From assembly GCF_004364315.1 (NCBI RefSeq), contig NZ_SOBR01000004.1, positions 1 through 64,000 of the forward strand: DNA of 64,000 bases, written 5' to 3'. Position numbers and translations under genes: made by a program. How positions within the stretch are numbered: position 1 is the stretch's first letter; each line of letters begins with the position of its first letter. Below are positions 1 through 64,000 of this stretch, in pieces. The stretch is from Chromohalobacter marismortui. GTDB lineage: Bacteria > Pseudomonadota > Gammaproteobacteria > Pseudomonadales > Halomonadaceae. A model generated the notes under the pieces. The model was not told where the DNA came from and searched no databases. It saw only the letters and a program-made list of their open reading frames with translations.

Positions 1-202
1 TTCGAGGTGCGGCGCATTCTACCGAATTCGGCGTCACTGTCAAGCGAGAAGTCTCGAGGCGAACCTGGAAATCTCAAGCAAGTCAGTCACTTGCGCCACC
101 TTCACACCGCCGGCCACGAAGCCCGTCGCCGGCAGCGGATGCGTACTCTACGGATACAGCGCCGTGAACGCAAGGGGTAATCAAAAAATAGTCGGTCGAC
201 AC
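1..202. other. Left-edge non-coding stretch
   Basis: No convincing open frame, RNA gene or repeat was seen here. It lies beyond the stop codon of the leftward D-lactate dehydrogenase gene and probably holds that operon's 3' end. No hairpin with a T-run stands out. Confidence 0.4.
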
Positions 203-3058
203 TTATCCAGCAATGCCCGCACCGCCACAAGGACGGCTGACTTCATGGAGAAGATCGAGAATCGAGCGATAGGGAATGCCGGCATGCTGGCTCAGCCCCA
301 TCTCGCAGGTACGCGAGTTGGAGTACCCCGCCTCGCAGCCACGCACGGCATCGGCCAGCCCCCGTAGTGCCGACGCGTTCAACTCCGGCACCGTGAACCC
401 TTTGTCGCCGGCAAACCCGCAGCAGGTGATGTCCGGAGGCACCACGACGTCGTCGGCGCAACGTTGGGCGAGGGCGAAAAACTTGTCGCCCAGTCCCATA
501 CAGGTGCTCGAACAGGTAATGTGCAGCGCGATACGTGCCCGCGTCGGCGTGATCGCCAGGCGCGCCAGCAGGTAGTCATGCGCGAACGCGACGGGCTCTT
601 GTATCTGCAGGCGTTTATCGAGTCGCTCACGCATGCGCTGCGCGCAGGGACTGGTATCACATAGCACAGGGTAGCGACCGTTCTGCGAGGCATGCAGCAA
701 CTCACGGTTAAGCTCGCGTGCCTTATGATCCGCCTCGTCGAAATAGCCCCGAGATTGAAACGCCATGCCACAACAAAGATGCCCGATCATCGCGGGAATG
801 ACGACCTCGTAGCCGGCCTTCTCGAGCAGCGCCAGGGTCGTGCGCGTCACGGCATCGGCCCCCTCATCTCCGCGCGAGACACCGAAGACGCGTGTGGCGC
901 ACGCCGGCAGGTAGACGACCTTGTCACGCGGCCCTCCGACTGCCTTTCCCGCCCGGCGCTCCAGGATGCGTACCGGCGCGGGGGACGGCAGTGCAGGGTT
1001 CCATTGCGGCAGACGCTCACCGCTGAGTCGGCGCGCGCCCTCCGTCAAGGCACTCATAATGCCCGTGCCTAGCACACCATGGGTGGTATCTGCGAGACGC
1101 AAGGCGCCTCGCCCAATGCGGGTGGTGCCGGAAAAGTGACGCCCGACCAGACGGGCAGTGCCACCTCGCTCGGCGACCTGCCGATGCCGCCATTCACGCA
1201 CGAGGTCCCCGGTATTGATCCCGACCGGACACTGCGTGGCGCACAGGCCATCGGCCGCACACGTATCGATGCCCTGATATTGGTAGGCGTCGCGCAATGT
1301 CGCCAGGCGCGATGCGGCTTCCTGCCCACCGGAGGCTTCGAGCCGCGTCATTTCGCGCTGAATCACGATGCGCTGACGTGGCGTCAGGGTCAGCTCGCGC
1401 GACGGACATACCGGCTCACAGAAGCCGCATTCAATGCACTTGTCCACAATGGGGTCGGCGGCAGGCAGCGGCTTGAGGTTGTGGATATGCTGCTCGGGGT
1501 CGCGACTCAACACGACATCGGGGTTGAGTACATTATCCGCGTCGAAGAGCGCCTTGATACGCCACATCAACGCATACGCCTCGGCGCCCCACTCACGCTC
1601 GACGAAAGGCGCCATGTTACGTCCCGTGCCATGTTCCGCCTTGAGCGAGCCGCCGTATTCATCGGCTACCAGGGCCGCCACGTCATCCATCAGGGCGGCA
1701 TAACGCTGCACCTCGACGGGCGCCTCGAAGCCCTGCGGAAAGACGAAGTGTAGGTTGCCTTCCAGCGCATGGCCGAAGAGGATGGCATCGTCATAACCAT
1801 GCCGCCGGAATGTCTCGGTCAGCGCTGCCACGCCCGCCTCGAGGTGCTCGAGAGGAAAAGCGACATCTTCGATGATGACCGTGGTACCGACGTCGCGTAC
1901 CGCCCCTACCGCAGGGAACAACCCCTTGCGCACCTTCCAGTAACGCGCATAGGTTTCGGAATCGCGCGTGAAGCCAAGTGGCTCCAGCGTCTGGATCCCC
2001 TCGAGCGCCGCATGTACGGCGGCAATACGTGCCTCCAGCGCGCGCTCCTCCTCGTCCCGTACATCGATGAGCAAGGCGGTCGCGTCGTCGGGCAACGTCT
2101 CGAGGCCTGCCGGCATGCCTGGACTCCCCTCCACCGAGCGCAAGGCCGCTCGATCCATCAATTCGACCGCCGACACCGGCGCCGACTTGAGCGCGAGCGT
2201 GGCCCGACACGCCGTGGCCATGTCGGGGAAGAAGGCCAGCGCCGCCGTTTTCAAGGGCGCGTCCGGCACGGTGTCGTAGGTGATGGCGCTGATGAAACCC
2301 AGCGTCCCCTCGGAGCCGATCATCAAGTGCGCGAGAATGTCGAAGCCATCCTCGAAATCGACCAGGCTATTGAGCGCGTAGCCGGTGGTGTTCTTGAGCC
2401 GGTACTTGTGACGAATGCGCTTGGCCAGCGGGGCATTCGACCGCGTCTCGCGCCCCAGCGTCTCCAGCGCCTCGAGCAGCTCGCCATGCGAGACACGGAA
2501 CGACGCCCGACTGTCCGCGTCCGCCGTATCGAGCAGCGTGCCGTCGGCGAGAATGACGCGAATGTCACGCAGCGTGCGATAACTGTTCTGCGCCGTACCG
2601 CAACACATGCCCGAAGCATTGTTGGCGGCGATCCCCCCAATCATGCAACTGTTGAGCGACGCAGGGTCGGGGCCGATCTTGCGGCCATAGGGAGCCAGCA
2701 ACTGATTGGCGCGTGCGCCGATGATGCCGGGCTGTAGCCGAATCGCGCGCCCCGCGTCGAAGATGCGGTAATCGCGCCATCCCTGGTTCAACTGAACGAG
2801 CACCGAGTCGGTCACCGCCTGCCCGGACAGCGACGTTCCCGCCGTGCGAAACGTCACCGGCAGGCGCCGACGCCGGCACTCGGCGAGCACGCCCATCAGC
2901 TCTTCTTCGCCGTCGGGACGGACGACCAGTTGCGGGATCAATCGATAGAAGCTGGCATCGGTGCCATAGGCGAGCAATCGCAGCGGGTCGTCAATCAGGC
3001 GCTCGGCGGGCAGGATCCCGCGTAGTGCCTCGTGCAGCGCTTCGTAAGGCTTTTTCAT
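203..3058 (-). CDS. dld: FAD/Fe-S D-lactate dehydrogenase (Dld-II type)
   Basis: Predicted 951-residue flavoprotein oxidising a D-2-hydroxy acid, most likely D-lactate, and passing electrons toward quinone. The N-terminal third is a PCMH-type FAD domain (GTSLSGQAV, then IGGIAANNASGMCCG). A FAD-oxidase C-terminal domain follows. The last third holds two 4Fe-4S motifs (CIECGFCEPVCP and CAADGLCATQCP) and two CCG motifs (HLCCGMAF, CCGFAGDKG). Two adjacent ATGs sit at 3061 and 3058 with only a GGGA-like site upstream; the frame is open back to 3121. It follows lldD on the same strand, as dld follows lldD in pseudomonads. A D-2-hydroxyglutarate dehydrogenase of the YdiJ type has the same domains, so the lactate assignment rests mainly on the neighbours. 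Confidence 0.82.
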   Translation of the reverse strand: MKKPYEALHEALRGILPAERLIDDPLRLLAYGTDASFYRLIPQLVVRPDGEEELMGVLAECRRRRLPVTFRTAGTSLSGQAVTDSVLVQLNQGWRDYRIFDAGRAIRLQPGIIGARANQLLAPYGRKIGPDPASLNSCMIGGIAANNASGMCCGTAQNSYRTLRDIRVILADGTLLDTADADSRASFRVSHGELLEALETLGRETRSNAPLAKRIRHKYRLKNTTGYALNSLVDFEDGFDILAHLMIGSEGTLGFISAITYDTVPDAPLKTAALAFFPDMATACRATLALKSAPVSAVELMDRAALRSVEGSPGMPAGLETLPDDATALLIDVRDEEERALEARIAAVHAALEGIQTLEPLGFTRDSETYARYWKVRKGLFPAVGAVRDVGTTVIIEDVAFPLEHLEAGVAALTETFRRHGYDDAILFGHALEGNLHFVFPQGFEAPVEVQRYAALMDDVAALVADEYGGSLKAEHGTGRNMAPFVEREWGAEAYALMWRIKALFDADNVLNPDVVLSRDPEQHIHNLKPLPAADPIVDKCIECGFCEPVCPSRELTLTPRQRIVIQREMTRLEASGGQEAASRLATLRDAYQYQGIDTCAADGLCATQCPVGINTGDLVREWRHRQVAERGGTARLVGRHFSGTTRIGRGALRLADTTHGVLGTGIMSALTEGARRLSGERLPQWNPALPSPAPVRILERRAGKAVGGPRDKVVYLPACATRVFGVSRGDEGADAVTRTTLALLEKAGYEVVIPAMIGHLCCGMAFQSRGYFDEADHKARELNRELLHASQNGRYPVLCDTSPCAQRMRERLDKRLQIQEPVAFAHDYLLARLAITPTRARIALHITCSSTCMGLGDKFFALAQRCADDVVVPPDITCCGFAGDKGFTVPELNASALRGLADAVRGCEAGYSNSRTCEMGLSQHAGIPYRSILDLLHEVSRPCGGAGIAG

Positions 3059-3175
3059 CATGAGTCCCGATCGGTCGACGGCGAAAGCAAGACCGGGGCA
3101 TCGACCGCCACCCCGTTGCACTCTTGTCTCGGCGGCCCAGGCGCTCGCGCGACGACGGCACCCGAGCCGCGATCA

Positions 3176-4354
3176 TTACAGGCTCGGCGAAAGCATGCGT
3201 TCGATCGACGACGCCGCAGACCCGGTGACCAGCGAATCCGGCCCCAGCTCGGCGATGGAACGCGCGCCGGTGAGCGTCATCGCGACCTGCATCTCCTTCT
3301 CGAACAGCTCGAGCAGGTGGGCAACGCCCGCCTCGCCGGCGGTGGCCAGCGCATAGATATAGGCGCGCCCCAACAATACAGTATCAGCCCCCATGGCGAT
3401 CATGCGTACGACATCGAGCCCATTGCGCACGCCGGAATCGGCCAGGATGGCCAGGTCGCCCTTGACTGCATCGGCGATCGCCGGCAAGGCGCGTGCGGTC
3501 GACGGCACACCATCGAGCTGCCGACCGCCGTGATTGGACACGACGATGCCATCCGCACCGAAGCGCACCGCGTCACGCGCATCCTCGGGGTCGAGAATGC
3601 CCTTGATGATCATCGGCCCGTCCCAGAACTCACGGATCCATTCCAGGTCCTTCCAGGAAATGGAAGGGTCGAAGTTGTTGCCGAGCCAGGCGATGTAGTC
3701 CTCGAGTTCCGTCGGCTCGCCGCGATAGTCCGACACGTTGCCCAGGTCATGCGGCCGGCCATGGAGGCCCACGTCCCAGGCCCAGAACGGATGCGTCACC
3801 GCCTGCAGCATGCGCCGAATACCCGCGTGCTTGCCGCTCATGCCGGAGTGCGCATCCCGATAGCGCGCCCCCGGCACGGGCATGTCGACCGTGAAGACCA
3901 GCGTCTTGACACCGGCGGCCTTGGCACGCTCCAGCACATGCTTCATGAAGCCCCTGTCCTTCAGCACATAGAGCTGGAACCAGAGAGGCCGCTCGATGGC
4001 CGAGGCCACTTCAGCGATGGGACACACCGACACCGTCGACAGCGTGAACGGGATGCCTTTCGAGGCCGCGGCGCGCGCCGCCTGCACTTCGCCACGTCGG
4101 GCGTACATCCCGGCCAGCCCCACGGGGGCAAGCGCGACGGGCATGGCCATGGATTCGCCGAACAACTCGGTTTCCAGGGACAAGCTGGACATATCCTTGA
4201 GCACCCGCTGGCGCAACGCGATACCGGCGAGATCCTCGACATTGTGTCGCAGCGTATGCTCGGTATAAGCGCCCCCGTCGGCATAGTGAAAGAGAAAGGG
4301 CGGAATACGTCGTTTGGCGGCTTGGCGATAGTCCGTGGAGGCAGAAATGATCAT
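3176..4354 (-). CDS. lldD: L-lactate dehydrogenase (quinone), FMN-dependent
   Basis: Predicted 392-residue FMN enzyme oxidising L-lactate to pyruvate at the inner membrane. It reads as one alpha-hydroxy-acid oxidase domain. The catalytic segment [10 protein letters not shown] has His275 and Arg278 (the proton-abstracting His and a substrate-binding Arg in this family), and Lys251 lies in IIKGIL. Length is near the 380-400 usual for LldD. An AGGG site precedes the ATG at 4354. It is first in a leftward operon with the FAD/Fe-S D-lactate dehydrogenase and is divergent from lldR. No lactate permease gene is in the window, so uptake must be encoded elsewhere. Confidence 0.93.
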
Positions 4355-4395
4355 GACGAGCCCTGTGCAAGTGATGCGCTATCGTTGAATGGCCT

Positions 4396-4412
4396 TTTGG
4401 TTTTACCAATTT
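4396..4412. promoter_or_regulatory. LldR/PdhR-type operator, lldD-proximal
   Basis: TTTGGTTTTACCAATTT closely fits the TTGGT-N3-ACCAA palindrome bound by LldR and PdhR (GntR/FadR family). It lies about 42 bp upstream of the lldD start and pairs with a second site near lldR. Confidence 0.75.
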
Positions 4413-4560
4413 ACAACAGCGTATAAACCAACTCTATGCGTGCGCACTGAAGAGTGTCATAAAGACCCCATCTATTGCACACAATGGGCTTTGAACTTTA
4501 GTTATAGCTGAGAAGCAGACGCTAGCACGAAGACTGGAGTGGTGAGAAAAGATTGCGTAA

Positions 4561-4577
4561 AATTGGTCATACCATTT
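4561..4577. promoter_or_regulatory. LldR/PdhR-type operator, lldR-proximal
   Basis: AATTGGTCATACCATTT has the same GGT-N3-ACC core as the site at 4396-4412, about 165 bp away. Paired operators in a divergent lactate promoter suggest binding at both ends, possibly with looping. Confidence 0.75.
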
Positions 4578-4627
4578 ATTGGCCGGCTTTCCGTCCATCT
4601 TCAAACGCTGAGTAACGAGCGATCCTC

Positions 4628-5413
4628 ATGGCCCCACAGCATCTCAGACAACCGCGCCTCGCCGATGTGATCACCGAACGGCTCGAGGCCATGCTCCTCG
4701 AGGGCAGCCTCAAGCCGGGAGAGAAGCTCCCACCCGAGCGCGAACTGGCCGAACACTTCGGTGTTTCGCGCCCTTCCCTACGCGAGGCGATCCAGAAATT
4801 AGCCGCACGCGGCCTGCTCAACAGCCGCCAGGGGGGCGGTACTTTCGTCTCCGAACAACTCAGCAGCAGTTATAGCGACCCGCTGCTGGAAATGCTCACA
4901 CGCCATGGCGAGTTCAATCTCGACCTGCTCGAATTCCGCGACGCCTTGGAAGGCATCTCAGCCTATTACGCCGCCCTGCGTGCCACAGCCGACGATAAAG
5001 CCATGCTGCAAACGCGCTTCGAGGCGCTCGAAGCCAGTTACCGGCATCCCGATCGCAGCAGCGACCCCATGCGCGAGGCGCGTGCCGATGCGGCTTTTCA
5101 TCTCGCCATCGCCGAGGCAGGCCACAACGTCCTGCTGCTGCACACCATGCGCGGCCTGTTTCAACTGCTGGAGAAAAGCATCGTCGCCAACCTGGCCCAT
5201 CTGTTCGAGAAACCGAACTCGCGCGACCAGCTCATGGACCAGCATCGTGCGCTATTCGAGAGCATCCTCGCCGGCAATGCCGACGAAGCACGCGCACGCG
5301 CCCACGAACACCTGGCCTTCGTCGAGAATGGGCTCCTCGAGCTCGAACGCGCCGAGACACGTGCTCAACGCGCGCTACGCCGTTCCCAAGGGTTACCCGA
5401 AGTACCTACCTGA
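4628..5413 (+). CDS. lldR: FadR-family lactate-responsive regulator
   Basis: Predicted 261-residue GntR-family DNA-binding protein of the FadR subgroup. Residues about 10-75 form the winged helix (LKPGEKLPPERELAEHFGVSRPSLREAIQKL). Residues about 95-235 look like the all-helical FCD ligand domain. It is divergent from lldD-dld across a 273-bp gap holding two LldR-type palindromes, so it probably controls that operon and its own gene in response to lactate. The ATG at 4628 has only a weak ribosome-binding site, consistent with low expression. Confidence 0.9.
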   Translation: MAPQHLRQPRLADVITERLEAMLLEGSLKPGEKLPPERELAEHFGVSRPSLREAIQKLAARGLLNSRQGGGTFVSEQLSSSYSDPLLEMLTRHGEFNLDLLEFRDALEGISAYYAALRATADDKAMLQTRFEALEASYRHPDRSSDPMREARADAAFHLAIAEAGHNVLLLHTMRGLFQLLEKSIVANLAHLFEKPNSRDQLMDQHRALFESILAGNADEARARAHEHLAFVENGLLELERAETRAQRALRRSQGLPEVPT

Positions 5414-5433
5414 CGCCGACTCGCCAGGCCACA

Positions 5434-6105
5434 TCACGACCACGATGCGACGCCGCGATTCACCAGCTCGAGCAACGTGGGCCAGGGCGGCAGCCACGGC
5501 GCCAGGGCTACGCCCAGCAGCAACCACAGCACCGCGTTGCCTGGCTCGCGATAGTCGAAAAGTTTGAAGGCGGTACCGAAGGAACGCTTGAGCCGCGAAC
5601 CGACCAGATCAACGCTGTACAGCTCGTCGAGTAACAGATGAACCAGCGCCCCTCCGCTCAGCGCCAGGCCTTGGGCCCATGCCATCGGTGCAGGCTGGGC
5701 CAGCAAATGGAAGCTCATTGCTGCCGTGCCCATGCCGCACAACAGGCTCGCGAGCAACGAGTGCCAGATGCCACGATGCACGGTGAAGCGCTTGAAGATC
5801 GCGCCGGCCAGGTAGCGTACACCGAGATACAAGCCGCCACATGCCAGGACCAATGGACCCGGCGCCAGGCGCGATTGCAGCCATAGCGCGCCGGCAATCA
5901 CTGCCAGGACGGCCAGCAGGGTAAAAATCAAACGAATGGCGTGCGAATGATCGGAGTCGATATCGGGCAAGATGCCGCCAAACGCCGTCAATATCGCCAG
6001 AGGCCAGCCCTCGTTGAAGCTCCATAGGCTTGCCTGCCAGCCAGCATAGGCGGCCAACGCGCCACCGCCCAAGGCAACGCCGAAATGTGTGCGAAAGTTG
6101 GCCAT
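5434..6105 (-). CDS. YdjM-like membrane-bound metal-dependent hydrolase family protein
   Basis: Predicted 223-residue multi-spanning inner-membrane protein of the YdjM (LexA-binding, membrane-bound metal-dependent hydrolase) family. Family features are the N-terminal THFGVALGGG, the acidic GGILPDIDSDHSH motif near residue 45-57, and VHRGIWHSLLAS around residue 130, whose His and Asp residues could bind metal. Hydrophobic segments fill most of the rest. The substrate is unknown. It converges on lldR with a short gap. A CTG-N10-CAG LexA-like box lies just upstream, matching the SOS control known for E. coli ydjM. Confidence 0.8.
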   Translation of the reverse strand: MANFRTHFGVALGGGALAAYAGWQASLWSFNEGWPLAILTAFGGILPDIDSDHSHAIRLIFTLLAVLAVIAGALWLQSRLAPGPLVLACGGLYLGVRYLAGAIFKRFTVHRGIWHSLLASLLCGMGTAAMSFHLLAQPAPMAWAQGLALSGGALVHLLLDELYSVDLVGSRLKRSFGTAFKLFDYREPGNAVLWLLLGVALAPWLPPWPTLLELVNRGVASWS

Positions 6106-6130
6106 GGCCCGCCCGGGACGCCCTCGACAA

Positions 6131-6150
6131 TACTGGATGAAAAACCAGAT
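6131..6150. promoter_or_regulatory. LexA (SOS) box candidate
   Basis: TACTGGATGAAAAACCAGAT carries the CTG-N10-CAG core of the LexA box, 26-45 bp upstream of the YdjM-like gene. E. coli ydjM is a known LexA target. The central bases are less TA-alternating than the consensus. Confidence 0.6.
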
Positions 6151-6232
6151 TATGAGGCTTCTCGGCGAGACAAAACAATGCGTTAAACAAGAAAATACCG
6201 CCTCGGGGGGCCTCGCACATGCGGCCGCGTCG

Positions 6233-6772
6233 TTATACGGGGGGCTGGGCCAGGTACGCGTCCTTGAGTGTTACGTAATTCCCCGCCGTATAGGTGAAGA
6301 ACGCGCGCTCAGCCTCCTTGAGCGCCCTGAGCGGCTTCGCGGGATTGCCCGCATAGACCTGCCCGCTTTCCAGGCGCTTGCCCGGCGTGACCACCGCCCC
6401 GGCGGCGATGATCACCTCGTCCTCGACGATCACGCCATCCATGACCGTAGCGCCCATCCCCACCAGCACACGGCTGCCAATGGTACATCCGTGCAGCAGT
6501 GCCTTGTGACCCACCGTCACGTCATCGCCGAGCGTCAGTGGGTAACCGTCGGGGTTGTAGTCGCTGGCATGGGTAATATGCAGCACGCTGCCATCCTGAA
6601 TGCTGCAACGCGCACCGATGCGGATGCGGTGCATGTCGCCGCGAATCACCGTCATCGGCCATACCGAACAATCGTCTCCCAGGGTGACGTCGCCCAGCAC
6701 CACACATGCCGGATCGATATAGACCCGCGCGCCCAGGCGCGGCGTCGTCCCTTTGAACGTCCGTAATGTCAT
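6233..6772 (-). CDS. Gamma-class carbonic anhydrase family protein
   Basis: Predicted 179-residue left-handed beta-helix protein of the YrdA/PaaY type, built of hexapeptide repeats. The three zinc-ligand histidines expected of the family are visible in HITHAS and GHKALLHG. It is probably a trimer with metal at the subunit interfaces. Family members have weak or no measured carbonic anhydrase activity, so the reaction is uncertain. The gene is leftward, 56 bp beyond the NSS transporter gene and possibly co-transcribed. Confidence 0.88.
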   Translation of the reverse strand: MTLRTFKGTTPRLGARVYIDPACVVLGDVTLGDDCSVWPMTVIRGDMHRIRIGARCSIQDGSVLHITHASDYNPDGYPLTLGDDVTVGHKALLHGCTIGSRVLVGMGATVMDGVIVEDEVIIAAGAVVTPGKRLESGQVYAGNPAKPLRALKEAERAFFTYTAGNYVTLKDAYLAQPPV

Positions 6773-6828
6773 CCTCTCTCCCCCTTCTTCAATTCGTGAT
6801 GGGCGGATCGTTCATGAGGCCTCATCCA

Positions 6829-8169
6829 TCACCATAACGCCGACAACAGCACGATGACGACCAGCGGAATCGACACGTAGCGCACCAGCCCACGCCATAG
6901 CCGGAACCCGCCGGGGCCCGCGTCCAGCGAGCGCATGGCGGTGTTCGCCGGCATGACCCAGGCGGCGAAGATGGCGATCAACAATCCGCCGATGGGCAAG
7001 AAGAACTCCGGCGGTACGGTGGTCACCAGCTCGAAGAAATTCATGCCCGCCAGCCACTCCACCTCGGATAGGCTCGAGAACGAGAACACCGACAGCAAGC
7101 CGACCAGCCATACCAAAGTACCGATCAACGCCGCCGCCTGGCCGCGCTTGAGGCCGGCATCGGTAAAGGTCGCCACCATCGGCTCGGCCAGATTGATCGA
7201 CGACGTCCATGTCGCCAGCAGCAGCAACAGGAAGAAAACACTCAGCCATAACGGCCCGCCCGGCAGGTCCGAAAAGGCAATCGGCAGGGTCACGAACATC
7301 AGCCCCGGCCCCTCGGCGGGGTCCATGCCCTGCGAGAACACCACCGAAAAGATCGCGATGCCCGCCAGCAGCGCCACGGCGATATCCAGCACCGCTACCG
7401 CCACCACGGCACGCGGCAGACTCTGATGATCGGGCATGTAGGCGCCATAGGCCATCAGCGCACAGGCACCCAACGCCAGGGTGAAGAACGCATGCCCCAT
7501 GGCATTGAGCACCACGTTCAGGGTGATGGCCTCGAGGTCGGGTGCGAACAGCCAGGTCATGGCGGTGCCGAAGCCATCGGTCGTCACGGCATAACCGGCC
7601 AGCACCACCAGCAGGATGTAGAGTAGCGGCATCAACAGGTTGTTGAGCCGTTCCAGGCCGCCGGAAATGCCCGCCGCGACCACCGACATGGTCAACAACA
7701 TGAACAACGTATGGTTGAACGTCATGCGTAGCGGATCGGCGAGGAAGGCATCGAAACTGGCGCCGATCTCATCCGGCGTACGACCGCTGAAATTGCCGTT
7801 GACCGACTCGATCAGATACTCGATCGACCATCCCGAGACCACCGAATAGAACGACAGGATGAAGAACACCGTCACCGCCCCGAACAGCCCCAGCCAACGC
7901 CAATGCGGCGACACGCCCGCCTGGCGCGCCAGATGCGCCAACGTCTGCATCGGCCCGCGGCGGCCGGCGCGTCCCACGAGGATTTCCGCCATCATGATCG
8001 GGAGTCCCAGGATCACCACGAACACCACGTACAGCAGCAGGAATGCCGCCCCGCCGTTTTCGCCCGTCATGTAGGGAAAGCGCCAGATATTGCCCAGGCC
8101 CACGGCCGCCCCGGTCACCGCGAGAATGAAGGCGCGACGCGACCCCCAGCGTTCCAGCGTTTCACTCAT
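6829..8169 (-). CDS. Sodium-dependent transporter (NSS/SNF family)
   Basis: Predicted 446-residue inner-membrane symporter of the neurotransmitter:sodium symporter family. The N-terminal signature (WGSRRAFILAVTGAAVGLGNIWRF split over TM1) includes the unwound Na+-site GNIWRFPY, and about 11-12 hydrophobic segments follow. Bacterial relatives take up amino acids; the substrate is not readable. I chose the ATG at 8169 because the protein then begins just before the family signature and follows an AAGGGA site; the frame is open to 8223. It is divergent from prlC. Confidence 0.9.
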   Translation of the reverse strand: MSETLERWGSRRAFILAVTGAAVGLGNIWRFPYMTGENGGAAFLLLYVVFVVILGLPIMMAEILVGRAGRRGPMQTLAHLARQAGVSPHWRWLGLFGAVTVFFILSFYSVVSGWSIEYLIESVNGNFSGRTPDEIGASFDAFLADPLRMTFNHTLFMLLTMSVVAAGISGGLERLNNLLMPLLYILLVVLAGYAVTTDGFGTAMTWLFAPDLEAITLNVVLNAMGHAFFTLALGACALMAYGAYMPDHQSLPRAVVAVAVLDIAVALLAGIAIFSVVFSQGMDPAEGPGLMFVTLPIAFSDLPGGPLWLSVFFLLLLLATWTSSINLAEPMVATFTDAGLKRGQAAALIGTLVWLVGLLSVFSFSSLSEVEWLAGMNFFELVTTVPPEFFLPIGGLLIAIFAAWVMPANTAMRSLDAGPGGFRLWRGLVRYVSIPLVVIVLLSALW

Positions 8170-8323
8170 CCCTTCACACCCTTTTTCATGACATGGTGCG
8201 CCATTCAGCGCCGCAAGCGCCAAGCCTAGCAGGCGCGCGGTTGGCGGCCAATCACACCGACATTGAAAGCAGCCGGCCCCACCCCCACCTATGCTTCATT
8301 CACACGTTCATATCGAGGTGCCC

Positions 8324-10375
8324 ATGTCACGCAACCCCTTGCTCGAATCGCATGTTCTGCCACCGTTCGATGACATCCAGCCCGAGCATGTAGTGCCGGC
8401 CATCGAGCAGCTTCTGGCAGAGAATCGCCGTGACATCGAGGCCCTCGCCAATCAGTCGCAGATCAGTTGGGAGCGCCTCGCAGCGCCGCTCGAGGCACTC
8501 AACGACCGCCTCTCGCAGGCGTGGTCGCCGGTCTCGCACCTCAACGCCACCATGAACAACGAGGCGCTGCGCGAGGCGTATCAGGCCTGTCTCGCCATGC
8601 TGTCCGACTACAGCACTTGGCTGGGCCAACACCAAGGCCTCTTCGACGCATTCACGCGGCTGAAAGAAAGCGACGAGTACGCCCGCCTCGAGGAAGGTCA
8701 GCAGCGCTCCATCGACAACACCCTGCGTGACTTTCGCCTCGCCGGGGTCGATCTACCCGAGGACAAGAAGCGCCGCTACGGCGAGATTCAAGCGCGCCTG
8801 TCGGAACTGGCCAACACCTTCTCCAACCATGTGCTCGACGCCACCCAGGCGTGGCACAAGGACCTGACCGACGACACGCGCCTGACCGGTCTGCCGGAAA
8901 GCGCACTGGCCACGCTCAAGGCCAACGCCGAGGCCAAGGACGTCGAGGGATACCGCATCACGCTCGACTTCCCCAGCTTTTATCCAGTGCTTTCCTTCGC
9001 CGACGACCGCGCGCTACGCGAAGAAGTCTATACCGCCTTCGTCACCCGTGCCTCGGACCAGGGCCCGCAGGCCGGCCGCTTCGACAACGCCCCGATCATC
9101 GAGGAAACGCTGCGCCTACGCCGCGAACTGGCCGAACTGCTCGGCTTCGCCACCTATGCCGACTATTCGCTGGCCACCAAGATGGCCGACTCGCCCCAGC
9201 AGGTACTGGGCTTCCTCGGTGACCTGGCCGATCGTGCGCACCCCCAGGCCCAGCGCGAATTCAACGAGCTGGAGGCCTTCGCCCGCGAATCGCTGGGACT
9301 CGAGACGCTCATGCCGTGGGACATCGGCTACGCCAGCGAGAAGCTGCGCGAGGCACGCTATGCCATCTCGCAAGAACAGCTGCGCCCCTACTTCCCCGCC
9401 CCCAGAGTGATCGAAGGGTTGTTCCAGGTCACCGGCACCCTGTACGGCATCGACTTCGCTGAGCGTGACGACGTGCCGCTTTATCACCCGGACGTGCGCT
9501 ATTTCGAGATCCTCGACGGCGACACGCCCATCGCCGGCTTCTACCTCGACCTGTACGCCCGTGAAGGCAAGCGTGGCGGTGCCTGGATGGACGAATGCCG
9601 TGTGCGTCGCACCCGCGAGGACGGCAGCTTGCAGCTGCCCGTCGCCTACCTGACCTGCAACTTCACGCGCCCCGTGGGCGGCAAGCCGGCGCTGCTCACC
9701 CATGATGAAGTACTGACGCTGTTCCACGAGTTCGGCCACGGTCTGCATCACATGCTGACGCGACAGACCGTCGCCGATGTCTCCGGCATCAACGGCGTCG
9801 CCTGGGACGCGGTCGAATTGCCCAGCCAGTTCATGGAAAACTTCTGCTGGGAGCGCGAGGGGCTGGACATGATCGCCGCCCATGTGGATACCGGTGAAAA
9901 ACTGCCCGACGCCCTGCTCGACAAGCTGCAGGCCGCACGCAACTTCCAGTCGGCCATGGGCATGATGCGCCAGCTCGAACTATCCCTGTTCGACTTCCGC
10001 CTGCATCATGAATTCGACACCCCTGATGCCAGCGACGTCCAGGCCCTGCTCGACGACGTGCGCGACAAGACCTCCGTCACGCCGCGCGTCGACTTCAATC
10101 GTTTCCAGAATGGCTTCGGGCACATCTTCGCCGGTGGTTATGCGGCGGGCTATTACAGCTACAAATGGGCCGAAGTCCTGTCGGCGGATGCTTACAGCGC
10201 CTTCGAAGACGCCGGCATCTTCGACACGGCGACGGGCCAGCGTTTCCGCCAGGAAATTCTCGAGCGTGGTGGCTCGCGCGATGCCGCCGTCTTGTTCGAA
10301 GCCTTTCGTGGCCGTGCACCCAGCATCGAACCGCTACTGCGCCACTCCGGCATCGAGAGCGCCGAAGCGGCCTGA
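8324..10375 (+). CDS. prlC: Oligopeptidase A (M3 zinc metallopeptidase)
   Basis: Predicted 683-residue cytoplasmic thimet-family peptidase that degrades short peptides, including cleaved signal peptides. The zinc motif HEFGH is at residues 468-472. Length is close to E. coli PrlC (680). The ATG at 8324 follows a good GAGGTG site and gives the MSRNPLLE start expected of the family; an upstream in-frame ATG at 8291 lacks this. The gene is followed after about 70 bp by a YheV-type gene on the same strand. Confidence 0.95.
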   Translation: MSRNPLLESHVLPPFDDIQPEHVVPAIEQLLAENRRDIEALANQSQISWERLAAPLEALNDRLSQAWSPVSHLNATMNNEALREAYQACLAMLSDYSTWLGQHQGLFDAFTRLKESDEYARLEEGQQRSIDNTLRDFRLAGVDLPEDKKRRYGEIQARLSELANTFSNHVLDATQAWHKDLTDDTRLTGLPESALATLKANAEAKDVEGYRITLDFPSFYPVLSFADDRALREEVYTAFVTRASDQGPQAGRFDNAPIIEETLRLRRELAELLGFATYADYSLATKMADSPQQVLGFLGDLADRAHPQAQREFNELEAFARESLGLETLMPWDIGYASEKLREARYAISQEQLRPYFPAPRVIEGLFQVTGTLYGIDFAERDDVPLYHPDVRYFEILDGDTPIAGFYLDLYAREGKRGGAWMDECRVRRTREDGSLQLPVAYLTCNFTRPVGGKPALLTHDEVLTLFHEFGHGLHHMLTRQTVADVSGINGVAWDAVELPSQFMENFCWEREGLDMIAAHVDTGEKLPDALLDKLQAARNFQSAMGMMRQLELSLFDFRLHHEFDTPDASDVQALLDDVRDKTSVTPRVDFNRFQNGFGHIFAGGYAAGYYSYKWAEVLSADAYSAFEDAGIFDTATGQRFRQEILERGGSRDAAVLFEAFRGRAPSIEPLLRHSGIESAEAA

Positions 10376-10401
10376 CAGCGCGCGTTCAAGCCCAACTTTC
10401 G

Positions 10402-10421
10402 ACCGGGCCGTGCGGCCCGGT
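10402..10421 (+). terminator. Hairpin between prlC and the YheV-type gene
   Basis: ACCGGGCC-GTGC-GGCCCGGT is a perfect 8-bp GC-rich stem with a 4-nt loop, 27 bp after the prlC stop codon. The downstream side has only a short T-rich tail, so it may be a weak terminator or an mRNA-stabilising stem. Confidence 0.5.
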
Positions 10422-10444
10422 TGCCGTTTCAAGAGGAGTGCGTG

Positions 10445-10705
10445 ATGACGGCGACCCCCAAGCGTTTCATTGCCGGCGCCATCTGCCCGCGTTGCGCGGC
10501 CATGGACCGCATCCGTGCCTGGGAGCAGAACGGCATTCGCTACCGCGAGTGCGTATCCTGCGATTACTTGGAACAGCTGGCGATCGACGAAAACGGCTTC
10601 GCCACGGACCTCCCCACGCGCGTCAATCAACCGCGCGAGGAAGACACCTCGGACGACATCCAGACCGTACGTCTGGTCGATCCGAGTGACGGCAAGACGC
10701 ACTGA
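10445..10705 (+). CDS. YheV-family zinc-ribbon protein
   Basis: Predicted 86-residue protein with a four-cysteine zinc ribbon (CPRC near residue 15 and CVSC near residue 40) and an acidic, probably disordered C-terminus. It matches the YheV (DUF2387) family of putative metal-binding proteins, whose gene commonly follows prlC. The function is unknown. The ATG at 10445 has an AAGAGGAG site; an upstream ATG at 10421 is less likely. Confidence 0.85.
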   Translation: MTATPKRFIAGAICPRCAAMDRIRAWEQNGIRYRECVSCDYLEQLAIDENGFATDLPTRVNQPREEDTSDDIQTVRLVDPSDGKTH

Positions 10706-10735
10706 CTCGAGTCGCGTTGCACCGCCATGCAATGG

Positions 10736-10761
10736 AAAAGGCTCCCGGTCGGGAGCCTTTT
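10736..10761. terminator. Bidirectional intrinsic terminator
   Basis: AAAAGGCTCCC-GGTC-GGGAGCCTTTT is a perfect 11-bp inverted repeat with A-run and T-run flanks. It sits between the convergent YheV-type gene and sodC and should stop transcription from both sides. Confidence 0.9.
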
Positions 10762-10787
10762 CGCGTCATGCCATCAAGGCGGCGCCT

Positions 10788-11318
10788 TTACTGGGACCAG
10801 GTACCACAGGCGACACGCTTGCCGCCGCCCCCCAGCTTGGGCTCATCGCTGTAATTGTCACCGCCGGCGTGCACCATCAACGCCCGGCCCTCGAGATCGG
10901 ATACCTCCAGCCGTGGCGCCAGCACCGGGGTCGTGGCATTGCCATCCTTGTCGACCATCAACACTGGCAGATCACCGAGATGTCCATCGCCGTAGGGGCC
11001 CTGATGCGTGCCGGTGTTCTCGGGGTCGTAGTGACCACCGGCGGCACCGCCCGGCACCGTTTCCCCGCCTTGCTTAGAGGGCTGGCAGCTCGGGTTCATG
11101 TGCACGTGAAAGCCGTGCATGCCGGGGTCGAGGCCCGCCAGGTCCGGCGTCAACAACAGCCCGTACTCGGTGTCCTCGAGCATGACGCTGCCGACGCTGT
11201 CGCCGGTGCCTTGTGCATTGACCTGATGCAGTTCGATAGCGTGTTGCGCCGCCTGGGCACTACCCAGCATCAGCAGGACGCCCCCGATACCGAGTGCCAT
11301 CTGCGAGATACGTAGCAT
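10788..11318 (-). CDS. sodC: Periplasmic Cu/Zn superoxide dismutase
   Basis: Predicted 176-residue enzyme converting superoxide to oxygen and hydrogen peroxide. A signal peptide covers residues 1-23, with cleavage probably after AQA. Metal-binding motifs are GFHVH, GGHYDP, the GDLP loop, and ALMVHAGGDNYSD. The C-terminal GGGGKRVACG holds the disulphide cysteine that pairs with the one in NPSC. All copper and zinc ligands appear present. It is a single gene bounded by the terminator at 10736-10761. Confidence 0.95.
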   Translation of the reverse strand: MLRISQMALGIGGVLLMLGSAQAAQHAIELHQVNAQGTGDSVGSVMLEDTEYGLLLTPDLAGLDPGMHGFHVHMNPSCQPSKQGGETVPGGAAGGHYDPENTGTHQGPYGDGHLGDLPVLMVDKDGNATTPVLAPRLEVSDLEGRALMVHAGGDNYSDEPKLGGGGKRVACGTWSQ

Positions 11319-11390
11319 GCCTTTCTCCTGTCCATGAGTGAGACGTCTACGTGTGTCAGGCTAGACGACAGCCACGAACGGCGCCATGAC

Positions 11391-12239
11391 TCAAGTATCG
11401 CAGCGCAGGTTGTCGAGCACCCGCAGCGCCGGCGTCGCCTGGTTCAGGGTATAGAAGTGAAGCCCCGGCGCGCCGCCATCGAGCAGGCGCTGACACAGGT
11501 TCGACACGACCTCCTCACCGAATGCCTGGATGCTCTCGCTATCGTCACCGTAGGCTTCGAGCTGTTTGCGGATCCAGCGCGGAATGTCCGCCCCGCAGGC
11601 GTCGGAAAAGCGCGCCAGCTTGGTGTAATTGCTGATCGGCATGATCCCCGGCACGATCGGCGCCTCGACTCCCAGCGCACGGGCTCGCTCGAGGAAATGG
11701 AAGTAAGCGTCGGCGCTGAAGAAATACTGGGTAATCGCGATATCCGCGCCGGCCTGCATCTTGCGCACGAAATTCTGCAGGTCATGCTCGTAGCTGGGCG
11801 CCTGGGGGTGCATCTCGGGATACGCCGCCACCGCGATCTGGAAATGATCGCCGGTTTCCTCGCGGATGAACTCGACCAGCTCGTTGGCGTAACGCAGCTC
11901 GCCCATGCCGCCCATACCCGAGGGCAGGTCGCCGCGCAGCGCGACCAGGTTGGTGATCCCCGCCTCGCGGAAACCCGCCAGACGCTCGCGCAACTCGCCC
12001 TTGTCGCTGCCGATGCAAGACAGGTGCGGCGCAGTGTCGATGCCGCACTGACGTACCGTCTGCACGGTCTCGAAGGTTCGCGCCTGCGTGGAACCACCAG
12101 CACCGTAGGTCACCGAAAAGAAACGCGGACGCCGCTCGGCCAGCGTGTCGCGCACGCCTTTCAGCTTTTCCCGCCCGGCGTCCGTATTAGGCGGAAAGAA
12201 TTCAAAGCTGATGCCCAGCGGATGTTCGCGCGTACTCAT
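11391..12239 (-). CDS. metF: 5,10-methylenetetrahydrofolate reductase
   Basis: Predicted 282-residue FAD TIM-barrel enzyme making 5-methyl-THF for methionine synthesis. Diagnostic segments are ISFEFFPP near the N-terminus (catalytic Glu in FEFFPP) and SVTYGAGGST. Length fits E. coli MetF (296). I chose the ATG at 12239, preceded by an AGAGGG site; in-frame ATGs at 12257 and 12284 would only add a tail of arginine-rich residues. metK, which uses the methionine made, is 10 kb away and not linked. Confidence 0.95.
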   Translation of the reverse strand: MSTREHPLGISFEFFPPNTDAGREKLKGVRDTLAERRPRFFSVTYGAGGSTQARTFETVQTVRQCGIDTAPHLSCIGSDKGELRERLAGFREAGITNLVALRGDLPSGMGGMGELRYANELVEFIREETGDHFQIAVAAYPEMHPQAPSYEHDLQNFVRKMQAGADIAITQYFFSADAYFHFLERARALGVEAPIVPGIMPISNYTKLARFSDACGADIPRWIRKQLEAYGDDSESIQAFGEEVVSNLCQRLLDGGAPGLHFYTLNQATPALRVLDNLRCDT

Positions 12240-12391
12240 CGATGCAGCCCTCTTCATGACATGGCGCGACCGACAACGGGTCACGTTCGTATTCGATGCC
12301 GTGCATTCTGCCGATCCCTATCCGCGCTGACCAATGAAAGTTTCGCGGCTTGGCATTAATCCAGGTCATAGCGCCGCGGATACCGCTTGGC

Positions 12392-13363
12392 TCAGGGATG
12401 GGGAGTCGATGTCACCTGGCAATCGCCGCCGGTCAGGCACGCCTCGCCCTCGACCTGCAAGGTCGCGTGACTGATTCCGAAACGCTCGTGCAGGCATGCA
12501 TAGGCGGCCTTGAGCATCACCGGATGCGACATGTCATCGCGCACCACCAGATGCAGGCTGAGCAGCGGATCCTGCGGCGTCAGCCCCCAGACATGCAGGT
12601 CATGCACGCTCACCACCCCCTCGATGTCCTCCAGGGCCGCACGAATGCCGTCGATATCGGTCCCCTCCGGGGTGCCTTCGAGCAGGGTGTGGCCCGAGCG
12701 CCGAACGATCTTCCAGGCCCCGCGCAGAATCAACGCCGCCGCGAGCATCGACAGCAGCGGATCGATCGGCATCCACCCGGTCGCCATGATGACCAGTGAG
12801 GCCACGATGGCTGCCACCGAGCCCAGCAGATCGCCCATGACATGCAGCAACGCCCCGCGCAGATTGAGGTTCTCATGGTCGCCGCCATGCAGGATCTTGA
12901 AGACCACCACATTGATCAGCAGTCCCAGCACCGCGATGGCCAGCATCGGGGTCGCCATGACCTCCACCGGCTGAAAGAAGCGCTGCACGGCAGCGATCAG
13001 GATCCACACCGCGATCCCCAGCAACGTCAGCCCGTTGATGAAGGCCGCCAGCACCTGAAAACGCTGGTAGCCAAAGGTGCGCCGCTTGTCCGGGGCCTTG
13101 TCGCCCATGTAGAAGGCGAACAACGCCAGCCCCAGTGAAAAGCTGTCGCTGAACATGTGTCCGGCGTCGGCCAGCAATGCCAGCGAGCCCGAAACCCAGC
13201 CGCCGATGGCCTCCGCAATCATGAAACCGGCGGTCAAGTACATGGCGAGCTTGACGCGCTTGGCGCTGTCGGCGGTGACCGTCGGCGCGTGCTCGTGGTG
13301 ATGGTCGTGGTCGTGGTCGTGGTCATGCGCCGCATGCTCGTGACCGGAAGACGAATGTCCCAT
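12392..13363 (-). CDS. CDF-family divalent metal cation exporter
   Basis: Predicted 323-residue cation diffusion facilitator with six TM helices and a C-terminal cytoplasmic domain, likely exporting Zn2+ in exchange for protons. The N-terminal tail (residues 3-27) is very His/Asp-rich with alternating H and D, typical of zinc exporters such as ZitB. TM2 holds LADAGHMFSD, which carries the HxxxD site, and TM5 carries a second conserved His/Asp pair. The start is uncertain: ATGs at 13372 and 13363 share a GAGAGG site, and the latter has the better spacing. Confidence 0.9.
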   Translation of the reverse strand: MGHSSSGHEHAAHDHDHDHDHHHEHAPTVTADSAKRVKLAMYLTAGFMIAEAIGGWVSGSLALLADAGHMFSDSFSLGLALFAFYMGDKAPDKRRTFGYQRFQVLAAFINGLTLLGIAVWILIAAVQRFFQPVEVMATPMLAIAVLGLLINVVVFKILHGGDHENLNLRGALLHVMGDLLGSVAAIVASLVIMATGWMPIDPLLSMLAAALILRGAWKIVRRSGHTLLEGTPEGTDIDGIRAALEDIEGVVSVHDLHVWGLTPQDPLLSLHLVVRDDMSHPVMLKAAYACLHERFGISHATLQVEGEACLTGGDCQVTSTPHP

Positions 13364-13421
13364 TAGCGTCATGCCTCTCGGTGACTTTTCTCCAGTGTAA
13401 TGTCTGGAGTGGACTTCAGGG

Positions 13422-14318
13422 TCAATCGTCGGAAACCGAGATACGCCGCGGTGAACGCAACCAGCCACTCCCGATCAGCATGCCCAGCGTGATCAGGGCC
13501 GCGGCCAGCACCAGCCAAAGAGTGGCGGTGGCGTAGCCGGTCGCGATCAGCACCAGCGTCGAGAGCAATGGCGTAAAGTAGGCCAACAGTCCCAACAAAC
13601 GCAGATCGCCGTGCTTGACGCCCACATCCCAGGTGAAAAAAGCGCTTCCCACCGGACCGAGCCCCAGGCCGACCACCCCCAACCAGCCGATGCCATGCGG
13701 CCACCGCGTGGGCTCGAACAACCAGTGGCATAACGCCGCCAGCACCGCCGTCACCAGGCAGAAGCCGCCCACGGCCGCCGTGGGGACGGCGCGATTGGCA
13801 CGCGACAGCACCGAATAACCGCTCCACAGGAAGGCACAGGCAAACGCCGCGACATAGCCCAGGGTACTGCCCGCAGCACTGACATCGCCGCCTACCAGCA
13901 AGGCCGCGCCCACAAACCCCAGCAATGCCCCCACGATATGGCGCACGCGCAGACGCTCGCCCGGCAGCAACGCCACGAACAACACGATCAACAGCGGCCA
14001 CAGGTAGCTGATCAGCCCCGCGTTAGCCGGAGGCGCGTTCTGCTGGGCCACGAAGTACAACGCGTGATAACCGAACAGCCCACCCACGCCCAGCGCCCAG
14101 ACACGCGGTGGCTGGCGCAGGGGCGCGCGCAGCGATTCGCCGCGCACGCGCAGCCACACCACAAAGCACAGGAATGCCAGGCCGAAGGCCAGCGCGGTGA
14201 GCAGAAACGGCGGCACCGGCCCCGCCAATTGCGTCAACGCCGCCAGCAATGCCCAGTTGAGTACCGTCGTGGCACCGATCCAGGTGGCACGGCGAGACGC
14301 GGACCCCTCGAGTGACAT
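13422..14318 (-). CDS. EamA/DMT-family transporter
   Basis: Predicted 298-residue inner-membrane protein with about ten TM helices in two EamA repeats. It somewhat resembles the YddG branch of aromatic amino acid exporters (GGLFGYHALYFVAQQNAPP). Substrate and direction are unknown. The ATG at 14318 has a strong AGGGGAG site. It is leftward, upstream of the CDF gene with a 58-bp gap. Confidence 0.85.
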   Translation of the reverse strand: MSLEGSASRRATWIGATTVLNWALLAALTQLAGPVPPFLLTALAFGLAFLCFVVWLRVRGESLRAPLRQPPRVWALGVGGLFGYHALYFVAQQNAPPANAGLISYLWPLLIVLFVALLPGERLRVRHIVGALLGFVGAALLVGGDVSAAGSTLGYVAAFACAFLWSGYSVLSRANRAVPTAAVGGFCLVTAVLAALCHWLFEPTRWPHGIGWLGVVGLGLGPVGSAFFTWDVGVKHGDLRLLGLLAYFTPLLSTLVLIATGYATATLWLVLAAALITLGMLIGSGWLRSPRRISVSDD

Positions 14319-14616
14319 GTCGACTCCCCTTGCAGATACGAACGTTCGCTCAGCCTGCCATGTGCGCGGCCCGCAAACTTGTCGAATCCTGACCCGAGGA
14401 CGTCCGCATCAGGGGCATTACAAGCGCATCAAGGACAGGTCACAGCGAGGTTTTGCCATGGGTGGCAAAAAGTAGTGCCCAAGGACGGGGTTACAGCCCC
14501 CTCGCGCAGAACCGTCACCCATAAGCAAGCGGCCTACACGCATGCTGGATCCTGCCAGGACTGCCCAACAAGGCGCATAACGGGCATCATGGGCGCTTCA
14601 CCATCAGGAATGCCGC
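14319..14616. other. Structured intergenic region before the AEC transporter gene
   Basis: This 298-bp divergent gap has no plausible gene. It contains the inverted repeat TTTTGCC-ATGGGT-GGCAAAA (14451-14470), a small GGGG-TTACAG-CCCC hairpin (14487-14500), and several AGGA/GGA triplets on the + strand. It probably holds promoters for both flanking transporter genes. Confidence 0.4.
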
Positions 14617-15546
14617 ATGTCTCACGTCGACCTTTCCCAACCGCTGTGGATGCTGCTGATCTTCGTGGCGCTAGGCTGGCTCTGCGCGCGCCGACTGGCC
14701 ATCGATCCACGCCCCATCGCGACGTTACTGATCTACCTCATCGCGCCGCTGACGTTCTTTCGCGGGCTCTATCTGGGCGAACCTTCGCTTGCCTTGATCG
14801 GCCTGACGGCGGGCATGTTCGCCCTGGCCAGTCTCCTGTGCCTGGTGACCCATGCCCTCGTGCGGCGTACTTTCCCCCCACAGGAAGCCGCGTTGCTGGC
14901 GTTTTCCGCGGGCACCGGCAACACCGGCTATTTTGGACTGCCGCTGGCCATGGCGTTGCTGCCGCCAGAAGGCGTCGCGGCCTATCTGTTCTGCCTGCTG
15001 GGAATCACGCTCTTCGAATTCAGCGTAGGCTTTTACATCAGCGCCCGGGGCCGATTCTCGGTCCGCGAGAGCCTGGGCAAGATCGTTCGCTTGCCATTGC
15101 TCTATGCCTTCATGACCGCCCTGCTTGCCTATCATTTGCCGTGGCCGGTGCCCGACGCGGTGATCGAAGGACTCGACTACTTTCGCGCCAGCTATACCGT
15201 ACTCGGCATGATGATCATCGGCATGACACTGGGCGGCGTCTCGCTGCGCGCGTTCGATGCCCGCTTTCTCGCCGCCAGCATCGCCGCGCGCTACGTGATG
15301 TGGCCGCTGGTGATGCTCGGCCTGGTGCTCGGCCTGCAGGCGACGACAGGGCTCTCGACGACGATGACCGGCGTGCTGCTGTTGCTGGGGGTGGTGCCCA
15401 TGGCGGCTAATGTCGTGGTCATCGCCATGGAGCTGAACATCCGCCCCGCCAAGGGCGCCATCGCCGTTCTCGTGACGACCGTGGGCGCGCCGCTGGTGAT
15501 TCCGCCCTACCTCGACATGCTGTGGCGGCTCGCGGGCCTCGACTAG
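14617..15546 (+). CDS. AEC-family transporter
   Basis: Predicted 309-residue inner-membrane protein of the auxin efflux carrier family, with about ten TM helices and the inverted-repeat layout of the fold. The segment FSAGTGNTGYFGLPLAMALLP is characteristic: the Asn-rich crossover followed by a Pro-containing helix. The substrate is unknown; bacterial members move malate and other small carboxylates. The ATG at 14617 has an AGGAA site. It ends 4 bp into the convergent AraC-type gene. Confidence 0.87.
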   Translation: MSHVDLSQPLWMLLIFVALGWLCARRLAIDPRPIATLLIYLIAPLTFFRGLYLGEPSLALIGLTAGMFALASLLCLVTHALVRRTFPPQEAALLAFSAGTGNTGYFGLPLAMALLPPEGVAAYLFCLLGITLFEFSVGFYISARGRFSVRESLGKIVRLPLLYAFMTALLAYHLPWPVPDAVIEGLDYFRASYTVLGMMIIGMTLGGVSLRAFDARFLAASIAARYVMWPLVMLGLVLGLQATTGLSTTMTGVLLLLGVVPMAANVVVIAMELNIRPAKGAIAVLVTTVGAPLVIPPYLDMLWRLAGLD

Positions 15547-16265
15547 ACACCGGACGGCTGACGTTGCCGCCACTGGCGCGGCGACAGCGCATGACGGGCG
15601 CGGAAGGCACGCGAAAAATGCGCGCTGTCGTGAAACCCGCAAGCTTGTGCAATCTCGGTGAGGGGGCGGCGGGTATTCTGCATCAGCGTGCAGGCACGTT
15701 GAAGGCGACGCTCGATCAGCCAGGCGTGCGGCGAGGTCCCGGTCAGGATACGAAAACGCCGTGCGAACGCTGCCTCCGCCATGTGGCAGCGCGCCGCCCA
15801 GTCACGCACACGCCAAGGTGCCGCCAGATCCGCCTCGACCGCCGGCAGCAAATGCAACAAGCGTAAGCGCGGCTCGGTATGCGTGGTGTGGCCCACGTCG
15901 AGCAGCGCATGCAGTCGCCTCGCCAGGGCATCGGGACGCACGCCGACGAGTGCCGAGACATCCGCACGCAGCGTCGGCGGCAAACGGCGCGACGTGACAT
16001 CGCCAAGCCCCGCCGCCTCGCACCACGCGACGGGGAGGTCGAGCACCAGCGTGCGGTTGTGGTCCGGCGCCAGATAGTGATGCTCGCTACCGCTGGCGAT
16101 GGTGACAAGCCGCCCCGCCTTCACGTGCGCGCCGCGTCCGCCCGCTTCCAGCTCGACAACGCCCTCGAGTCCGATCAGCCACTGATGGAAGCCATGGCGA
16201 TCGGTCAGCACCCGGTCCGGGTAGCGACGTGTCTCGGCGGTGGGCAGCAAACATTCATTCGACAT
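15543..16265 (-). CDS. AraC-family regulator with cupin-like sensor
   Basis: Predicted 240-residue transcription factor. Residues 1-130 look like a cupin ligand domain (HHYLAPDHNRTLVLDLP). Residues 140-235 are the double helix-turn-helix, ending with the family signature (EIAQACGFHDSAHFSRAFR). It is the last gene of a leftward set after azlD (14-bp gap) and converges on the AEC gene. It may regulate either the azl genes or the AEC transporter. Confidence 0.87.
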   Translation of the reverse strand: MSNECLLPTAETRRYPDRVLTDRHGFHQWLIGLEGVVELEAGGRGAHVKAGRLVTIASGSEHHYLAPDHNRTLVLDLPVAWCEAAGLGDVTSRRLPPTLRADVSALVGVRPDALARRLHALLDVGHTTHTEPRLRLLHLLPAVEADLAAPWRVRDWAARCHMAEAAFARRFRILTGTSPHAWLIERRLQRACTLMQNTRRPLTEIAQACGFHDSAHFSRAFRARHALSPRQWRQRQPSGV

Positions 16266-16279
16266 GGCAGCGGCTCATC

Positions 16280-16606
16280 TCAATCGGCCAGGGCCCAGCC
16301 GGCCACGCCATAGACGCCGGCACCCAGCAACGTGGCCAGCCCTACGTTAGGCGTCAAACGCTGCACCAGCAACACCGCCGCCGTGCCCAACGCCAAGCGT
16401 AGCCCGCCACGCCAGTGCGGCGCCTGCCACCATAGATCGCCCATCGAGAGGACGATCAACGCCGCGATGGCGGCAAGCCCCAGCGCCCCGAGAAAGCGGC
16501 TCAGCCAGCCATCACCTCGCGCCAGACGCGTCCCGGAAAGCAGCGGCAGATAGCGTATTAGAAACGTGCCCACTCCCGCCGCAATCACGACACCCCACCC
16601 TGTCAT
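16280..16606 (-). CDS. azlD: AzlD-family amino acid export subunit
   Basis: Predicted 108-residue membrane protein with about four TM helices, the small subunit of the AzlCD branched-chain amino acid exporter. The N-terminus (GTFLIRYLPLL) fits the family. The start overlaps the azlC stop by 4 bp, indicating translational coupling. Confidence 0.88.
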   Translation of the reverse strand: MTGWGVVIAAGVGTFLIRYLPLLSGTRLARGDGWLSRFLGALGLAAIAALIVLSMGDLWWQAPHWRGGLRLALGTAAVLLVQRLTPNVGLATLLGAGVYGVAGWALAD

Positions 16607-17331
16607 GTCGTCGCCTCCTGAGAGTATTCGCTACGCGGGCGGCGGCTACCCACCGCAGCCCCCGTCAGCATGCCGACCAGCATGGCCACATGCCCCGGCC
16701 ACCACAGCATTCCCAATAGCGTGGCGCCGGCTGCCGCCACCACCACCGGCCATCGCGCACGGCGCCATGCCTGCGCCAGCAAGGCCAAAAACAACGCCGG
16801 GAGCACGAAGTCAAGCGCCTGCGCCACGTAGCCGCCATCGCTTGCCCATCCCGCCCCGACACCGGCCCCCAGTGCCGTACCGCCGGCCCAGGCCAGATAA
16901 GCGCCCGCGGCGAGTCCGAGACACCAGGCGGGGGCAAGAGGCCGGGACGCCCCTTTCGCCATCGCCGTCGCGAAGACCTCGTCGGTCAGCCCGAAGGCCA
17001 GCCAGGGCGCCAAACGACGCGGCAGCGACGTCAGCCGCATGGCCAATGCCGGTCCATAGAACAAGTGGCGTAGATTCATCATCAGCACCGCCGACAACAC
17101 CGTGAGACCGCCACTGCCTGCGGCCAGCATCGCCACCATCACGAACTGGCTGGCACCGGCGAAGACCAGCAGCGAAATCGCCACCGCCTGCCACGGCGAC
17201 AATCCCGCCTGCACGCTGATCACCCCGAACGAAAACGCAATCGGGGCATACCCCATCGCCAGCGACACGCTGTCACCCAGGCCGCGCCGGCCCGACTGCC
17301 ACGCCGAGACCGCTACCGTCTCATCGCTCAT
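16603..17331 (-). CDS. azlC: AzlC-family branched-chain amino acid exporter
   Basis: Predicted 242-residue inner-membrane protein. It carries the AzlC pattern MGYAPIAFSFGVIS near the N-terminus and FAGASQFVMVAML in TM3. With AzlD it likely exports branched-chain amino acids or analogues. It overlaps both the XRE-cupin gene before it and azlD after it by 4 bp. Confidence 0.9.
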   Translation of the reverse strand: MSDETVAVSAWQSGRRGLGDSVSLAMGYAPIAFSFGVISVQAGLSPWQAVAISLLVFAGASQFVMVAMLAAGSGGLTVLSAVLMMNLRHLFYGPALAMRLTSLPRRLAPWLAFGLTDEVFATAMAKGASRPLAPAWCLGLAAGAYLAWAGGTALGAGVGAGWASDGGYVAQALDFVLPALFLALLAQAWRRARWPVVVAAAGATLLGMLWWPGHVAMLVGMLTGAAVGSRRPRSEYSQEATT

Positions 17332-17864
17332 GCGCCCTCCACCTCATACGGATAAAGAATCGTCACCATCGCCTGCGTCGCGCCCAGCAGGGCTTCGTAG
17401 CGATGGTCGAGATCCGCCGCAAACGCATGCTCTTCGCCCGGGCGGCATACGGCGAGCGCCCGGGTCGTGCCCACGCGCAGTGTTCCCTCCACCACCATGA
17501 CCCGCTCGCGCACGCCACACGGATGGCCGCGCGAATGCTTGATTTCGCCCGGCGCGAGCTGCATGAGATACACCTCGACCCGCGGCGACTGCCGCCCCCG
17601 GGCCACCACCTGCACCTGCCCGCCACCGGGCTCGCCGACCGTCACACCCCCGATGTCCTCGGCCAGCAACTCGCTGAACGTCACCCCCAGCGTATTGGCC
17701 AGAGTCCAGAGCGTTTCGATGGTGGGGTTGCCGTGACCGGCCTCGAGCTGGGAGAGCGTCGACTTGCTGATCGCCGCTCGTTCGGCCAGCGCGCTCAGCG
17801 AGTAACCGCGCGCCTCGCGGAAACGACGCAGGTTGGCGACGATGACGGGGGTCGGTGAGGGCAT
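17328..17864 (-). CDS. XRE-family regulator with C-terminal cupin domain
   Basis: Predicted 178-residue regulator. Residues 5-65 form an XRE helix-turn-helix (LRRFREARGYSLSALAERA, then SKSTLSQLEAG). Residues about 100-178 form a cupin that probably binds a small ligand. Proteins of this design often control an adjacent azlCD pair. I chose the ATG at 17864 (MPSPTP) because it places the HTH at the usual distance; the frame is open to 17924, across the palindrome at 17875-17902. It is first in the operon. Confidence 0.88.
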   Translation of the reverse strand: MPSPTPVIVANLRRFREARGYSLSALAERAAISKSTLSQLEAGHGNPTIETLWTLANTLGVTFSELLAEDIGGVTVGEPGGGQVQVVARGRQSPRVEVYLMQLAPGEIKHSRGHPCGVRERVMVVEGTLRVGTTRALAVCRPGEEHAFAADLDHRYEALLGATQAMVTILYPYEVEGA

Positions 17865-17874
17865 GCCGCATCCA

Positions 17875-17902
17875 TTAAAAAGAACATTTACGTTCTTTTT
17901 AA
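17875..17902. promoter_or_regulatory. Perfect 11-bp palindrome, probable XRE-cupin operator
   Basis: TTAAAAAGAAC-ATTTAC-GTTCTTTTTAA has 11-bp perfect arms and a 6-bp spacer, 11 bp upstream of the chosen regulator start. The position suits an autoregulatory operator. It lacks the GC-rich stem of a terminator. Confidence 0.7.
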
Positions 17903-17913
17903 CGAACGGCGAA

Positions 17914-17945
17914 CCAAAAAACAAGGGCGCCCGAAGACGCCCTTG
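17914..17945 (-). terminator. Intrinsic terminator after the first TRAP-TAXI operon
   Basis: On the minus strand a CAAGGGCG/CGCCCTTG stem with an 8-nt loop is followed by TTTTTT. It lies 11 bp after the TRAP permease stop at 17956. Confidence 0.9.
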
Positions 17946-17955
17946 ATTCGCGCGA

Positions 17956-20130
17956 TCATGCCACCGCGGGCTTGGTCTGTTTCGACAACAGGAACAAAAC
18001 GACTGCGATGGCCGCCCCCACGATGTCGCTGATCAACCCTGGGTAGATCAACGTCAATGCCCCGGTTGCCGCCAGCAGACGCCAGAAGGGGTTGAGAGGG
18101 CGACGCAGGTAGCCTTCCACCGCGACGGCCAGCAGCAATACGCCAACCACGCCGGTCACGACCACCCACAGGATATTGCCTAGCGTGGCGTCGATCATCA
18201 GCATGCTGTGCGCGAACACGAACATGTACGGCACCACGAACCCGGCGATAGCCAGTTTCATGGCCTGGAAGCCCGTGGCATTGGGCGAGCCACCGCTGAT
18301 GCCGGCACCGGCATAGGCGGCCAAGGCCACCGGCGGGGTCAGGTTGGCGAACAACCCGAAATAGAACACGAACATGTGCGCCACGAAGATCGCCGTCTCG
18401 TTGCTGCCCGCCAGCTCGCGGAACAGCGGCAGATTGAGCAGGATCGGCGCCGCCATGGTGCTGGTGATGATATAGGTCGGGATACTCGGCAGCCCCATCC
18501 CCAGCACGATGGACGCGATCATGGTCAGGAACAGGGTCACCAACAGTTGAATCATGGGAAACTGAATCTGCTGCCCCAGAGCGACCACCGCATCAGCGGC
18601 TTCCAGAGCGATGCCCGTGAGCGTGGCGATCCCCACGATGATGCCTACCGCCCCACAGGCGATGGCCACGGGAATGGCGTTACGCACCCCATCGTGCATC
18701 GCATCGCGACATTCGGCGATGTCCATTTTCTCCGCCACCAGGCCAAGCTTGGCGCGCAGTGCATTGATGGCCACCGGCACCGCAATGACCAAAAACAGCG
18801 ACCAGCGGCTCAACGGCATATTGGGCTGCGCATAGTCGGCGAATACTGCCCGTAATTGCGGCTCGAAGATCAGCAACGCCAGAATCGCACTCAGCCCTAT
18901 GGTGACCCGGCGTGTGCCACAGATAAGCACGGTGGCGGCAATCGACCAGAAGGCCGCGAAGAACGGTGCCCGGCCATCGAACAACAACCACAGCAATACC
19001 ACCATCGGCACCAGTAGATGGCCACGCTTGAGCATCACCGCCTTGAGCGGTGTCAACTCGGAACGCGGAATGCCCTCGAGACCATTGCGCAGGGCACGTA
19101 GATGCACCTGAAACAAGACCCCCAGATAGAACAACAAGGCAGGAATGATGCCGGCCAGGACCACCTGGGTGTAGGGCACCGACAGCACTTCCGCCATGAT
19201 GAACGCCGCGGCGCCCATGATCGGCGGTAATATCTGCCCACCGACGCTCGCCGACGCCTCGACGGCGCCCGCGAAGTTCGGCTTGTAGCCGGTACGCTTC
19301 ATCAATGGGATGGTGAAGGCGCCCGTGGTCACCACATTGGCGATCGCCGAGCCATTGATCGAGCCCAGAAAGCCACTCGCGAGCACCGCCACCTTGGCCG
19401 GCCCACCGCGTGTATGTCCCGCCACGGCCAGCGCCAGATCATTGAAAAGCTGTCCCAAGCCCGACTTGCCCAGGAAGGCGCCGAACAGAATGAACAAGAT
19501 GATATAGCTGGCCGACACCCCGATGGCGGTACCCAGCAACCCCTCGGTGATGAAGACCAGATGCGACATTACTTGGCGGCCGGTGGCCAGGATGATCGAC
19601 TCGTTCAACTGCGGGTAGAAGGACAACTTGGCGTAGAAGCCGTACACCAGGAAAATCGTCGCCAGCAGCGTCAATCCCCAGCCGGTCGCACGCCGAGTGG
19701 CATCGAGCACCAGCAGGATAGCCAAGAAGCCCACCAGCATGTCGATATCGTTGATGCGCCCCGCCGAGGTGATGACGCGATCGGACACCACCAGCATGTA
19801 AATGCCCACACCGAACGCCAGCACCGCGAGCATGGCATCGCCCCAAGGCACCCGGTCGCGCGCGCCCTTGCGGGTCAGCGGGTAGAGAATGAATGTCAGC
19901 CCTAACAGGGTATAGAGGTGAATGCTGCGTTGCGCCACGTCGACCAGCGGGCCGGAAAACGACGTATACAAGTGGAATATTGCCAGCACCACCGCCACCA
20001 CGGTGACGAACTTGAGCACGAAACCGGGCAAGGCATCGCGCACCAAGCTCTCGCGATCGAACTTTTCAAGCGCCTCCTTGACCGCCTGGTCATCTCCCTC
20101 GGCGGTCTGCGCGTATTTTTCGTCGGACAT
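17956..20130 (-). CDS. TRAP transporter fused permease (4TM/12TM type)
   Basis: Predicted 724-residue inner-membrane protein combining the small (DctQ-like) and large (DctM-like) TRAP subunits, as is usual with TAXI binding proteins. An N-terminal soluble stretch (1-50) precedes about 17-18 TM segments. The DctM part shows AFLGKSGLGQLFNDLALAVAG and SVGGQILPPIMGAAAFIMAE. It probably imports an organic acid with Na+. It is the last gene of the operon TAXI receptor, DUF1850, permease. Confidence 0.92.
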   Translation of the reverse strand: MSDEKYAQTAEGDDQAVKEALEKFDRESLVRDALPGFVLKFVTVVAVVLAIFHLYTSFSGPLVDVAQRSIHLYTLLGLTFILYPLTRKGARDRVPWGDAMLAVLAFGVGIYMLVVSDRVITSAGRINDIDMLVGFLAILLVLDATRRATGWGLTLLATIFLVYGFYAKLSFYPQLNESIILATGRQVMSHLVFITEGLLGTAIGVSASYIILFILFGAFLGKSGLGQLFNDLALAVAGHTRGGPAKVAVLASGFLGSINGSAIANVVTTGAFTIPLMKRTGYKPNFAGAVEASASVGGQILPPIMGAAAFIMAEVLSVPYTQVVLAGIIPALLFYLGVLFQVHLRALRNGLEGIPRSELTPLKAVMLKRGHLLVPMVVLLWLLFDGRAPFFAAFWSIAATVLICGTRRVTIGLSAILALLIFEPQLRAVFADYAQPNMPLSRWSLFLVIAVPVAINALRAKLGLVAEKMDIAECRDAMHDGVRNAIPVAIACGAVGIIVGIATLTGIALEAADAVVALGQQIQFPMIQLLVTLFLTMIASIVLGMGLPSIPTYIITSTMAAPILLNLPLFRELAGSNETAIFVAHMFVFYFGLFANLTPPVALAAYAGAGISGGSPNATGFQAMKLAIAGFVVPYMFVFAHSMLMIDATLGNILWVVVTGVVGVLLLAVAVEGYLRRPLNPFWRLLAATGALTLIYPGLISDIVGAAIAVVLFLLSKQTKPAVA

Positions 20131-20158
20131 GATGATCCCATTCCCACCCTGCTGAAGA

Positions 20159-20668
20159 TTACGGTAACCAGGGACGCACCAAGGCCGGCAATGCCTGCCA
20201 CAGGGGCGCCCTGAGAATGCTGAACGTCAAGATCGGTGGGGGCTCGGCACGCGACAGCACGAACGTGTGCCCGGCATAACGCATGCGATAGTGCTCGGCG
20301 ATGGCGGCCTGCACGGCGAGCGGATCAACGACACGATCGATGCCGGTCATCACGACCCAGCCGTCCTCGAGATGCGTCTCTTTGCCCGCCGAGGCCGGCA
20401 CGCCGGCGCCGAAGGTCTTGAAGCGGGTACCGGTGATTTCGATGGTGCCGCCATCGGTGACCTCGAACCACTCTTCCCAGTCTTCTTTCTCGACCGAGTG
20501 CATCCAGCGCAGCGTAAAGCGCGTGCCGTCCCACCCCGGAAAGGCGTACCGCCACTCGTCACCATCGCGCACCACGAGCCAAGGCAACGGATAAACAAGC
20601 GTGGCGACCATCACGGTCGCCACGGCGAGTGCTATCCAGCCTGTCTTGCGCCTCATGCGTCTAGCCAT
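20159..20668 (-). CDS. DUF1850 protein linked to TRAP-TAXI
   Basis: Predicted 169-residue protein with an N-terminal TM or uncleaved signal (residues 10-30) and a beta-rich extracytoplasmic domain. The segment LRWMHSVEKEDWEEWF matches the conserved HSV-E pattern of DUF1850. Members are nearly always found between a TAXI receptor and a fused TRAP permease, as here. An accessory role in transport is inferred from the neighbours. Confidence 0.85.
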   Translation of the reverse strand: MARRMRRKTGWIALAVATVMVATLVYPLPWLVVRDGDEWRYAFPGWDGTRFTLRWMHSVEKEDWEEWFEVTDGGTIEITGTRFKTFGAGVPASAGKETHLEDGWVVMTGIDRVVDPLAVQAAIAEHYRMRYAGHTFVLSRAEPPPILTFSILRAPLWQALPALVRPWLP

Positions 20669-20709
20669 TCATTCTTTCACGAGACAACCACACGCTGAAC
20701 AAGACCGGA

Positions 20710-21915
20710 TCAGTTTCCTGAGCCGGTACCGTTCGCCTTCTTGCCATCCGACGCATCCCCCTCGGAAAGGGTGTCATAGAATGACTGTGCCCCTGGATGT
20801 ACCGGCGCTACCAGATTCTTGTTCATGGTATCGGGGTCGAACTGCTTGAGTGCCCCCACCGAGACCTTCTCGGAATTGAGGTAATCGTAGAAACGTTGGG
20901 TAAGCTCCTCGGCCACCGCATCACGCATGTCGCTGTCCACGATCAGCATGTTACGAATCGCCACGGTATCGACTTCTGCATCGAGGCCATAACGCTCGGG
21001 CGCGCCCGCAGGCAGTGTATAAGGTTCATAGTAGGGATAGGCCTCGAGCAGCTTGTCCGCTACCTCGCCGGTAACCGGCACGAACTTGATATCGGTGCTC
21101 TGCATCAGGCCGGTGATGCTCGAGTTGGGCACCCCGGAGGTAAAGAAAGCCGCATCCAGATTGCCGTTGCTCATGCCGGTCACGCTATCGGCATACCCGG
21201 TATGACTGACCTGAGCCAGGTCGTCATACGTCAGGCCGGCGGACTCGAGCACTTTCTTCGCACTCTGTTCGACACCGGAGCCGACCTTGCCGACGCCGAC
21301 ACGCTTGCCTTCGAGATCCGCGATGCTGTCGACGCCGCTATCCTCGGTGGCCACGATCTGCACGACGTTAGGATACAACCCCGCGAGCGCTTTGATATCA
21401 GCAGGCCTGCCGTCGAACTGGTTTTCGCCATTAATGGCATCGTAGGCCACATCGCTCATCACGATGGCGATCTGATTGAGTCCGTCGGTGATGTTATTGA
21501 TGTTCTGCACGGAGGCCCCCGTCGACACCACCTGAATGTCATCGATGATATCGCTGGCCTCGAAGACACCCTTCAGGGCACCGCCGATGGGATAGTAGGT
21601 ACCGCCCGTGCCGCCGGTACCGAAGATCAGGCTGACCGGTTCGACGCTCGCCGTCTGCGCCGCCTCGTCACCCTCGCCACTCGTGCTACTACTTTCGCTG
21701 GCACTGCTGTTGTCACTGGTACCGCTACTGTCACTGGCACTGCTGCTTTCGCTGGTGCCGCCGGTGCCATCGGAGGAAGCTTGCTCCTGCGAGCTAGCCT
21801 CACCGTTTTGTGTCGTCTTGTCGGTGTCGGCGTCACTGCCATCATCGCCACAACCGGCCAGCAAAGCACCTGAAAGGCCCAGCGCGGCCGCCAGCATCAA
21901 AGTACGCGTCGCCAT
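20710..21915 (-). CDS. TAXI-family TRAP solute-binding lipoprotein with Ser-rich linker
   Basis: Predicted 401-residue receptor for the adjacent TRAP permease. The lipobox LLAGC puts the lipidated cysteine at residue 22, so it is probably membrane-anchored. Residues 23-92 are a low-complexity linker of Ser, Gly, Thr, Asp and Glu. The TAXI domain begins near residue 93 (SLIFGTGGTGGTYYPIGGAL). Known TAXI ligands include glutamate and other dicarboxylates; the ligand here is not readable. The receptor gene is first in the operon. Confidence 0.9.
   Translation of the reverse strand: MATRTLMLAAALGLSGALLAGCGDDGSDADTDKTTQNGEASSQEQASSDGTGGTSESSSASDSSGTSDNSSASESSSTSGEGDEAAQTASVEPVSLIFGTGGTGGTYYPIGGALKGVFEASDIIDDIQVVSTGASVQNINNITDGLNQIAIVMSDVAYDAINGENQFDGRPADIKALAGLYPNVVQIVATEDSGVDSIADLEGKRVGVGKVGSGVEQSAKKVLESAGLTYDDLAQVSHTGYADSVTGMSNGNLDAAFFTSGVPNSSITGLMQSTDIKFVPVTGEVADKLLEAYPYYEPYTLPAGAPERYGLDAEVDTVAIRNMLIVDSDMRDAVAEELTQRFYDYLNSEKVSVGALKQFDPDTMNKNLVAPVHPGAQSFYDTLSEGDASDGKKANGTGSGN
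21640..21849 (-). repeat. Imperfect short repeats encoding a Ser-rich linker
   Basis: Tandem degenerate copies of a TCACTGGCACTGCT-like unit (as read on +) encode about 70 residues rich in SESSSAS and SDSSGTS. The repeats are in frame and lie between the lipobox and the folded domain of the TAXI receptor. Confidence 0.7.
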
Positions 21916-22070
21916 AGCGCAATCATCCCTTGGTTGTCCACGAACCCGTGGTCATTAAATTCAACTTCCTAGCTTACGAGTCGCGACGTGTGGATACCAT
22001 GTCGACGACCCGACTTACGACTAAAGTAGCAAATGACGCCCTGTTCTGCCGACTTGGCACGTCCCAACGT

Positions 22071-22100
22071 AAAAGACCCCCGGGCAAGCCGAGGGTCTTC
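22071..22100 (-). terminator. metK terminator
   Basis: On the minus strand AAGACCC and GGGTCTT form a stem with extra inner GC pairs, followed by TTTT. It lies 26 bp after the metK stop and separates metK from the TAXI operon. Confidence 0.8.
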
Positions 22101-22125
22101 CAGGCTGCAGAGACGCATCGAACGC

Positions 22126-23346
22126 TCACAGGCCTGCCGCGTGACGTAACGCAGCGGCACGGTCGGTCTTCTCCCACGGGAAGGCCGTGAAGGTCTCGAC
22201 ATGCTGCTCGCCGCCCACATCGGTCCAGGTGTAACTGGTCTCGAAGGGCTCGCGGCCGAAGTGACCATAGGCGGCCGTCAACTGATACATGGGATGCAGC
22301 AGGTCGAGCATGCGCGTGATGGCATTGGGGCGCAGGTCGAAATGCTCGCGCACCAGCTCGACGATCTTGGCATCGCTGATCTTGCCGGTACCGAAGGTAT
22401 CCACCGACACGGAGGTCGGCTCGGCCACGCCGATGGCGTAGGAGACCTGGATCTCGCAACGCTCGGCCAGGCCGGCGGCGACGATGTTCTTGGCCACGTA
22501 GCGACCGGCATAGGCGGCACTGCGATCGACCTTGGAGGGGTCCTTGCCGGAGAACGCGCCACCGCCATGACGGGCCATGCCGCCGTAGGTATCGACGATG
22601 ATCTTGCGCCCCGTCAGGCCGCAGTCGCCCACCGGACCACCGATGACGAAGTTGCCGGTCGGGTTGATATGGTACTTGGTGGTCTCGGTCAACCACTCGG
22701 CGGGAATCACCTCTTCGATGATCTCGCGCTTGACCATGTCACGCAGTTCATCCTGATCGATGTCCGGATCGTGTTGCGTCGACAGCACGATGGCATCGAC
22801 GGCGCAGGGTTTGCCCTGTGCATCGTAGCGGAACGTCAGCTGGCTCTTGGCATCCGGCCGCAGCCACGGCAACAAGCCATGCTTGCGCAGCTCGGACTGG
22901 CGCTCCACCAAGCGATGCGAATAGTGGATCGGCGCCGGCATGTAGGAATCGGTCTCATCGGTGGCGTAACCGAACATCAACCCCTGGTCCCCCGCGCCCT
23001 GGTCCTCGGGTTTGGAACGATCGACCCCCTGGGCGATGTCGACGCTCTGCTTGCCGATCAAATTGAGCACGCCACAGGTATTACCGTCGAAGCCCACATC
23101 CGAAGAGGTATAGCCGATATCGTTGATGACGCGACGCACCAAGTCTTCCAAGTCGACCCAGGCGGAGGTGGTAATCTCGCCGGCGACGATGGCGACACCG
23201 GTCTTGACCATGGTTTCACAGGCCACGCGCGCCTGCTTGTCACGGGCGATGATGGCATCCAGCACCGCGTCGGAAATCTGATCGGCGATCTTGTCCGGAT
23301 GCCCCTCGGAGACAGACTCGGAAGTAAACAGGGAGTATTCGTTCAT
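22126..23346 (-). CDS. metK: S-adenosylmethionine synthetase
   Basis: Predicted 406-residue enzyme making SAM from ATP and methionine. Family motifs are [13 protein letters not shown] at the N-terminus, the conserved [12 protein letters not shown] and the phosphate loop [16 protein letters not shown]. Length suits MetK, though E. coli's is 384. The ATG at 23346 starts directly at [11 protein letters not shown]; the frame runs further upstream to 23493 without family similarity. It is divergent from tkt, a pairing also seen in pseudomonads. Confidence 0.97.
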
Positions 23347-23722
23347 GGCGTCCTCGACTCTCTCTATCACATGCTGGCGAGCCGGAACACGACCGCCACC
23401 GAAAGGAGATAAAACTACGCCGCTTGCAATCCGGGATGGCAAGCACGACGCATGATAGGTCCGGCGTGAGACGAAGCCGGCTCGGGGGGGCAAAGTTTAC
23501 ACGCTGGATGACTAGCTGCCTAGCGATTGGCCATCGGCGACATTTGATGCCACGCGGCTTCTCGGCGACAATACTCGACCGAATCTCGGGGCCGCCCAGG
23601 CGATGCCCCGCGCTCGATATCGGCGGCGTAGGAAAGAGTGAGGAAACACCGATGACGCGCTCATGCGCCGGGGCTCTTTCCTACGCCGCCTTACCCGATG
23701 CCCGCAGGCGAGGAGCTAGCCA
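23347..23722. other. metK-tkt divergent intergenic region
   Basis: This 376-bp gap has no credible gene. It must hold both promoters. It contains a 6-bp stem GCTTGC/GCAAGC (23422-23444) in the metK leader and the long inverted repeat at 23622-23690 in the tkt leader. I recognised no known SAM riboswitch, though I could not test one. Confidence 0.5.
23622..23690 (+). repeat. 17-bp perfect inverted repeat in the tkt leader
   Basis: GGCGGCGTAGGAAAGAG (23622-23638) and its exact complement CTCTTTCCTACGCCGCC (23674-23690) flank a 35-nt loop. The structure ends 32 bp before the tkt start codon and has no T-run, so it looks like an mRNA leader stem rather than a terminator. Confidence 0.8.
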
Positions 23723-25714
23723 ATGCCGTCCCGTTTCGAAATGGCCAATGCCATTCGTGCCCTGTCCATGGATGCCGTGCAGAAAGCCAATTCCGGCCAC
23801 CCCGGTGCCCCCATGGGCATGGCCGACATCGCGCAGGTGCTGTGGAATGACTACCTCGTGCACAACCCGGCCAACCCCGACTGGGCCAACCGCGACCGAT
23901 TCGTGCTCTCCAACGGGCATGGTTCGATGCTGCTCTATTCCCTCTTGCATCTCACGGGCTACGGCATCTCGCTGGAAGACCTGCAGAACTTCCGCCAGTT
24001 GCACTCGAGGACCGCCGGGCATCCGGAACGCGGCTACGCGCCGGGTATCGAGACCACCACCGGCCCCCTGGGCCAAGGGCTGGCCAACGCCGTGGGCATG
24101 GCCATCGCCGAGCGTACCCTGGCCGCCCAGTTCAATCGCCCCGGCCATGACGTCGTCGACCACTACACCTACGTCTTCGTCGGCGATGGCTGCCTGATGG
24201 AAGGCATCTCGCACGAAGTCGCCTCGCTGGCCGGCACCCAGGGGCTGGGCAAGCTGATCGCCTTCTACGATGCCAACGGCATCTCCATCGACGGCGAAGT
24301 CGATGGCTGGTTCACCGACGATACCGCCAAGCGCTTCGAAGCCTATGGCTGGCACGTGGTGCCCAACGTCGACGGTCACGATCCCGAAGCCGTCAAGGCC
24401 GCCATCGAGCTGGCCCGCACCAACGACGACAAGCCCAGCATGATCATCTGCAAGACGATCATCGGCTTCGGCGCGCCCAACAAGCAGGGCAAGGAAGAGA
24501 GCCACGGCGCGGCGCTCGGCGAGGACGAAGTCGCCGCCGCACGCGAGCAGCTCGGCTGGTCGCATCCGCCCTTCCACGTGCCCGAAGACATCTACCAGGC
24601 CTGGGACGCCACCCAGCGCGGCCGCGAGGCCGAAGCCGACTGGGACACGCGTTTCGCGCGCTATCAGGCGGCCTACCCGGACGAGGCGCGTGAACTCGAA
24701 CGCCGCCTCAAGGGCGAACTGCCGGCGGCGCTGACCAGTGAAAAGCTGATCGAGGACGCCCAGGAAAAAGGCGAAAGCCTCGCATCGCGCAAGGCATCGC
24801 TGGCGTGCCTCAACGAGCTCGGCCCGCAACTGCCCGAACTGCTCGGCGGCAGTGCCGACCTCGCGCCCTCCAACCTGACCTTCTGGAAAGGCGCCAAGGC
24901 CATCACGCAGTCCGAGGCCAGCGGCAACTACCTGCACTACGGCGTGCGCGAATTCGGCATGGCCGCGATCATGAACGGCATCGCCCTGCACGGCGGCTTC
25001 GTGCCCTACGGCGCGACTTTCCTGATCTTCATGGAATACATGCGCAACGCCGTGCGCATGGCCGCGCTGATGGGACAGCGTGTCATCCATGTCTTCACCC
25101 ACGACTCCATCGGTCTCGGCGAGGACGGCCCGACACACCAGCCCATCGAGCAGCTCACCACGCTGCGCTCGACACCCAACCTGTCCACCTGGCGCCCCTG
25201 CGACGCCGTGGAGACCGCTGTCGCCTGGGACGTGGCGCTCAAGCGTCAGGCCGGCCCCTCGGCGCTGGTACTCTCGCGTCAAGGCTTGCCCCATCAAGCC
25301 CGTGACAAGCAACAGTTGGCCAACATCGAGCGTGGTGGCTACGTCCTCAAGGACGGCGACGCAACGCCGGCATTGATCCTGATCGCCACCGGTTCCGAGG
25401 TGGGCCTGGCGATGGACGCCGCCGCCGAGCTGGAAAACGCCGGCACGCCGGTGCGCGTGGTGTCAATGCCGTCCACCGACACCTTCGACGCCCAGGACGC
25501 CGACTACCGGGAAGCAGTCCTCCCCCGTGCCGTCACCGCCCGCCTGGCCATCGAAGCCGGACATCGCGACGCCTGGTTCAAGTACGTGGGCCTCGACGGT
25601 CGCATCGTCGGCATGACCACCTTCGGCGAATCCGCACCGGCGGGCGACCTGTTCAAGCACTTCGGTTTCACCGTCGAGAACGTCGTCGCCGAAGCCAGGG
25701 CGCTGTTGTCGTGA
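23723..25714 (+). CDS. tkt: Transketolase (first copy)
   Basis: Predicted 663-residue thiamine-diphosphate enzyme of the pentose phosphate and Calvin-type pathways. Motifs seen are the N-terminal [14 protein letters not shown], the TPP/metal motif GDGCLMEG near residue 155, and [14 protein letters not shown] near residue 455. Length equals E. coli TktA (663). An AGGAG site precedes the ATG. A second, clearly homologous transketolase is at 55909-57900 on the same strand. As the copy linked to metK, this one is probably the housekeeping enzyme. Confidence 0.97.
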
Positions 25715-25765
25715 GCGCTGCTGCCTGGCCGCCGGCCGGGCAGTGACTGCTCGGCCCCTTGCATG

Positions 25766-25800
25766 AAAACGCCCGGCAAGCATGGCTTGCCGGGCGTTTT
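25766..25800 (+). terminator. tkt intrinsic terminator
   Basis: AAAACGCCCGGCAAGC-ATG-GCTTGCCGGGCGTTTT is a perfect 16-bp stem with a 3-nt loop and T-run, 50 bp after the tkt stop. It can also act on leftward transcription from the aldo/keto reductase gene. Confidence 0.93.
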
Positions 25801-25836
25801 TGTATGGGCCGCGTTACCGTGACGTCTCGCCCAAGG

Positions 25837-26892
25837 TCAGTCGTCGAGATACGGCGCATGCAGGACACGGTCGGCATGCCCCAGGCGGCTGGCCGCCGTA
25901 TTGTGCTGATGCCAGTAGGGATACAGCAGTGCCGGACGGCTGACTTTCTCGATGGCAGCGACTTCGTCAGGCTTTAGCGTGAGCTCGGCGCTCGCCAGAT
26001 TGTCCTGGAGCTGCTCATCCTTGCGCGCGCCGATCACCGCGGTGGACACGCCGGGGCGGGTCAGCGTCCAGGCCAGCGCCACCTGGGCGGCGGACACGCC
26101 ATGGCCGTCGGCGACGTCGACCAGCGTATCGATCAAGTCGAAGAGCTTTTCCTCATCATGGATCGGTGGCTCGGTCCAGCCCTGACTGAAGCGCGTGCCG
26201 TCGGGGTTTTGCTGGCCACGGCGATACTTGCCGGAGAGCAGACCGCCGGCCAGCGGGCTCCAGACCATGGTGCCCAGCCCCTGATCGACGGCCGCCGGCA
26301 TCAACTCGAACTCGGCATCACGGGCCTGAGCGGTGTAGTGGATCTGCTGGCAGATCGGCTTGATGAAGTTGTGCCGTTCGCAGATCTTGAGCGCCTTCAT
26401 GACGTGCCAGGCGGACCAGTTGGAAATGCCGTAGTAGCGAATCTTGCCGGCGCGCACTAGCTGATCCATGGTGGCCAGCGTTTCTTCCAGGGGCGTAAGG
26501 CCGTCCCACTGGTGCATCAGGTAGAGATCCAGGTGGTCGGTCTGCAGCCGTTTCAGGCTGGCCTCGCACTGGCGCAGGATATGGTGACGCGACAGCCCCG
26601 CGTCATTGGGGCCGTCCCCCATCGGGAAACGCACCTTGCTGGCAATCAGTACATCGTCGCGCTTGGCCTTGAGCGCCTCACCGAGGATCTCTTCTGAGCG
26701 GCCCTCGGAGTACATATTGGCGGTATCGAAGAAGTTGACGCCACGCTCGATGGCCATGTCGATCTGGCGTTGGGCATCGCCCAAGCCGGTGTCGCCGACG
26801 CTGGCCATCTTGCCGACGCCGCCGAAGGTCATCGTGCCAAGCGTCAGTGCAGAAACGCGCAGGCCGGAATGGCCGAGATGACGATATTCCAT
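25837..26892 (-). CDS. Aldo/keto reductase
   Basis: Predicted 351-residue NADPH-dependent TIM-barrel oxidoreductase. The catalytic Asp and Tyr are in FFDTANMYSEGRSEE (near residue 55-60), the Lys is in VLIASKVRF, and the His is in YLMHQWD. The substrate is unknown. The C-terminus carries an extra Asp/His-containing tail. The gene lies 62 bp beyond a second aldo/keto reductase gene on the same strand; the two proteins differ clearly and are not a recent duplication. Confidence 0.9.
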   Translation of the reverse strand: MEYRHLGHSGLRVSALTLGTMTFGGVGKMASVGDTGLGDAQRQIDMAIERGVNFFDTANMYSEGRSEEILGEALKAKRDDVLIASKVRFPMGDGPNDAGLSRHHILRQCEASLKRLQTDHLDLYLMHQWDGLTPLEETLATMDQLVRAGKIRYYGISNWSAWHVMKALKICERHNFIKPICQQIHYTAQARDAEFELMPAAVDQGLGTMVWSPLAGGLLSGKYRRGQQNPDGTRFSQGWTEPPIHDEEKLFDLIDTLVDVADGHGVSAAQVALAWTLTRPGVSTAVIGARKDEQLQDNLASAELTLKPDEVAAIEKVSRPALLYPYWHQHNTAASRLGHADRVLHAPYLDD

Positions 26893-26954
26893 GTTGGCTC
26901 TCCTGATTGTTGACGAAATGACAGCCGTCCGCTGAACGGCCGCTTGAGCGACTA

Positions 26955-27953
26955 TCAGCCCTCCCGCGCGGGAGGTGCCATGAACTCGGGACCTACGGGA
27001 TCCGTGACGTGCTCATCGATGATGGCATCGATATCGCGTAGATCGCTGGCGGTCAGCGACCAACCGCCAAGCGCGTCAAGGGGCGTCACCTGATCCGGAC
27101 GTCGTGCACCCCACAGGGCGATGGCATTGGGATGGGAATCGAGCACCCAGCGTACCGCCAGGGCCAATACTGGCTTGTCGTGACGCTCGCGCGCGAGTTG
27201 CGTCAGCGCCTCGACCGCCGCCAGGTACTGCGTGAAACGGGGGGACTGAAACTTGGGGTCGGATTTCCGCAGATCGTCGCCGGTGAAGGCCGAATCCGCG
27301 TGCATCTTGCCCGTCAGCAAGCCGCGACACAGCGCTCCATAGGCCAGAAAGACCAGTTCCTCGCGCTGCGCATAAGGAATGATGTCGCGCTCGGCATCGC
27401 GTTCGAACAGGTTGAGCGGCGGCTGCACGCTGTGCAGCGGCGCTACCTCACGAAAGGCATCGCACTGCTCGGGGCTGAAGTTGCTGACGCCGATCGCGCG
27501 GATCTTGCCGTCACGATAGAGGCGCTGCATGGCGTTGGCGGTTTCCTCCATCGGGACTCGGGGGTCCGGCCAATGGATCTGGTACAGATCGATCGCTTCG
27601 GTGCGCAAGCGCCGCAGCGAGTCTTCCACCTCCTTCTCGATGCGCGCCGCCGAGGCATTGCGAACCACGCCGTCGCTGCCTTCCTGCCACTCGAGCGCCG
27701 TCTTGGTGGCGAGCACCACCTTGTCACGCTGCCCATACTCGGCCAGCGCCCGGCCGACGACCTCCTCGGAGTGCCCGAACCCATAGGCCGGTGCGGTATC
27801 GATCAGCGTAATGCCACGATCCAGTGCGGCATGAATGGTACGCACCGCATTGGCGTCATCGGCACCGCCCCATTTCCAACCACCGATGGCCCAGGTGCCG
27901 AGCCCCACTCGTGACGGCGTGAGGTCGGTCCCTGGTATGGTGATGCTTTCCAT
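26955..27953 (-). CDS. Aldo/keto reductase
   Basis: Predicted 332-residue aldo/keto reductase. The catalytic Asp/Tyr sit in LIDTAPAYGFGHSEEVVG, the Lys in VVLATKTAL, and the His in LYQIHWPDP. The ATG at 27953 has an AAGGAGAG site; the frame is open to 28010 but without family similarity. The substrate is unknown; sugars, steroids and aldehydes are all possible. Confidence 0.9.
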   Translation of the reverse strand: MESITIPGTDLTPSRVGLGTWAIGGWKWGGADDANAVRTIHAALDRGITLIDTAPAYGFGHSEEVVGRALAEYGQRDKVVLATKTALEWQEGSDGVVRNASAARIEKEVEDSLRRLRTEAIDLYQIHWPDPRVPMEETANAMQRLYRDGKIRAIGVSNFSPEQCDAFREVAPLHSVQPPLNLFERDAERDIIPYAQREELVFLAYGALCRGLLTGKMHADSAFTGDDLRKSDPKFQSPRFTQYLAAVEALTQLARERHDKPVLALAVRWVLDSHPNAIALWGARRPDQVTPLDALGGWSLTASDLRDIDAIIDEHVTDPVGPEFMAPPAREG

Positions 27954-28167
27954 GTTGCTCTCCTTTGCCTGTCGACGGCATGCGTGCCGCTGCCTCGGAA
28001 CAGCTATCAAGCGTGGTCGCCGACAGCGGCTTTGGCAAGACCTACAAGCGAGAGAGCCAACGTGGGCAAGTACTTACATGCCCCGCATCAAAGAGAGCCA
28101 GCGCATTGGACCAAGCGTGTCGCTCATGCACCAGAGTGCAGTCACAGTGGCGGTTCAGGCTATCAGG

Positions 28168-28524
28168 CTACAACAACCTCGAATCGACGATGACCGGCAT
28201 GCCGAGGAGCAGAAACGACAGGGTCTTGCCGTGACCATCGAGATTCAAGGCGCCATTCACCCCCCCTTGCAACACATCGTCGAGCACCAGGTTCATGCCT
28301 GCCAGGTTAGGCATCAGGTAACGGCTGACCCGGCTGGCGCCGCGGTGGGCAAAAAGCGCCTGCACGCGTGACTCGGTGACCTGCTCGACGAGGGCGGCAT
28401 AAACCTCGGGGCGGTAAGGGAACAGCGACAGGTTCAGCCGGTTCCCCTTGTCCCCCGCCCGCGAATGTGCCAGCCGGTACAGCGGCACGGTAACGAGCTC
28501 AATGTCAGTTCTAGCTGGCTTCAT
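28168..28524 (-). CDS. AtuA-like C-terminal (ferredoxin-fold) subunit
   Basis: Predicted 118-residue protein matching the small domain that follows AtuA-type (DUF1446) proteins, with the typical LAHSRAGDKGNRLNLSLF segment. In many bacteria this is fused to the large domain; here it is separate. It overlaps the end of the large-subunit gene by 14 bp, so the two are translationally coupled. The start at 28524 places the conserved segment near residue 20. The reaction is unknown. Confidence 0.82.
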   Translation of the reverse strand: MKPARTDIELVTVPLYRLAHSRAGDKGNRLNLSLFPYRPEVYAALVEQVTESRVQALFAHRGASRVSRYLMPNLAGMNLVLDDVLQGGVNGALNLDGHGKTLSFLLLGMPVIVDSRLL

Positions 28525-29899
28525 CGGCAGTACCCTCAGGCTCGAAGAGAGTGGCAAACGCCTCCACGTCGCTGCGCTTGACCAGATAGGAGGCAGTGAA
28601 GACCCGTCGCAGAAGGTTGCGCCGCACCCCCCCGCCACCCGCCGGGCCAGCGCAATAGAGCGCCAGCAGTTCCTGGGTGGCGCGCTCGACCCAGCGCTTC
28701 TCGGCATGCTCCACCGCCAGCCGCAGCCGATAGTCGCCATCCGAGCCGGCGGCCTCGTGCTGCAGGGTGCCGGTATCGTCGTCGAAGACACTGGCGTGGC
28801 CGATGATGTCCAACCGCTTGCGCAGCGCCGGGGGCGCCCGGAAGGTCAGCCGCTCGCGCAACACCTGCCCCGCCAGACGCGCCCGGGCCAAGGCATTGGG
28901 CCCGGCGTAGGAAATCTCCGCCTCGCCTTGCCACCCGCCCTCGTAGCAGACCGTGGTCTTGAGCCGCGAAGGTGCCGGCCGGCCATGGATACCGCACACT
29001 TCGACCCGGTCGGGACCGATCTGCCGGACATGGGCGCCGGACAGATCGACGACCACATCGGGGGTAAGATAGGCAGCCGGATCATGAACCTCGTAGAGCA
29101 GCTGTTCCTTGACCGTGCGCTCGGTGACGCAGCCTCCCGTACCTGGCGGCTTGGTCACGATCAGCCGACCATCCTCCTCCACCTCGATGATCGGGTAGCC
29201 CAGGGTTGCCAGCCCTGTCACGTCCTTGACGCCCGGGTCGGCGAAATACCCCCCGCTGACCTGGGCGCCGCATTCCCCCAGGTGACCCGCCATGGTGCCT
29301 GCCGCCAGCCGATCCCAGTCGTCCCAGGCCCAGCCGAAATGGTGAACCAGCGGCGCCAGGAACAGCGACGGGTCGGCAACCCGGCCGGTGACCACGACCT
29401 GGGCGCCCAGCTCCAGGGCTTGAGTCAGGGGGAGCGCCCCCAGATAGACATTGGCCGAGATCAACTGCTCGGGCCCGGGAAGCGCCTGGGCCTCTGCCTC
29501 CCATGGCTGCAGGTCCAGCCCGGCCAGACGCGCCCGGATATCGTCCCCCTGGACCCGCCCGATGCGCACGTCGGCGCGGACGACCTGCCGGGCGAGACGC
29601 GCAATGACTTCACAGGCGCCCTCGGGATTGGCGGCGCCGACATTGCCCAGGATGGCGATGCCGTTGTCGAGACAGTCTTCGAGCACCGGAGCCAGCAACT
29701 CCTCGAGCAGTGGCTCGAACCCGGCCTGGGGCGACTCACGCATGGCCCGGTGGGCAGCCGCCAAGGTTCGTTCGCCCAGCGTCTCGAACACCAGGGCACA
29801 TGGCTGGCCACGACGGATCAGCTCGGCGACCACCGGCAGTGCCGCGTCGGTGCGGTCGCCGGAGAAACCCGCGCCGCTGCCCAGAAGAAAGGTCGTCAT
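28511..29899 (-). CDS. AtuA-family (DUF1446) protein
   Basis: Predicted 462-residue cytoplasmic protein of the acyclic terpene utilisation AtuA family. Recognisable segments are LLGSGAGFSGDRTDAA at the N-terminus and VTGRVADPSLFLAPLVHHFGW around residue 195. Named members belong to citronellol/geranyl-CoA degradation, but no other Atu enzyme is present and most homologues have no assigned reaction. It overlaps the TRAP permease gene by 4 bp, so its substrate is likely what that transporter brings in. Confidence 0.82.
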   Translation of the reverse strand: MTTFLLGSGAGFSGDRTDAALPVVAELIRRGQPCALVFETLGERTLAAAHRAMRESPQAGFEPLLEELLAPVLEDCLDNGIAILGNVGAANPEGACEVIARLARQVVRADVRIGRVQGDDIRARLAGLDLQPWEAEAQALPGPEQLISANVYLGALPLTQALELGAQVVVTGRVADPSLFLAPLVHHFGWAWDDWDRLAAGTMAGHLGECGAQVSGGYFADPGVKDVTGLATLGYPIIEVEEDGRLIVTKPPGTGGCVTERTVKEQLLYEVHDPAAYLTPDVVVDLSGAHVRQIGPDRVEVCGIHGRPAPSRLKTTVCYEGGWQGEAEISYAGPNALARARLAGQVLRERLTFRAPPALRKRLDIIGHASVFDDDTGTLQHEAAGSDGDYRLRLAVEHAEKRWVERATQELLALYCAGPAGGGGVRRNLLRRVFTASYLVKRSDVEAFATLFEPEGTADEAS

Positions 29900-31809
29900 G
29901 GCCGGGTCTCCCGGGCAGTGTCCAAGTGTGGAGAAGACGCGGGCTGCCTATCGCTGCGCTTGCGAACCAAGGCAAGATGCCGCAGGTACAGTCCGATCAT
30001 GATGCCGAGTGCGGCCAGCGTCGTGAGCCAGCCTGGCGTCAGCGCCAGCACGATGACCAGCGCCAGCCCCGCGACATCGAGCAGGCGGTTACCCGTCACG
30101 TGTACACGCGACATCAGTGCGGCGAAGGCCGTCACGAAGGCAACCCCCTGGCAAATGGCCAGCACGATGTCGAGCCAGGTTCCGAACCCTGCCAGTGCCG
30201 GGTAGATCAGCAGCAGGAATGGAATCACATAGATGGCCGCCGCCAGGCGGACCGACTCCCCCGCAGCGGGCAACCAGTTGGTCTGGGCGATGCCCGAGGC
30301 TACGAAGACCGCGACGCACACCGGCGGCGTGATCACCGACAGCGTGGCGAAATAGAACACGAACAGATGCGCGATCAGCGGCTCGACCCCGATCTCGGTG
30401 AGGGCCGGGGCCAGCACGGAGGCCACCAACACGTAGGCCGCCGTGGTGGGAATCCCCATGCCCAGGATGAGGCAGACGCCACCGACGATGAGCGCAACCA
30501 GGAACAGCGACTGTCCGCCGACCTCGACGATCAGGCTGGCCAGGGTGACGCCGATACCGGTCATGCCGATCATCGCGACCAGGATCTGCGCACCCGCCAG
30601 CAGCACGCCGATGATCACCATTCCCTTGCCGGCATCGATCAGCCCCGACAACAGCCGCCCCGCGATGTCACGCCATGCGGTGCGTGCCAGCATGGCGAAG
30701 CCGGTATAAAACAGCACCGTCATCAATATGCCATAGAAGGCTGACGTCTGGATCGAGTGCCCCGACAGCACGCCATAGAACAACCCGCCCAGCGCAGCCA
30801 GGATGGGGATCAGCCGCTCGGGCCGCAACACCGAGGCCCAGCTCGGCAGTTCGTCGTCGGGCACCACCTGCAGTTCCCGGCGCCGCGCCACCATGTGGAT
30901 GGTCAGAAAGACACCGAGGTAGAAGAAGATCGCCGGTAGCAGGGCCGCCAGGGCGATGCGCACGTAACTCATCCCGAGAATCTCGGCCATGATGAAGGCC
31001 GCCGCCCCCAGAATCGGGGGTGCGATCTGACCGCCGGTGGAAGCGACCGCCTCGACCCCTGCCGCGAAAGGCCGCGGATAGCTCAGGCGCTTCATCATCG
31101 GGATGGTGAAGTTGCCGGTGGTGGCGACGTTGGCCACGGCACTGCCGCTGACCATGCCGAACAGCCCGGATGCCACCGTGGCCACCTTGGCGGCTCCGCC
31201 GGGCGAACGGCCACTGATACGCAGCGCCAAGTCCATGAAGGTCTGGCCCCCGCCGGTATGCAGCAGCAGGCCGCCGAACAGCACGAAGGCGGCGATCGTC
31301 GTGGCCGCCACCCCCACCAGCATGCCCCAGATACCCAGGTCGCCGAGAAACAGGGTCTCGGTCACGAAGGCCGGCCCGAAGCCACGATGCCCCAAGGGGC
31401 CAGGGATGTAGGCGCCCAGAAAGGCATAGCCCAGCCCGGTGACGACCAGTAACGGAAAGATCCAGCCGATGGCGCGCCGGGCCAGTTCCAGGATCGTCAC
31501 GACCAGGGCCGTGGTCATCAACATGTCCAGGGGCGTGGCCCACGGCAGCTCGACCAGGATACGGTTCTGGTTGATGGCGATGTAGCCGCAGGCCACCATC
31601 GCGCTGGCTGCCAGCAGCAGATCGATGCCAATCGCCAGGGGCCGCCACCGGGTCCCGGCACCCAGCGGATAGATGGCGAGACCGAGCAGCAAGGTCAACG
31701 CCAGGAAGACACTGCGCTGTACCAGGCTGGCGAAGGGTCCGACCGCCGAGGTGTAAAGAATCAGCCCGCCCAGCGCCAGAGCCAGCCCCTTGGTCAGGTA
31801 ATCACGCAT
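29896..31809 (-). CDS. TRAP transporter fused permease (second system)
   Basis: Predicted 637-residue inner-membrane protein, again a DctQ-DctM fusion. A typical large-subunit pattern is TGGQIAPPILGAAAFIMAE. It is shorter than the permease at 17956-20130 because the soluble N-terminal extension is missing. It sits between the TAXI receptor gene (18-bp gap) and the AtuA gene (4-bp overlap). Confidence 0.92.
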   Translation of the reverse strand: MRDYLTKGLALALGGLILYTSAVGPFASLVQRSVFLALTLLLGLAIYPLGAGTRWRPLAIGIDLLLAASAMVACGYIAINQNRILVELPWATPLDMLMTTALVVTILELARRAIGWIFPLLVVTGLGYAFLGAYIPGPLGHRGFGPAFVTETLFLGDLGIWGMLVGVAATTIAAFVLFGGLLLHTGGGQTFMDLALRISGRSPGGAAKVATVASGLFGMVSGSAVANVATTGNFTIPMMKRLSYPRPFAAGVEAVASTGGQIAPPILGAAAFIMAEILGMSYVRIALAALLPAIFFYLGVFLTIHMVARRRELQVVPDDELPSWASVLRPERLIPILAALGGLFYGVLSGHSIQTSAFYGILMTVLFYTGFAMLARTAWRDIAGRLLSGLIDAGKGMVIIGVLLAGAQILVAMIGMTGIGVTLASLIVEVGGQSLFLVALIVGGVCLILGMGIPTTAAYVLVASVLAPALTEIGVEPLIAHLFVFYFATLSVITPPVCVAVFVASGIAQTNWLPAAGESVRLAAAIYVIPFLLLIYPALAGFGTWLDIVLAICQGVAFVTAFAALMSRVHVTGNRLLDVAGLALVIVLALTPGWLTTLAALGIMIGLYLRHLALVRKRSDRQPASSPHLDTARETRP

Positions 31810-31827
31810 GCGTCTTCCTCCGGACCG

Positions 31828-32796
31828 TTACTCGGTCGGCTTCAGGGCCTCGGGGATCTCCAGACCTTGCTCCCGGTAGTAACGCGCAGCGCCGGGGTGA
31901 AGCGGGACGGTGCCGACATCGAGGGTCATCTGCGCCATATCGGCGCCCTTGACCGCCGAGAAGGCGTTGGCCTGCGGTTCGGGGTTTTCCATGACGGCCT
32001 TGACGATCTGGTAGGCGGTTTCCTCGTCAAGCCCCGGGCGGGCGTGCACGGCCACCCCGAACGCCCAGGTCGTGTAGGGAGGGACGCCCTCCGCCGCGCC
32101 GGCGGGGATATCGACCACACCGATGTCGGGCATCTTTTCCCGCAGCGTCCCGGCCTGTTCGTCGGTCAACGAGAGCACGCGGATCGGCGTGAAGGTCGCG
32201 ATATCCAGGGTTGAGCCGTCCAGGCGGTTGCCCACGCCAGACTTCACGTAACCCGCCAGGCGCCCGTCCTTGATCGAGCTCACGATGTCGGTGGTCGAAC
32301 CGCGCACATAGTCGGGCTGGATACCCAGCATCTTCATGACCGCCTCGGTAGTGGCCTCGGTCGCCGAGCCAGTGATGCCGGGGTTGAAACGCACTCCTTC
32401 GAGCTCCTGCAATGACGTCACGCCCGAATCCTCGCGCACCACCGCGTTCTGCGGTGCCACGGTGTAGACCCACAGCAGGCGGCTATCGACGGGGTGGCCT
32501 TCGAAATCGTTGAGCCCTTCATATGCGTGGTAGCCGGTATTGGTCGTCACCAGACCCAGGTCGATCTGGTTGCGGCTGATCCGACGCAGGTTATCCACGG
32601 TCGCCCCGGTCTCGGCGACGGACGAACTGACGCCATCCACCTGGTTATTGATGATCTGATTGACGGCCACGAAGTAGCCGTAGTGACTCGACGAACTGGA
32701 CGTCGAGCCGATCAACAAGCGTTCCTGGGCCTGGGCGAAAGGCGATGCGGCAAGCACGGCGAGGCTGGCCGCCATGGCGGTGAGTAGCGTTTTCAT
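31828..32796 (-). CDS. TAXI-family TRAP solute receptor (second system)
   Basis: Predicted 322-residue periplasmic binding protein with a normal cleaved signal peptide (cleavage near AQA, residue 23), unlike the lipoprotein receptor of the first system. The mature domain begins ERLLIGSTSSSSSHYGYFVAV, a Ser-rich variant of the TAXI GTGGTGGTYY segment. The ATG at 32796 has a GGAG site. It is first in the operon and divergent from a LysR gene. The ligand is unknown. Confidence 0.88.
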   Translation of the reverse strand: MKTLLTAMAASLAVLAASPFAQAQERLLIGSTSSSSSHYGYFVAVNQIINNQVDGVSSSVAETGATVDNLRRISRNQIDLGLVTTNTGYHAYEGLNDFEGHPVDSRLLWVYTVAPQNAVVREDSGVTSLQELEGVRFNPGITGSATEATTEAVMKMLGIQPDYVRGSTTDIVSSIKDGRLAGYVKSGVGNRLDGSTLDIATFTPIRVLSLTDEQAGTLREKMPDIGVVDIPAGAAEGVPPYTTWAFGVAVHARPGLDEETAYQIVKAVMENPEPQANAFSAVKGADMAQMTLDVGTVPLHPGAARYYREQGLEIPEALKPTE

Positions 32797-32933
32797 AGTG
32801 GCTCCATGGGCTGTCGTGCAGCCCTTGTTGTTGTCTGGCATGGCGCCGGGCGTTCAGCGCCCTCTTGTGTAGCCTCGCCGTGAAGGATTGTTTTGTACAT
32901 TGAATAGTTTTTAAGTTTTCTTATATTTATTAA
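32797..32933. promoter_or_regulatory. Divergent promoter of the AtuA/TRAP module and lysR
   Basis: A 137-bp gap with a strongly AT-rich segment (32885-32933) beside the LysR start, the usual position of LysR-type binding sites. No single T-N11-A box is clear enough to name. Confidence 0.5.
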
Positions 32934-33818
32934 ATGAATCCCAGCATCAAGCAGCTCAGGGCATTCGTGGCGGTCGCCCATTCACGCAGCCTGGCGGAAG
33001 CCAGCGAACGCATTCATCTTTCCCAGCCGGCGCTGAGCATCTCCATCCGCAAGCTCGAGGACACGGTGGGCGGGCCGCTGTTCGCCCGTACCACACGGCA
33101 GTTGTGGCTCACGCCGGAGGGCGAAGCCTTTCTCCCCGTGGCGATACGCTTGCTCAACGACTGGACAGAGGCCTTCGAGGATCTCAACGAGCGCTTCATG
33201 AAGAAGCGCGGGAAGGTCACGATCGCCGCCCTGCCGACCCTGGCGGCAGGACTCTTGCCGAAAGTCATAGCGACATTCCGCGAGCGCCACCCGCAAATCA
33301 ATTTGAGCCTGCACGACGTACTCGCCGACCAGGTCAACCAACTGGTACGCGAGGGCCGTGCAGACCTGGGCTTCTCGGTGCCTCCCCGGGACTCCGACGA
33401 TCTGGTCTTCGAGACGATCCTGACCGACAGCTATGTCGTGGTTTGCCGGGAGGGGCACCCTCTGCTGGAGCAAGAGAATGTGGCATGGGCGCAGCTTGCC
33501 GATCATCCTTTCATCGGCATCAATAAACTATCGAGCTCGCGCCAGAATATCGACAAGGTCATGGAAGAGATCGGCCGCCGCCTCGATATCCTCTGCGAAG
33601 TCAGTCAGATCGCCACGGTAGGACGCATGGTAGCCGCCGGAACCGGCATCAGTGTGCTGCCAGCGCTGAGCTTCCGGCAGATCGCCAGTGACGGAATCGC
33701 TCATCGGCCACTGGTCGAGCCGACGATCGATCGGCAGTTGGGTGTCATCATGCGCCGCCGCCACCCGCTCTCTGCCGCGGCAACAGCGCTACTCGCGCTG
33801 ATGCGTCAGGCCGAATGA
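32934..33818 (+). CDS. LysR-family regulator
   Basis: Predicted 294-residue LysR-type transcription factor. The N-terminal HTH spans residues 1-60 (SLAEASERIHLSQPALSISIRKLE), and residues about 90-290 form the periplasmic-binding-like sensor domain. It is divergent from the second TRAP-TAXI/AtuA operon and very likely its activator. The start at 32934 gives MNPSIKQLRAFVAVA, the expected family N-terminus. Confidence 0.9.
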   Translation: MNPSIKQLRAFVAVAHSRSLAEASERIHLSQPALSISIRKLEDTVGGPLFARTTRQLWLTPEGEAFLPVAIRLLNDWTEAFEDLNERFMKKRGKVTIAALPTLAAGLLPKVIATFRERHPQINLSLHDVLADQVNQLVREGRADLGFSVPPRDSDDLVFETILTDSYVVVCREGHPLLEQENVAWAQLADHPFIGINKLSSSRQNIDKVMEEIGRRLDILCEVSQIATVGRMVAAGTGISVLPALSFRQIASDGIAHRPLVEPTIDRQLGVIMRRRHPLSAAATALLALMRQAE

Positions 33819-33826
33819 CGAGGCCT

Positions 33827-33863
33827 ACCTCATGCAGCCCGGAAATAGCGGGCTGCATGAGGT
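33827..33863. terminator. Strong hairpin between convergent lysR and nrdF
   Basis: ACCTCATGCAGCCCG-GAAATAG-CGGGCTGCATGAGGT is a perfect 15-bp stem with a 7-nt loop. It lies just after the lysR stop and before the nrdF end. No T-run follows on either side, so it may be a Rho-assisted or 3'-end-protecting stem. Confidence 0.6.
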
Positions 33864-33938
33864 GCGCGCCTTCCATGAATGGCTGCACGAGGTGGTCACC
33901 ACGTGGCGCCTATCGATCACGGCGGACGGCACCGCGGC

Positions 33939-34973
<1,035 letters not shown>

Positions 34974-35006
34974 TCATCTCGATGGAGCGGTCGCGTGTGC
35001 GACGGC

Positions 35007-37181
35007 TTACAGGGTGCAGGACACGCAGCCCTCGACTTCCGTGCCTTCCAGCGCGGCCTGGCGCAGACGCACGTAGTAGAGCGTCTTGATGCCCCGGCGC
35101 CAGGCGTAGATCTGCGCCCGGTTGATGTCGCGCGTGGTCGCGGTATCGCGGAAGAACAGCGTCAGCGACAGGCCCTGATCGACGTGCTGCGTGGCCTCGG
35201 CATAGGTGTCGATGATCTTCTCGGGGCCGATCTCGTAGGCGTCCTGGTAATAGTCCTGGTTGTCGTCGTTGAGATACGGCGCTGGATAATAGACGCGCCC
35301 CAGCTTGCCTTCCTTGCGTATCTCGATCTTCGACACCACCGGATGGATGCTCGACGTCGAATGGTTGATATAGGAGATCGACCCGGTCGGCGGCACCGCC
35401 TGGAGGTTGCGGTTGAAGAGCCCATGCGCCATGACCGAGGCCTTGAGCTCGCGCCAGTCCTCCTGGGTCGGCACATGGATGCCGGCCTTGTCGAACAGCT
35501 CGCGAACACGCGCGGTACGTGGGCCCCACGCCTGCTCGGTGTACTTGTCGAAGTAGACGCCGCTGGCGTAATCCGACGCTTCGAATCCGGCAAAGGCGCG
35601 ACCGCGCTCGATCGCCAACTGATTGGAGGCACGCAGCGCATGGTAGGTCACGGTGTAGAAGTACAGGTTGGTGAAGTCCAGCCCTTCCTCGCTACCGTAG
35701 TGAATGTGTTCACGGGCCAGGTAGCCATGCAGGTTCATCTGCCCCAGGCCGATCGCATGCGATTGCCTGTTGGCCTCGGCGATCGACGGCACCGAGCGGA
35801 TGTCGCTCATCTCGGACACTGCGGTCAGCCCCCGGATGGCGGTCTCGACCGTGGCCCCGAAATCGGAGGAATCCATGGTCCTGGCAATGTTCAGCGAGCC
35901 GAGGTTGCAGGAAATGTCCTCGCCGATGCGCTCGTAGCCCAGGTCCGCCTCGTAATCCGACGGCGTGTTGACCTGGAGGATCTCCGAGCACAGGTTGCTC
36001 ATGTTGATGCGCCCGGCGATCGGGTTGGCACGGTTCACCGTGTCCTCGAACATCACGTACGGATAGCCCGACTCGAACTGGACCTCCGCCAGCGTCTGGA
36101 ACAGCTCGCGCGCACTGATCTTGGTCTTGCGGATACGCGCGTCGTCGACCATCTCGTAGTACTTCTCGGTGACGCTGATATCGCCGAACGGCTTGCCGTA
36201 GACGTTCTCGACGTCGTAGGGGGAGAACAGATACATCGGCTCGTTGCGCTTGGCCAGCTCGAAGGTGATGTCCGGAATCACCACGCCCAGCGACAGCGTC
36301 TTGATGCGGATCTTCTCGTCGGCGTTCTCGCGCTTGGTGTCGAGGAAGCGCAGGATGTCCGGGTGGTGCGCGTTGAGGTACACCGCGCCGGCGCCCTGGC
36401 GCGCGCCCAGCTGGTTGGCGTAGGAGAAGGCGTCTTCGAGCATCTTCATGATCGGGATGATGCCCGAGGACTGATTCTCGATATGCTTGATCGGTGCGCC
36501 TGCCTCGCGGATGTTGCTGAGCAGGAACGCCACGCCGCCACCGCGCTTGGAGAGCTGCAACGCCGAATTGATGGAGCGCCCGATGGACTCCATGTTGTCC
36601 TCGATGCGCAGCAAGAAGCAGGACACCAGCTCACCGCGCTGCTTCTTGCCGCAGTTGAGAAACGTCGGCGTGGCCGGCTGGAAACGCCCATGAATGATCT
36701 CATCCACCAGTTGCCGGGCCAGCGCCTCATCACCCTGCGCCAGGGTCAGCGCGACCATGCACACGCGGTCCTCGAAGCGCTCCAGATAGCGCCGCCCATC
36801 GAAGGTCTTGAGCGTGTAACTGGTGTAATACTTGAACGCGCCGAGGAAGCTCTGGAAACGGAACTTCACGGCATAGGCGCGCTCGAACAGCGACTTGATG
36901 AAAGGGAAGTCGTACTGATCGAGCACTTCCTGCTCGTAATAGTTCTCCGCGACCAGGTACTCGAGCTTTTCCGCCAGCGAGTGAAAGAACACGGTGTTCT
37001 GGTTCACGTGCTGCAGAAAGTACTGGCGCGACGCCTCACGATCTGCCTGCAATTGCAGGCGCCCCTCGTTGTCGTAGAGGTTGAGCATCGCATTGAGGGC
37101 GTGATAGTCCAGCGTCTGCGTCGTTCTGCTCAACTCGACGGTCGAGGCGTTCTCGGGGGTTTCCACGGTGTCATCCAGCAT
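35007..37181 (-). CDS. nrdE: Class Ib ribonucleotide reductase alpha subunit
   Basis: Predicted 724-residue catalytic subunit (E. coli NrdE is 714). It reduces ribonucleoside diphosphates. The C-terminal CVSC is the cysteine pair re-reduced by NrdH. Other landmarks are NLCSEI (one active-site disulphide cysteine) and [10 protein letters not shown]. No long N-terminal ATP-cone is visible, consistent with class Ib. It overlaps the nrdI gene by 11 bp. Confidence 0.96.
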
Positions 37182-37575
37182 CTGTCATCTCCGTCGCCAG
37201 GCAATCATGTACCTTGGCGACATCCTCGGGCGTTCCCATCAGTTCGAAACGGTGCAGCAATGGCACCTGGCACTTGTGCGCCACCACGCGACCGGCCAGG
37301 CCGAAAGCGGCACCGAAGTTGGTGTTGCCGCCGGCCACCACGCCCTCGATCAAGGCGCGGTTGTGAGGGTCGTTCAAAAATCGAATCACCGGCCCCGGCA
37401 CCGCCGTGCGTGGATCGCCATCGCCATACGTCGGCAAGATCAGGATATAGGGGCGTTCCACGTGCAACGGGGCATCGTTACGGCTACGCGGGATAGCCTG
37501 CGCCGACACGTCGAGCTTTTCGACGAAGCGCCGCGTATTGCCCGATTGCGTGGAAAAGTACACTACCTCGCGCAT
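37171..37575 (-). CDS. nrdI: NrdI flavodoxin-like protein
   Basis: Predicted 134-residue FMN protein that helps assemble the Mn-tyrosyl cofactor of NrdF. The N-terminal [14 protein letters not shown] is the phosphate-binding loop, and ILPTYGDGD and GGNTNFG are NrdI-type FMN loops. It overlaps the start of nrdE and follows nrdH by 15 bp. Confidence 0.93.
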
Positions 37576-37590
37576 GCTGCCCCCTTCCTC

Positions 37591-37815
37591 TCACGCCAGC
37601 TGGCGAATCAACTCGGGACGAAAGCCTGACCAATGCTGTGATTCCGCCGCCACGACCACCGGCAACTGGCGATAGCCCAGCGATTCGACGGTCCGTACCG
37701 CCTCGGGATCCGTACTGATATCCACCACCGTGTAGTCGAGTCCCTGCTTGTCGAGGGCGCGATAGGTGGCGTGGCACTGCATGCAATTCGGCTTGCTGTA
37801 AATCTTGATGCTCAT
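37591..37815 (-). CDS. nrdH: Glutaredoxin-like NrdH
   Basis: Predicted 74-residue electron donor for NrdE with the redox pair CMQC at residues 11-14, the classic NrdH motif, and WSGFRPELIRQL at the C-terminus. The ATG at 37815 gives the normal NrdH length; the open frame continues to 37989 but crosses probable regulatory sites. It is first in the operon. Confidence 0.93.
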   Translation of the reverse strand: MSIKIYSKPNCMQCHATYRALDKQGLDYTVVDISTDPEAVRTVESLGYRQLPVVVAAESQHWSGFRPELIRQLA

Positions 37816-37834
37816 GAGAATGATAAGCCTTTGT
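37816..37834. promoter_or_regulatory. Fur-box-like site before nrdH
   Basis: GAGAATGATAAGCCTTTGT matches the 19-bp Fur consensus at about 13 positions and abuts the nrdH start codon. E. coli nrdHIEF is Fur-repressed. The match is weak in the right half. Confidence 0.45.
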
Positions 37835-37912
37835 TTTCGCAAATAAGTGAGATAAGACAAAAAACAATCGATCAGGGACGACGCGCCGCCCTCTCGAGCA
37901 CCGCGTCTCAAT

Positions 37913-37928
37913 ACACCACATATGGTAG
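37913..37928. promoter_or_regulatory. NrdR box candidate
   Basis: ACACCACATATGGTAG matches the NrdR consensus ACAcwAtATaTwGtgt at about 11-12 of 16 positions, about 100 bp upstream of nrdH. Confidence 0.65.
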
Positions 37929-37944
37929 TACAAACTGGAAGGTT

Positions 37945-37960
37945 CGCATAGATATTGACG
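37945..37960. promoter_or_regulatory. Second, degenerate NrdR box candidate
   Basis: CGCATAGATATTGACG keeps only the TAnATATTG core. Its centre is 32 bp from the first box, the three-turn spacing typical of paired NrdR boxes. Confidence 0.4.
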
Positions 37961-38029
37961 GTGGCGTGGAAATTCGGTACGCGTCGCACCCCATCGCCAT
38001 CCAGCCGCCCGGCAGGTGGGTAAGATGCC

Positions 38030-39250
38030 TCAGTGCCGCGCCAGATAGCCTTCCATCAGCCATTGCAGCGGCCCGGCCCGACGCGCGGCGCCCAGGGCCA
38101 AATGACGCACCAGACGCGCCGGGGGACGCGTATCGCCGTACAACGCCACCAGCGCACGCGAGGCATGCCACAGCGGGACGATCGCGCGCCGGTGGTGACG
38201 CGCGTAGCTCGCCAGTCCCGTCGCTGCGCCGACATCTGCCGTCGTCCCGGCGTGACTCGCCAGCGCCTCGACCAGGCGACGTACGCTGGCCAACCCCACA
38301 TTGAAGCCATGCGCCGTGACCGGGTGCAGGCCCAGCGCCGCGTCGCCCACCAGGGCCACGCGATCGGCCACCAGACGATCGGCGTGGCTGACCGTGAGCG
38401 GATAATCGTGCAGCGCATCGAGGCACGTCATCTCGCCCACACAGCCCCGGTAAAGCCGTGTCGCCTCGGTCGCGAACGCCGTCGGCGACAACGCCTTGAG
38501 TCGCTCGGCATCATGCGGGGGCAGCGTCATCACCAACGACGCGCTGTCCCCTGCCAGCGGCAGCAACGCCAGGCCGCGCTCGCCGTGAAACCATGACCAC
38601 GTCGTCTGCCGGTGGGGGCGCGAATGCGCCATGCGGCGTACCAGCAAACGCTGACCGGTATCGTGAACCTGCGCGGAGAGCCCCGCCAGACGGCGGGTGA
38701 CCGAGAGACGCCCGTCCGCGGCCACCACCAAGCGTGCGGGAATCTCCCGCTGGTCATCGAGCCGCACGCTACGCCAGTCGGCGCCACCGTTCAGCGCTTG
38801 CACACCGTGCCCGGTGATGAGCTCGATACGCTCGTCACCTCGCACCGCCTCGAACGCGGCGCGCCGAATGAGGTGATTGGCGACGAGCTGGCCGATGCCG
38901 TGCTGTGCCTCGCCCCGCGCACTGGCCAGCGTCATGCCATGGGGCGGATCGCCGTTGTAGAGACGCGCCTCGCGAATCGGCGCCATGCGGTCCTCGGGAA
39001 TCGCGACGCCCGACGCCGCCAGTTGCCCGCGCGAGGCATGCGTCAGGGCGATCTCGCGGCCATCGTCGTCGGGCGATGCCAGCGCTTCCCACGGCGCCCG
39101 ATCGATCACCGTCACCGTCAGGCCAAGCGCCGCCAGCTCCAGCGCCAGGCACAGCCCGACCGGCCCCGCGCCGACGATGGCGACATCCCGGGTCACGACG
39201 TCCTCGCCAACGACATCCTTGATCGCGCTACCTCCGGCAGGTTGCGACAT
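38030..39250 (-). CDS. UbiH/UbiF/Coq6-family FAD hydroxylase
   Basis: Predicted 406-residue flavoprotein monooxygenase. The N-terminal GxGxxG motif is in VAIVGAGPVGLCLALELAALG (near residue 25). The FAD-ribityl GD motif is in VALVGDAALGLHPVTAHGFNVGLAS. The family hydroxylates ubiquinone precursors; which ring position cannot be told, and the usual neighbours (ubiH, visC, pepP) are missing. The ATG at 39250 has a strong GGAGGG site. The protein lacks the highly conserved QG in that GD motif (here AHGFN), which is typical of some subgroups. Confidence 0.82.
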   Translation of the reverse strand: MSQPAGGSAIKDVVGEDVVTRDVAIVGAGPVGLCLALELAALGLTVTVIDRAPWEALASPDDDGREIALTHASRGQLAASGVAIPEDRMAPIREARLYNGDPPHGMTLASARGEAQHGIGQLVANHLIRRAAFEAVRGDERIELITGHGVQALNGGADWRSVRLDDQREIPARLVVAADGRLSVTRRLAGLSAQVHDTGQRLLVRRMAHSRPHRQTTWSWFHGERGLALLPLAGDSASLVMTLPPHDAERLKALSPTAFATEATRLYRGCVGEMTCLDALHDYPLTVSHADRLVADRVALVGDAALGLHPVTAHGFNVGLASVRRLVEALASHAGTTADVGAATGLASYARHHRRAIVPLWHASRALVALYGDTRPPARLVRHLALGAARRAGPLQWLMEGYLARH

Positions 39251-39362
39251 GCGCCCTCCACGTCGAATGAGCGTGCCCCGCTCGGGCACGTCGCCATCAT
39301 AATCGGCACGATGCGCGCGCGACACAGGCGTGACAATGGGTCGCGACCTTACCGAAACGCAC

Positions 39363-39387
39363 GACGGCCCGGCAAGGCCGGGCCGTC
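39363..39387 (-). terminator. Hairpin after fbaB
   Basis: GACGGCCCGGC-AAG-GCCGGGCCGTC is a perfect 11-bp stem with a 3-nt loop, 21 bp after the fbaB stop. The minus-strand tail has only a short T-run (GTGCGTTTCG). Confidence 0.75.
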
Positions 39388-39407
39388 ATCGGGAAAGCCG
39401 CCACGCA

Positions 39408-40460
<1,053 letters not shown>

Positions 40461-40652
40461 CTAGCTTCCTCCCTGTCATCCAAGCCTGGCTATAAGCACG
40501 GCGTGGCAGCCGACACGCTCGTCAGGCTGGCACATGCCTGTGGAGCATAGCAATTCACGCGCGCCGCGTAAGCGCAAAGGTGATGCCCGAGCGCCACGTC
40601 GCGCTCTGGTATGATACGCATCAAGCTCCGACACCTGACATGCAAGGGCCTC

Positions 40653-41024
40653 ATGCGCATGCTGTCCATCCTGCGTGGTTTTCTCGGCCTGGCAGCGTTC
40701 CTGCTGCTCGGCGACATCCTCGTCAGACTATTTGCGATCCCGCTCTCCAGCGGGGTAGCCGGTATGTTATTGCTCACCTTCTGGCTTTTGCTGCGTCGCC
40801 ACCTGAGCCACGATCTGACTGCCGCCAGCCAACCGTTGATCGGCATGCTGGCGCTACTCATCATGCCCGGCGTGGTGGGCATCTTCTTTCAAGCGGGCGA
40901 ATTCGCCGGACAATGGCCGACGATCTTCATTGCCTTGATCGCGGGCACGCTGCTCAGTTCGTGGACCACGCTGTGGCTGATGCGGCGCCTCGTCCCCGAT
41001 ACGCGGGACAATGCCCATGAGTGA
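40653..41024 (+). CDS. LrgA/CidA-family membrane protein
   Basis: Predicted 123-residue inner-membrane protein with four TM helices and the CidA/LrgA holin-like pattern IPLSSGVAGMLLLT in TM2. I chose the ATG at 40653, after an AAGGG site; an ATG at 40659 is possible. The stop overlaps the LrgB gene. Relatives modulate murein hydrolase export or move small organic acids. Confidence 0.87.
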   Translation: MRMLSILRGFLGLAAFLLLGDILVRLFAIPLSSGVAGMLLLTFWLLLRRHLSHDLTAASQPLIGMLALLIMPGVVGIFFQAGEFAGQWPTIFIALIAGTLLSSWTTLWLMRRLVPDTRDNAHE

Positions 41025-41745
41025 GCTTTTACTTCGTCTCGAGTCTCTGGCCGGCGAGCTTCCTCAGCGTACGGAAACCGCCATCGTCCTGACCCTGGCG
41101 GCCTATTTCGCCGGCCTGCGCCTGTTCGCCTGGCTGCGCTCCCCTGCCTGGTGTCCGCCGATTCTGCTGGCCTCGTGCCTGCTCGCCCTGTGCCTGGCGC
41201 TGCTGCCACTGGACTATGCGGAATATCGACAGGGCGTGGAATGGCTGACCTGGCTGCTGGGCCCCGCCACCGTGGCCCTGGGCGTACCACTCTATCAGCA
41301 AGTGCATCACATTCGGGCGCTGTGGAAGCCGATCGCGCTCACCCTGCCGCCCGCCGCCATGCTTGCGGCCGGCTATGCGGTGGGCATCGCCTGGTTGCTG
41401 AATGCGTCGCCCCAGGTTCTGGCATCGCTCGCTCCCAAGTCGGTGACCGCGCCCATCGCCATGGGTATCACGCAAGCGCTCGGCGGCTCGGTTTCCCTGC
41501 TGATGGGCGCCTTGCTCATCACCGGGGTGATGGCCACGCTGGGCATTACCGTCATGGCCCGTGGCTGGCGACTGAAAGACGAGCGCATCATCGGCTTCGC
41601 GTTGGGCGTCAACGGCCACGCCATCGGCACCGTACGCGCCTTCGAGATCGGGCCCACCGCCGGCGCCTTCGCCTCGCTGGGCATGAGCCTGACGGGCGTA
41701 TTCACGGCGCTCTGGCTGCCGTTGATGTGGCATTTCGTCGGGTAG
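41017..41745 (+). CDS. LrgB/CidB-family membrane protein
   Basis: Predicted 242-residue membrane protein with about six to eight TM helices. The stretch SVTAPIAMGITQALGG is the LrgB signature. It overlaps the LrgA gene by 8 bp. Recent family work links LrgAB to pyruvate or glycolate transport as well as autolysis; which applies here is unknown. Confidence 0.88.
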   Translation: MSELLLRLESLAGELPQRTETAIVLTLAAYFAGLRLFAWLRSPAWCPPILLASCLLALCLALLPLDYAEYRQGVEWLTWLLGPATVALGVPLYQQVHHIRALWKPIALTLPPAAMLAAGYAVGIAWLLNASPQVLASLAPKSVTAPIAMGITQALGGSVSLLMGALLITGVMATLGITVMARGWRLKDERIIGFALGVNGHAIGTVRAFEIGPTAGAFASLGMSLTGVFTALWLPLMWHFVG

Positions 41746-41882
41746 GCCCTCACTGCAGTGACATGAACGCCCAAGCTGAATCGTGTCATGTCATGCCAAC
41801 ATCACGCGGCCTTGGGCAAGCAGGGCGTAACTGCGCTAACATCGGCGTTTCACTTCGAAGCGGGGCTCCCGAGCGTCTGTCC

Positions 41883-42974
41883 ATGTCCTATCGCATCGCC
41901 ATCAATGGTTACGGCCGTATCGGCCAATGTGTCCTGCGAGCCCTCATCGAACGCCATGCGACTGACCTGGTCGTGGTGGCCATCAACGAGCTTTCCGATC
42001 TCGATACCATCGCCTATCTGACACGCTACGACACTACCCATGGACGCTTTCCCGGCCAGGTGGAAACCCGCGACGGCGCACTGGTCATCGACGATCACGC
42101 CATCCGCGTGCTCTCCGAGCCCGACCCTGCAAAGCTGCCTTGGGCGGCACTTGGCATCGACCTGGTGCTCGAATGCTCGGGCAGCTTCAAGGACCGCGCC
42201 ACCGCCGAGCAACATATCGCCGCCGGCGCTCAGCGGCTGCTGTTCTCGCAGCCCGCCGAGGCCGATGTCGACGCCACCATCGTGCATGGCATCAACGACG
42301 CCGAGCTGCGTCCCGAGATGCGTATCGTCTCCGCCGCGTCCTGCACCACCAACTGCCTGGTACCACTGTTGACGGTGATCGACGAGGCGCTGGGGCTCGA
42401 GCATGGCGTGACCACGACCATTCATTCGGCGATGAACGACCAACCGGTGATCGATGCCTATCACAAGACCGACCTGCGCCTGACGCGCTCGGCCATGCAT
42501 TCGATCATTCCCGTGGATACCGGGTTGGCACGCGGCATCGAGCGCCTCATGCCATACCTGGCGGGGCGCTTCGAGTGCCTGCACGTGCGCGTGCCCACCA
42601 TCAACGTCTCGGCCATGGACATGGCGCTCTCGGTGCGCGAGGCCACCTCGGCCGAGCAGGTCAACGCGTTGTTGCAGGCCGCCAGTCACGAGCGTCTCCA
42701 CGGCTTGCTCGGCCATGCCCAGGAACCGGTGACGTCGGTCGACTTCAACCACGATCCGCGCTCGGGTATCGTGGACGCCACCCAGACCCGCGTGGCCGGC
42801 AGCCATCTGATCAAGATGCTGTGCTGGTTCGACAACGAGTGGGGCTTCGCCAATCGCATGCTCGATGTGGCGACGCACTGGCTGGCGCTTGCCGCCCAGC
42901 CCGCTCCCGCCACACCGACACGCGCCGCGCCCTCGACATCGCCGTTGTCGTCTGACATCCCTTCATCCAAGTGA
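41883..42974 (+). CDS. epd: Erythrose-4-phosphate/glyceraldehyde-3-phosphate dehydrogenase family, probably Epd
   Basis: Predicted 363-residue NAD-dependent dehydrogenase. The Rossmann start is [15 protein letters not shown] and the catalytic cysteine is Cys154 in SCTTN. Position immediately before pgk and class II fba copies the E. coli epd-pgk-fbaA order, favouring erythrose-4-phosphate dehydrogenase (pyridoxal phosphate synthesis) over glycolytic GAPDH. A Pro/Ala/Thr-rich tail of about 25 residues is unusual. The ribosome-binding site before 41883 is weak. A GAPDH role cannot be excluded from sequence alone. Confidence 0.87.
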
Positions 42975-42985
42975 GGAACACGCCC

Positions 42986-44149
42986 ATGAACGTGCGCAAG
43001 ATGACCGATCTGGATCTCGCCGGAAAACGTGTACTGATTCGTGAAGACCTCAACGTCCCCATCAAGGGCGACCAAGTCACCAGCGACGCGCGCCTGCGCG
43101 CCTGCCTGCCGACCATCCAGGCCGCGCTCGACGCCGGCGCCCGGGTGATGCTGATGAGTCACCTGGGCCGCCCCACCGAAGGCGAGCCCGCCGACGAGTT
43201 CTCGCTCGCTCCGGTGGCGACGCACCTCGGCAAGCTGCTGGGACGCGCGGTACGCCTGGAAAAGGACTATCTCGACGGCCGCGTCGAGATCGCCGACGGC
43301 GAGATCGTGCTGCTCGAGAACGTACGCTACAACAAGGGCGAGAAGAAGGACGACGAGGCGCTGGCCAAGACCTACGCCGCCCTCTGCGACGTCTATGTGA
43401 TGGATGCCTTCGGTACTGCCCATCGCGCCCAGGCCTCGACCCACGGCGTGGCCCGCTACGCCCCCACCGCCTGCGCGGGTCCCTTGCTGGCGGGTGAGCT
43501 CGACGCGCTGGAAAAGGCGCTGGCCACGCCGGCACGCCCGATGCTGGCCATCGTCGGCGGCTCCAAGGTGTCCACCAAGCTCGACGTGCTCACCGCACTG
43601 TCCGAAAAGTGCGACCAGTTGATCGTTGGCGGCGGCATCGCCAATACCTTCATCGCCGCGGCGGGCTACAACGTCGGCAAGTCGCTGCATGAAGCGGACC
43701 TCGTCGGTCAGGCCAAGGCTTTCATGGCCAAGGTCGATATTCCACTGCCTTCCGATGTGGTGGTCGCCACCGAATTCTCCGAGCAGGCCGAGGCCACGGT
43801 GAAACCGGTCGACCAGGTCGGTGACGACGAGATGATCCTCGACATCGGCCCGGATACCGCCCAGCGTTTCGCCACGTTGCTCGAAAACGCCGGCACCATC
43901 CTGTGGAACGGCCCCGTCGGCGTGTTCGAGATCGATCAGTTCGGCAAGGGCACGGAAGCACTCGCGCGCGCCATCGCCGCCAGCGCGGCGTTTTCCATCG
44001 CCGGTGGCGGTGACACCCTGGCGGCCATCGACAAGTACGGCGTCGCCGATGATGTCTCCTACATTTCCACCGGCGGCGGCGCCTTCCTCGAATACGTGGA
44101 AGGCAAGCCACTGCCGGCCGTGGCGGCCCTCGAAGCCGCTTCCCGGTAA
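42986..44149 (+). CDS. pgk: Phosphoglycerate kinase
   Basis: Predicted 387-residue glycolytic kinase (E. coli Pgk is 387). Motifs are [10 protein letters not shown] near the N-terminus, [11 protein letters not shown], and the C-terminal nucleotide loop [16 protein letters not shown]. The ATG at 42986 has a GAGGAA site 8 bp upstream, overlapping the end of epd, so the genes are co-transcribed. Confidence 0.96.
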
Positions 44150-44204
44150 TCCGGCTCACTACGCTACTACTTGCAACGACTACTCGAACCACTACGTCAC
44201 GATC

Positions 44205-44222
44205 GGCGGCCTGCGGGCCGCC
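44205..44222 (+). terminator. Small hairpin between pgk and fba
   Basis: GGCGGCC-TGCG-GGCCGCC is a 7-bp stem. It is followed by TTGTACTTC, not a full T-run, so it may attenuate rather than stop transcription into fba. Confidence 0.45.
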
Positions 44223-44250
44223 TTGTACTTCTAGAGGAATCACACTCCCC

Positions 44251-45315
44251 ATGGCTCTGATCAGCCTGCGTCAACTGCTCGACCACGCCGCCGAACACGC
44301 CTACGGCGTGCCCGCGTTCAACGTCAACAACCTGGAACAGATGCGCGCCATCATGGAAGCCGCCGACCGCACCGACTCGCCGGTGATCGTGCAGGCCTCC
44401 GCGGGCGCTCGCAAATACGCCGGCGCGCCCTTCCTGCGTCACTTGATCCAGGCCGCCGTGGAAGAGTTTCCGCACATCCCGGTGGTCATGCACCAGGACC
44501 ATGGCACCAGCCCCGGCGTATGCCAGCGCTCCATCCAGCTCGGCTTCTCGTCGGTGATGATGGACGGCTCGCTCATGGAAGACGGCAAGACGCCCGCCGA
44601 CTATGCCTACAACGTCGACGTCACCCGTCGCGCGGTGGAAATGGCGCACGCCTGTGGCGTCTCGGTGGAAGGCGAGCTGGGTTGCCTGGGCTCGCTGGAG
44701 ACCGGCCAGGCCGGTGAGGAAGATGGCGTCGGGGCCGAAGGGACGCTGGATCACAGCCAACTGCTGACCGACCCCGAGGAAGCCGCCCAGTTCGTCGCCG
44801 CCACCCAGGTCGACGCCCTGGCCATCGCCATCGGCACCAGCCACGGCGCCTACAAGTTCACGCGGCCGCCGACCGGCGACATCCTCTCCATCCAGCGCAT
44901 CAAGGAGATCCACGCCCGCATTCCCGACACGCACCTGGTGATGCACGGTTCCAGCTCCGTGCCGCAGGAATGGCTGGAAGTCATCAACGCCCATGGCGGC
45001 GAGATCCCCGAAACCTACGGCGTGCCGGTGGAAGAAATCGTCGAAGGCATCAAGCACGGCGTGCGCAAGGTCAACATCGACACCGACCTGCGTCTGGCCT
45101 CCACCGGCGCGGTGCGCCGCTTCCTGGCCGAAAACCCCAGCGAATTCGATCCGCGCAAGTTCCTCAAGGCAAGCGTCACCGCCATGCGCGATGTGTGCAT
45201 CGCACGCTTCGAGGCCTTCGGCACCGCCGGACAGGCCAGCAAGATCGCCCCGCTCAACCTCGAGCGCATGTTCGAGCGTTACGCAAGCGGTGAGCTGACA
45301 CCGCAGGTGTCATAA
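44251..45315 (+). CDS. fba: Class II fructose-bisphosphate aldolase
   Basis: Predicted 354-residue zinc aldolase of glycolysis and gluconeogenesis. Metal and catalytic segments are VVMHQDHG (Asp/His, residues about 80-87), GEL near residue 139, IGTSHGAYK and VMHGSSSVP. The protein resembles the Calvin-cycle-type class II aldolases in length and pattern rather than E. coli FbaA. It ends the epd-pgk-fba set and converges on the ABC transporter operon. Confidence 0.95.
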
Positions 45316-45336
45316 GGCCCTTAGAGGCCGGGAGAG

Positions 45337-45365
45337 ACTTGAGAGCGCCGCTGGCGCTCTCAAGT
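45337..45365. terminator. Hairpin between convergent fba and the ABC operon
   Basis: ACTTGAGAGCGCC-GCT-GGCGCTCTCAAGT is a perfect 13-bp stem with a 3-nt loop, 21 bp after the fba stop and 14 bp after the ABC operon's end. No T-run follows, but its symmetry suits a shared terminator. Confidence 0.75.
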
Positions 45366-45379
45366 AATTCAGGGAAGGG

Positions 45380-46330
45380 TTACTGCTTGAGCACGAATGG
45401 AGCGGTGTACTGATCGACATTCTCCGGCGTGATGAGAATGCAGTCGAAGAGCTTCTTCTCGCCGTCGATGCCGGTCTCACCGGTACGGATGAATTTATCC
45501 GCCATACGAACCGCCATTTCAGAAAAAATCGCCACCGGCTGCAGGACCGTATAGGCCATTTCGCCTGCCTTGACTGCTTCCACTGCATCGGGCGAGCCAT
45601 CGAAGCCGCCGACCACGACCTCGTCTAGCTTGCCTGCCTGCTTGAGGGCGGCGATGGCGCCCAGCGCCATTTCATCGTTGCCGCTGATCACGCCATCGAT
45701 GTCAGGATGGGCCTGAAGCATGCTCTGCATCTTGTTATACCCTTGGGTACGGTCCCAATTGGCCACTTCAGAGGCCACTTTCTCAAGATTCGGGTACTGA
45801 CTCAGCACTGTCTCATAGCCATTGGAACGCGTCGCGGCATTGTTATCCGACGGCGCGCCCTTGAGTTCCACGTACTTGGCCGAATCTCCCACGGCCTGAA
45901 CCCACTGCTGAGCGCCCATTGCCGCCCCCTGGGCATTGTTGGAAACCAGTTGTGCCTTGGCCAGCCCCTTTTGGTTGATTTCCGCGTTGATGATGAACAC
46001 CGGAATGCCCGCCTCAACGGCCTTGCGTACTGCCCCGATGGAGCCGTCGGCATTGGCGGGATCAAGAATGATGGCCTCCGCCTGATTGGTGATCGCGGTG
46101 TCGACCTGATTGCTCTCGGTATTGGTATCGCCTTTATGCGAATTCACATTGGCTTCATAACCCAATTCTTCGGCTGTTTCTCGGGCGATCTTACCCTCGG
46201 TAAACCAGTAGGGATTCGAGGTGTCGTTGACGATGATCGAGATAAGCCCCTTGTCCTGCGCCAGGGCTCCTCCGGTGAACAATGCCGCGCTTACGGCGAG
46301 CATTGCTATCAGCAGGCGTTTTCCTTTCAT
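45380..46330 (-). CDS. RbsB-like sugar/polyol ABC substrate-binding protein
   Basis: Predicted 316-residue periplasmic binding protein of the Peripla_BP_4 (RbsB) family. A cleaved signal covers residues 1-24 (MKGKRLLIAMLAVSAALFTG, then ALA). ISIIVNDTSNPYW starts the first lobe and GFDGSPDAVEAVKAGEMAYTVLQ lies in the hinge and second lobe. I use the MKGKRLL start at 46330. The rest of the locus makes a tetritol the likely ligand, but ribose or a pentitol is possible. It is the last gene of the leftward operon. Confidence 0.9.
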   Translation of the reverse strand: MKGKRLLIAMLAVSAALFTGGALAQDKGLISIIVNDTSNPYWFTEGKIARETAEELGYEANVNSHKGDTNTESNQVDTAITNQAEAIILDPANADGSIGAVRKAVEAGIPVFIINAEINQKGLAKAQLVSNNAQGAAMGAQQWVQAVGDSAKYVELKGAPSDNNAATRSNGYETVLSQYPNLEKVASEVANWDRTQGYNKMQSMLQAHPDIDGVISGNDEMALGAIAALKQAGKLDEVVVGGFDGSPDAVEAVKAGEMAYTVLQPVAIFSEMAVRMADKFIRTGETGIDGEKKLFDCILITPENVDQYTAPFVLKQ

Positions 46331-46354
46331 GTACATAATGGACCACCTTTACTC

Positions 46355-47506
46355 TTATGATTGTGCACCGGCTTTACCGGTCGTGCTTCCCGTCGCCGTC
46401 GAGCGCTCGGTAGCGCCTTCCGGTTGCGGTGAAGTCGTCGTGCCATCGGAAGCAGGCTTGCTGGCCTTCCGACTGCTGTACTGAATACTGTTGAGCATCA
46501 CGGCCAGGATGATGACGGCACCGGTGAAGACCGTCTGCCAGTAGGCAGAGACGCCGATGATGACGAGACCATCCGATAAAAAACCGATCACGAAAGCCCC
46601 GAGCAGAGTGCCGCGCACGGACCCCCGTCCCCCGGCGAGCGCCGCGCCGCCTATGACCACACCGGCAATAGCGGTCAACTCATAGGTCGTACCGGCGGTG
46701 GGCCCGGCCGAGGTAAGCTGGGAGGACAACACCAGCCCGGCAATGGCGGCACAAATCCCGGACAGCACATAAACCGAGACCTTGACGCGATTGACCGGGA
46801 CCCCGGAGAGTTCCGCCGCTCGCGCATTACCACCCGTGGAGTAGACCCACCGCCCAAAGGGCGTACGCGAAAGCGCCAGCATGGCCATGATCGCGACGGC
46901 CACCATCACCAAGACACTGATCGGGATGCCCAATAACTCATTGAAGCCGAGCCAAGCAAACCCGGTATTGCCCAGGGCCTCGCTCCCTTCGAGGTTGTTG
47001 TAGGTCAGACCATCGGTCATCAACAACGCGACACCACGCGCCACATAAAGCATGCCCAGCGTCGCGACGAATGCCGGCACCTTGAAGTAGGCGACAAGGA
47101 CACCATTGATGGCACCCACGAATGCGCCCATGGCACAGGTCAGGATGACGACCACCCAAACCGGGGGATAAACGACGAAACCGAACATTTCCAAGGGAAC
47201 GCCCTGCATCAGAAAGCCCGCGAAGACGCCTGCCAATCCAAGCGTCGACCCCACGGAGAGATCGATACCGCCCGTCAGGATGACCAATAACATGCCCAGA
47301 GAGAGCAACCCGAAAATGGCAACGTGGGACGACATGGTCAGGAAATTGTCGACCGAGAAATAGACAGGAGAAAGAATTGAAAAAATGATGATGATCGCGA
47401 TCAAGGCGAAGAACGCACGCCCTTCCAGAAGCGCACGCTTTATATCGACACCGCCACCGAATAGTGTGCCGCGCTCATTGTCGTTATCTTGGCTGACATC
47501 AGACAT
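46355..47506 (-). CDS. RbsC-like ABC transporter permease
   Basis: Predicted 383-residue inner-membrane permease with about ten TM helices. GGIDLSVGSTLGLAG is the BPD_transp_2/RbsC signature, and IGGAALAGGRGSVRGTLLGA is the coupling-helix region. The C-terminus is Ser/Thr/Gly-rich. It sits between the ATPase and binding-protein genes. Confidence 0.92.
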   Translation of the reverse strand: MSDVSQDNDNERGTLFGGGVDIKRALLEGRAFFALIAIIIIFSILSPVYFSVDNFLTMSSHVAIFGLLSLGMLLVILTGGIDLSVGSTLGLAGVFAGFLMQGVPLEMFGFVVYPPVWVVVILTCAMGAFVGAINGVLVAYFKVPAFVATLGMLYVARGVALLMTDGLTYNNLEGSEALGNTGFAWLGFNELLGIPISVLVMVAVAIMAMLALSRTPFGRWVYSTGGNARAAELSGVPVNRVKVSVYVLSGICAAIAGLVLSSQLTSAGPTAGTTYELTAIAGVVIGGAALAGGRGSVRGTLLGAFVIGFLSDGLVIIGVSAYWQTVFTGAVIILAVMLNSIQYSSRKASKPASDGTTTSPQPEGATERSTATGSTTGKAGAQS

Positions 47507-47533
47507 TGTGATTATCTCCGCTTTATAAGTGGA

Positions 47534-49081
47534 TCAAGCGACCACGGCCTCGCCCGAGGCAGCCATAATCTCTTCTTTAGTGGCGTCGGCACCGAATTCT
47601 GCCGCCACCCGGCCACGACTCATGACCACGATACGGTGAGCAATACTCAGGCATTCGCCGACTTCCGAGGTCGAGAACACAACCGCCAGACCCTGTTGCG
47701 CCGCCCCCTCGCTAAGCAGCTTGAAAACTTCGGCCTTGGCGCCTATATCGATCCCTCGGCTGGGCTCGTCGAGCAGCACCACCCGGGGATGCGTCGCCAT
47801 CATCTTGCCGATCACGACTTTCTGCTGGTTGCCGCCGGATAACGACCCAATGGAGGCCGCCGCACCATCGGTCTTGATATGAACATTGCTGATCGACGCC
47901 TGCACCACCTGACGCTCACGTCCTCGCGAGGTCAGCAGCCCCTTGGTAAAGGCACCGATACTGGCAAGCGAGAGGTTTTCGCCCACCGACATCGTCTGCA
48001 CCAGACCATCGCGCTGACGATCTTCCGGCACCAGCACCAGGCCGTTCTCGATACGCTCGGCAATACTCAGCCGCGTGATATCCTCACCATGCAGCAGAAC
48101 CCGGCCCGCGCTGATCTCGCCACGCCCCGCCACGCTTTCGAGCAATTCGGTACGGCCTGCTCCCATCAACCCATAAATGCAGACGATCTCGCCAGCGCGC
48201 ACGCTCAACGACACGTCATCGACAACGGCTCGCCCAGGGACCGACGCATCCGGGACGGTGATGCCCTCTAGCGATAAGACAGCTTCTCCCATCGCATACC
48301 CATCCGGCGGAGAACCGAGATCGAAGTTGTCCCCCACCATATTGCGCACGATCCATTCCAGGTCGATGTCCTCGCGGCGGGCATAGGCCGTCATCGCCCC
48401 ATCGCGCAATACCACGGCATGATCGGTAACGGTCAGGGCTTCCTCGAGGTGGTGGGAGATATAAACGAGCGAGACGCCCCGGCTTTTCAGGTCACGGATC
48501 ACGCGAAACAGCACCTCGACTTCGGAGGCACTCAACGCCGAGGTCGGCTCATCCATGATCAGAATGCGCGAGTCCACGGAAAGCGCACGGGCGATTTCGA
48601 CGATCTGCTGCTGCCCAAGACGCAGATCTTCCACAGGCGTGAGTGGGTCGATGGGTTCATCCAGCTCTTCCATGAGCTGGCGCGTCTGACGCGCCTCCTC
48701 CGCGTAATCGACGCCGCCCTTGCCGACGATTTCACGGCCCATGAAAACGTTATCGCGCACGTTCAAATTGGGCGCGAGGCTGAGCTCCTGGTGAATGATC
48801 GATATCCCCTGGCGCTGTGCTTCCGTGGTCGACGAGAAGTGAACCGGTTCGCCCTCGAGAATGATGTCCCCCGAGGATGGTTGCATCACACCCGAGAGGA
48901 TCTTCATCAGCGTCGACTTCCCCGCACCATTCTCACCGAAAAGTGTCGTCACCTGTCCGTAATGAACATCGAAATTGACATTCTTCAAGGCATGAACGTT
49001 ACCGAAGGACTTGGCGATATTGTGCGCTGAAAGAATCACCCTTCCCAGCGCCGCGTCTTGGCTAACTGCCTGCTCGTTCAT
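47534..49081 (-). CDS. RbsA-like sugar ABC transporter ATPase
   Basis: Predicted 515-residue ATPase with two fused nucleotide-binding domains. The first has Walker A GENGAGKST, signature LRLGQQQ and Walker B ILIMDEP. The second has a degenerate Walker A (GLMGAGRTE), as in RbsA, an intact signature LSGGNQQK and VVLLDEPSRGID. It energises the adjacent RbsC-like permease. Confidence 0.93.
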   Translation of the reverse strand: MNEQAVSQDAALGRVILSAHNIAKSFGNVHALKNVNFDVHYGQVTTLFGENGAGKSTLMKILSGVMQPSSGDIILEGEPVHFSSTTEAQRQGISIIHQELSLAPNLNVRDNVFMGREIVGKGGVDYAEEARQTRQLMEELDEPIDPLTPVEDLRLGQQQIVEIARALSVDSRILIMDEPTSALSASEVEVLFRVIRDLKSRGVSLVYISHHLEEALTVTDHAVVLRDGAMTAYARREDIDLEWIVRNMVGDNFDLGSPPDGYAMGEAVLSLEGITVPDASVPGRAVVDDVSLSVRAGEIVCIYGLMGAGRTELLESVAGRGEISAGRVLLHGEDITRLSIAERIENGLVLVPEDRQRDGLVQTMSVGENLSLASIGAFTKGLLTSRGRERQVVQASISNVHIKTDGAAASIGSLSGGNQQKVVIGKMMATHPRVVLLDEPSRGIDIGAKAEVFKLLSEGAAQQGLAVVFSTSEVGECLSIAHRIVVMSRGRVAAEFGADATKEEIMAASGEAVVA

Positions 49082-49094
49082 CGCTCACCCCGGC

Positions 49095-49745
49095 TCATTT
49101 AACGTCAAACGCAACCGGCGTAATGAGCCAGTTAGCGGGATTGATCAACTGGAAAACGCCCTTCACCGTTACGGTCTTTCCTTTAAGACTCTGTGTATCG
49201 ATATCCGATAGAACCTGGGCTTTCATGGCATTGTTCAGAGCGGATCCCGCATTCTGGTATTCGATCTGATTCTTGAATTGACCGAACTCGATCTTCCCCG
49301 TGGCATCGCGTAATGCTGTGCCATAGATAGCAGGGCCCGTCTGAACACGAATCGTCACATCGTCCGGCACCTCATCGGATTTGATTTCATACGTGCCCGA
49401 CTCTCCCTTGCCGACGACTCCGGTAACGGTCACCGGAATAATGGAACCGATGCCCGATGGCACACCATATCGCTCAGCGGCAGCACTCTTGTCTTTCTCG
49501 ATGGCACTCGCCAACTTGCCGACACTGACGGCATTTTCCTCGACATAGCGACGAATCTCGGGAAACGTCTCCTCGGCGAATTGCGCCAGTTTCGAGGCTC
49601 CACTCTCCTCTTCCGCCTCGATCGGCACCACCGTGGTATCCCAGGCCATGACGGCAAGCAGGACGACCGCAACGCTGATCATCACCGCCCTGCCGCGTCT
49701 TTTTCGCCATTGTTTAGTGGGCATCACAGCCGTATGTGAAGTCAT
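49095..49745 (-). CDS. DUF2291 periplasmic or membrane-anchored protein
   Basis: Predicted 216-residue protein with one N-terminal TM anchor (residues about 20-37, MISVAVVLLAVMAWD) and an extracytoplasmic domain with the DUF2291 pattern (TVTGVVGKGESGTYEI, and NPANWLITPVAFDVK at the C-terminus). Such proteins occur beside RbsABC-like transporters for polyols, and a role in transport or binding is inferred. It lies between the dehydrogenase and ATPase genes. Confidence 0.8.
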   Translation of the reverse strand: MTSHTAVMPTKQWRKRRGRAVMISVAVVLLAVMAWDTTVVPIEAEEESGASKLAQFAEETFPEIRRYVEENAVSVGKLASAIEKDKSAAAERYGVPSGIGSIIPVTVTGVVGKGESGTYEIKSDEVPDDVTIRVQTGPAIYGTALRDATGKIEFGQFKNQIEYQNAGSALNNAMKAQVLSDIDTQSLKGKTVTVKGVFQLINPANWLITPVAFDVK

Positions 49746-49835
49746 GATAAAGCGCCCCCTGGCGTCGCTGATGAATAGTGTTCAAGTTCTGCGCCGGATC
49801 ACGGTCATGACCGTCACGCAGGACACGCGACATCA

Positions 49836-50936
49836 TCACGCACCGGGCATTAAAATGATCTTGAGTGCGCTGCTGTCGTGTTTCATCAGCTCGATGCCCT
49901 TGTGGAAATCCGCCAGCGGCAGCTTGTGGGTCACCACACCTTCGGTGGGAAAGTCACCGCTTTCGATGCCCTCGATGACATGCGGATAACAGTAAGGTCC
50001 CAGGTGCGAACCGAGCACATCCAGCTCCTTGCGGTCACTGATGATGCTCCAATCGACTGTCACTGGATCCTTGAACACACTGAACTCGACGAAGCGGCCC
50101 AGCTTGCGCAACATCGCCAGTCCCTGCTCCACGGACTTGGGCGCACCGGTCGCCTCGATGTAGATGTCACAGCCATAGCCGTCGGTCATGTCCTTGACGA
50201 TCTGGACAACGTCTTCCTCACTCGGATTGAGCACCATGTCGGCGCCGAACTTCTTGGCCAGCTCCAGGCGCTCGCCGTGCAGATCAAGCACCACCAGCTT
50301 GGCGGGGCCGGATTTCTTGGCGGGACCGATCATGCCTAGCCCCAACGTTCCTGCGCCGGAGAGCACCACGATATCTCCCAGTTGTATCTGCGCTCGCTCC
50401 ACTGCGTGCATCGAGCAGGAAAACGGCTCGGTGAGCACGATGTTTTCCACCGGCACATCGTCTGGCAGCTTGTGGTTGATAGCTTCCTTGGGAAACTTCA
50501 TGTACTCGGCCATGCCACCGTTGACGTTATTCTGGAAGCCATACACGTCGTGCTTCTCGCACATCCAGTACTGGCCACGATGACAGAAGCGGCAGTCCCA
50601 GCACGGCACGATCTGCTCGGAAATGACCCGATCACCGACCTCGAAACCTGTCGCGCCGGGGCCCATCTTGACGACATGCCCGATGAACTCGTGGCCCGGA
50701 ATCATTGGCGCTTTGATATAGGCAGGCTGATCTTCGTCGCCCCAGAAACTCGGTGCGCCTTCATACGCCTTGAGGTCACCGGCGCAGATACCACAGGCTT
50801 CGACCTTGACCAGAATTTCCTTCTCTCCGATCTCGGGGACCGCAACGGTTTCCAGACGATAATCTTCCGGTGCGTAGGCGACGATGGCACGCATCGTGTC
50901 GGGAATGTCGGAAGGCAGGGTGGATGCGTCGTTCAT
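49836..50936 (-). CDS. Zinc-dependent alcohol dehydrogenase, probable erythritol/L-threitol dehydrogenase
   Basis: Predicted 366-residue MDR-family dehydrogenase. Catalytic zinc ligands are Cys48 (in ACGICAGD) and the His/Glu of GHE. The structural zinc site is CWDCRFCHRGQYWMC, and GAGTLGLG is the Rossmann loop. Overall it looks like the family named erythritol/L-threitol dehydrogenase, oxidising a tetritol to erythrulose. I chose the ATG at 50936 because a GGAGGT site lies just before it and inside the first codons of the ATG at 50948. It is the first gene of the leftward ABC operon. Confidence 0.78.
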   Translation of the reverse strand: MNDASTLPSDIPDTMRAIVAYAPEDYRLETVAVPEIGEKEILVKVEACGICAGDLKAYEGAPSFWGDEDQPAYIKAPMIPGHEFIGHVVKMGPGATGFEVGDRVISEQIVPCWDCRFCHRGQYWMCEKHDVYGFQNNVNGGMAEYMKFPKEAINHKLPDDVPVENIVLTEPFSCSMHAVERAQIQLGDIVVLSGAGTLGLGMIGPAKKSGPAKLVVLDLHGERLELAKKFGADMVLNPSEEDVVQIVKDMTDGYGCDIYIEATGAPKSVEQGLAMLRKLGRFVEFSVFKDPVTVDWSIISDRKELDVLGSHLGPYCYPHVIEGIESGDFPTEGVVTHKLPLADFHKGIELMKHDSSALKIILMPGA

Positions 50937-50966
50937 GATGACCTCCATTGAGCTGGCGCTTATTTA

Positions 50967-50993
50967 TCATTTGATCTCTTGTTGCTCAAATGA
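50967..50993. promoter_or_regulatory. TCATTTGA/TCAAATGA palindrome upstream of adh
   Basis: TCATTTGA and TCAAATGA are 8-bp perfect arms with an 11-bp spacer, about 30 bp upstream of the dehydrogenase start. Each arm resembles the TTCATATGAA core at 51180. A SorC-family operator is the most natural reading. Confidence 0.55.
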
Positions 50994-51154
50994 ATTAACG
51001 CTTTTCAGTATAGCCAGGTCAATGCAGTCGGCGACTTTTTCGTCTTATACTTTAGGATTGCTATTTAAATTATTGAAAATAAAGAACTTTTAAGAAAGCC
51101 TGCGGCGAGGACTGCAAGCTGCACATAAGAAAGGCAAGGGGAAATCACGAACCC

Positions 51155-51196
51155 TATCCGTTCACATGTATTTATTGCTGTTCATATGAACGGATA
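51155..51196. promoter_or_regulatory. Nested inverted repeats, candidate SorC regulator operator
   Basis: TATCCGTTCA (51155-51164) pairs with TGAACGGATA (51187-51196) as 10-bp perfect arms. Nested at 51180-51191 is GTTCATATGAAC, a 12-bp perfect palindrome. The site is between the regulator stop and the dehydrogenase start, so it could regulate the ABC operon at a distance or end the regulator transcript. Confidence 0.55.
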
Positions 51197-51222
51197 TTCA
51201 CGAGGCTTGTCGGTATCTTGCT

Positions 51223-52203
51223 TCAACTCGCCGTCGAGGTCGTCGCCTCATCCAGACGCAGAATGGTATGGGCGTTGGTCACACTGGTGGCCAGGGTGTC
51301 GATGACGCCTGTACGTAGCGCCCCCAGGATCCCCGCCGCCTTGGTATTCTCGCTGGCAATGGCCACGACATCGGGAATCCGCGCCAGGTCGGTGATGGTC
51401 AAGCCAATGACACGTCCCTGCATGGGCGTTTCCGAGGGACGGCCATGCATGTCGATGAAATCATATCCCATCATGTCGCCCACGGTTCCCGAGAGCCGCG
51501 CCTCGGCGATCTCCTGAGGCGTGAACCAGCCCATGCGCACCATGTTGCTGTCCTCGCTGAGATCACCGACGCCGATCATGGCGATGTCCGCGCGCCGCGC
51601 CCGGTCCAATGTCTGGCGTACGGTGGGGTTTTCATACATCGAGTCGCGCAGCGCCGGATTCTGCACCAGCGCTGGCGCATACAGCGTCTCGCTATCGCCG
51701 CCATACTTCATCGCCAGGCGGCGACAGATATGGTCGGGATTCATGTACTCACCGGCGCGCAATGAGCCGCCAATGGCACACACGAACGAGCATTTACGCG
51801 CGCCGTGCTCGAAGACATTATCGGCCACCGCCCCCACGTTACGCCCCATTCCCACCGCCACGATCGAACCATCGTGCAACTCGCGCGACAAATGATCGGC
51901 CACCAGGCTGGCCACACCGGACCGCTGAACGTCAGGGTCGGCGTGATCGAGCGCAATCAGAGCACGCTTGATACCGAAGCGGCGTATCAACGCCTGCTCA
52001 AGCTCGGCACTCACCGCGGGATGCTGGCGCACCCGTACATCGACGATGCCCTCGGCATGCGCGCGCTTCAGCAGTCGCCCCGCCTTGACCCGGGAAATCC
52101 CCAGCCGGTTGGCGATGGCCTCCTGGGTCTCCCCCTCGACGTAATACAAGGTGGCGATTTCCGTCATCAGCGCGACATCGGCGCGCTCCACACGTTCACT
52201 CAT
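51223..52203 (-). CDS. SorC-family (EryD-like) transcriptional regulator
   Basis: Predicted 326-residue regulator. Residues about 10-60 form the HTH (GETQEAIANRLGISRVKAGRLLKRA). Residues 70-325 form the sugar-phosphate-binding SorC domain, with IVAVGMGRNVGAV as its loop. Brucella EryD, the erythritol repressor, belongs to this family. It lies between rpiB and the ABC operon on the same strand. Its effector would be a phosphorylated tetrulose or similar. Confidence 0.88.
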   Translation of the reverse strand: MSERVERADVALMTEIATLYYVEGETQEAIANRLGISRVKAGRLLKRAHAEGIVDVRVRQHPAVSAELEQALIRRFGIKRALIALDHADPDVQRSGVASLVADHLSRELHDGSIVAVGMGRNVGAVADNVFEHGARKCSFVCAIGGSLRAGEYMNPDHICRRLAMKYGGDSETLYAPALVQNPALRDSMYENPTVRQTLDRARRADIAMIGVGDLSEDSNMVRMGWFTPQEIAEARLSGTVGDMMGYDFIDMHGRPSETPMQGRVIGLTITDLARIPDVVAIASENTKAAGILGALRTGVIDTLATSVTNAHTILRLDEATTSTAS

Positions 52204-52274
52204 GGCACTGCCTCATACGGTCCGCTCGAACGATGCGCACAAGATACCACAGCGAACAAGCGCACTCTCATCGA

Positions 52275-52775
52275 TCAGACGCTCGAGGAGTCGCGAAAAG
52301 CCTCTCTTTCATACTCCAGGATGCGCTCGACTTTGGCACGCGAACCGCCACCGCCGAACTCGGTGTCCAGGAAGGTCGTCACCACGGCCTTGGCCAACTC
52401 CGGACCAACCACGCGGGCGCCTAGCGTCACGATCTGGGCATCGTTGCTGGAGCGTGCCTTGGCGGCTGAATAGGTGTCATGCGCCTGCGCGGCGCGAATA
52501 CCGCGTACCTTGTTGGCTGAAATCGCCACCCCGATGCCCGTCCCGCAAACCAGCACGCCACGCTCGGCGTCCCCAGCGTCAATGGCGCGCGCCACCTTGA
52601 CCGCCACGTCGGGATACAGCACCGGCTCGGCGTTATAGGTACCGTAATCGATAGGCTCATACCCCAGAGCGCGAATGTGCTCGATCAGCAAGGTCTTGAG
52701 CTCGAACGCGGCCTCGTCGCCGCCCAGTGCAATACGCATTGTCGGCACGCGGCCTGCCATGCTTGAGTCTGACAT
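52275..52775 (-). CDS. rpiB: RpiB-family sugar-phosphate isomerase
   Basis: Predicted 166-residue aldose-ketose isomerase of the RpiB/LacAB family, a little longer than the usual 149. Key parts are ALGGDEAAFELK near the N-terminus, the catalytic Cys in CGTGIGVAISANKVRGIRAA, and NDAQIVTLGARVVG. Family members named EryI/DerI/LerI interconvert erythrulose and erythrose phosphates, which fits this locus. A ribose-5-phosphate role is the alternative. I chose the ATG at 52775 for its GGGAGA site; the ATG at 52739 has none. Confidence 0.88.
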   Translation of the reverse strand: MSDSSMAGRVPTMRIALGGDEAAFELKTLLIEHIRALGYEPIDYGTYNAEPVLYPDVAVKVARAIDAGDAERGVLVCGTGIGVAISANKVRGIRAAQAHDTYSAAKARSSNDAQIVTLGARVVGPELAKAVVTTFLDTEFGGGGSRAKVERILEYEREAFRDSSSV

Positions 52776-53151
52776 GTGTCGTCTCCCGTGATGAGTCCTC
52801 CCGCTTGCGATCGGCATGCAGTGATCGCTCGCGATAATGTTCAAAATATCACTAACCGAACATTTGTAAAATTCTCGATCACGAAAAGTCATATCAATCC
52901 CCGAGCCACTCTCTTGTCCAGCTTCCAGGAAAAGAAATAAAAAATCTTTTATTTCAAACTTCTACCTTAAAGAAGCGCTTTCAAGCCTGTTATTCACGAC
53001 CAAAGTCTCAGATATCGATACCGGCCATGCCTTGACAGCTCTGGGGCCCAAGCCTAAACATCTGTTCAGTGAAAGATCATTATATACTGCCCATCGAGGT
53101 GGCGGGCCGCCACGCCCCACCGTCGGCAACAACGAACAAGAGGAATACGCC
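52776..53151. promoter_or_regulatory. rpiB-dhaK divergent regulatory region
   Basis: This 376-bp AT-rich gap has no gene. It holds AATGTTC/GAACATT (52836-52842 and 52858-52864), 7-bp perfect arms. It also holds an AT-only-loop repeat GAAATAAAA/TTTTATTTC (52934-52955), the palindrome AAGCGCTT (52973-52980) and TGTTCAGTGAA near 53063. Several share the GTTCA half-site with the sites at 50967 and 51155. It must carry both promoters. Confidence 0.55.
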
Positions 53152-54144
53152 ATGCAACGCATCATCAATGACCCCGACAACGTCGTGGACGATGCCATCA
53201 AAGGTTACTTGCGCGCCTCGCCGAGCTTGTTTGCCGCCACCGACCATCCGCGTGTTCTCAAGTACCCGGGCAGCCCAAGCGACAAGGTCGGCATCGTCAC
53301 TGGCGGCGGCTCGGGGCACGAGCCGGCGTTCCTGGGGTATATCGGTGACGGACTGTGTGATGCGGTGGCCATCGGTGAGATCTTCTCGTCGCCCACCGCC
53401 GATGCCTTCCTCGAAGCCTTTCGTTGCGCACCCCATGGCCAGGGCGTCGCCTGCCTGTACGGCAATTACGCAGGCGATAACATGAACGTGAAGATGGCCA
53501 GGCAGATGGCCGAGATGGAAGACATCGAGGTCAAGACCGTGATCGCACGCGACGACGTGGCCTCGGCGCCGGCATCGGAGCGCGATAAGCGGCGCGGCGT
53601 CGCCGGCGAGGTGATGATGTGGAAAATCGGCGGCGCGGCGGCGGCCCGCGGCGATAGCCTCGACGAGGTCATCCGACTGGCACAGAAAGCCGTCGATGCC
53701 TGCTCGAGCATCGGTGTCGGGCTGAGTAGCTGCACCATCCCCGCAAACGGTAAACCCAATTTTTCGATCGAACCCGGCCACATGGAACTCGGCATCGGCC
53801 ACCACGGCGAACCAGGCATCGAGGTCGCGCCGCTGACCAGTGCCGAGGCTATCGCCGCGGCCATGTGCGACCCTGTTCTCGCCGACCAGGACTTCGCCGG
53901 CAGTGAGGTGGCCGTATTGATCTCGGGGCTTGGCGCCACGCCGGTAATGGAGCTCAATATCCTCTATGCACACATCGCCGAACGGCTCGAAGCTGCTGAT
54001 ATTCGCGTGCATCGTACGGACATCGGCAATTACTTCACCTCGCTGGAGATGATGGGCGCCACGCTCACGCTGATGAAGCTCGACGACGAGCTCAAACCGC
54101 TGCTGGACGCCCCGGCACGCTCGCTGGCCATCACGCAGCGCTGA
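53152..54144 (+). CDS. dhaK: DhaK-family kinase, substrate-binding subunit
   Basis: Predicted 330-residue subunit of a dihydroxyacetone-type kinase. GGGSGHEPAFLGYIGDG near residue 50 is the DhaK loop. GHHGEPGIE contains the His that binds the substrate covalently as a hemiaminal in DhaK. The locus suggests erythrulose as the substrate rather than dihydroxyacetone. The ATG at 53152 has an AAGAGGAA site; the frame extends to 53032 without similarity. It is followed by dhaL after 27 bp; no dhaM is present. Confidence 0.9.
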   Translation: MQRIINDPDNVVDDAIKGYLRASPSLFAATDHPRVLKYPGSPSDKVGIVTGGGSGHEPAFLGYIGDGLCDAVAIGEIFSSPTADAFLEAFRCAPHGQGVACLYGNYAGDNMNVKMARQMAEMEDIEVKTVIARDDVASAPASERDKRRGVAGEVMMWKIGGAAAARGDSLDEVIRLAQKAVDACSSIGVGLSSCTIPANGKPNFSIEPGHMELGIGHHGEPGIEVAPLTSAEAIAAAMCDPVLADQDFAGSEVAVLISGLGATPVMELNILYAHIAERLEAADIRVHRTDIGNYFTSLEMMGATLTLMKLDDELKPLLDAPARSLAITQR

Positions 54145-54171
54145 TCGGAACCGCTACCACGGAGACTCATC

Positions 54172-54825
54172 ATGCACGTTCTGGACGCGACTCAAGGCAG
54201 AGAAATTCTCGAGGAACTGGTCGAGGTCATCGTCGACAACCGTCAATACCTGAGTGACGTCGACGGCGCGATCGGCGACGGCGATCACGGTATCAACATG
54301 GCCAAGGGCTTCCGGCTCTGCGGCGAATCGATCGCCGGTCAATCGTTGTCGCTTTCCAAGGCGCTGGGCACGCTCGCCACGACTCTGATGGGCTCGATCG
54401 GCGGTTCCATGGGCCCTCTGTACGGCAGCCTCTTCATGGGCATGGCCAAGTCGATCAAGGACAAGGACAGCCTCGATGCCAAGGATTTCGGCGACATGCT
54501 GGCCGATGGGCGCGAAGCGCTCGAGCAGATCAGCGATGCCAAGGTCGGCGACAAATGCCTGCTCGATACCCTGGTGCCCGCCATCGACGGCTACCGTCAT
54601 GCTCTGGACGCCGGGGAGGATTTCCCCCAGGCACTGCAGGCATTGCGCAACGGCGCCCAGCAGGGACGCGATTCGACGCTCGACCTGGAAGCCAAGATCG
54701 GACGTGCGGCACGCCTCGGCGAACGCTCGTGCGGCCACCTGGATGCCGGCGCGGTGTCGTGCTGCCTGCTGCTGACCCGCTTGGCCGACAGCACCGAACG
54801 CCGCCTGGAAAAAGCCGCCGCTTGA
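54172..54825 (+). CDS. dhaL: DhaL-family kinase, nucleotide-binding subunit
   Basis: Predicted 217-residue all-helical subunit that holds the nucleotide and Mg2+ through the Asp triad in AIGDGDHGINM near residue 30. With DhaK it forms the complete kinase. No PTS component DhaM is encoded in the window, so ATP is the probable phosphoryl donor. Threitol and erythrulose kinases known elsewhere are often DhaK-DhaL fusions; here the parts are split. Confidence 0.9.
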   Translation: MHVLDATQGREILEELVEVIVDNRQYLSDVDGAIGDGDHGINMAKGFRLCGESIAGQSLSLSKALGTLATTLMGSIGGSMGPLYGSLFMGMAKSIKDKDSLDAKDFGDMLADGREALEQISDAKVGDKCLLDTLVPAIDGYRHALDAGEDFPQALQALRNGAQQGRDSTLDLEAKIGRAARLGERSCGHLDAGAVSCCLLLTRLADSTERRLEKAAA

Positions 54826-54926
54826 GCACGGGCGGCTGCTTGCTCGGCTCCCCTCCATTTCTTAGCCCCCGACGCCATCTGGCATGTCGAGGGCCTTCAC
54901 GCCCGCATATCGCGGCGGAGCACACC

Positions 54927-55883
54927 ATGGTTTCACAGCTCGACTCACTCAAGGCACTGTCGCACGTGGTCGCCGACACCGGGGACCCGGCTGCCATCGA
55001 ACGCTATCGCCCCGTCGATGCCACCACCAACCCTTCCTTGATCCTCAAGGCATTCGAGTTGCCCGGCTATCAGCCACTGATCGAGCGAATTCTGAGCGAG
55101 GAGCGCACCGAGACGCCGCATGACGCCCACCATTTGGAGCGCATCGTCGACCGGCTCTCGGTAGGCATCGGCAGCGAAGTTGCCCAACTCATTCCGGGGC
55201 GTGTCTCCACCGAGGTCGCCGCCAAGCTTTCGTTCGATACCCAGGCCAGTATCCGCAAGGCCCATGAGTTGGTGGCGCGTTACGAGGCACTGGGTATCGG
55301 CCGCGAGCGTATCTTGATCAAGCTCGCCTCGACCTGGGAGGGCATCCGCGCCGCCGAGGTGCTCGAGCGCGAGGGCATCCAGTGCAATCTCACGCTCCTG
55401 TTCAGCGACGCTCAGGCGCAGGCCTGCTTCGATGCCGGCGTGTTCCTGATGTCACCCTTCGTGGGGCGTGTCACCGACTGGTATCAGAAAGAAACCGGTC
55501 AAACGTTCTCCCCGGAGGACGATCCCGGCGTACGGTTCGTGCGCCAGGTCTGCGAGCGCGCCGATCGGGGTGGCTACGACACCATCGTCATGGGCGCCAG
55601 CTTCCGTACACCGGAGCAAGTCCTCGCCCTCGCCGGCTGTCATCGACTGACGATCTCCCCTGCCTTGCTGGAAACGCTCGAGGCGCGCGAGGGTGACATC
55701 GATGCCCAGGTCCGCTTTACGCACCCCGCAGCACAACCCGCCAGGCCCCTCGGAGAAAGCGCCTTCCGCTGGCAACATAATCAAGATCCCATGGCCATCG
55801 ACAAGCTGGCCGAAGGCATTCGGCGCTTCGCCGACGATCAGGCCTGCCTCGAGGACTTGATCGCCGACCGGCTCGCTAACTGA
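54927..55883 (+). CDS. tal: Transaldolase (TalA/TalB type)
   Basis: Predicted 318-residue Schiff-base enzyme (E. coli TalB is 317). Diagnostic stretches are [14 protein letters not shown] near residue 30, the catalytic Lys in [17 protein letters not shown] near residue 130, and [22 protein letters not shown] at the C-terminus. It would combine erythrose 4-phosphate with fructose 6-phosphate in the reverse direction. The ATG at 54927 has a GCGGAG site. It lies between dhaL and tkt2 in the same operon. Confidence 0.95.
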
Positions 55884-55908
55884 TTCACCGCTCCTGGAGG
55901 AGATACCG

Positions 55909-57900
55909 ATGCCCTCTCGCTTCACGCTGGCCAATGCCATTCGCGCTCTTTCGATGGATGCCGTGCAGGCCGCCAATTCCGGCCACCCCGGCGCGCCGAT
56001 GGGTATGGCCGATATTGCCGAAGTGCTGTGGAACGACCATCTCAAGCACAACCCCGACAACCCGACCTGGCCCGACCGAGACCGTTTCGTGCTCTCCAAT
56101 GGGCATGGTTCGATGCTGTTGTATTCGCTTTTACACCTCAGCGGCTACGACCTGGCCATCGATGACATCAAGCAGTTTCGCCAGCTCCATTCGCGCACGC
56201 CGGGTCATCCCGAGCTCGGCTACACGCCTGGGGTCGAGACCACCACCGGCCCGCTGGGTCAGGGGCTGGCCAACGCCGTGGGCTTGGCGCTGGCCGAACG
56301 CACCCTGGCCGCGCAATACAATCGCTACGGGCATGACATCGTCGATCACCGCACCTGGTGCTTCGTCGGCGATGGCTGCCTGATGGAAGGCATCAGCCAC
56401 GAGGCCTGCTCGCTGGCAGGAACGCAGGGGCTCGGCAAGCTGACCGTCATCTACGACGACAACGGCATCTCCATCGACGGCGAGGTCGCGGGCTGGTTCA
56501 CCGATGACACTGCCAAGCGCTTCGAGGCCTACAACTGGCAGGTCATCGCCGACGTTGACGGGCATGACCCCGCCGCCATCGAAGACGCCATCAACGCCGC
56601 CACGCAAGACGACCAGCACCCGACCTTGATCATCTGCAAGACGGTCATCGGCTTCGGCGCGCCCAACAAACAGGGCACCGGCGCCTGTCATGGTGCCGCT
56701 CTGGGCGAGGATGAAGTCGCCGCCGCGCGCCAGCGTCTCGAGTGGTCACACCCGCCGTTCCACGTCCCCGACGAGGTTTACGCGGGCTGGAACGCCGACG
56801 CGGCCGGCCAGCAAGCCGAGGCCGCGTGGCACCAACGCTTCGCGCGCTACGCCGAGGCGTATCCCGAGCTTGCCGCAGAGCTCGAGCGCCGCTGGCGTGG
56901 CGAGCTGCCGGGCGACCTGGGCGGCAGCGCCCTGATCGAAGACGCCCAGCACGCCTGCGATACGCTGGCCTCGCGCAAGGCCTCGCTCGGCGTGCTCAAC
57001 CACCTGGGACCACGCCTGCCGGAACTGCTGGGCGGCAGCGCCGACCTCGCGCCATCGAATCTGACGATCTGGGAGGGCGCACGCGCCATCTCGGCCCAGG
57101 CGCCCGACGGCAACTACCTGCATTACGGGGTCCGCGAGTTCGCCATGGGCGCCATCATGAACGGCATCAGCATGCACGGCGGCTTCATACCCTACGGGGC
57201 CACCTTCCTGACGTTCATGGAATACATGCACAACGCCGTGCGCATGGCCGCCATTGCGCGGCGCCAAGTGATCTTCGTCTATACCCATGACTCGATCGGT
57301 CTGGGCGAAGACGGCCCCACGCATCAACCCATCGAGCAACTCAACGCCTTGCGCATCACGCCGAACCTGGCGACCTGGCGGCCCTGCGACGCCACCGAAA
57401 CCAGCGTGGCCTGGCTGGCGGCGCTCAAGCGTCAGGACGGCCCCACGGCTTTGGTGTTCTCTCGCCAGGGGCTTCCCGGGCAAGCACGCGATGTCGCCCA
57501 GCTCGCCGCTATCGAACGTGGTGGCTACGTGCTCAACGATTGCGAGGGCACGCCCGAGTTGATCCTCATCGCCACCGGCTCGGAAGTCGGTCTGGCCATG
57601 GAAGCGGCTGCCCGGCTCAACGACCAGGGACGGCAGGTCCGCGTCGTCTCGATGCCCTGCGCCAGCGCATTCGATGCCCAAGACGCCGATTACCAGGAGG
57701 CGGTGCTGCCACCCACGGTGACACGCCGGCTCGCCATCGAAGCTTCGCATCCCGACTATTGGCGCAAGTACGTCGGCCCTCGCGGCAGCGTGATCGGCAT
57801 GACCGGCTATGGCGAATCGGGCAAGGCCGAGGACCTGTTCCGCCACTTCGGCTTCACCGTCGAGAACGTGCTCGACCAGGCGCGCACCTTGCTCGACTGA
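55909..57900 (+). CDS. tkt: Transketolase (second copy, in the polyol locus)
   Basis: Predicted 663-residue transketolase, equal in length to the copy at 23723-25714 and closely similar from end to end, for example [26 protein letters not shown] and [15 protein letters not shown] strong GGAGGAG site lies before the ATG. Position after dhaKL-tal suggests a dedicated enzyme consuming erythrose 4-phosphate with xylulose 5-phosphate. The two copies are direct repeats about 32.2 kb apart. Confidence 0.96.
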
Positions 57901-57991
57901 CCCGCCCGGCGACATGGCCGCCAAGGTCATGTCGCCATTTGCAGGGCCCGACGACATACAACGGGGACGGGCTCTCACACCGCCACTCTCC

Positions 57992-58639
57992 TTAAGGTTT
58001 GGCCGTCTCCCGCTGGTCGACCAGCTCGCAGCCGGTGGCTTCACGAATCTCCTCGATCGTGACATCGGGCGCCAGTTCGACCAGCGCCAGCCCTTCGTCG
58101 GTGACGTCCATCACACCGAGATCGGTGATGATGCGATCGACCACCCCGACACCGGTCAAGGGCAGGTTGCATGCTTTCAGGATCTTGTGCGCGCCCTTCG
58201 CGGTATGGCTCATCAGCACCACCACGCGCTGCACACCGGCGACCAGGTCCATGGCGCCCCCCATGCCCTTGACCATCTTGCCGGGGATCATCCAGTTGGC
58301 GAGGTCTCCCTGCTCGGAGACCTGCATGGCGCCCAGAATCGCCAGGTTGATCTTGCCACCGCGGATCATCGCGAACGACTCCGCGTTGTCGAAGTAGCTC
58401 GAGCCGGGCAGGGCGGTGACCGTCTGCTTGCCGGCGTTGATCAGGTCGGGGTCGACGGTTTCCTCGGTGGGGAAGGGACCAATGCCGAGCAGCCCGTTCT
58501 CCGACTGCAGCCACACGTCCATGCCGTCGGGAATGTAGTTCGCGACCAGCGTGGGCTGGCCAATGCCCAGGTTGACGTAGAAGCCGTCCCGCAGCTCGCC
58601 GGCGGCGCATTGCGCCATCTGCTCCTTGTTCCAGGGCAT
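57992..58639 (-). CDS. scoB: 3-oxoacid CoA-transferase subunit B
   Basis: Predicted 215-residue subunit. The catalytic Glu is in the [12 protein letters not shown] motif near residue 46, and [18 protein letters not shown] is the N-terminal pattern. With subunit A it transfers CoA from succinyl-CoA or acetyl-CoA to a 3-oxoacid such as acetoacetate or 3-oxoadipate. The ATG at 58639 has a GGAGGGAA site, directly following the subunit A stop. It is last in a leftward operon. Confidence 0.93.
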
Positions 58640-58640
58640 C

Positions 58641-59342
58641 TCAGTTTCCCTCCCTGAGCATGCGTTTCTCGATGCGTTTTTCCGGTGTCGGATTATGCAC
58701 GATGCGGTGCACGAAGATGCCCGGCAGGTGGACGTCGTCAGGGTCGATGGCGCCGGTCTCGACGATCTCCTCGACCTCGGCCACACAGATCCTGCCGGCC
58801 ATGGCGGCCATCGGATTGAAGTTGCGCGCGGTCTTGTTGAAACGCAGATTGCCCGCCTTGTCGGCAACCCGGGCCTTGACCAGCGCCACATCGACCGGCA
58901 GGCCGCGCTCCATGACGTAATGTTCGCCGTCGAATTCGCGAACTTCCTTGCCTTCGGCAATCCTGGTGCCGTAGCCGGTCTTGGTGAAGAAGGCAGCGAT
59001 GCCGGCGCCGCCCGCGCGCAGGCGCTCGGCCAGGGTACCCTGGGGGCAGAACTCCAGCTCGAGCTCGCCGGAGAGATACTGGCGCTCGAACTCCTTGTTC
59101 TCGCCCACATAGGAGGAGAGCATCTTGCGGATCTGGCGCGACTCCAGCAGCAAGCCGAGGCCGAAATCGTCCACGCCAGCGTTGTTGCTGGCTACCGTCA
59201 GGTCTTTCTTGCCGGTGTCACGCAGGGCAACGATCAGCGCTTCGGGGATGCCGCACAGGCCGAAGCCGCCGACGGCGAGCGTCATGCCATCCTCGATCAG
59301 GCCGTCGAGCGCGGCCGAGGCCGACGTATAGTGTTTATCCAT
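58641..59342 (-). CDS. scoA: 3-oxoacid CoA-transferase subunit A
   Basis: Predicted 233-residue subunit with the glycine-rich [14 protein letters not shown] signature near residue 27. I chose the ATG at 59342 (MDKHYTSAS), which overlaps the Rieske gene's end by 8 bp; the frame is open upstream but reads as a shadow of the Rieske gene. PcaIJ-type and ScoAB-type enzymes cannot be told apart here; the aromatic locus favours a 3-oxoadipate-like substrate. Confidence 0.92.
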
Positions 59343-59727
59343 TGCAGAACTCTCGTTGCATGGCGCCCTCATGGCACACGTCATCCAACCGCAGATAGAG
59401 TTCCTCGCCCCGAATGGCGACCTCCACCGCGGTGAGATGCTGCCCCTGACACGGTCCCGACACGCAAAGCCCGTCTTCCGGTCGAAACAGGGCACCGTGA
59501 CCGAAACAGGCAATATGCCGGCCGTCGCCACTCATGAATCGGTCCTTCTTCCAGGCCATGCGTGCCCCCGACACGTGGGGGCACGCATTCCGATAGGCCA
59601 CCACGGTGGCCTCTCCCGTCCGGACCACGAACAGGCTGTCCCGTCCCTCACCGTGCGGATCGAACCCCTTCGATTCACCCACGGGGATCTCATCCAGCCT
59701 GGCGAGACGCTGCCAGCGTAGTGCCAT
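59335..59727 (-). CDS. Rieske [2Fe-2S] ferredoxin-like protein
   Basis: Predicted 130-residue soluble protein with one Rieske centre. The ligands are Cys/His of CPHVSGARM (near residue 48-50) and of CFGHGALF (near residue 73-76). Such small proteins donate electrons to a Rieske oxygenase or to a partner monooxygenase, but no oxygenase alpha subunit or reductase is visible in the window. The ATG at 59727 has an AAGGAGA site and follows the dioxygenase stop by 4 bp. Confidence 0.87.
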   Translation of the reverse strand: MALRWQRLARLDEIPVGESKGFDPHGEGRDSLFVVRTGEATVVAYRNACPHVSGARMAWKKDRFMSGDGRHIACFGHGALFRPEDGLCVSGPCQGQHLTAVEVAIRGEELYLRLDDVCHEGAMQREFCNG

Positions 59728-59731
59728 CGAC

Positions 59732-60679
59732 TCAGTTCTCCTTGCCTGGCGGCGGGCCTCCCATCGGGGCCCATTTGGGCGTGCTCTGGAACAGGAACAG
59801 CTGGGACGTCTCGGCATTGGAGGGAGCTTCGCGCGCCGTCCAGCGCTCGTCGTGCTTGTCCATGTCGGCGTCGTACTCGACATGCACGCCCATCGGCGAG
59901 TTGAAGTACCAGAACCAGTTGGAGCCGAACTTGTGCTTGCCCGGCCCCCAGAAGCTCTCGTAACCCTTGTTGATCATGCGGGTGCCGGCCAGCATCAGCT
60001 CCGAGGGGCCCTGCATGTGGAACGCTATATGCTCCAGCCCCTGCATGTAGTCCGGTGTCTGCAGCAGGAACAGCACATGGTGATCGTCGTTGGCCTGGGG
60101 ACGCAGGAAGGGACCGGTGTTGGTGAAATGATCGGTGACCACGAAGCCCAGCCGGTCGATGTAGAAACGCTGCATGCGCGCCATGTCCGGGGTAAAGTAC
60201 ACCACGTGTGACAGCGTCCTCGGCAACGCCGGCGCCTTCTCGTCGGCACCGACTTGGTTGGCGCCCCGCCCCGGCGCCGCGCCTGGCGAGTTGATCCGTT
60301 CGGGCGGCAGGTCGAGCGGGCGCCTTACCGTGACCTGGAAAGCGATCTCGAAACCCACGTCGTCCCGGCAACCGATTCCGCCCCCCGTCAGGGCACGCAC
60401 CTCGCGGTCCTGCGAGAGCTCCTCGGCGATGGCATCCAGCGCCGCCTGGTCCTCCACGCCCCACACCGTCTGGCGCAGGCTATTGGCGGTCGGCAGCGGA
60501 GCGGGCAGCCCTTCCGCCTCTCGATGATGAATGCGGATGGCGGTGCCATCCAGCGCGGCGAAACGCAGGCTGCCATCCGCTTGCCGCTGTTCCTCCAGTC
60601 CGAAATCCACCAGAAAGGTTCTCGACGCTTCGACATCGTCGACGCCAAACACGACCTCGTCGGGTCCCATGATTCGCAT
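59732..60679 (-). CDS. Two-domain VOC (extradiol-dioxygenase-type) protein
   Basis: Predicted 315-residue protein of the vicinal oxygen chelate fold, with an N-terminal domain (1-120) and a C-terminal domain (150-290). The 2-His-1-carboxylate iron ligands are apparently His158 (LSHVVYFTP), His217 (LEHIAFHM) and Glu268 (VHVEYDAD), the pattern of type I extradiol dioxygenases. It probably opens a catechol- or hydroquinone-like ring. It is first in the leftward operon. Confidence 0.85.
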   Translation of the reverse strand: MRIMGPDEVVFGVDDVEASRTFLVDFGLEEQRQADGSLRFAALDGTAIRIHHREAEGLPAPLPTANSLRQTVWGVEDQAALDAIAEELSQDREVRALTGGGIGCRDDVGFEIAFQVTVRRPLDLPPERINSPGAAPGRGANQVGADEKAPALPRTLSHVVYFTPDMARMQRFYIDRLGFVVTDHFTNTGPFLRPQANDDHHVLFLLQTPDYMQGLEHIAFHMQGPSELMLAGTRMINKGYESFWGPGKHKFGSNWFWYFNSPMGVHVEYDADMDKHDERWTAREAPSNAETSQLFLFQSTPKWAPMGGPPPGKEN

Positions 60680-60832
60680 AGCTGCCTCGTCGGCTGAGTT
60701 GTTGATGTTATGGGATGCCGCGCATCCACTGTCTCGATGAGGTAACGCTAAGAGGAATACCGACGTGTGAAAAATGGTTCCGCGTGATTAGACCAATGGA
60801 TCATGTGAATGAATGGCCGGCACTCCACTCAT

Positions 60833-60847
60833 TCATGGTATCCATGA
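60833..60847. promoter_or_regulatory. Candidate LysR-type binding palindrome
   Basis: TCATGG-TAT-CCATGA is a perfect 6-bp inverted repeat in the divergent gap between the dioxygenase and LysR genes. The 9-mer TCATTCATG occurs at 60829 and 60850, 21 bp apart on the same face of the helix. A GCCTCG/CGAGGC stem follows at 60875-60891. Confidence 0.55.
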
Positions 60848-60935
60848 GTTCATTCATGAGATCCATTTCACAGAGCCTCGCCAAACGAGGCATAAATGAT
60901 TCATATAACTAAGACAACGATGTCCGTGACACGCC

Positions 60936-61841
60936 ATGCATTTCAATAAGCTAGATCTCAACCTGCTAGTGGCGCTCGACCACATGCTGACGCTCAAGTC
61001 GGTAAGCCGAGCCGCCGAGCACATGAATCTGACCCAGTCAGCGATGTCGAACGCCCTCACCCGGCTGCGAAGCTACTTCGATGACCCCTTGCTGGTTCAG
61101 GTCGGTCGGCGGATGGAACTGACGCCTCGCGCGCAAGCCATTAAACACTCAGTGCGCGATATCCTGGTGCGGATCGAGGCGACCGTCGCTACCGACCTCA
61201 CCTTCGACCCCAGCCAGTCGACGCGCGACTTCCGCATCATCCTGTCGGATTTCACCATGTCCACGCTGATGCCGAAGGTGCTCGAGCTAGCCGACAGGGA
61301 GTCGTCCCGCATCCGCTTCCAGCTTCTTCCTCAAATCGAGTCACCTTATCAAGCCATCGAAAAAGGTGATGCCGATGTACTCGTTGCCCCAGGTCCACTC
61401 ACGTCTTCCGAGCATCCCAGCGAACACCTGTTCAGCGAAGAGTACGTCTGCATCACCTGCGCCAGCAGCCATCATCATGGCAGGTCCATGACTCAGGAAC
61501 GCTACGTCGAGGCGCGCCATGTACAGATGGTGCCGACGAGAGGCGGGGCGACCTTCGAGCAACAATGGCTGGAGCACTTAGGGGTCCAGCGTGATGTCGC
61601 CCTGACCAGTTATACATTTACGTCGCTTCCTCATCTCATCATCGGGAGTGAACGTATCGCCACCATTCACAAGCACCTGGCACTGCACTACCAGTCGCTA
61701 CTTGCCATCGATATTCACCCGCTCCCCTTCGACATTCCGCTACTGGAGGAGCGCATTCAATGGCATGCCTATCGCGACCAGGATCCCGGCATTCGCTGGC
61801 TGACGAACCTCATGCACAGTGCGGCCTCCACCATGGAGTAA
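60936..61841 (+). CDS. LysR-family regulator (NodD-like branch)
   Basis: Predicted 301-residue LysR protein. Residues 1-65 form the HTH (SVSRAAEHMNLTQSAMSNALTRLR), and the rest is the ligand-binding domain. The opening FNKLDLNLLVALDHML is typical of the NodD/NahR/LinR branch that often controls aromatic degradation. It is divergent from the dioxygenase operon and upstream of the monooxygenase, so it may regulate both. Confidence 0.9.
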   Translation: MHFNKLDLNLLVALDHMLTLKSVSRAAEHMNLTQSAMSNALTRLRSYFDDPLLVQVGRRMELTPRAQAIKHSVRDILVRIEATVATDLTFDPSQSTRDFRIILSDFTMSTLMPKVLELADRESSRIRFQLLPQIESPYQAIEKGDADVLVAPGPLTSSEHPSEHLFSEEYVCITCASSHHHGRSMTQERYVEARHVQMVPTRGGATFEQQWLEHLGVQRDVALTSYTFTSLPHLIIGSERIATIHKHLALHYQSLLAIDIHPLPFDIPLLEERIQWHAYRDQDPGIRWLTNLMHSAASTME

Positions 61842-61934
61842 GTGGCCTATCACTGGTGTAAATATCAGAGATGGGACGCCTCAATTTTTCTCCTGAATAC
61901 TGTCTTATTAGTCTCGCCGTAGGAGGTAGTTGAT

Positions 61935-63053
61935 ATGACAAAACAAAAGATTCTTGTGGTGGGTGGCGGTATAGGAGGGCTGACTGTTGCCATTGCACTG
62001 CGCCGCCAAGGCTTTCCCGTAATTCTGATAGAAAAGTCCCCCCATTGGCCCGCCAGCGGGGTAGGTATCATTCAACAATTCAATGTCCTGCGTGCCATGC
62101 AAGCGCTAGATGTTCTCGAGGATTATCTGGCGCAATCCTATGGCTTCGATACCACGCAAGGCTTCGGGCCGCAGGGAGATCCGCTGTTTGCCTTTACGGC
62201 CCCTCGCCTGGCGGGGGAACACCTGCCGTCGAACGTGGGCATCCGGCGCACCTCGCTGCAGAACATCCTGGCCGGCAAGGCCCGCGAACTGGGGACCGAC
62301 ATCCGCCTGGGGACCGTCGTCGAACACTGGGAAGACACCGGGGACGCGGTCGAGGTGCGCCTGAGCGATGGCAGCCGCGAGGCCTTTCATCTGATGGTGG
62401 GGGCCGACGGCATCTTCTCGCAGACTCGCCAGACGCTGTTCCCGCAGGCACCGCAGCCGCGCTATACCGGCCAATGGGTATGGCGTTACAACATGCCGCG
62501 CCCCGCGGACGTGACCGGCATCCAGCTCTTCTATGGCCGTGTCAATGGTGGTCTTACGCCGCTCTCCGACGACCTGATGTATCTCTTCATGCTCAGCGAA
62601 GAGCCCGACGACTTCCGGCTCGAACGTGAAAGAGCCTGTGCCATGATGCATGAACGTGCCATCCATGCGGCACCGCAGATCCGAAAGCTGATGGACAACG
62701 TGACCGAAAGTGCCGAGGTCGTCGCCAAGCCCCTCGAGGTAGTTTTTCTGGAAGACGAATGGCACCGGGGCCGGGTGGTGTTGCTGGGCGATGCCATCCA
62801 CGCCTCGACCCCCCATCTCGCCCAGGGCGCCGGCATGGCGATCGAGGACGCCCTGGTGCTGGCCGAGGAACTGGCCAGCGGCGACGCCCTGGACCCTTTG
62901 CTTCGCCGCTACCGAGAACGGCGCATCGAACGCTGCCGCTTCGTCAACCACAACTCGCTGGCGATCGGCGACATGCAGATGGGCAAACGCCGCGACGTCG
63001 ATCCCGCCGCGATCAATGACCAGTGCGTAAAGCTGATGGCAGAGCCGCTCTGA
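61935..63053 (+). CDS. FAD-dependent aromatic-ring monooxygenase
   Basis: Predicted 372-residue class A flavoprotein hydroxylase, similar to salicylate and 3-hydroxybenzoate hydroxylases. Motifs are GGGIGGLTVAIALRRQG at the N-terminus, DG in VGADGIFSQTR near residue 160, and GD in VVLLGDAIHASTPHLAQGAGMAIEDA. An ideal AGGAGG site lies 8 bp before the ATG. It probably hydroxylates the ring before extradiol cleavage. It is followed by an alpha/beta hydrolase gene. Confidence 0.88.
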   Translation: MTKQKILVVGGGIGGLTVAIALRRQGFPVILIEKSPHWPASGVGIIQQFNVLRAMQALDVLEDYLAQSYGFDTTQGFGPQGDPLFAFTAPRLAGEHLPSNVGIRRTSLQNILAGKARELGTDIRLGTVVEHWEDTGDAVEVRLSDGSREAFHLMVGADGIFSQTRQTLFPQAPQPRYTGQWVWRYNMPRPADVTGIQLFYGRVNGGLTPLSDDLMYLFMLSEEPDDFRLERERACAMMHERAIHAAPQIRKLMDNVTESAEVVAKPLEVVFLEDEWHRGRVVLLGDAIHASTPHLAQGAGMAIEDALVLAEELASGDALDPLLRRYRERRIERCRFVNHNSLAIGDMQMGKRRDVDPAAINDQCVKLMAEPL

Positions 63054-63086
63054 GTCCACTCACTCTTCATCAAGGAACCGTTTCGT

Positions 63087-64000
63087 ATGGCACTGTTCGA
63101 CTATTTTCCCAATTACGTATGGAACCTCTCCGTCGCCATCGCCATGGAGAGCGGCGCCAAGCTCGGCGAGATCATGGATATGTGTCAACCGCTTCTCGAG
63201 GCCTCCGCAGAAGGCGAAGACATCGGCACCCAGGCCTTCATGCAGGCCTGGGTGCGCAAGGCCGACCAGTTGGTGTCACTGGCAGACGAGGACAGCGCCT
63301 CAGGGCGCGGTTTCTCGGCCAGTGACAAGCTGCATCGCGCCTCGCTGTATTATCTGATCGCCGAGCGCATGCAAGCCCAGGGATCCGAGAACCGTCTGGC
63401 AACCTTCCATAAGGGGCGCAAGACCTTCGACGATGGCGCACGGCTGGGCACGTTGAACGTGGCGAGACACGAAATTCCTTATGGCGACAAGCGGATCGCC
63501 GCTCTCTTCAGTCAAGCCCAGGGCGTCGAAGGCCCCGCTCCGGCCGTGGTCTTTCTCAACGGGCTGGATAGCTGCAAGGAACTGCTGTGGTGGTCGCGCC
63601 TACCGGAGGAGCTCGCGCGTCGCGGCATCAGCTGCCTATGCGTGGATCAGCCGGGCACCGGAGAGAGTCTGCGCCTGCAAGGTCTGCCCGCTACCTGGCA
63701 AGCCGAACAGTGGGGGACACCGGTCTACGAATGGCTCGCGGCCCAGCCCGGGGTCGACGCCGACCGCATCGGTATCACCGGCATCTCCCTGGGCGGCTAC
63801 TATGCCCCCCGTATCTGCGCCATGGAACCGCGTTTTGCCTCGGGGGCGGTATGGGGCGCCAACCACAACTGGGCGGAAGTACAGCGAAGACGGCTGCAGC
63901 GCGAGGGAGAAAACCCGGTTCCCCACTACTGGAACCACGTCCAGTGGGTCTTCGGCGCCAGCGACCGCGACGATTTCTTCCGCCGCGCCGCAGGCATGAC
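63087..64000 (+). CDS. Alpha/beta hydrolase, C-C hydrolase-like (3' end cut)
   Basis: At least 304 residues, running off the window. An N-terminal helical cap (1-130) precedes an alpha/beta-hydrolase core. The nucleophile is Ser234 in GISLGGYY, and VFLNGLDSCKE may be the oxyanion loop. The architecture recalls 2,6-dihydroxypseudooxynicotine hydrolase, which breaks a C-C bond in N-heterocycle degradation. An AAGGAA site lies before the ATG at 63087. Acid and His of the triad lie partly beyond the edge. Ester hydrolysis is the alternative. Confidence 0.78.
   Translation, partial: MALFDYFPNYVWNLSVAIAMESGAKLGEIMDMCQPLLEASAEGEDIGTQAFMQAWVRKADQLVSLADEDSASGRGFSASDKLHRASLYYLIAERMQAQGSENRLATFHKGRKTFDDGARLGTLNVARHEIPYGDKRIAALFSQAQGVEGPAPAVVFLNGLDSCKELLWWSRLPEELARRGISCLCVDQPGTGESLRLQGLPATWQAEQWGTPVYEWLAAQPGVDADRIGITGISLGGYYAPRICAMEPRFASGAVWGANHNWAEVQRRRLQREGENPVPHYWNHVQWVFGASDRDDFFRRAAGM

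Follow-up and report, generated by a model that had tools for sequence, protein, structure and literature searches.

Which compound feeds the proteins encoded between positions 45380 and 57900 of contig NZ_SOBR01000004.1 from the salt-loving Chromohalobacter marismortui? In the window, by which we mean the whole 64-kb stretch of DNA analysed, this region comprises eleven genes in two divergent arms. A sequence-only reading had assigned them to tetritol catabolism, and profile matches (Pfam, TIGRFAM) recovered every gene type it had named, each at its position. The observed basis for an answer consists of gene content, conservation, the relationships of importer and isomerase, active-site letters and the lack of a DhaM match. 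On this basis the island is very probably an importer-plus-catabolism unit for erythritol, a reading in which the reactions, substrates and regulatory steps are all predicted from sequence. An EryEFG-type ABC importer would take up erythritol, a zinc dehydrogenase would oxidise it to D-erythrulose, an ATP-dependent DhaK/DhaL kinase would convert this to D-erythrulose 4-phosphate, and an RpiB-fold enzyme, no longer required to open a sugar ring, would isomerise the latter to D-erythrose 4-phosphate. Dedicated transaldolase (Tal) and transketolase (Tkt), together with RpiA and Rpe of the cell, would then turn three erythrose 4-phosphate into one fructose 6-phosphate and two glyceraldehyde 3-phosphate. 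The route from a tetritol to erythrose 4-phosphate had been outlined before, for tetritols in general, and gains support from the importer type, the isomerase type and the erythritol growth of related species.

The arrangement is conserved. Gene order is identical in 9/9 congeners with a dehydrogenase match, and congeners are absent from the non-matching genomes, among those listed. A genome-neighbourhood search, as had been suggested, covered 52 fetched regions from the family, a biased sample taken from 50 of its 65 matching genomes; all eleven genes occur at 50% identity or more in 15 of them, and contig ends truncate several of the remaining ones. Brucella-type EryA, EryB and EryC, described as absent in the sequence-only reading, had no match of at least 50% identity in any of these 52 regions. 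The split kinase and the built-in tal-tkt pair had also been called unusual, a view that we do not share: loci with dehydrogenase, DhaKL, RpiB and Tal occur on an E. coli plasmid and in Serratia and Erwinia, several of them with Tkt. The gene combination is a new arrangement of known parts in a compact, self-contained island, and in the literature searched, which covered few subscription journals, we recognised no paper describing the eleven-gene set.

One indication of the substrate comes from the isomerase. This LacAB_rpiB protein (PF02502; 52275..52775, minus strand), the proposed D-erythrulose-4-phosphate isomerase, is the sole RpiB-family match in a genome that also encodes RpiA. At the column of E. 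coli His99, the ring-opening residue of ribose-5-phosphate isomerases (PMC3755991, PMC4783025), it carries a serine. The same serine is found in 108/108 RpiB sequences from the window and the loci of relatives (92 of them different), all of which keep the catalytic cysteine. Since 4-phospho-tetroses cannot close into a ring, the ring-opening step would no longer be needed by such an enzyme. Rhizobial EryI (L033) carries the serine too. In a tree of 62 sequences, quickly built from hand-picked rows after removal of the Ser/His column, a branch with SH-aLRT 82 has 39 Ser-type sequences, EryI among them, to one side; the island enzyme thus resembles the EryI/DerI isomerases both in grouping with EryI and in the loss of the ring-opening histidine. 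Subfamily models give a less uniform picture. EryI scores 257.8 bits against the curated NCBIfam model NF051858 (D-erythrulose-4-phosphate isomerase, cutoff 240), and the window protein stays below this cutoff with 156.7 bits, which counts against erythritol; we therefore withhold a strict equivalog assignment and propose that the enzyme works like EryI/DerI. It likewise stays below the ribose-5-phosphate isomerase B equivalogs TIGR01120 (136.4 against 138.65) and TIGR02133 (150.8 against 168.2), and passes the broader subfamily PRK05571, named ribose-5-phosphate isomerase B (178.8 against 135).

Genomic neighbours of RpiB were compared for the window and 93 further sequences (30 ready loci, 60 fetched stretches, two class-level loci and E. 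coli rpiB). At class level only 3 of 114 genomes matched, our own included, which was too few, so a phylum-wide sample of 299 genomes, 103 of which gave a match, was used for the most part. All 11 other Ser-type enzymes adjoin tetritol-type genes and none of the 81 His types does, a count in which distant neighbours of His types may have been missed, as flanks measured 1.5 kb for 31 of these and some 1 to 2 kb for E. coli. For three of the eleven the neighbour is a TpiB/EryH-like gene alone, in two cases with a substrate-binding protein (SBP), and as the Ser types can be a single clade the association does not represent 11 independent events. One sequence with tryptophan at the column (L179) was counted as neither type; 16 short matches (E 3e-19 to 4e-8), G476 and G632 were left out, as were G010 and G000, both Ser types that were already known. 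The position offers a one-residue marker by which proteins named 'RpiB' can be sorted into tetrose-phosphate and ribose-phosphate isomerases.

An erythritol/threitol pathway of Mycolicibacterium smegmatis, reportedly described by Huang et al. in 2015, uses kinases of DhaK type (DerK/LerK) and an isomerase of RpiB type (DerI). Compared by description, that pathway (EltD, DerK/LerK, DerI; PMC12780249, PMC10733421) has the three steps to erythrose 4-phosphate by dehydrogenase, kinase and isomerase in common with the island, which differs in its two-chain kinase, an importer of the rhizobial EryEFG kind, a SorC regulator and built-in Tal and Tkt. EltD and LerK together convert erythritol to D-erythrulose 4-phosphate (PMC10733421). 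The zinc polyol dehydrogenase of the island (PF08240/PF00107; 49836..50936, minus strand, with an ATG start at 50936 set by a preceding GGAGG) presumably catalyses the oxidation of erythritol to D-erythrulose. The resemblance to erythritol/L-threitol dehydrogenase seen earlier is in line with 53% identity to a Providencia protein so annotated. Among the NCBIfam matches listed, none assigns a tetritol function to the dehydrogenase or the kinase, which counts against erythritol.

Threitol, in the D or L form, might instead be the primary substrate, with erythritol taken along as a side substrate. M. smegmatis EltD accepts L-threitol as well (PMC10733421), and related loci in Pseudomonas, Serratia and Vibrio and on a Salmonella plasmid add a short-chain type gene (SDR) beside a similar kinase and isomerase. 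The island, however, has no SDR, the best of 21 genome matches to that of the Salmonella plasmid reaching 39% identity. Moreover, the L-threitol route yields L-erythrulose 1-phosphate and requires an EryH/LerI isomerase, and the sole genome match to rhizobial TpiB is 40% identical and probably the housekeeping TPI. The importer kind is known from loci with erythritol genes only (PMC3599248). We regard threitol as an unlikely main substrate.

The kinase is encoded by two separate genes, as had been noted: dhaK (53152..54144, plus strand; PF02733 (Dak1), E 1.1e-110) for the substrate subunit and dhaL (54172..54825, plus strand; TIGR02365, 168.4 bits against a cutoff of 138.3; PF02734 (Dak2)) for the nucleotide subunit. 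In an alignment, DhaK keeps the histidine of the E. coli HGEPG motif, which we take to be the substrate histidine. The DhaM subunit of PTS-type dihydroxyacetone kinases gave no match to TIGR02364 in the genome, with a model that detects 3 of 14 controls (E. coli, Lactococcus, Haloferax), and the split kinase therefore probably uses ATP. Membership of the DhaK/DhaL family could also point to a glycerol or dihydroxyacetone system with Tal and Tkt as accessories. Monniot (2012) is said to have reported such a case, the PTS-linked gol operon of Listeria, in which a dehydrogenase, DhaKL, RpiB, Tal and Tkt stand together in relation to glycerol. Compared by description, that operon shares its enzyme set with the island and differs from it in the PTS link and the reported substrate; the term 'gol operon' was not found in the literature searched. 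Dihydroxyacetone phosphate, however, requires neither RpiB nor Tal nor Tkt, Ser-type RpiB accompanies tetritol-type genes, and a second, fused Dak protein is encoded elsewhere in the genome, all of which renders this explanation very improbable.

The importer is among the lines of evidence that narrow the tetritol reading to erythritol. The four genes of the RbsABC-like system with DUF2291 recognised earlier were all found by Pfam match on the minus strand: the first of them codes for DUF2291, a predicted periplasmic lipoprotein (49095..49745; PF10054, E 3e-41), followed by a double ABC ATPase (47534..49081; PF00005, two stretches), a permease (46355..47506; PF02653, BPD_transp_2) and an EryG-type periplasmic SBP (45380..46336; PF13407, Peripla_BP_4, E 1.7e-56). 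The ATPase and the permease share 73-77% and 69% identity, respectively, with their counterparts in the ery loci of Rhizobium and Paracoccus, and the SBP is 74-76% identical to SBPs adjoining ery-type genes; three subunits are thus related to eryABCD-type loci at 69-77%. All six annotated plasmid loci inspected that have an SBP of at least 73% identity lie opposite eryA/B/C-type genes, names that were assigned here from annotation and gene order. A leading DUF2291 gene is also present in L034 and L280-L283. At 15 columns that presumably form the ribose pocket, their positions being those of RbsB, the window SBP has the letters of four of five EryG-type proteins and 14 of the 15 letters of the fifth. 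Its Asn-Ala at the RbsB columns D89-R90 is common to all five, whereas Asp-Arg, the pair of the pentose pocket, stands there in RbsB, in 5ibq and in another SBP from Shinella. We thus classify the importer as EryEFG-type, with erythritol as its predicted ligand. In Rhizobium leguminosarum, eryEFG is required for growth on erythritol (PMC3599248). The ery loci of this organism and Brucella (PMC3599248; L033, L034) share with the island the importer, leading DUF2291 included, and, as final isomerase, the RpiB-fold enzyme EryI. The island lacks EryA, EryB and EryC, and its oxidation step would precede phosphorylation.

Structural neighbours point elsewhere and count against erythritol: the nearest solved SBPs by sequence, 5ibq and 4ry0, bear the name of ribose SBPs and score 274 bits, far above the values of about 120 and 117 bits for 4rs3 and 4rsm, which we take to be mycobacterial polyol/threitol binders. 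EryG-type proteins also carry a D-ribose SBP annotation in many plasmid records, again a point against erythritol. A pentose or apiose system, for which these names and the growth of C. salexigens on ribose (PMC3034673) could be cited, was nevertheless set aside as very improbable after pocket comparison and inspection of genome contexts, given the replaced Asp-Arg pair, the lack of a ribokinase in the island and an isomerase without the ring-opening histidine.

The erythritol unit would end in its own exit enzymes, as had been anticipated: Tal (54927..55883, plus strand; TIGR00874, 401.5 against a cutoff of 396.2) and Tkt (55909..57900, plus strand; TIGR00232, 964.8 against 682.25). The genome has two transaldolases, 67% identical to each other. 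It gave four matches for transketolase, of which C4:23738 and C4:55924 are strong and two weak, so that the Tkt of the locus is a second one, as had been noted; it shares 73% identity with the other copy. Both enzymes are needed to use carbon that enters at erythrose 4-phosphate, and in an E. coli engineered to use erythritol, growth rose up to threefold when they were over-expressed (PMC10190533). We rejected the idea of a single mobile module that carries both tal and tkt of the locus, since each groups with the host lineage's own copies, in quick trees of hand-picked sequences with SH-aLRT only, some long branches and an E. coli TktA whose first part was cut off by the end of the fetched stretch. 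The two genes appear to have been recruited separately in several lineages.

A wider interpretation, to which we give even chances, would regard the His-to-Ser exchange as the mark of an old, widespread clade of tetrose-phosphate RpiB that tags generically named tetritol loci in four phyla, enteric plasmids included, and that tal and tkt joined separately as drainage of erythrose 4-phosphate limits growth. The phyla are Pseudomonadota, Bacillota, Chloroflexota and Spirochaetota. The enteric and plasmid loci (E. coli pEM20-18-50_2, L036; Salmonella p28NP1, L035; Serratia, L110-L112 and L118), with generic annotations where present, share with the island the dehydrogenase (72-75%), DhaK (66-72%), DhaL, SorC, Ser-type RpiB and Tal, and L036, L112 and L118 also Tkt. 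An MFS transporter replaces the ABC importer there, and some add an SDR. Erythritol is a common sweetener that is said not to be catabolised by gut microbes (PMC10190533); the loci point to a candidate route for its use in some enteric bacteria.

The island may hold the genes behind a growth trait that is documented for Chromohalobacter. EC 2.7.1.27 is, we presume, erythritol kinase. Erythritol supports growth of C. salexigens and adonitol does not; the metabolic model of this species accounted for erythritol use only after the addition of reactions, EC 2.7.1.27 among them (PMC3034673). Halomonas HL-93 grows on erythritol, and a new erythritol ABC system was named there (PMC5507952), and a Halomonas version of the locus may already have been predicted in that paper. 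These phenotypes belong to related strains, C. salexigens DSM 3043 and Halomonas HL-93, in which carriage of the island is presumed, and this counts against the assignment.

The SorC-family regulator (51223..52203, minus strand; PF04198 (Sugar-bind), E 1.8e-71; 3kv1 is the closest in sequence among solved structures) probably keeps both arms repressed as long as erythritol or an intermediate is absent. It had been called EryD-like, which is valid at family level only: regulators in the ery loci of Rhizobium and Paracoccus share 29-31% identity with it. Three conserved islands are candidate regulatory sites. In 12 hand-picked regions (the window and 11 relatives), a promoter/operator-like island of the dehydrogenase-importer arm (50962..51055, minus strand), with the inverted repeat TCATTTGA-N11-TCAAATGA, is conserved between diverged flanks. 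Alignment revealed one island upstream of rpiB (52836..52873, minus strand; AATGTTC-N15-GAACATT) and one in the dhaK arm (53032..53084, plus strand; TTGACA-N17-TAAACA, then TGTTCAGTGAAAGATCA). A promoter scan of the region stayed at chance (5 found, mean 4.2). The pattern TGANCA-N6-GAWCA, drawn from the islands, occurs twice in the window, where 0.27 matches are expected and 2 of 100 shuffles give as many, one occurrence (20696) lying outside the gene island; it leaves the dhaK site unmatched and has 12 matches genome-wide against two for the reversed pattern. A longer pattern with up to three mismatches matched twice, in its source islands of rpiB and dhaK, a count reached by 16 of 100 shuffles. 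An operator consensus was rejected on these grounds: equal counts in shuffles, the match outside the gene island and the unmatched dhaK site. A repeat search found the palindrome GTTCATATGAAC (51180..51191, minus strand) upstream of the island of the dehydrogenase arm, and a similar one, TGATCATATGTTCA, is present in L051-L053.

All eleven genes named beforehand for the island at positions 45380-57900 were found in place, in two divergent arms. The minus arm encodes an EryG-type binding protein, a permease, an ATPase, a DUF2291 protein, a zinc dehydrogenase, a SorC regulator and an RpiB relative; the plus arm encodes DhaK, DhaL, Tal and Tkt. The starts of the dehydrogenase (50936), the RpiB relative (52775), DhaK (53152) and Tal (54927) were adjusted from translations and upstream sequence. 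The tetritol pathway proposed by the sequence-only reading is very probably the best account of this island, narrowed here to erythritol by the importer and isomerase relationships and by the island's lack of an EryH/LerI gene. Erythritol would be converted via D-erythrulose and D-erythrulose 4-phosphate to erythrose 4-phosphate, which Tal and Tkt would drain. The individual parts are already known; new is the combination of a rhizobial importer, a mycobacterial-type route, a split kinase and own Tal and Tkt enzymes.

The most useful new point is a histidine-to-serine marker in the isomerase. Aligned with solved RpiB proteins, the window RpiB relative has a serine at their ring-opening histidine position, the residues being named as His-99/His-102 (PMC3755991). 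Exchange of this histidine is reported to lower kcat 26-fold in EcRpiB (H99N) and to inactivate LdRpiB (H102N) (PMC4783025). On chemical grounds, loss of the histidine fits the proposed substrate, because a tetrose phosphorylated at position 4 lacks the free hydroxyl that furanose closure requires. Serine and the catalytic cysteine were present in 108 of 108 rows (the window plus loci retrieved through similarity to the dehydrogenase, the binding protein or DhaK). In a separate sample, a gene of the tetritol query set lay near 11 of 11 serine types besides the window and near 0 of 81 histidine types (Fisher p 2e-14, by a test that ignores shared descent). For three of these 11 (L268-L270) the neighbour was only a TpiB/EryH-like gene, in two cases with an SBP; one further RpiB sequence of the sample had tryptophan at that column. 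When 62 picked rows were placed in a quick tree with the Ser/His column removed, all 39 serine rows fell to the same side of a branch with support 82, among them rhizobial EryI, which scores above the curated cutoff for D-erythrulose-4-phosphate isomerase. However, two results count against the isomerase reading: the window protein does not reach this cutoff, whereas its score suffices for a broad subfamily model that bears the name ribose-5-phosphate isomerase B. The genome (3.55 Mb, 23 contigs) gave no second RpiB-family match; RpiA is present.

The window dehydrogenase shares 53% identity with a Providencia protein that carries the annotation erythritol/L-threitol dehydrogenase, and 72-75% with enteric plasmid dehydrogenases. 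Conversion of erythritol to D-erythrulose 4-phosphate is described for EltD and LerK (PMC10733421); from there one isomerase suffices, which fits an island without an EryH/LerI gene. The sole genome match to rhizobial TpiB is 40% identical, and the SDR of related loci found a best identity of 39%. Since one isomerase is enough, EryH/LerI is missing from the island and the SDR match is this distant, we predict use of erythritol but not of the threitols. Growth data are from strains other than that of the window and bear on the island by analogy: C. salexigens DSM 3043 was positive in vivo for erythritol and ribose and negative for adonitol, and its model needed 13 added reactions, including EC 2.7.1.27, to reproduce substrates that it lacked (PMC3034673); Halomonas HL-93 grows on erythritol, and one of the new ABC systems predicted there is for erythritol (PMC5507952).

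Subunit by subunit, the window importer shares 69-77% identity with the importers of loci in Rhizobium bangladeshense and Paracoccus seriniphilus, where genes for an FGGY kinase, a glycerol-3-phosphate-dehydrogenase relative, a TIM-barrel protein and a SorC-type regulator follow in eryABCD order (ery names assigned by us). With four further annotated loci, the arrangement was seen in 6 of 6 inspected, the gene at the eryC place being annotated as aminotransferase in one (L281). Plasmid matches to the binding protein fell into two bands, at least 68% and at most 53% (40 of 261 records, spread over the list). At the ribose-pocket columns, whose positions we take from RbsB, the window protein agrees with EryG-type proteins; it is unlike both RbsB and 5ibq at Ser9, Phe15, Phe16, Asp89, Arg90 and Ile132 (the ligands of 4ry0 and 5ibq are presumably ribose and apiose). 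The DUF2291 gene lies directly ahead of the ATPase gene wherever annotated, and by our identification fits the 'hypothetical gene' reported to open the R. leguminosarum eryEFG transcript (PMC3599248). Near an ery-type locus of Roseibium (L280:17922-18930), one protein is annotated as a sugar-binding regulator fused to DhaK.

The histidine of the HGEPG motif is kept in the window DhaK, DhaL scores above its model's cutoff and a search of the genome for DhaM found none, which makes an ATP-dependent split kinase likely. Other genera of the family carry a fused kinase in the same island (ORFs of 581-607 codons in five family loci checked), approximately 36-38% identical to the window DhaK; judged from these sequences, the island has swapped its kinase but retained importer, dehydrogenase and isomerase. 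A fused DhaK-DhaL kinase replaces the split one in L057, L061, L067, L070, L221, L231 and L252, of which L067, L070, L221, L231 and L252 also hold a TpiB-like gene.

Given Rpi and Rpe as well, Tal and Tkt turn three erythrose 4-phosphate into fructose 6-phosphate and two glyceraldehyde 3-phosphate, and neither Tal nor Tkt can be spared if erythrose 4-phosphate is the entry point of all carbon. E. coli equipped with an ery cluster up-regulated tal and tkt, and grew up to threefold better when these were over-expressed (PMC10190533). In quick trees an E. coli plasmid tkt grouped with E. coli TktA, an Erwinia copy with TktB and the halomonad locus Tkt copies with halomonad core Tkt; the locus Tal of halomonads and of enterics separated likewise. 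In our reading, several lineages probably recruited these genes separately; how many times is not fixed by such trees.

A dehydrogenase relative (E<=1e-90) was found in 65 of 250 family genomes, and 52 regions from 50 of these, some ended by contig ends, were compared. All eleven genes occur at identities of at least 50% in 15 of the 52; a dehydrogenase of at least 70% together with an EryG-type binding protein of at least 65% occurs in 43, and the remaining nine mostly have a second dehydrogenase type (~50% identical) with a different importer. All nine congeners with a dehydrogenase match hold the island in the same order, adjoining gap-pgk-fba. It is also present in Modicisalibacter, Halomonas elongata (contig stopping before tkt), H. 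eurihalina, H. faecis, Aidingimonas and Marinobacter mangrovi. Among the matches listed, the closest named relatives of the window DhaK are Chromohalobacter proteins (91-98% identical); the best 80 DhaK relatives listed, taken from the genome collection by DhaK similarity, have an RpiB relative nearby in 68 cases and a dehydrogenase of at least 60% plus RpiB in 53, 17 of these 53 with Tal too. Three intergenic islands (50962-51055, 52836-52873 and 53032-53084) are kept in 12 picked regions whereas the sequence on either side varies, and hold promoter-like hexamers and inverted repeats; none of the operator consensus patterns derived from them was specific.

Dehydrogenase relatives of 72-75% identity lie on plasmids of Salmonella, E. 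coli, Raoultella and Klebsiella (L035, L036, H43, H46-H49). The two plasmids read, Salmonella p28NP1 (L035) and E. coli pEM20-18-50_2 (L036), carry a dehydrogenase-MFS-DhaKL-SorC / RpiB-Tal(-Tkt) locus under generic names. A Pseudalkalibacillus plasmid (L037:10001-15719) carries consecutive genes for dehydrogenase (73%), MFS, RpiB, DhaKL and glpX; this Bacillota form includes a fructose bisphosphatase, and neither Tal nor Tkt lies within the stretch read.

In Halomonas/Aidingimonas relatives (L053, L054, L072, L073) two direct-oriented tkt copies, ~12.7-13.5 kb apart, flank the island with 99.2-99.95% DNA identity (88% in L052). Such near-identity would reflect gene conversion or recent duplication, and the pair may permit excision or amplification. 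The gap-type gene adjoining the window island (41880-42974) scores best with the erythrose-4-phosphate dehydrogenase model (476.8, below the cutoff of 530.55); it stands next to genes that would make erythrose 4-phosphate.
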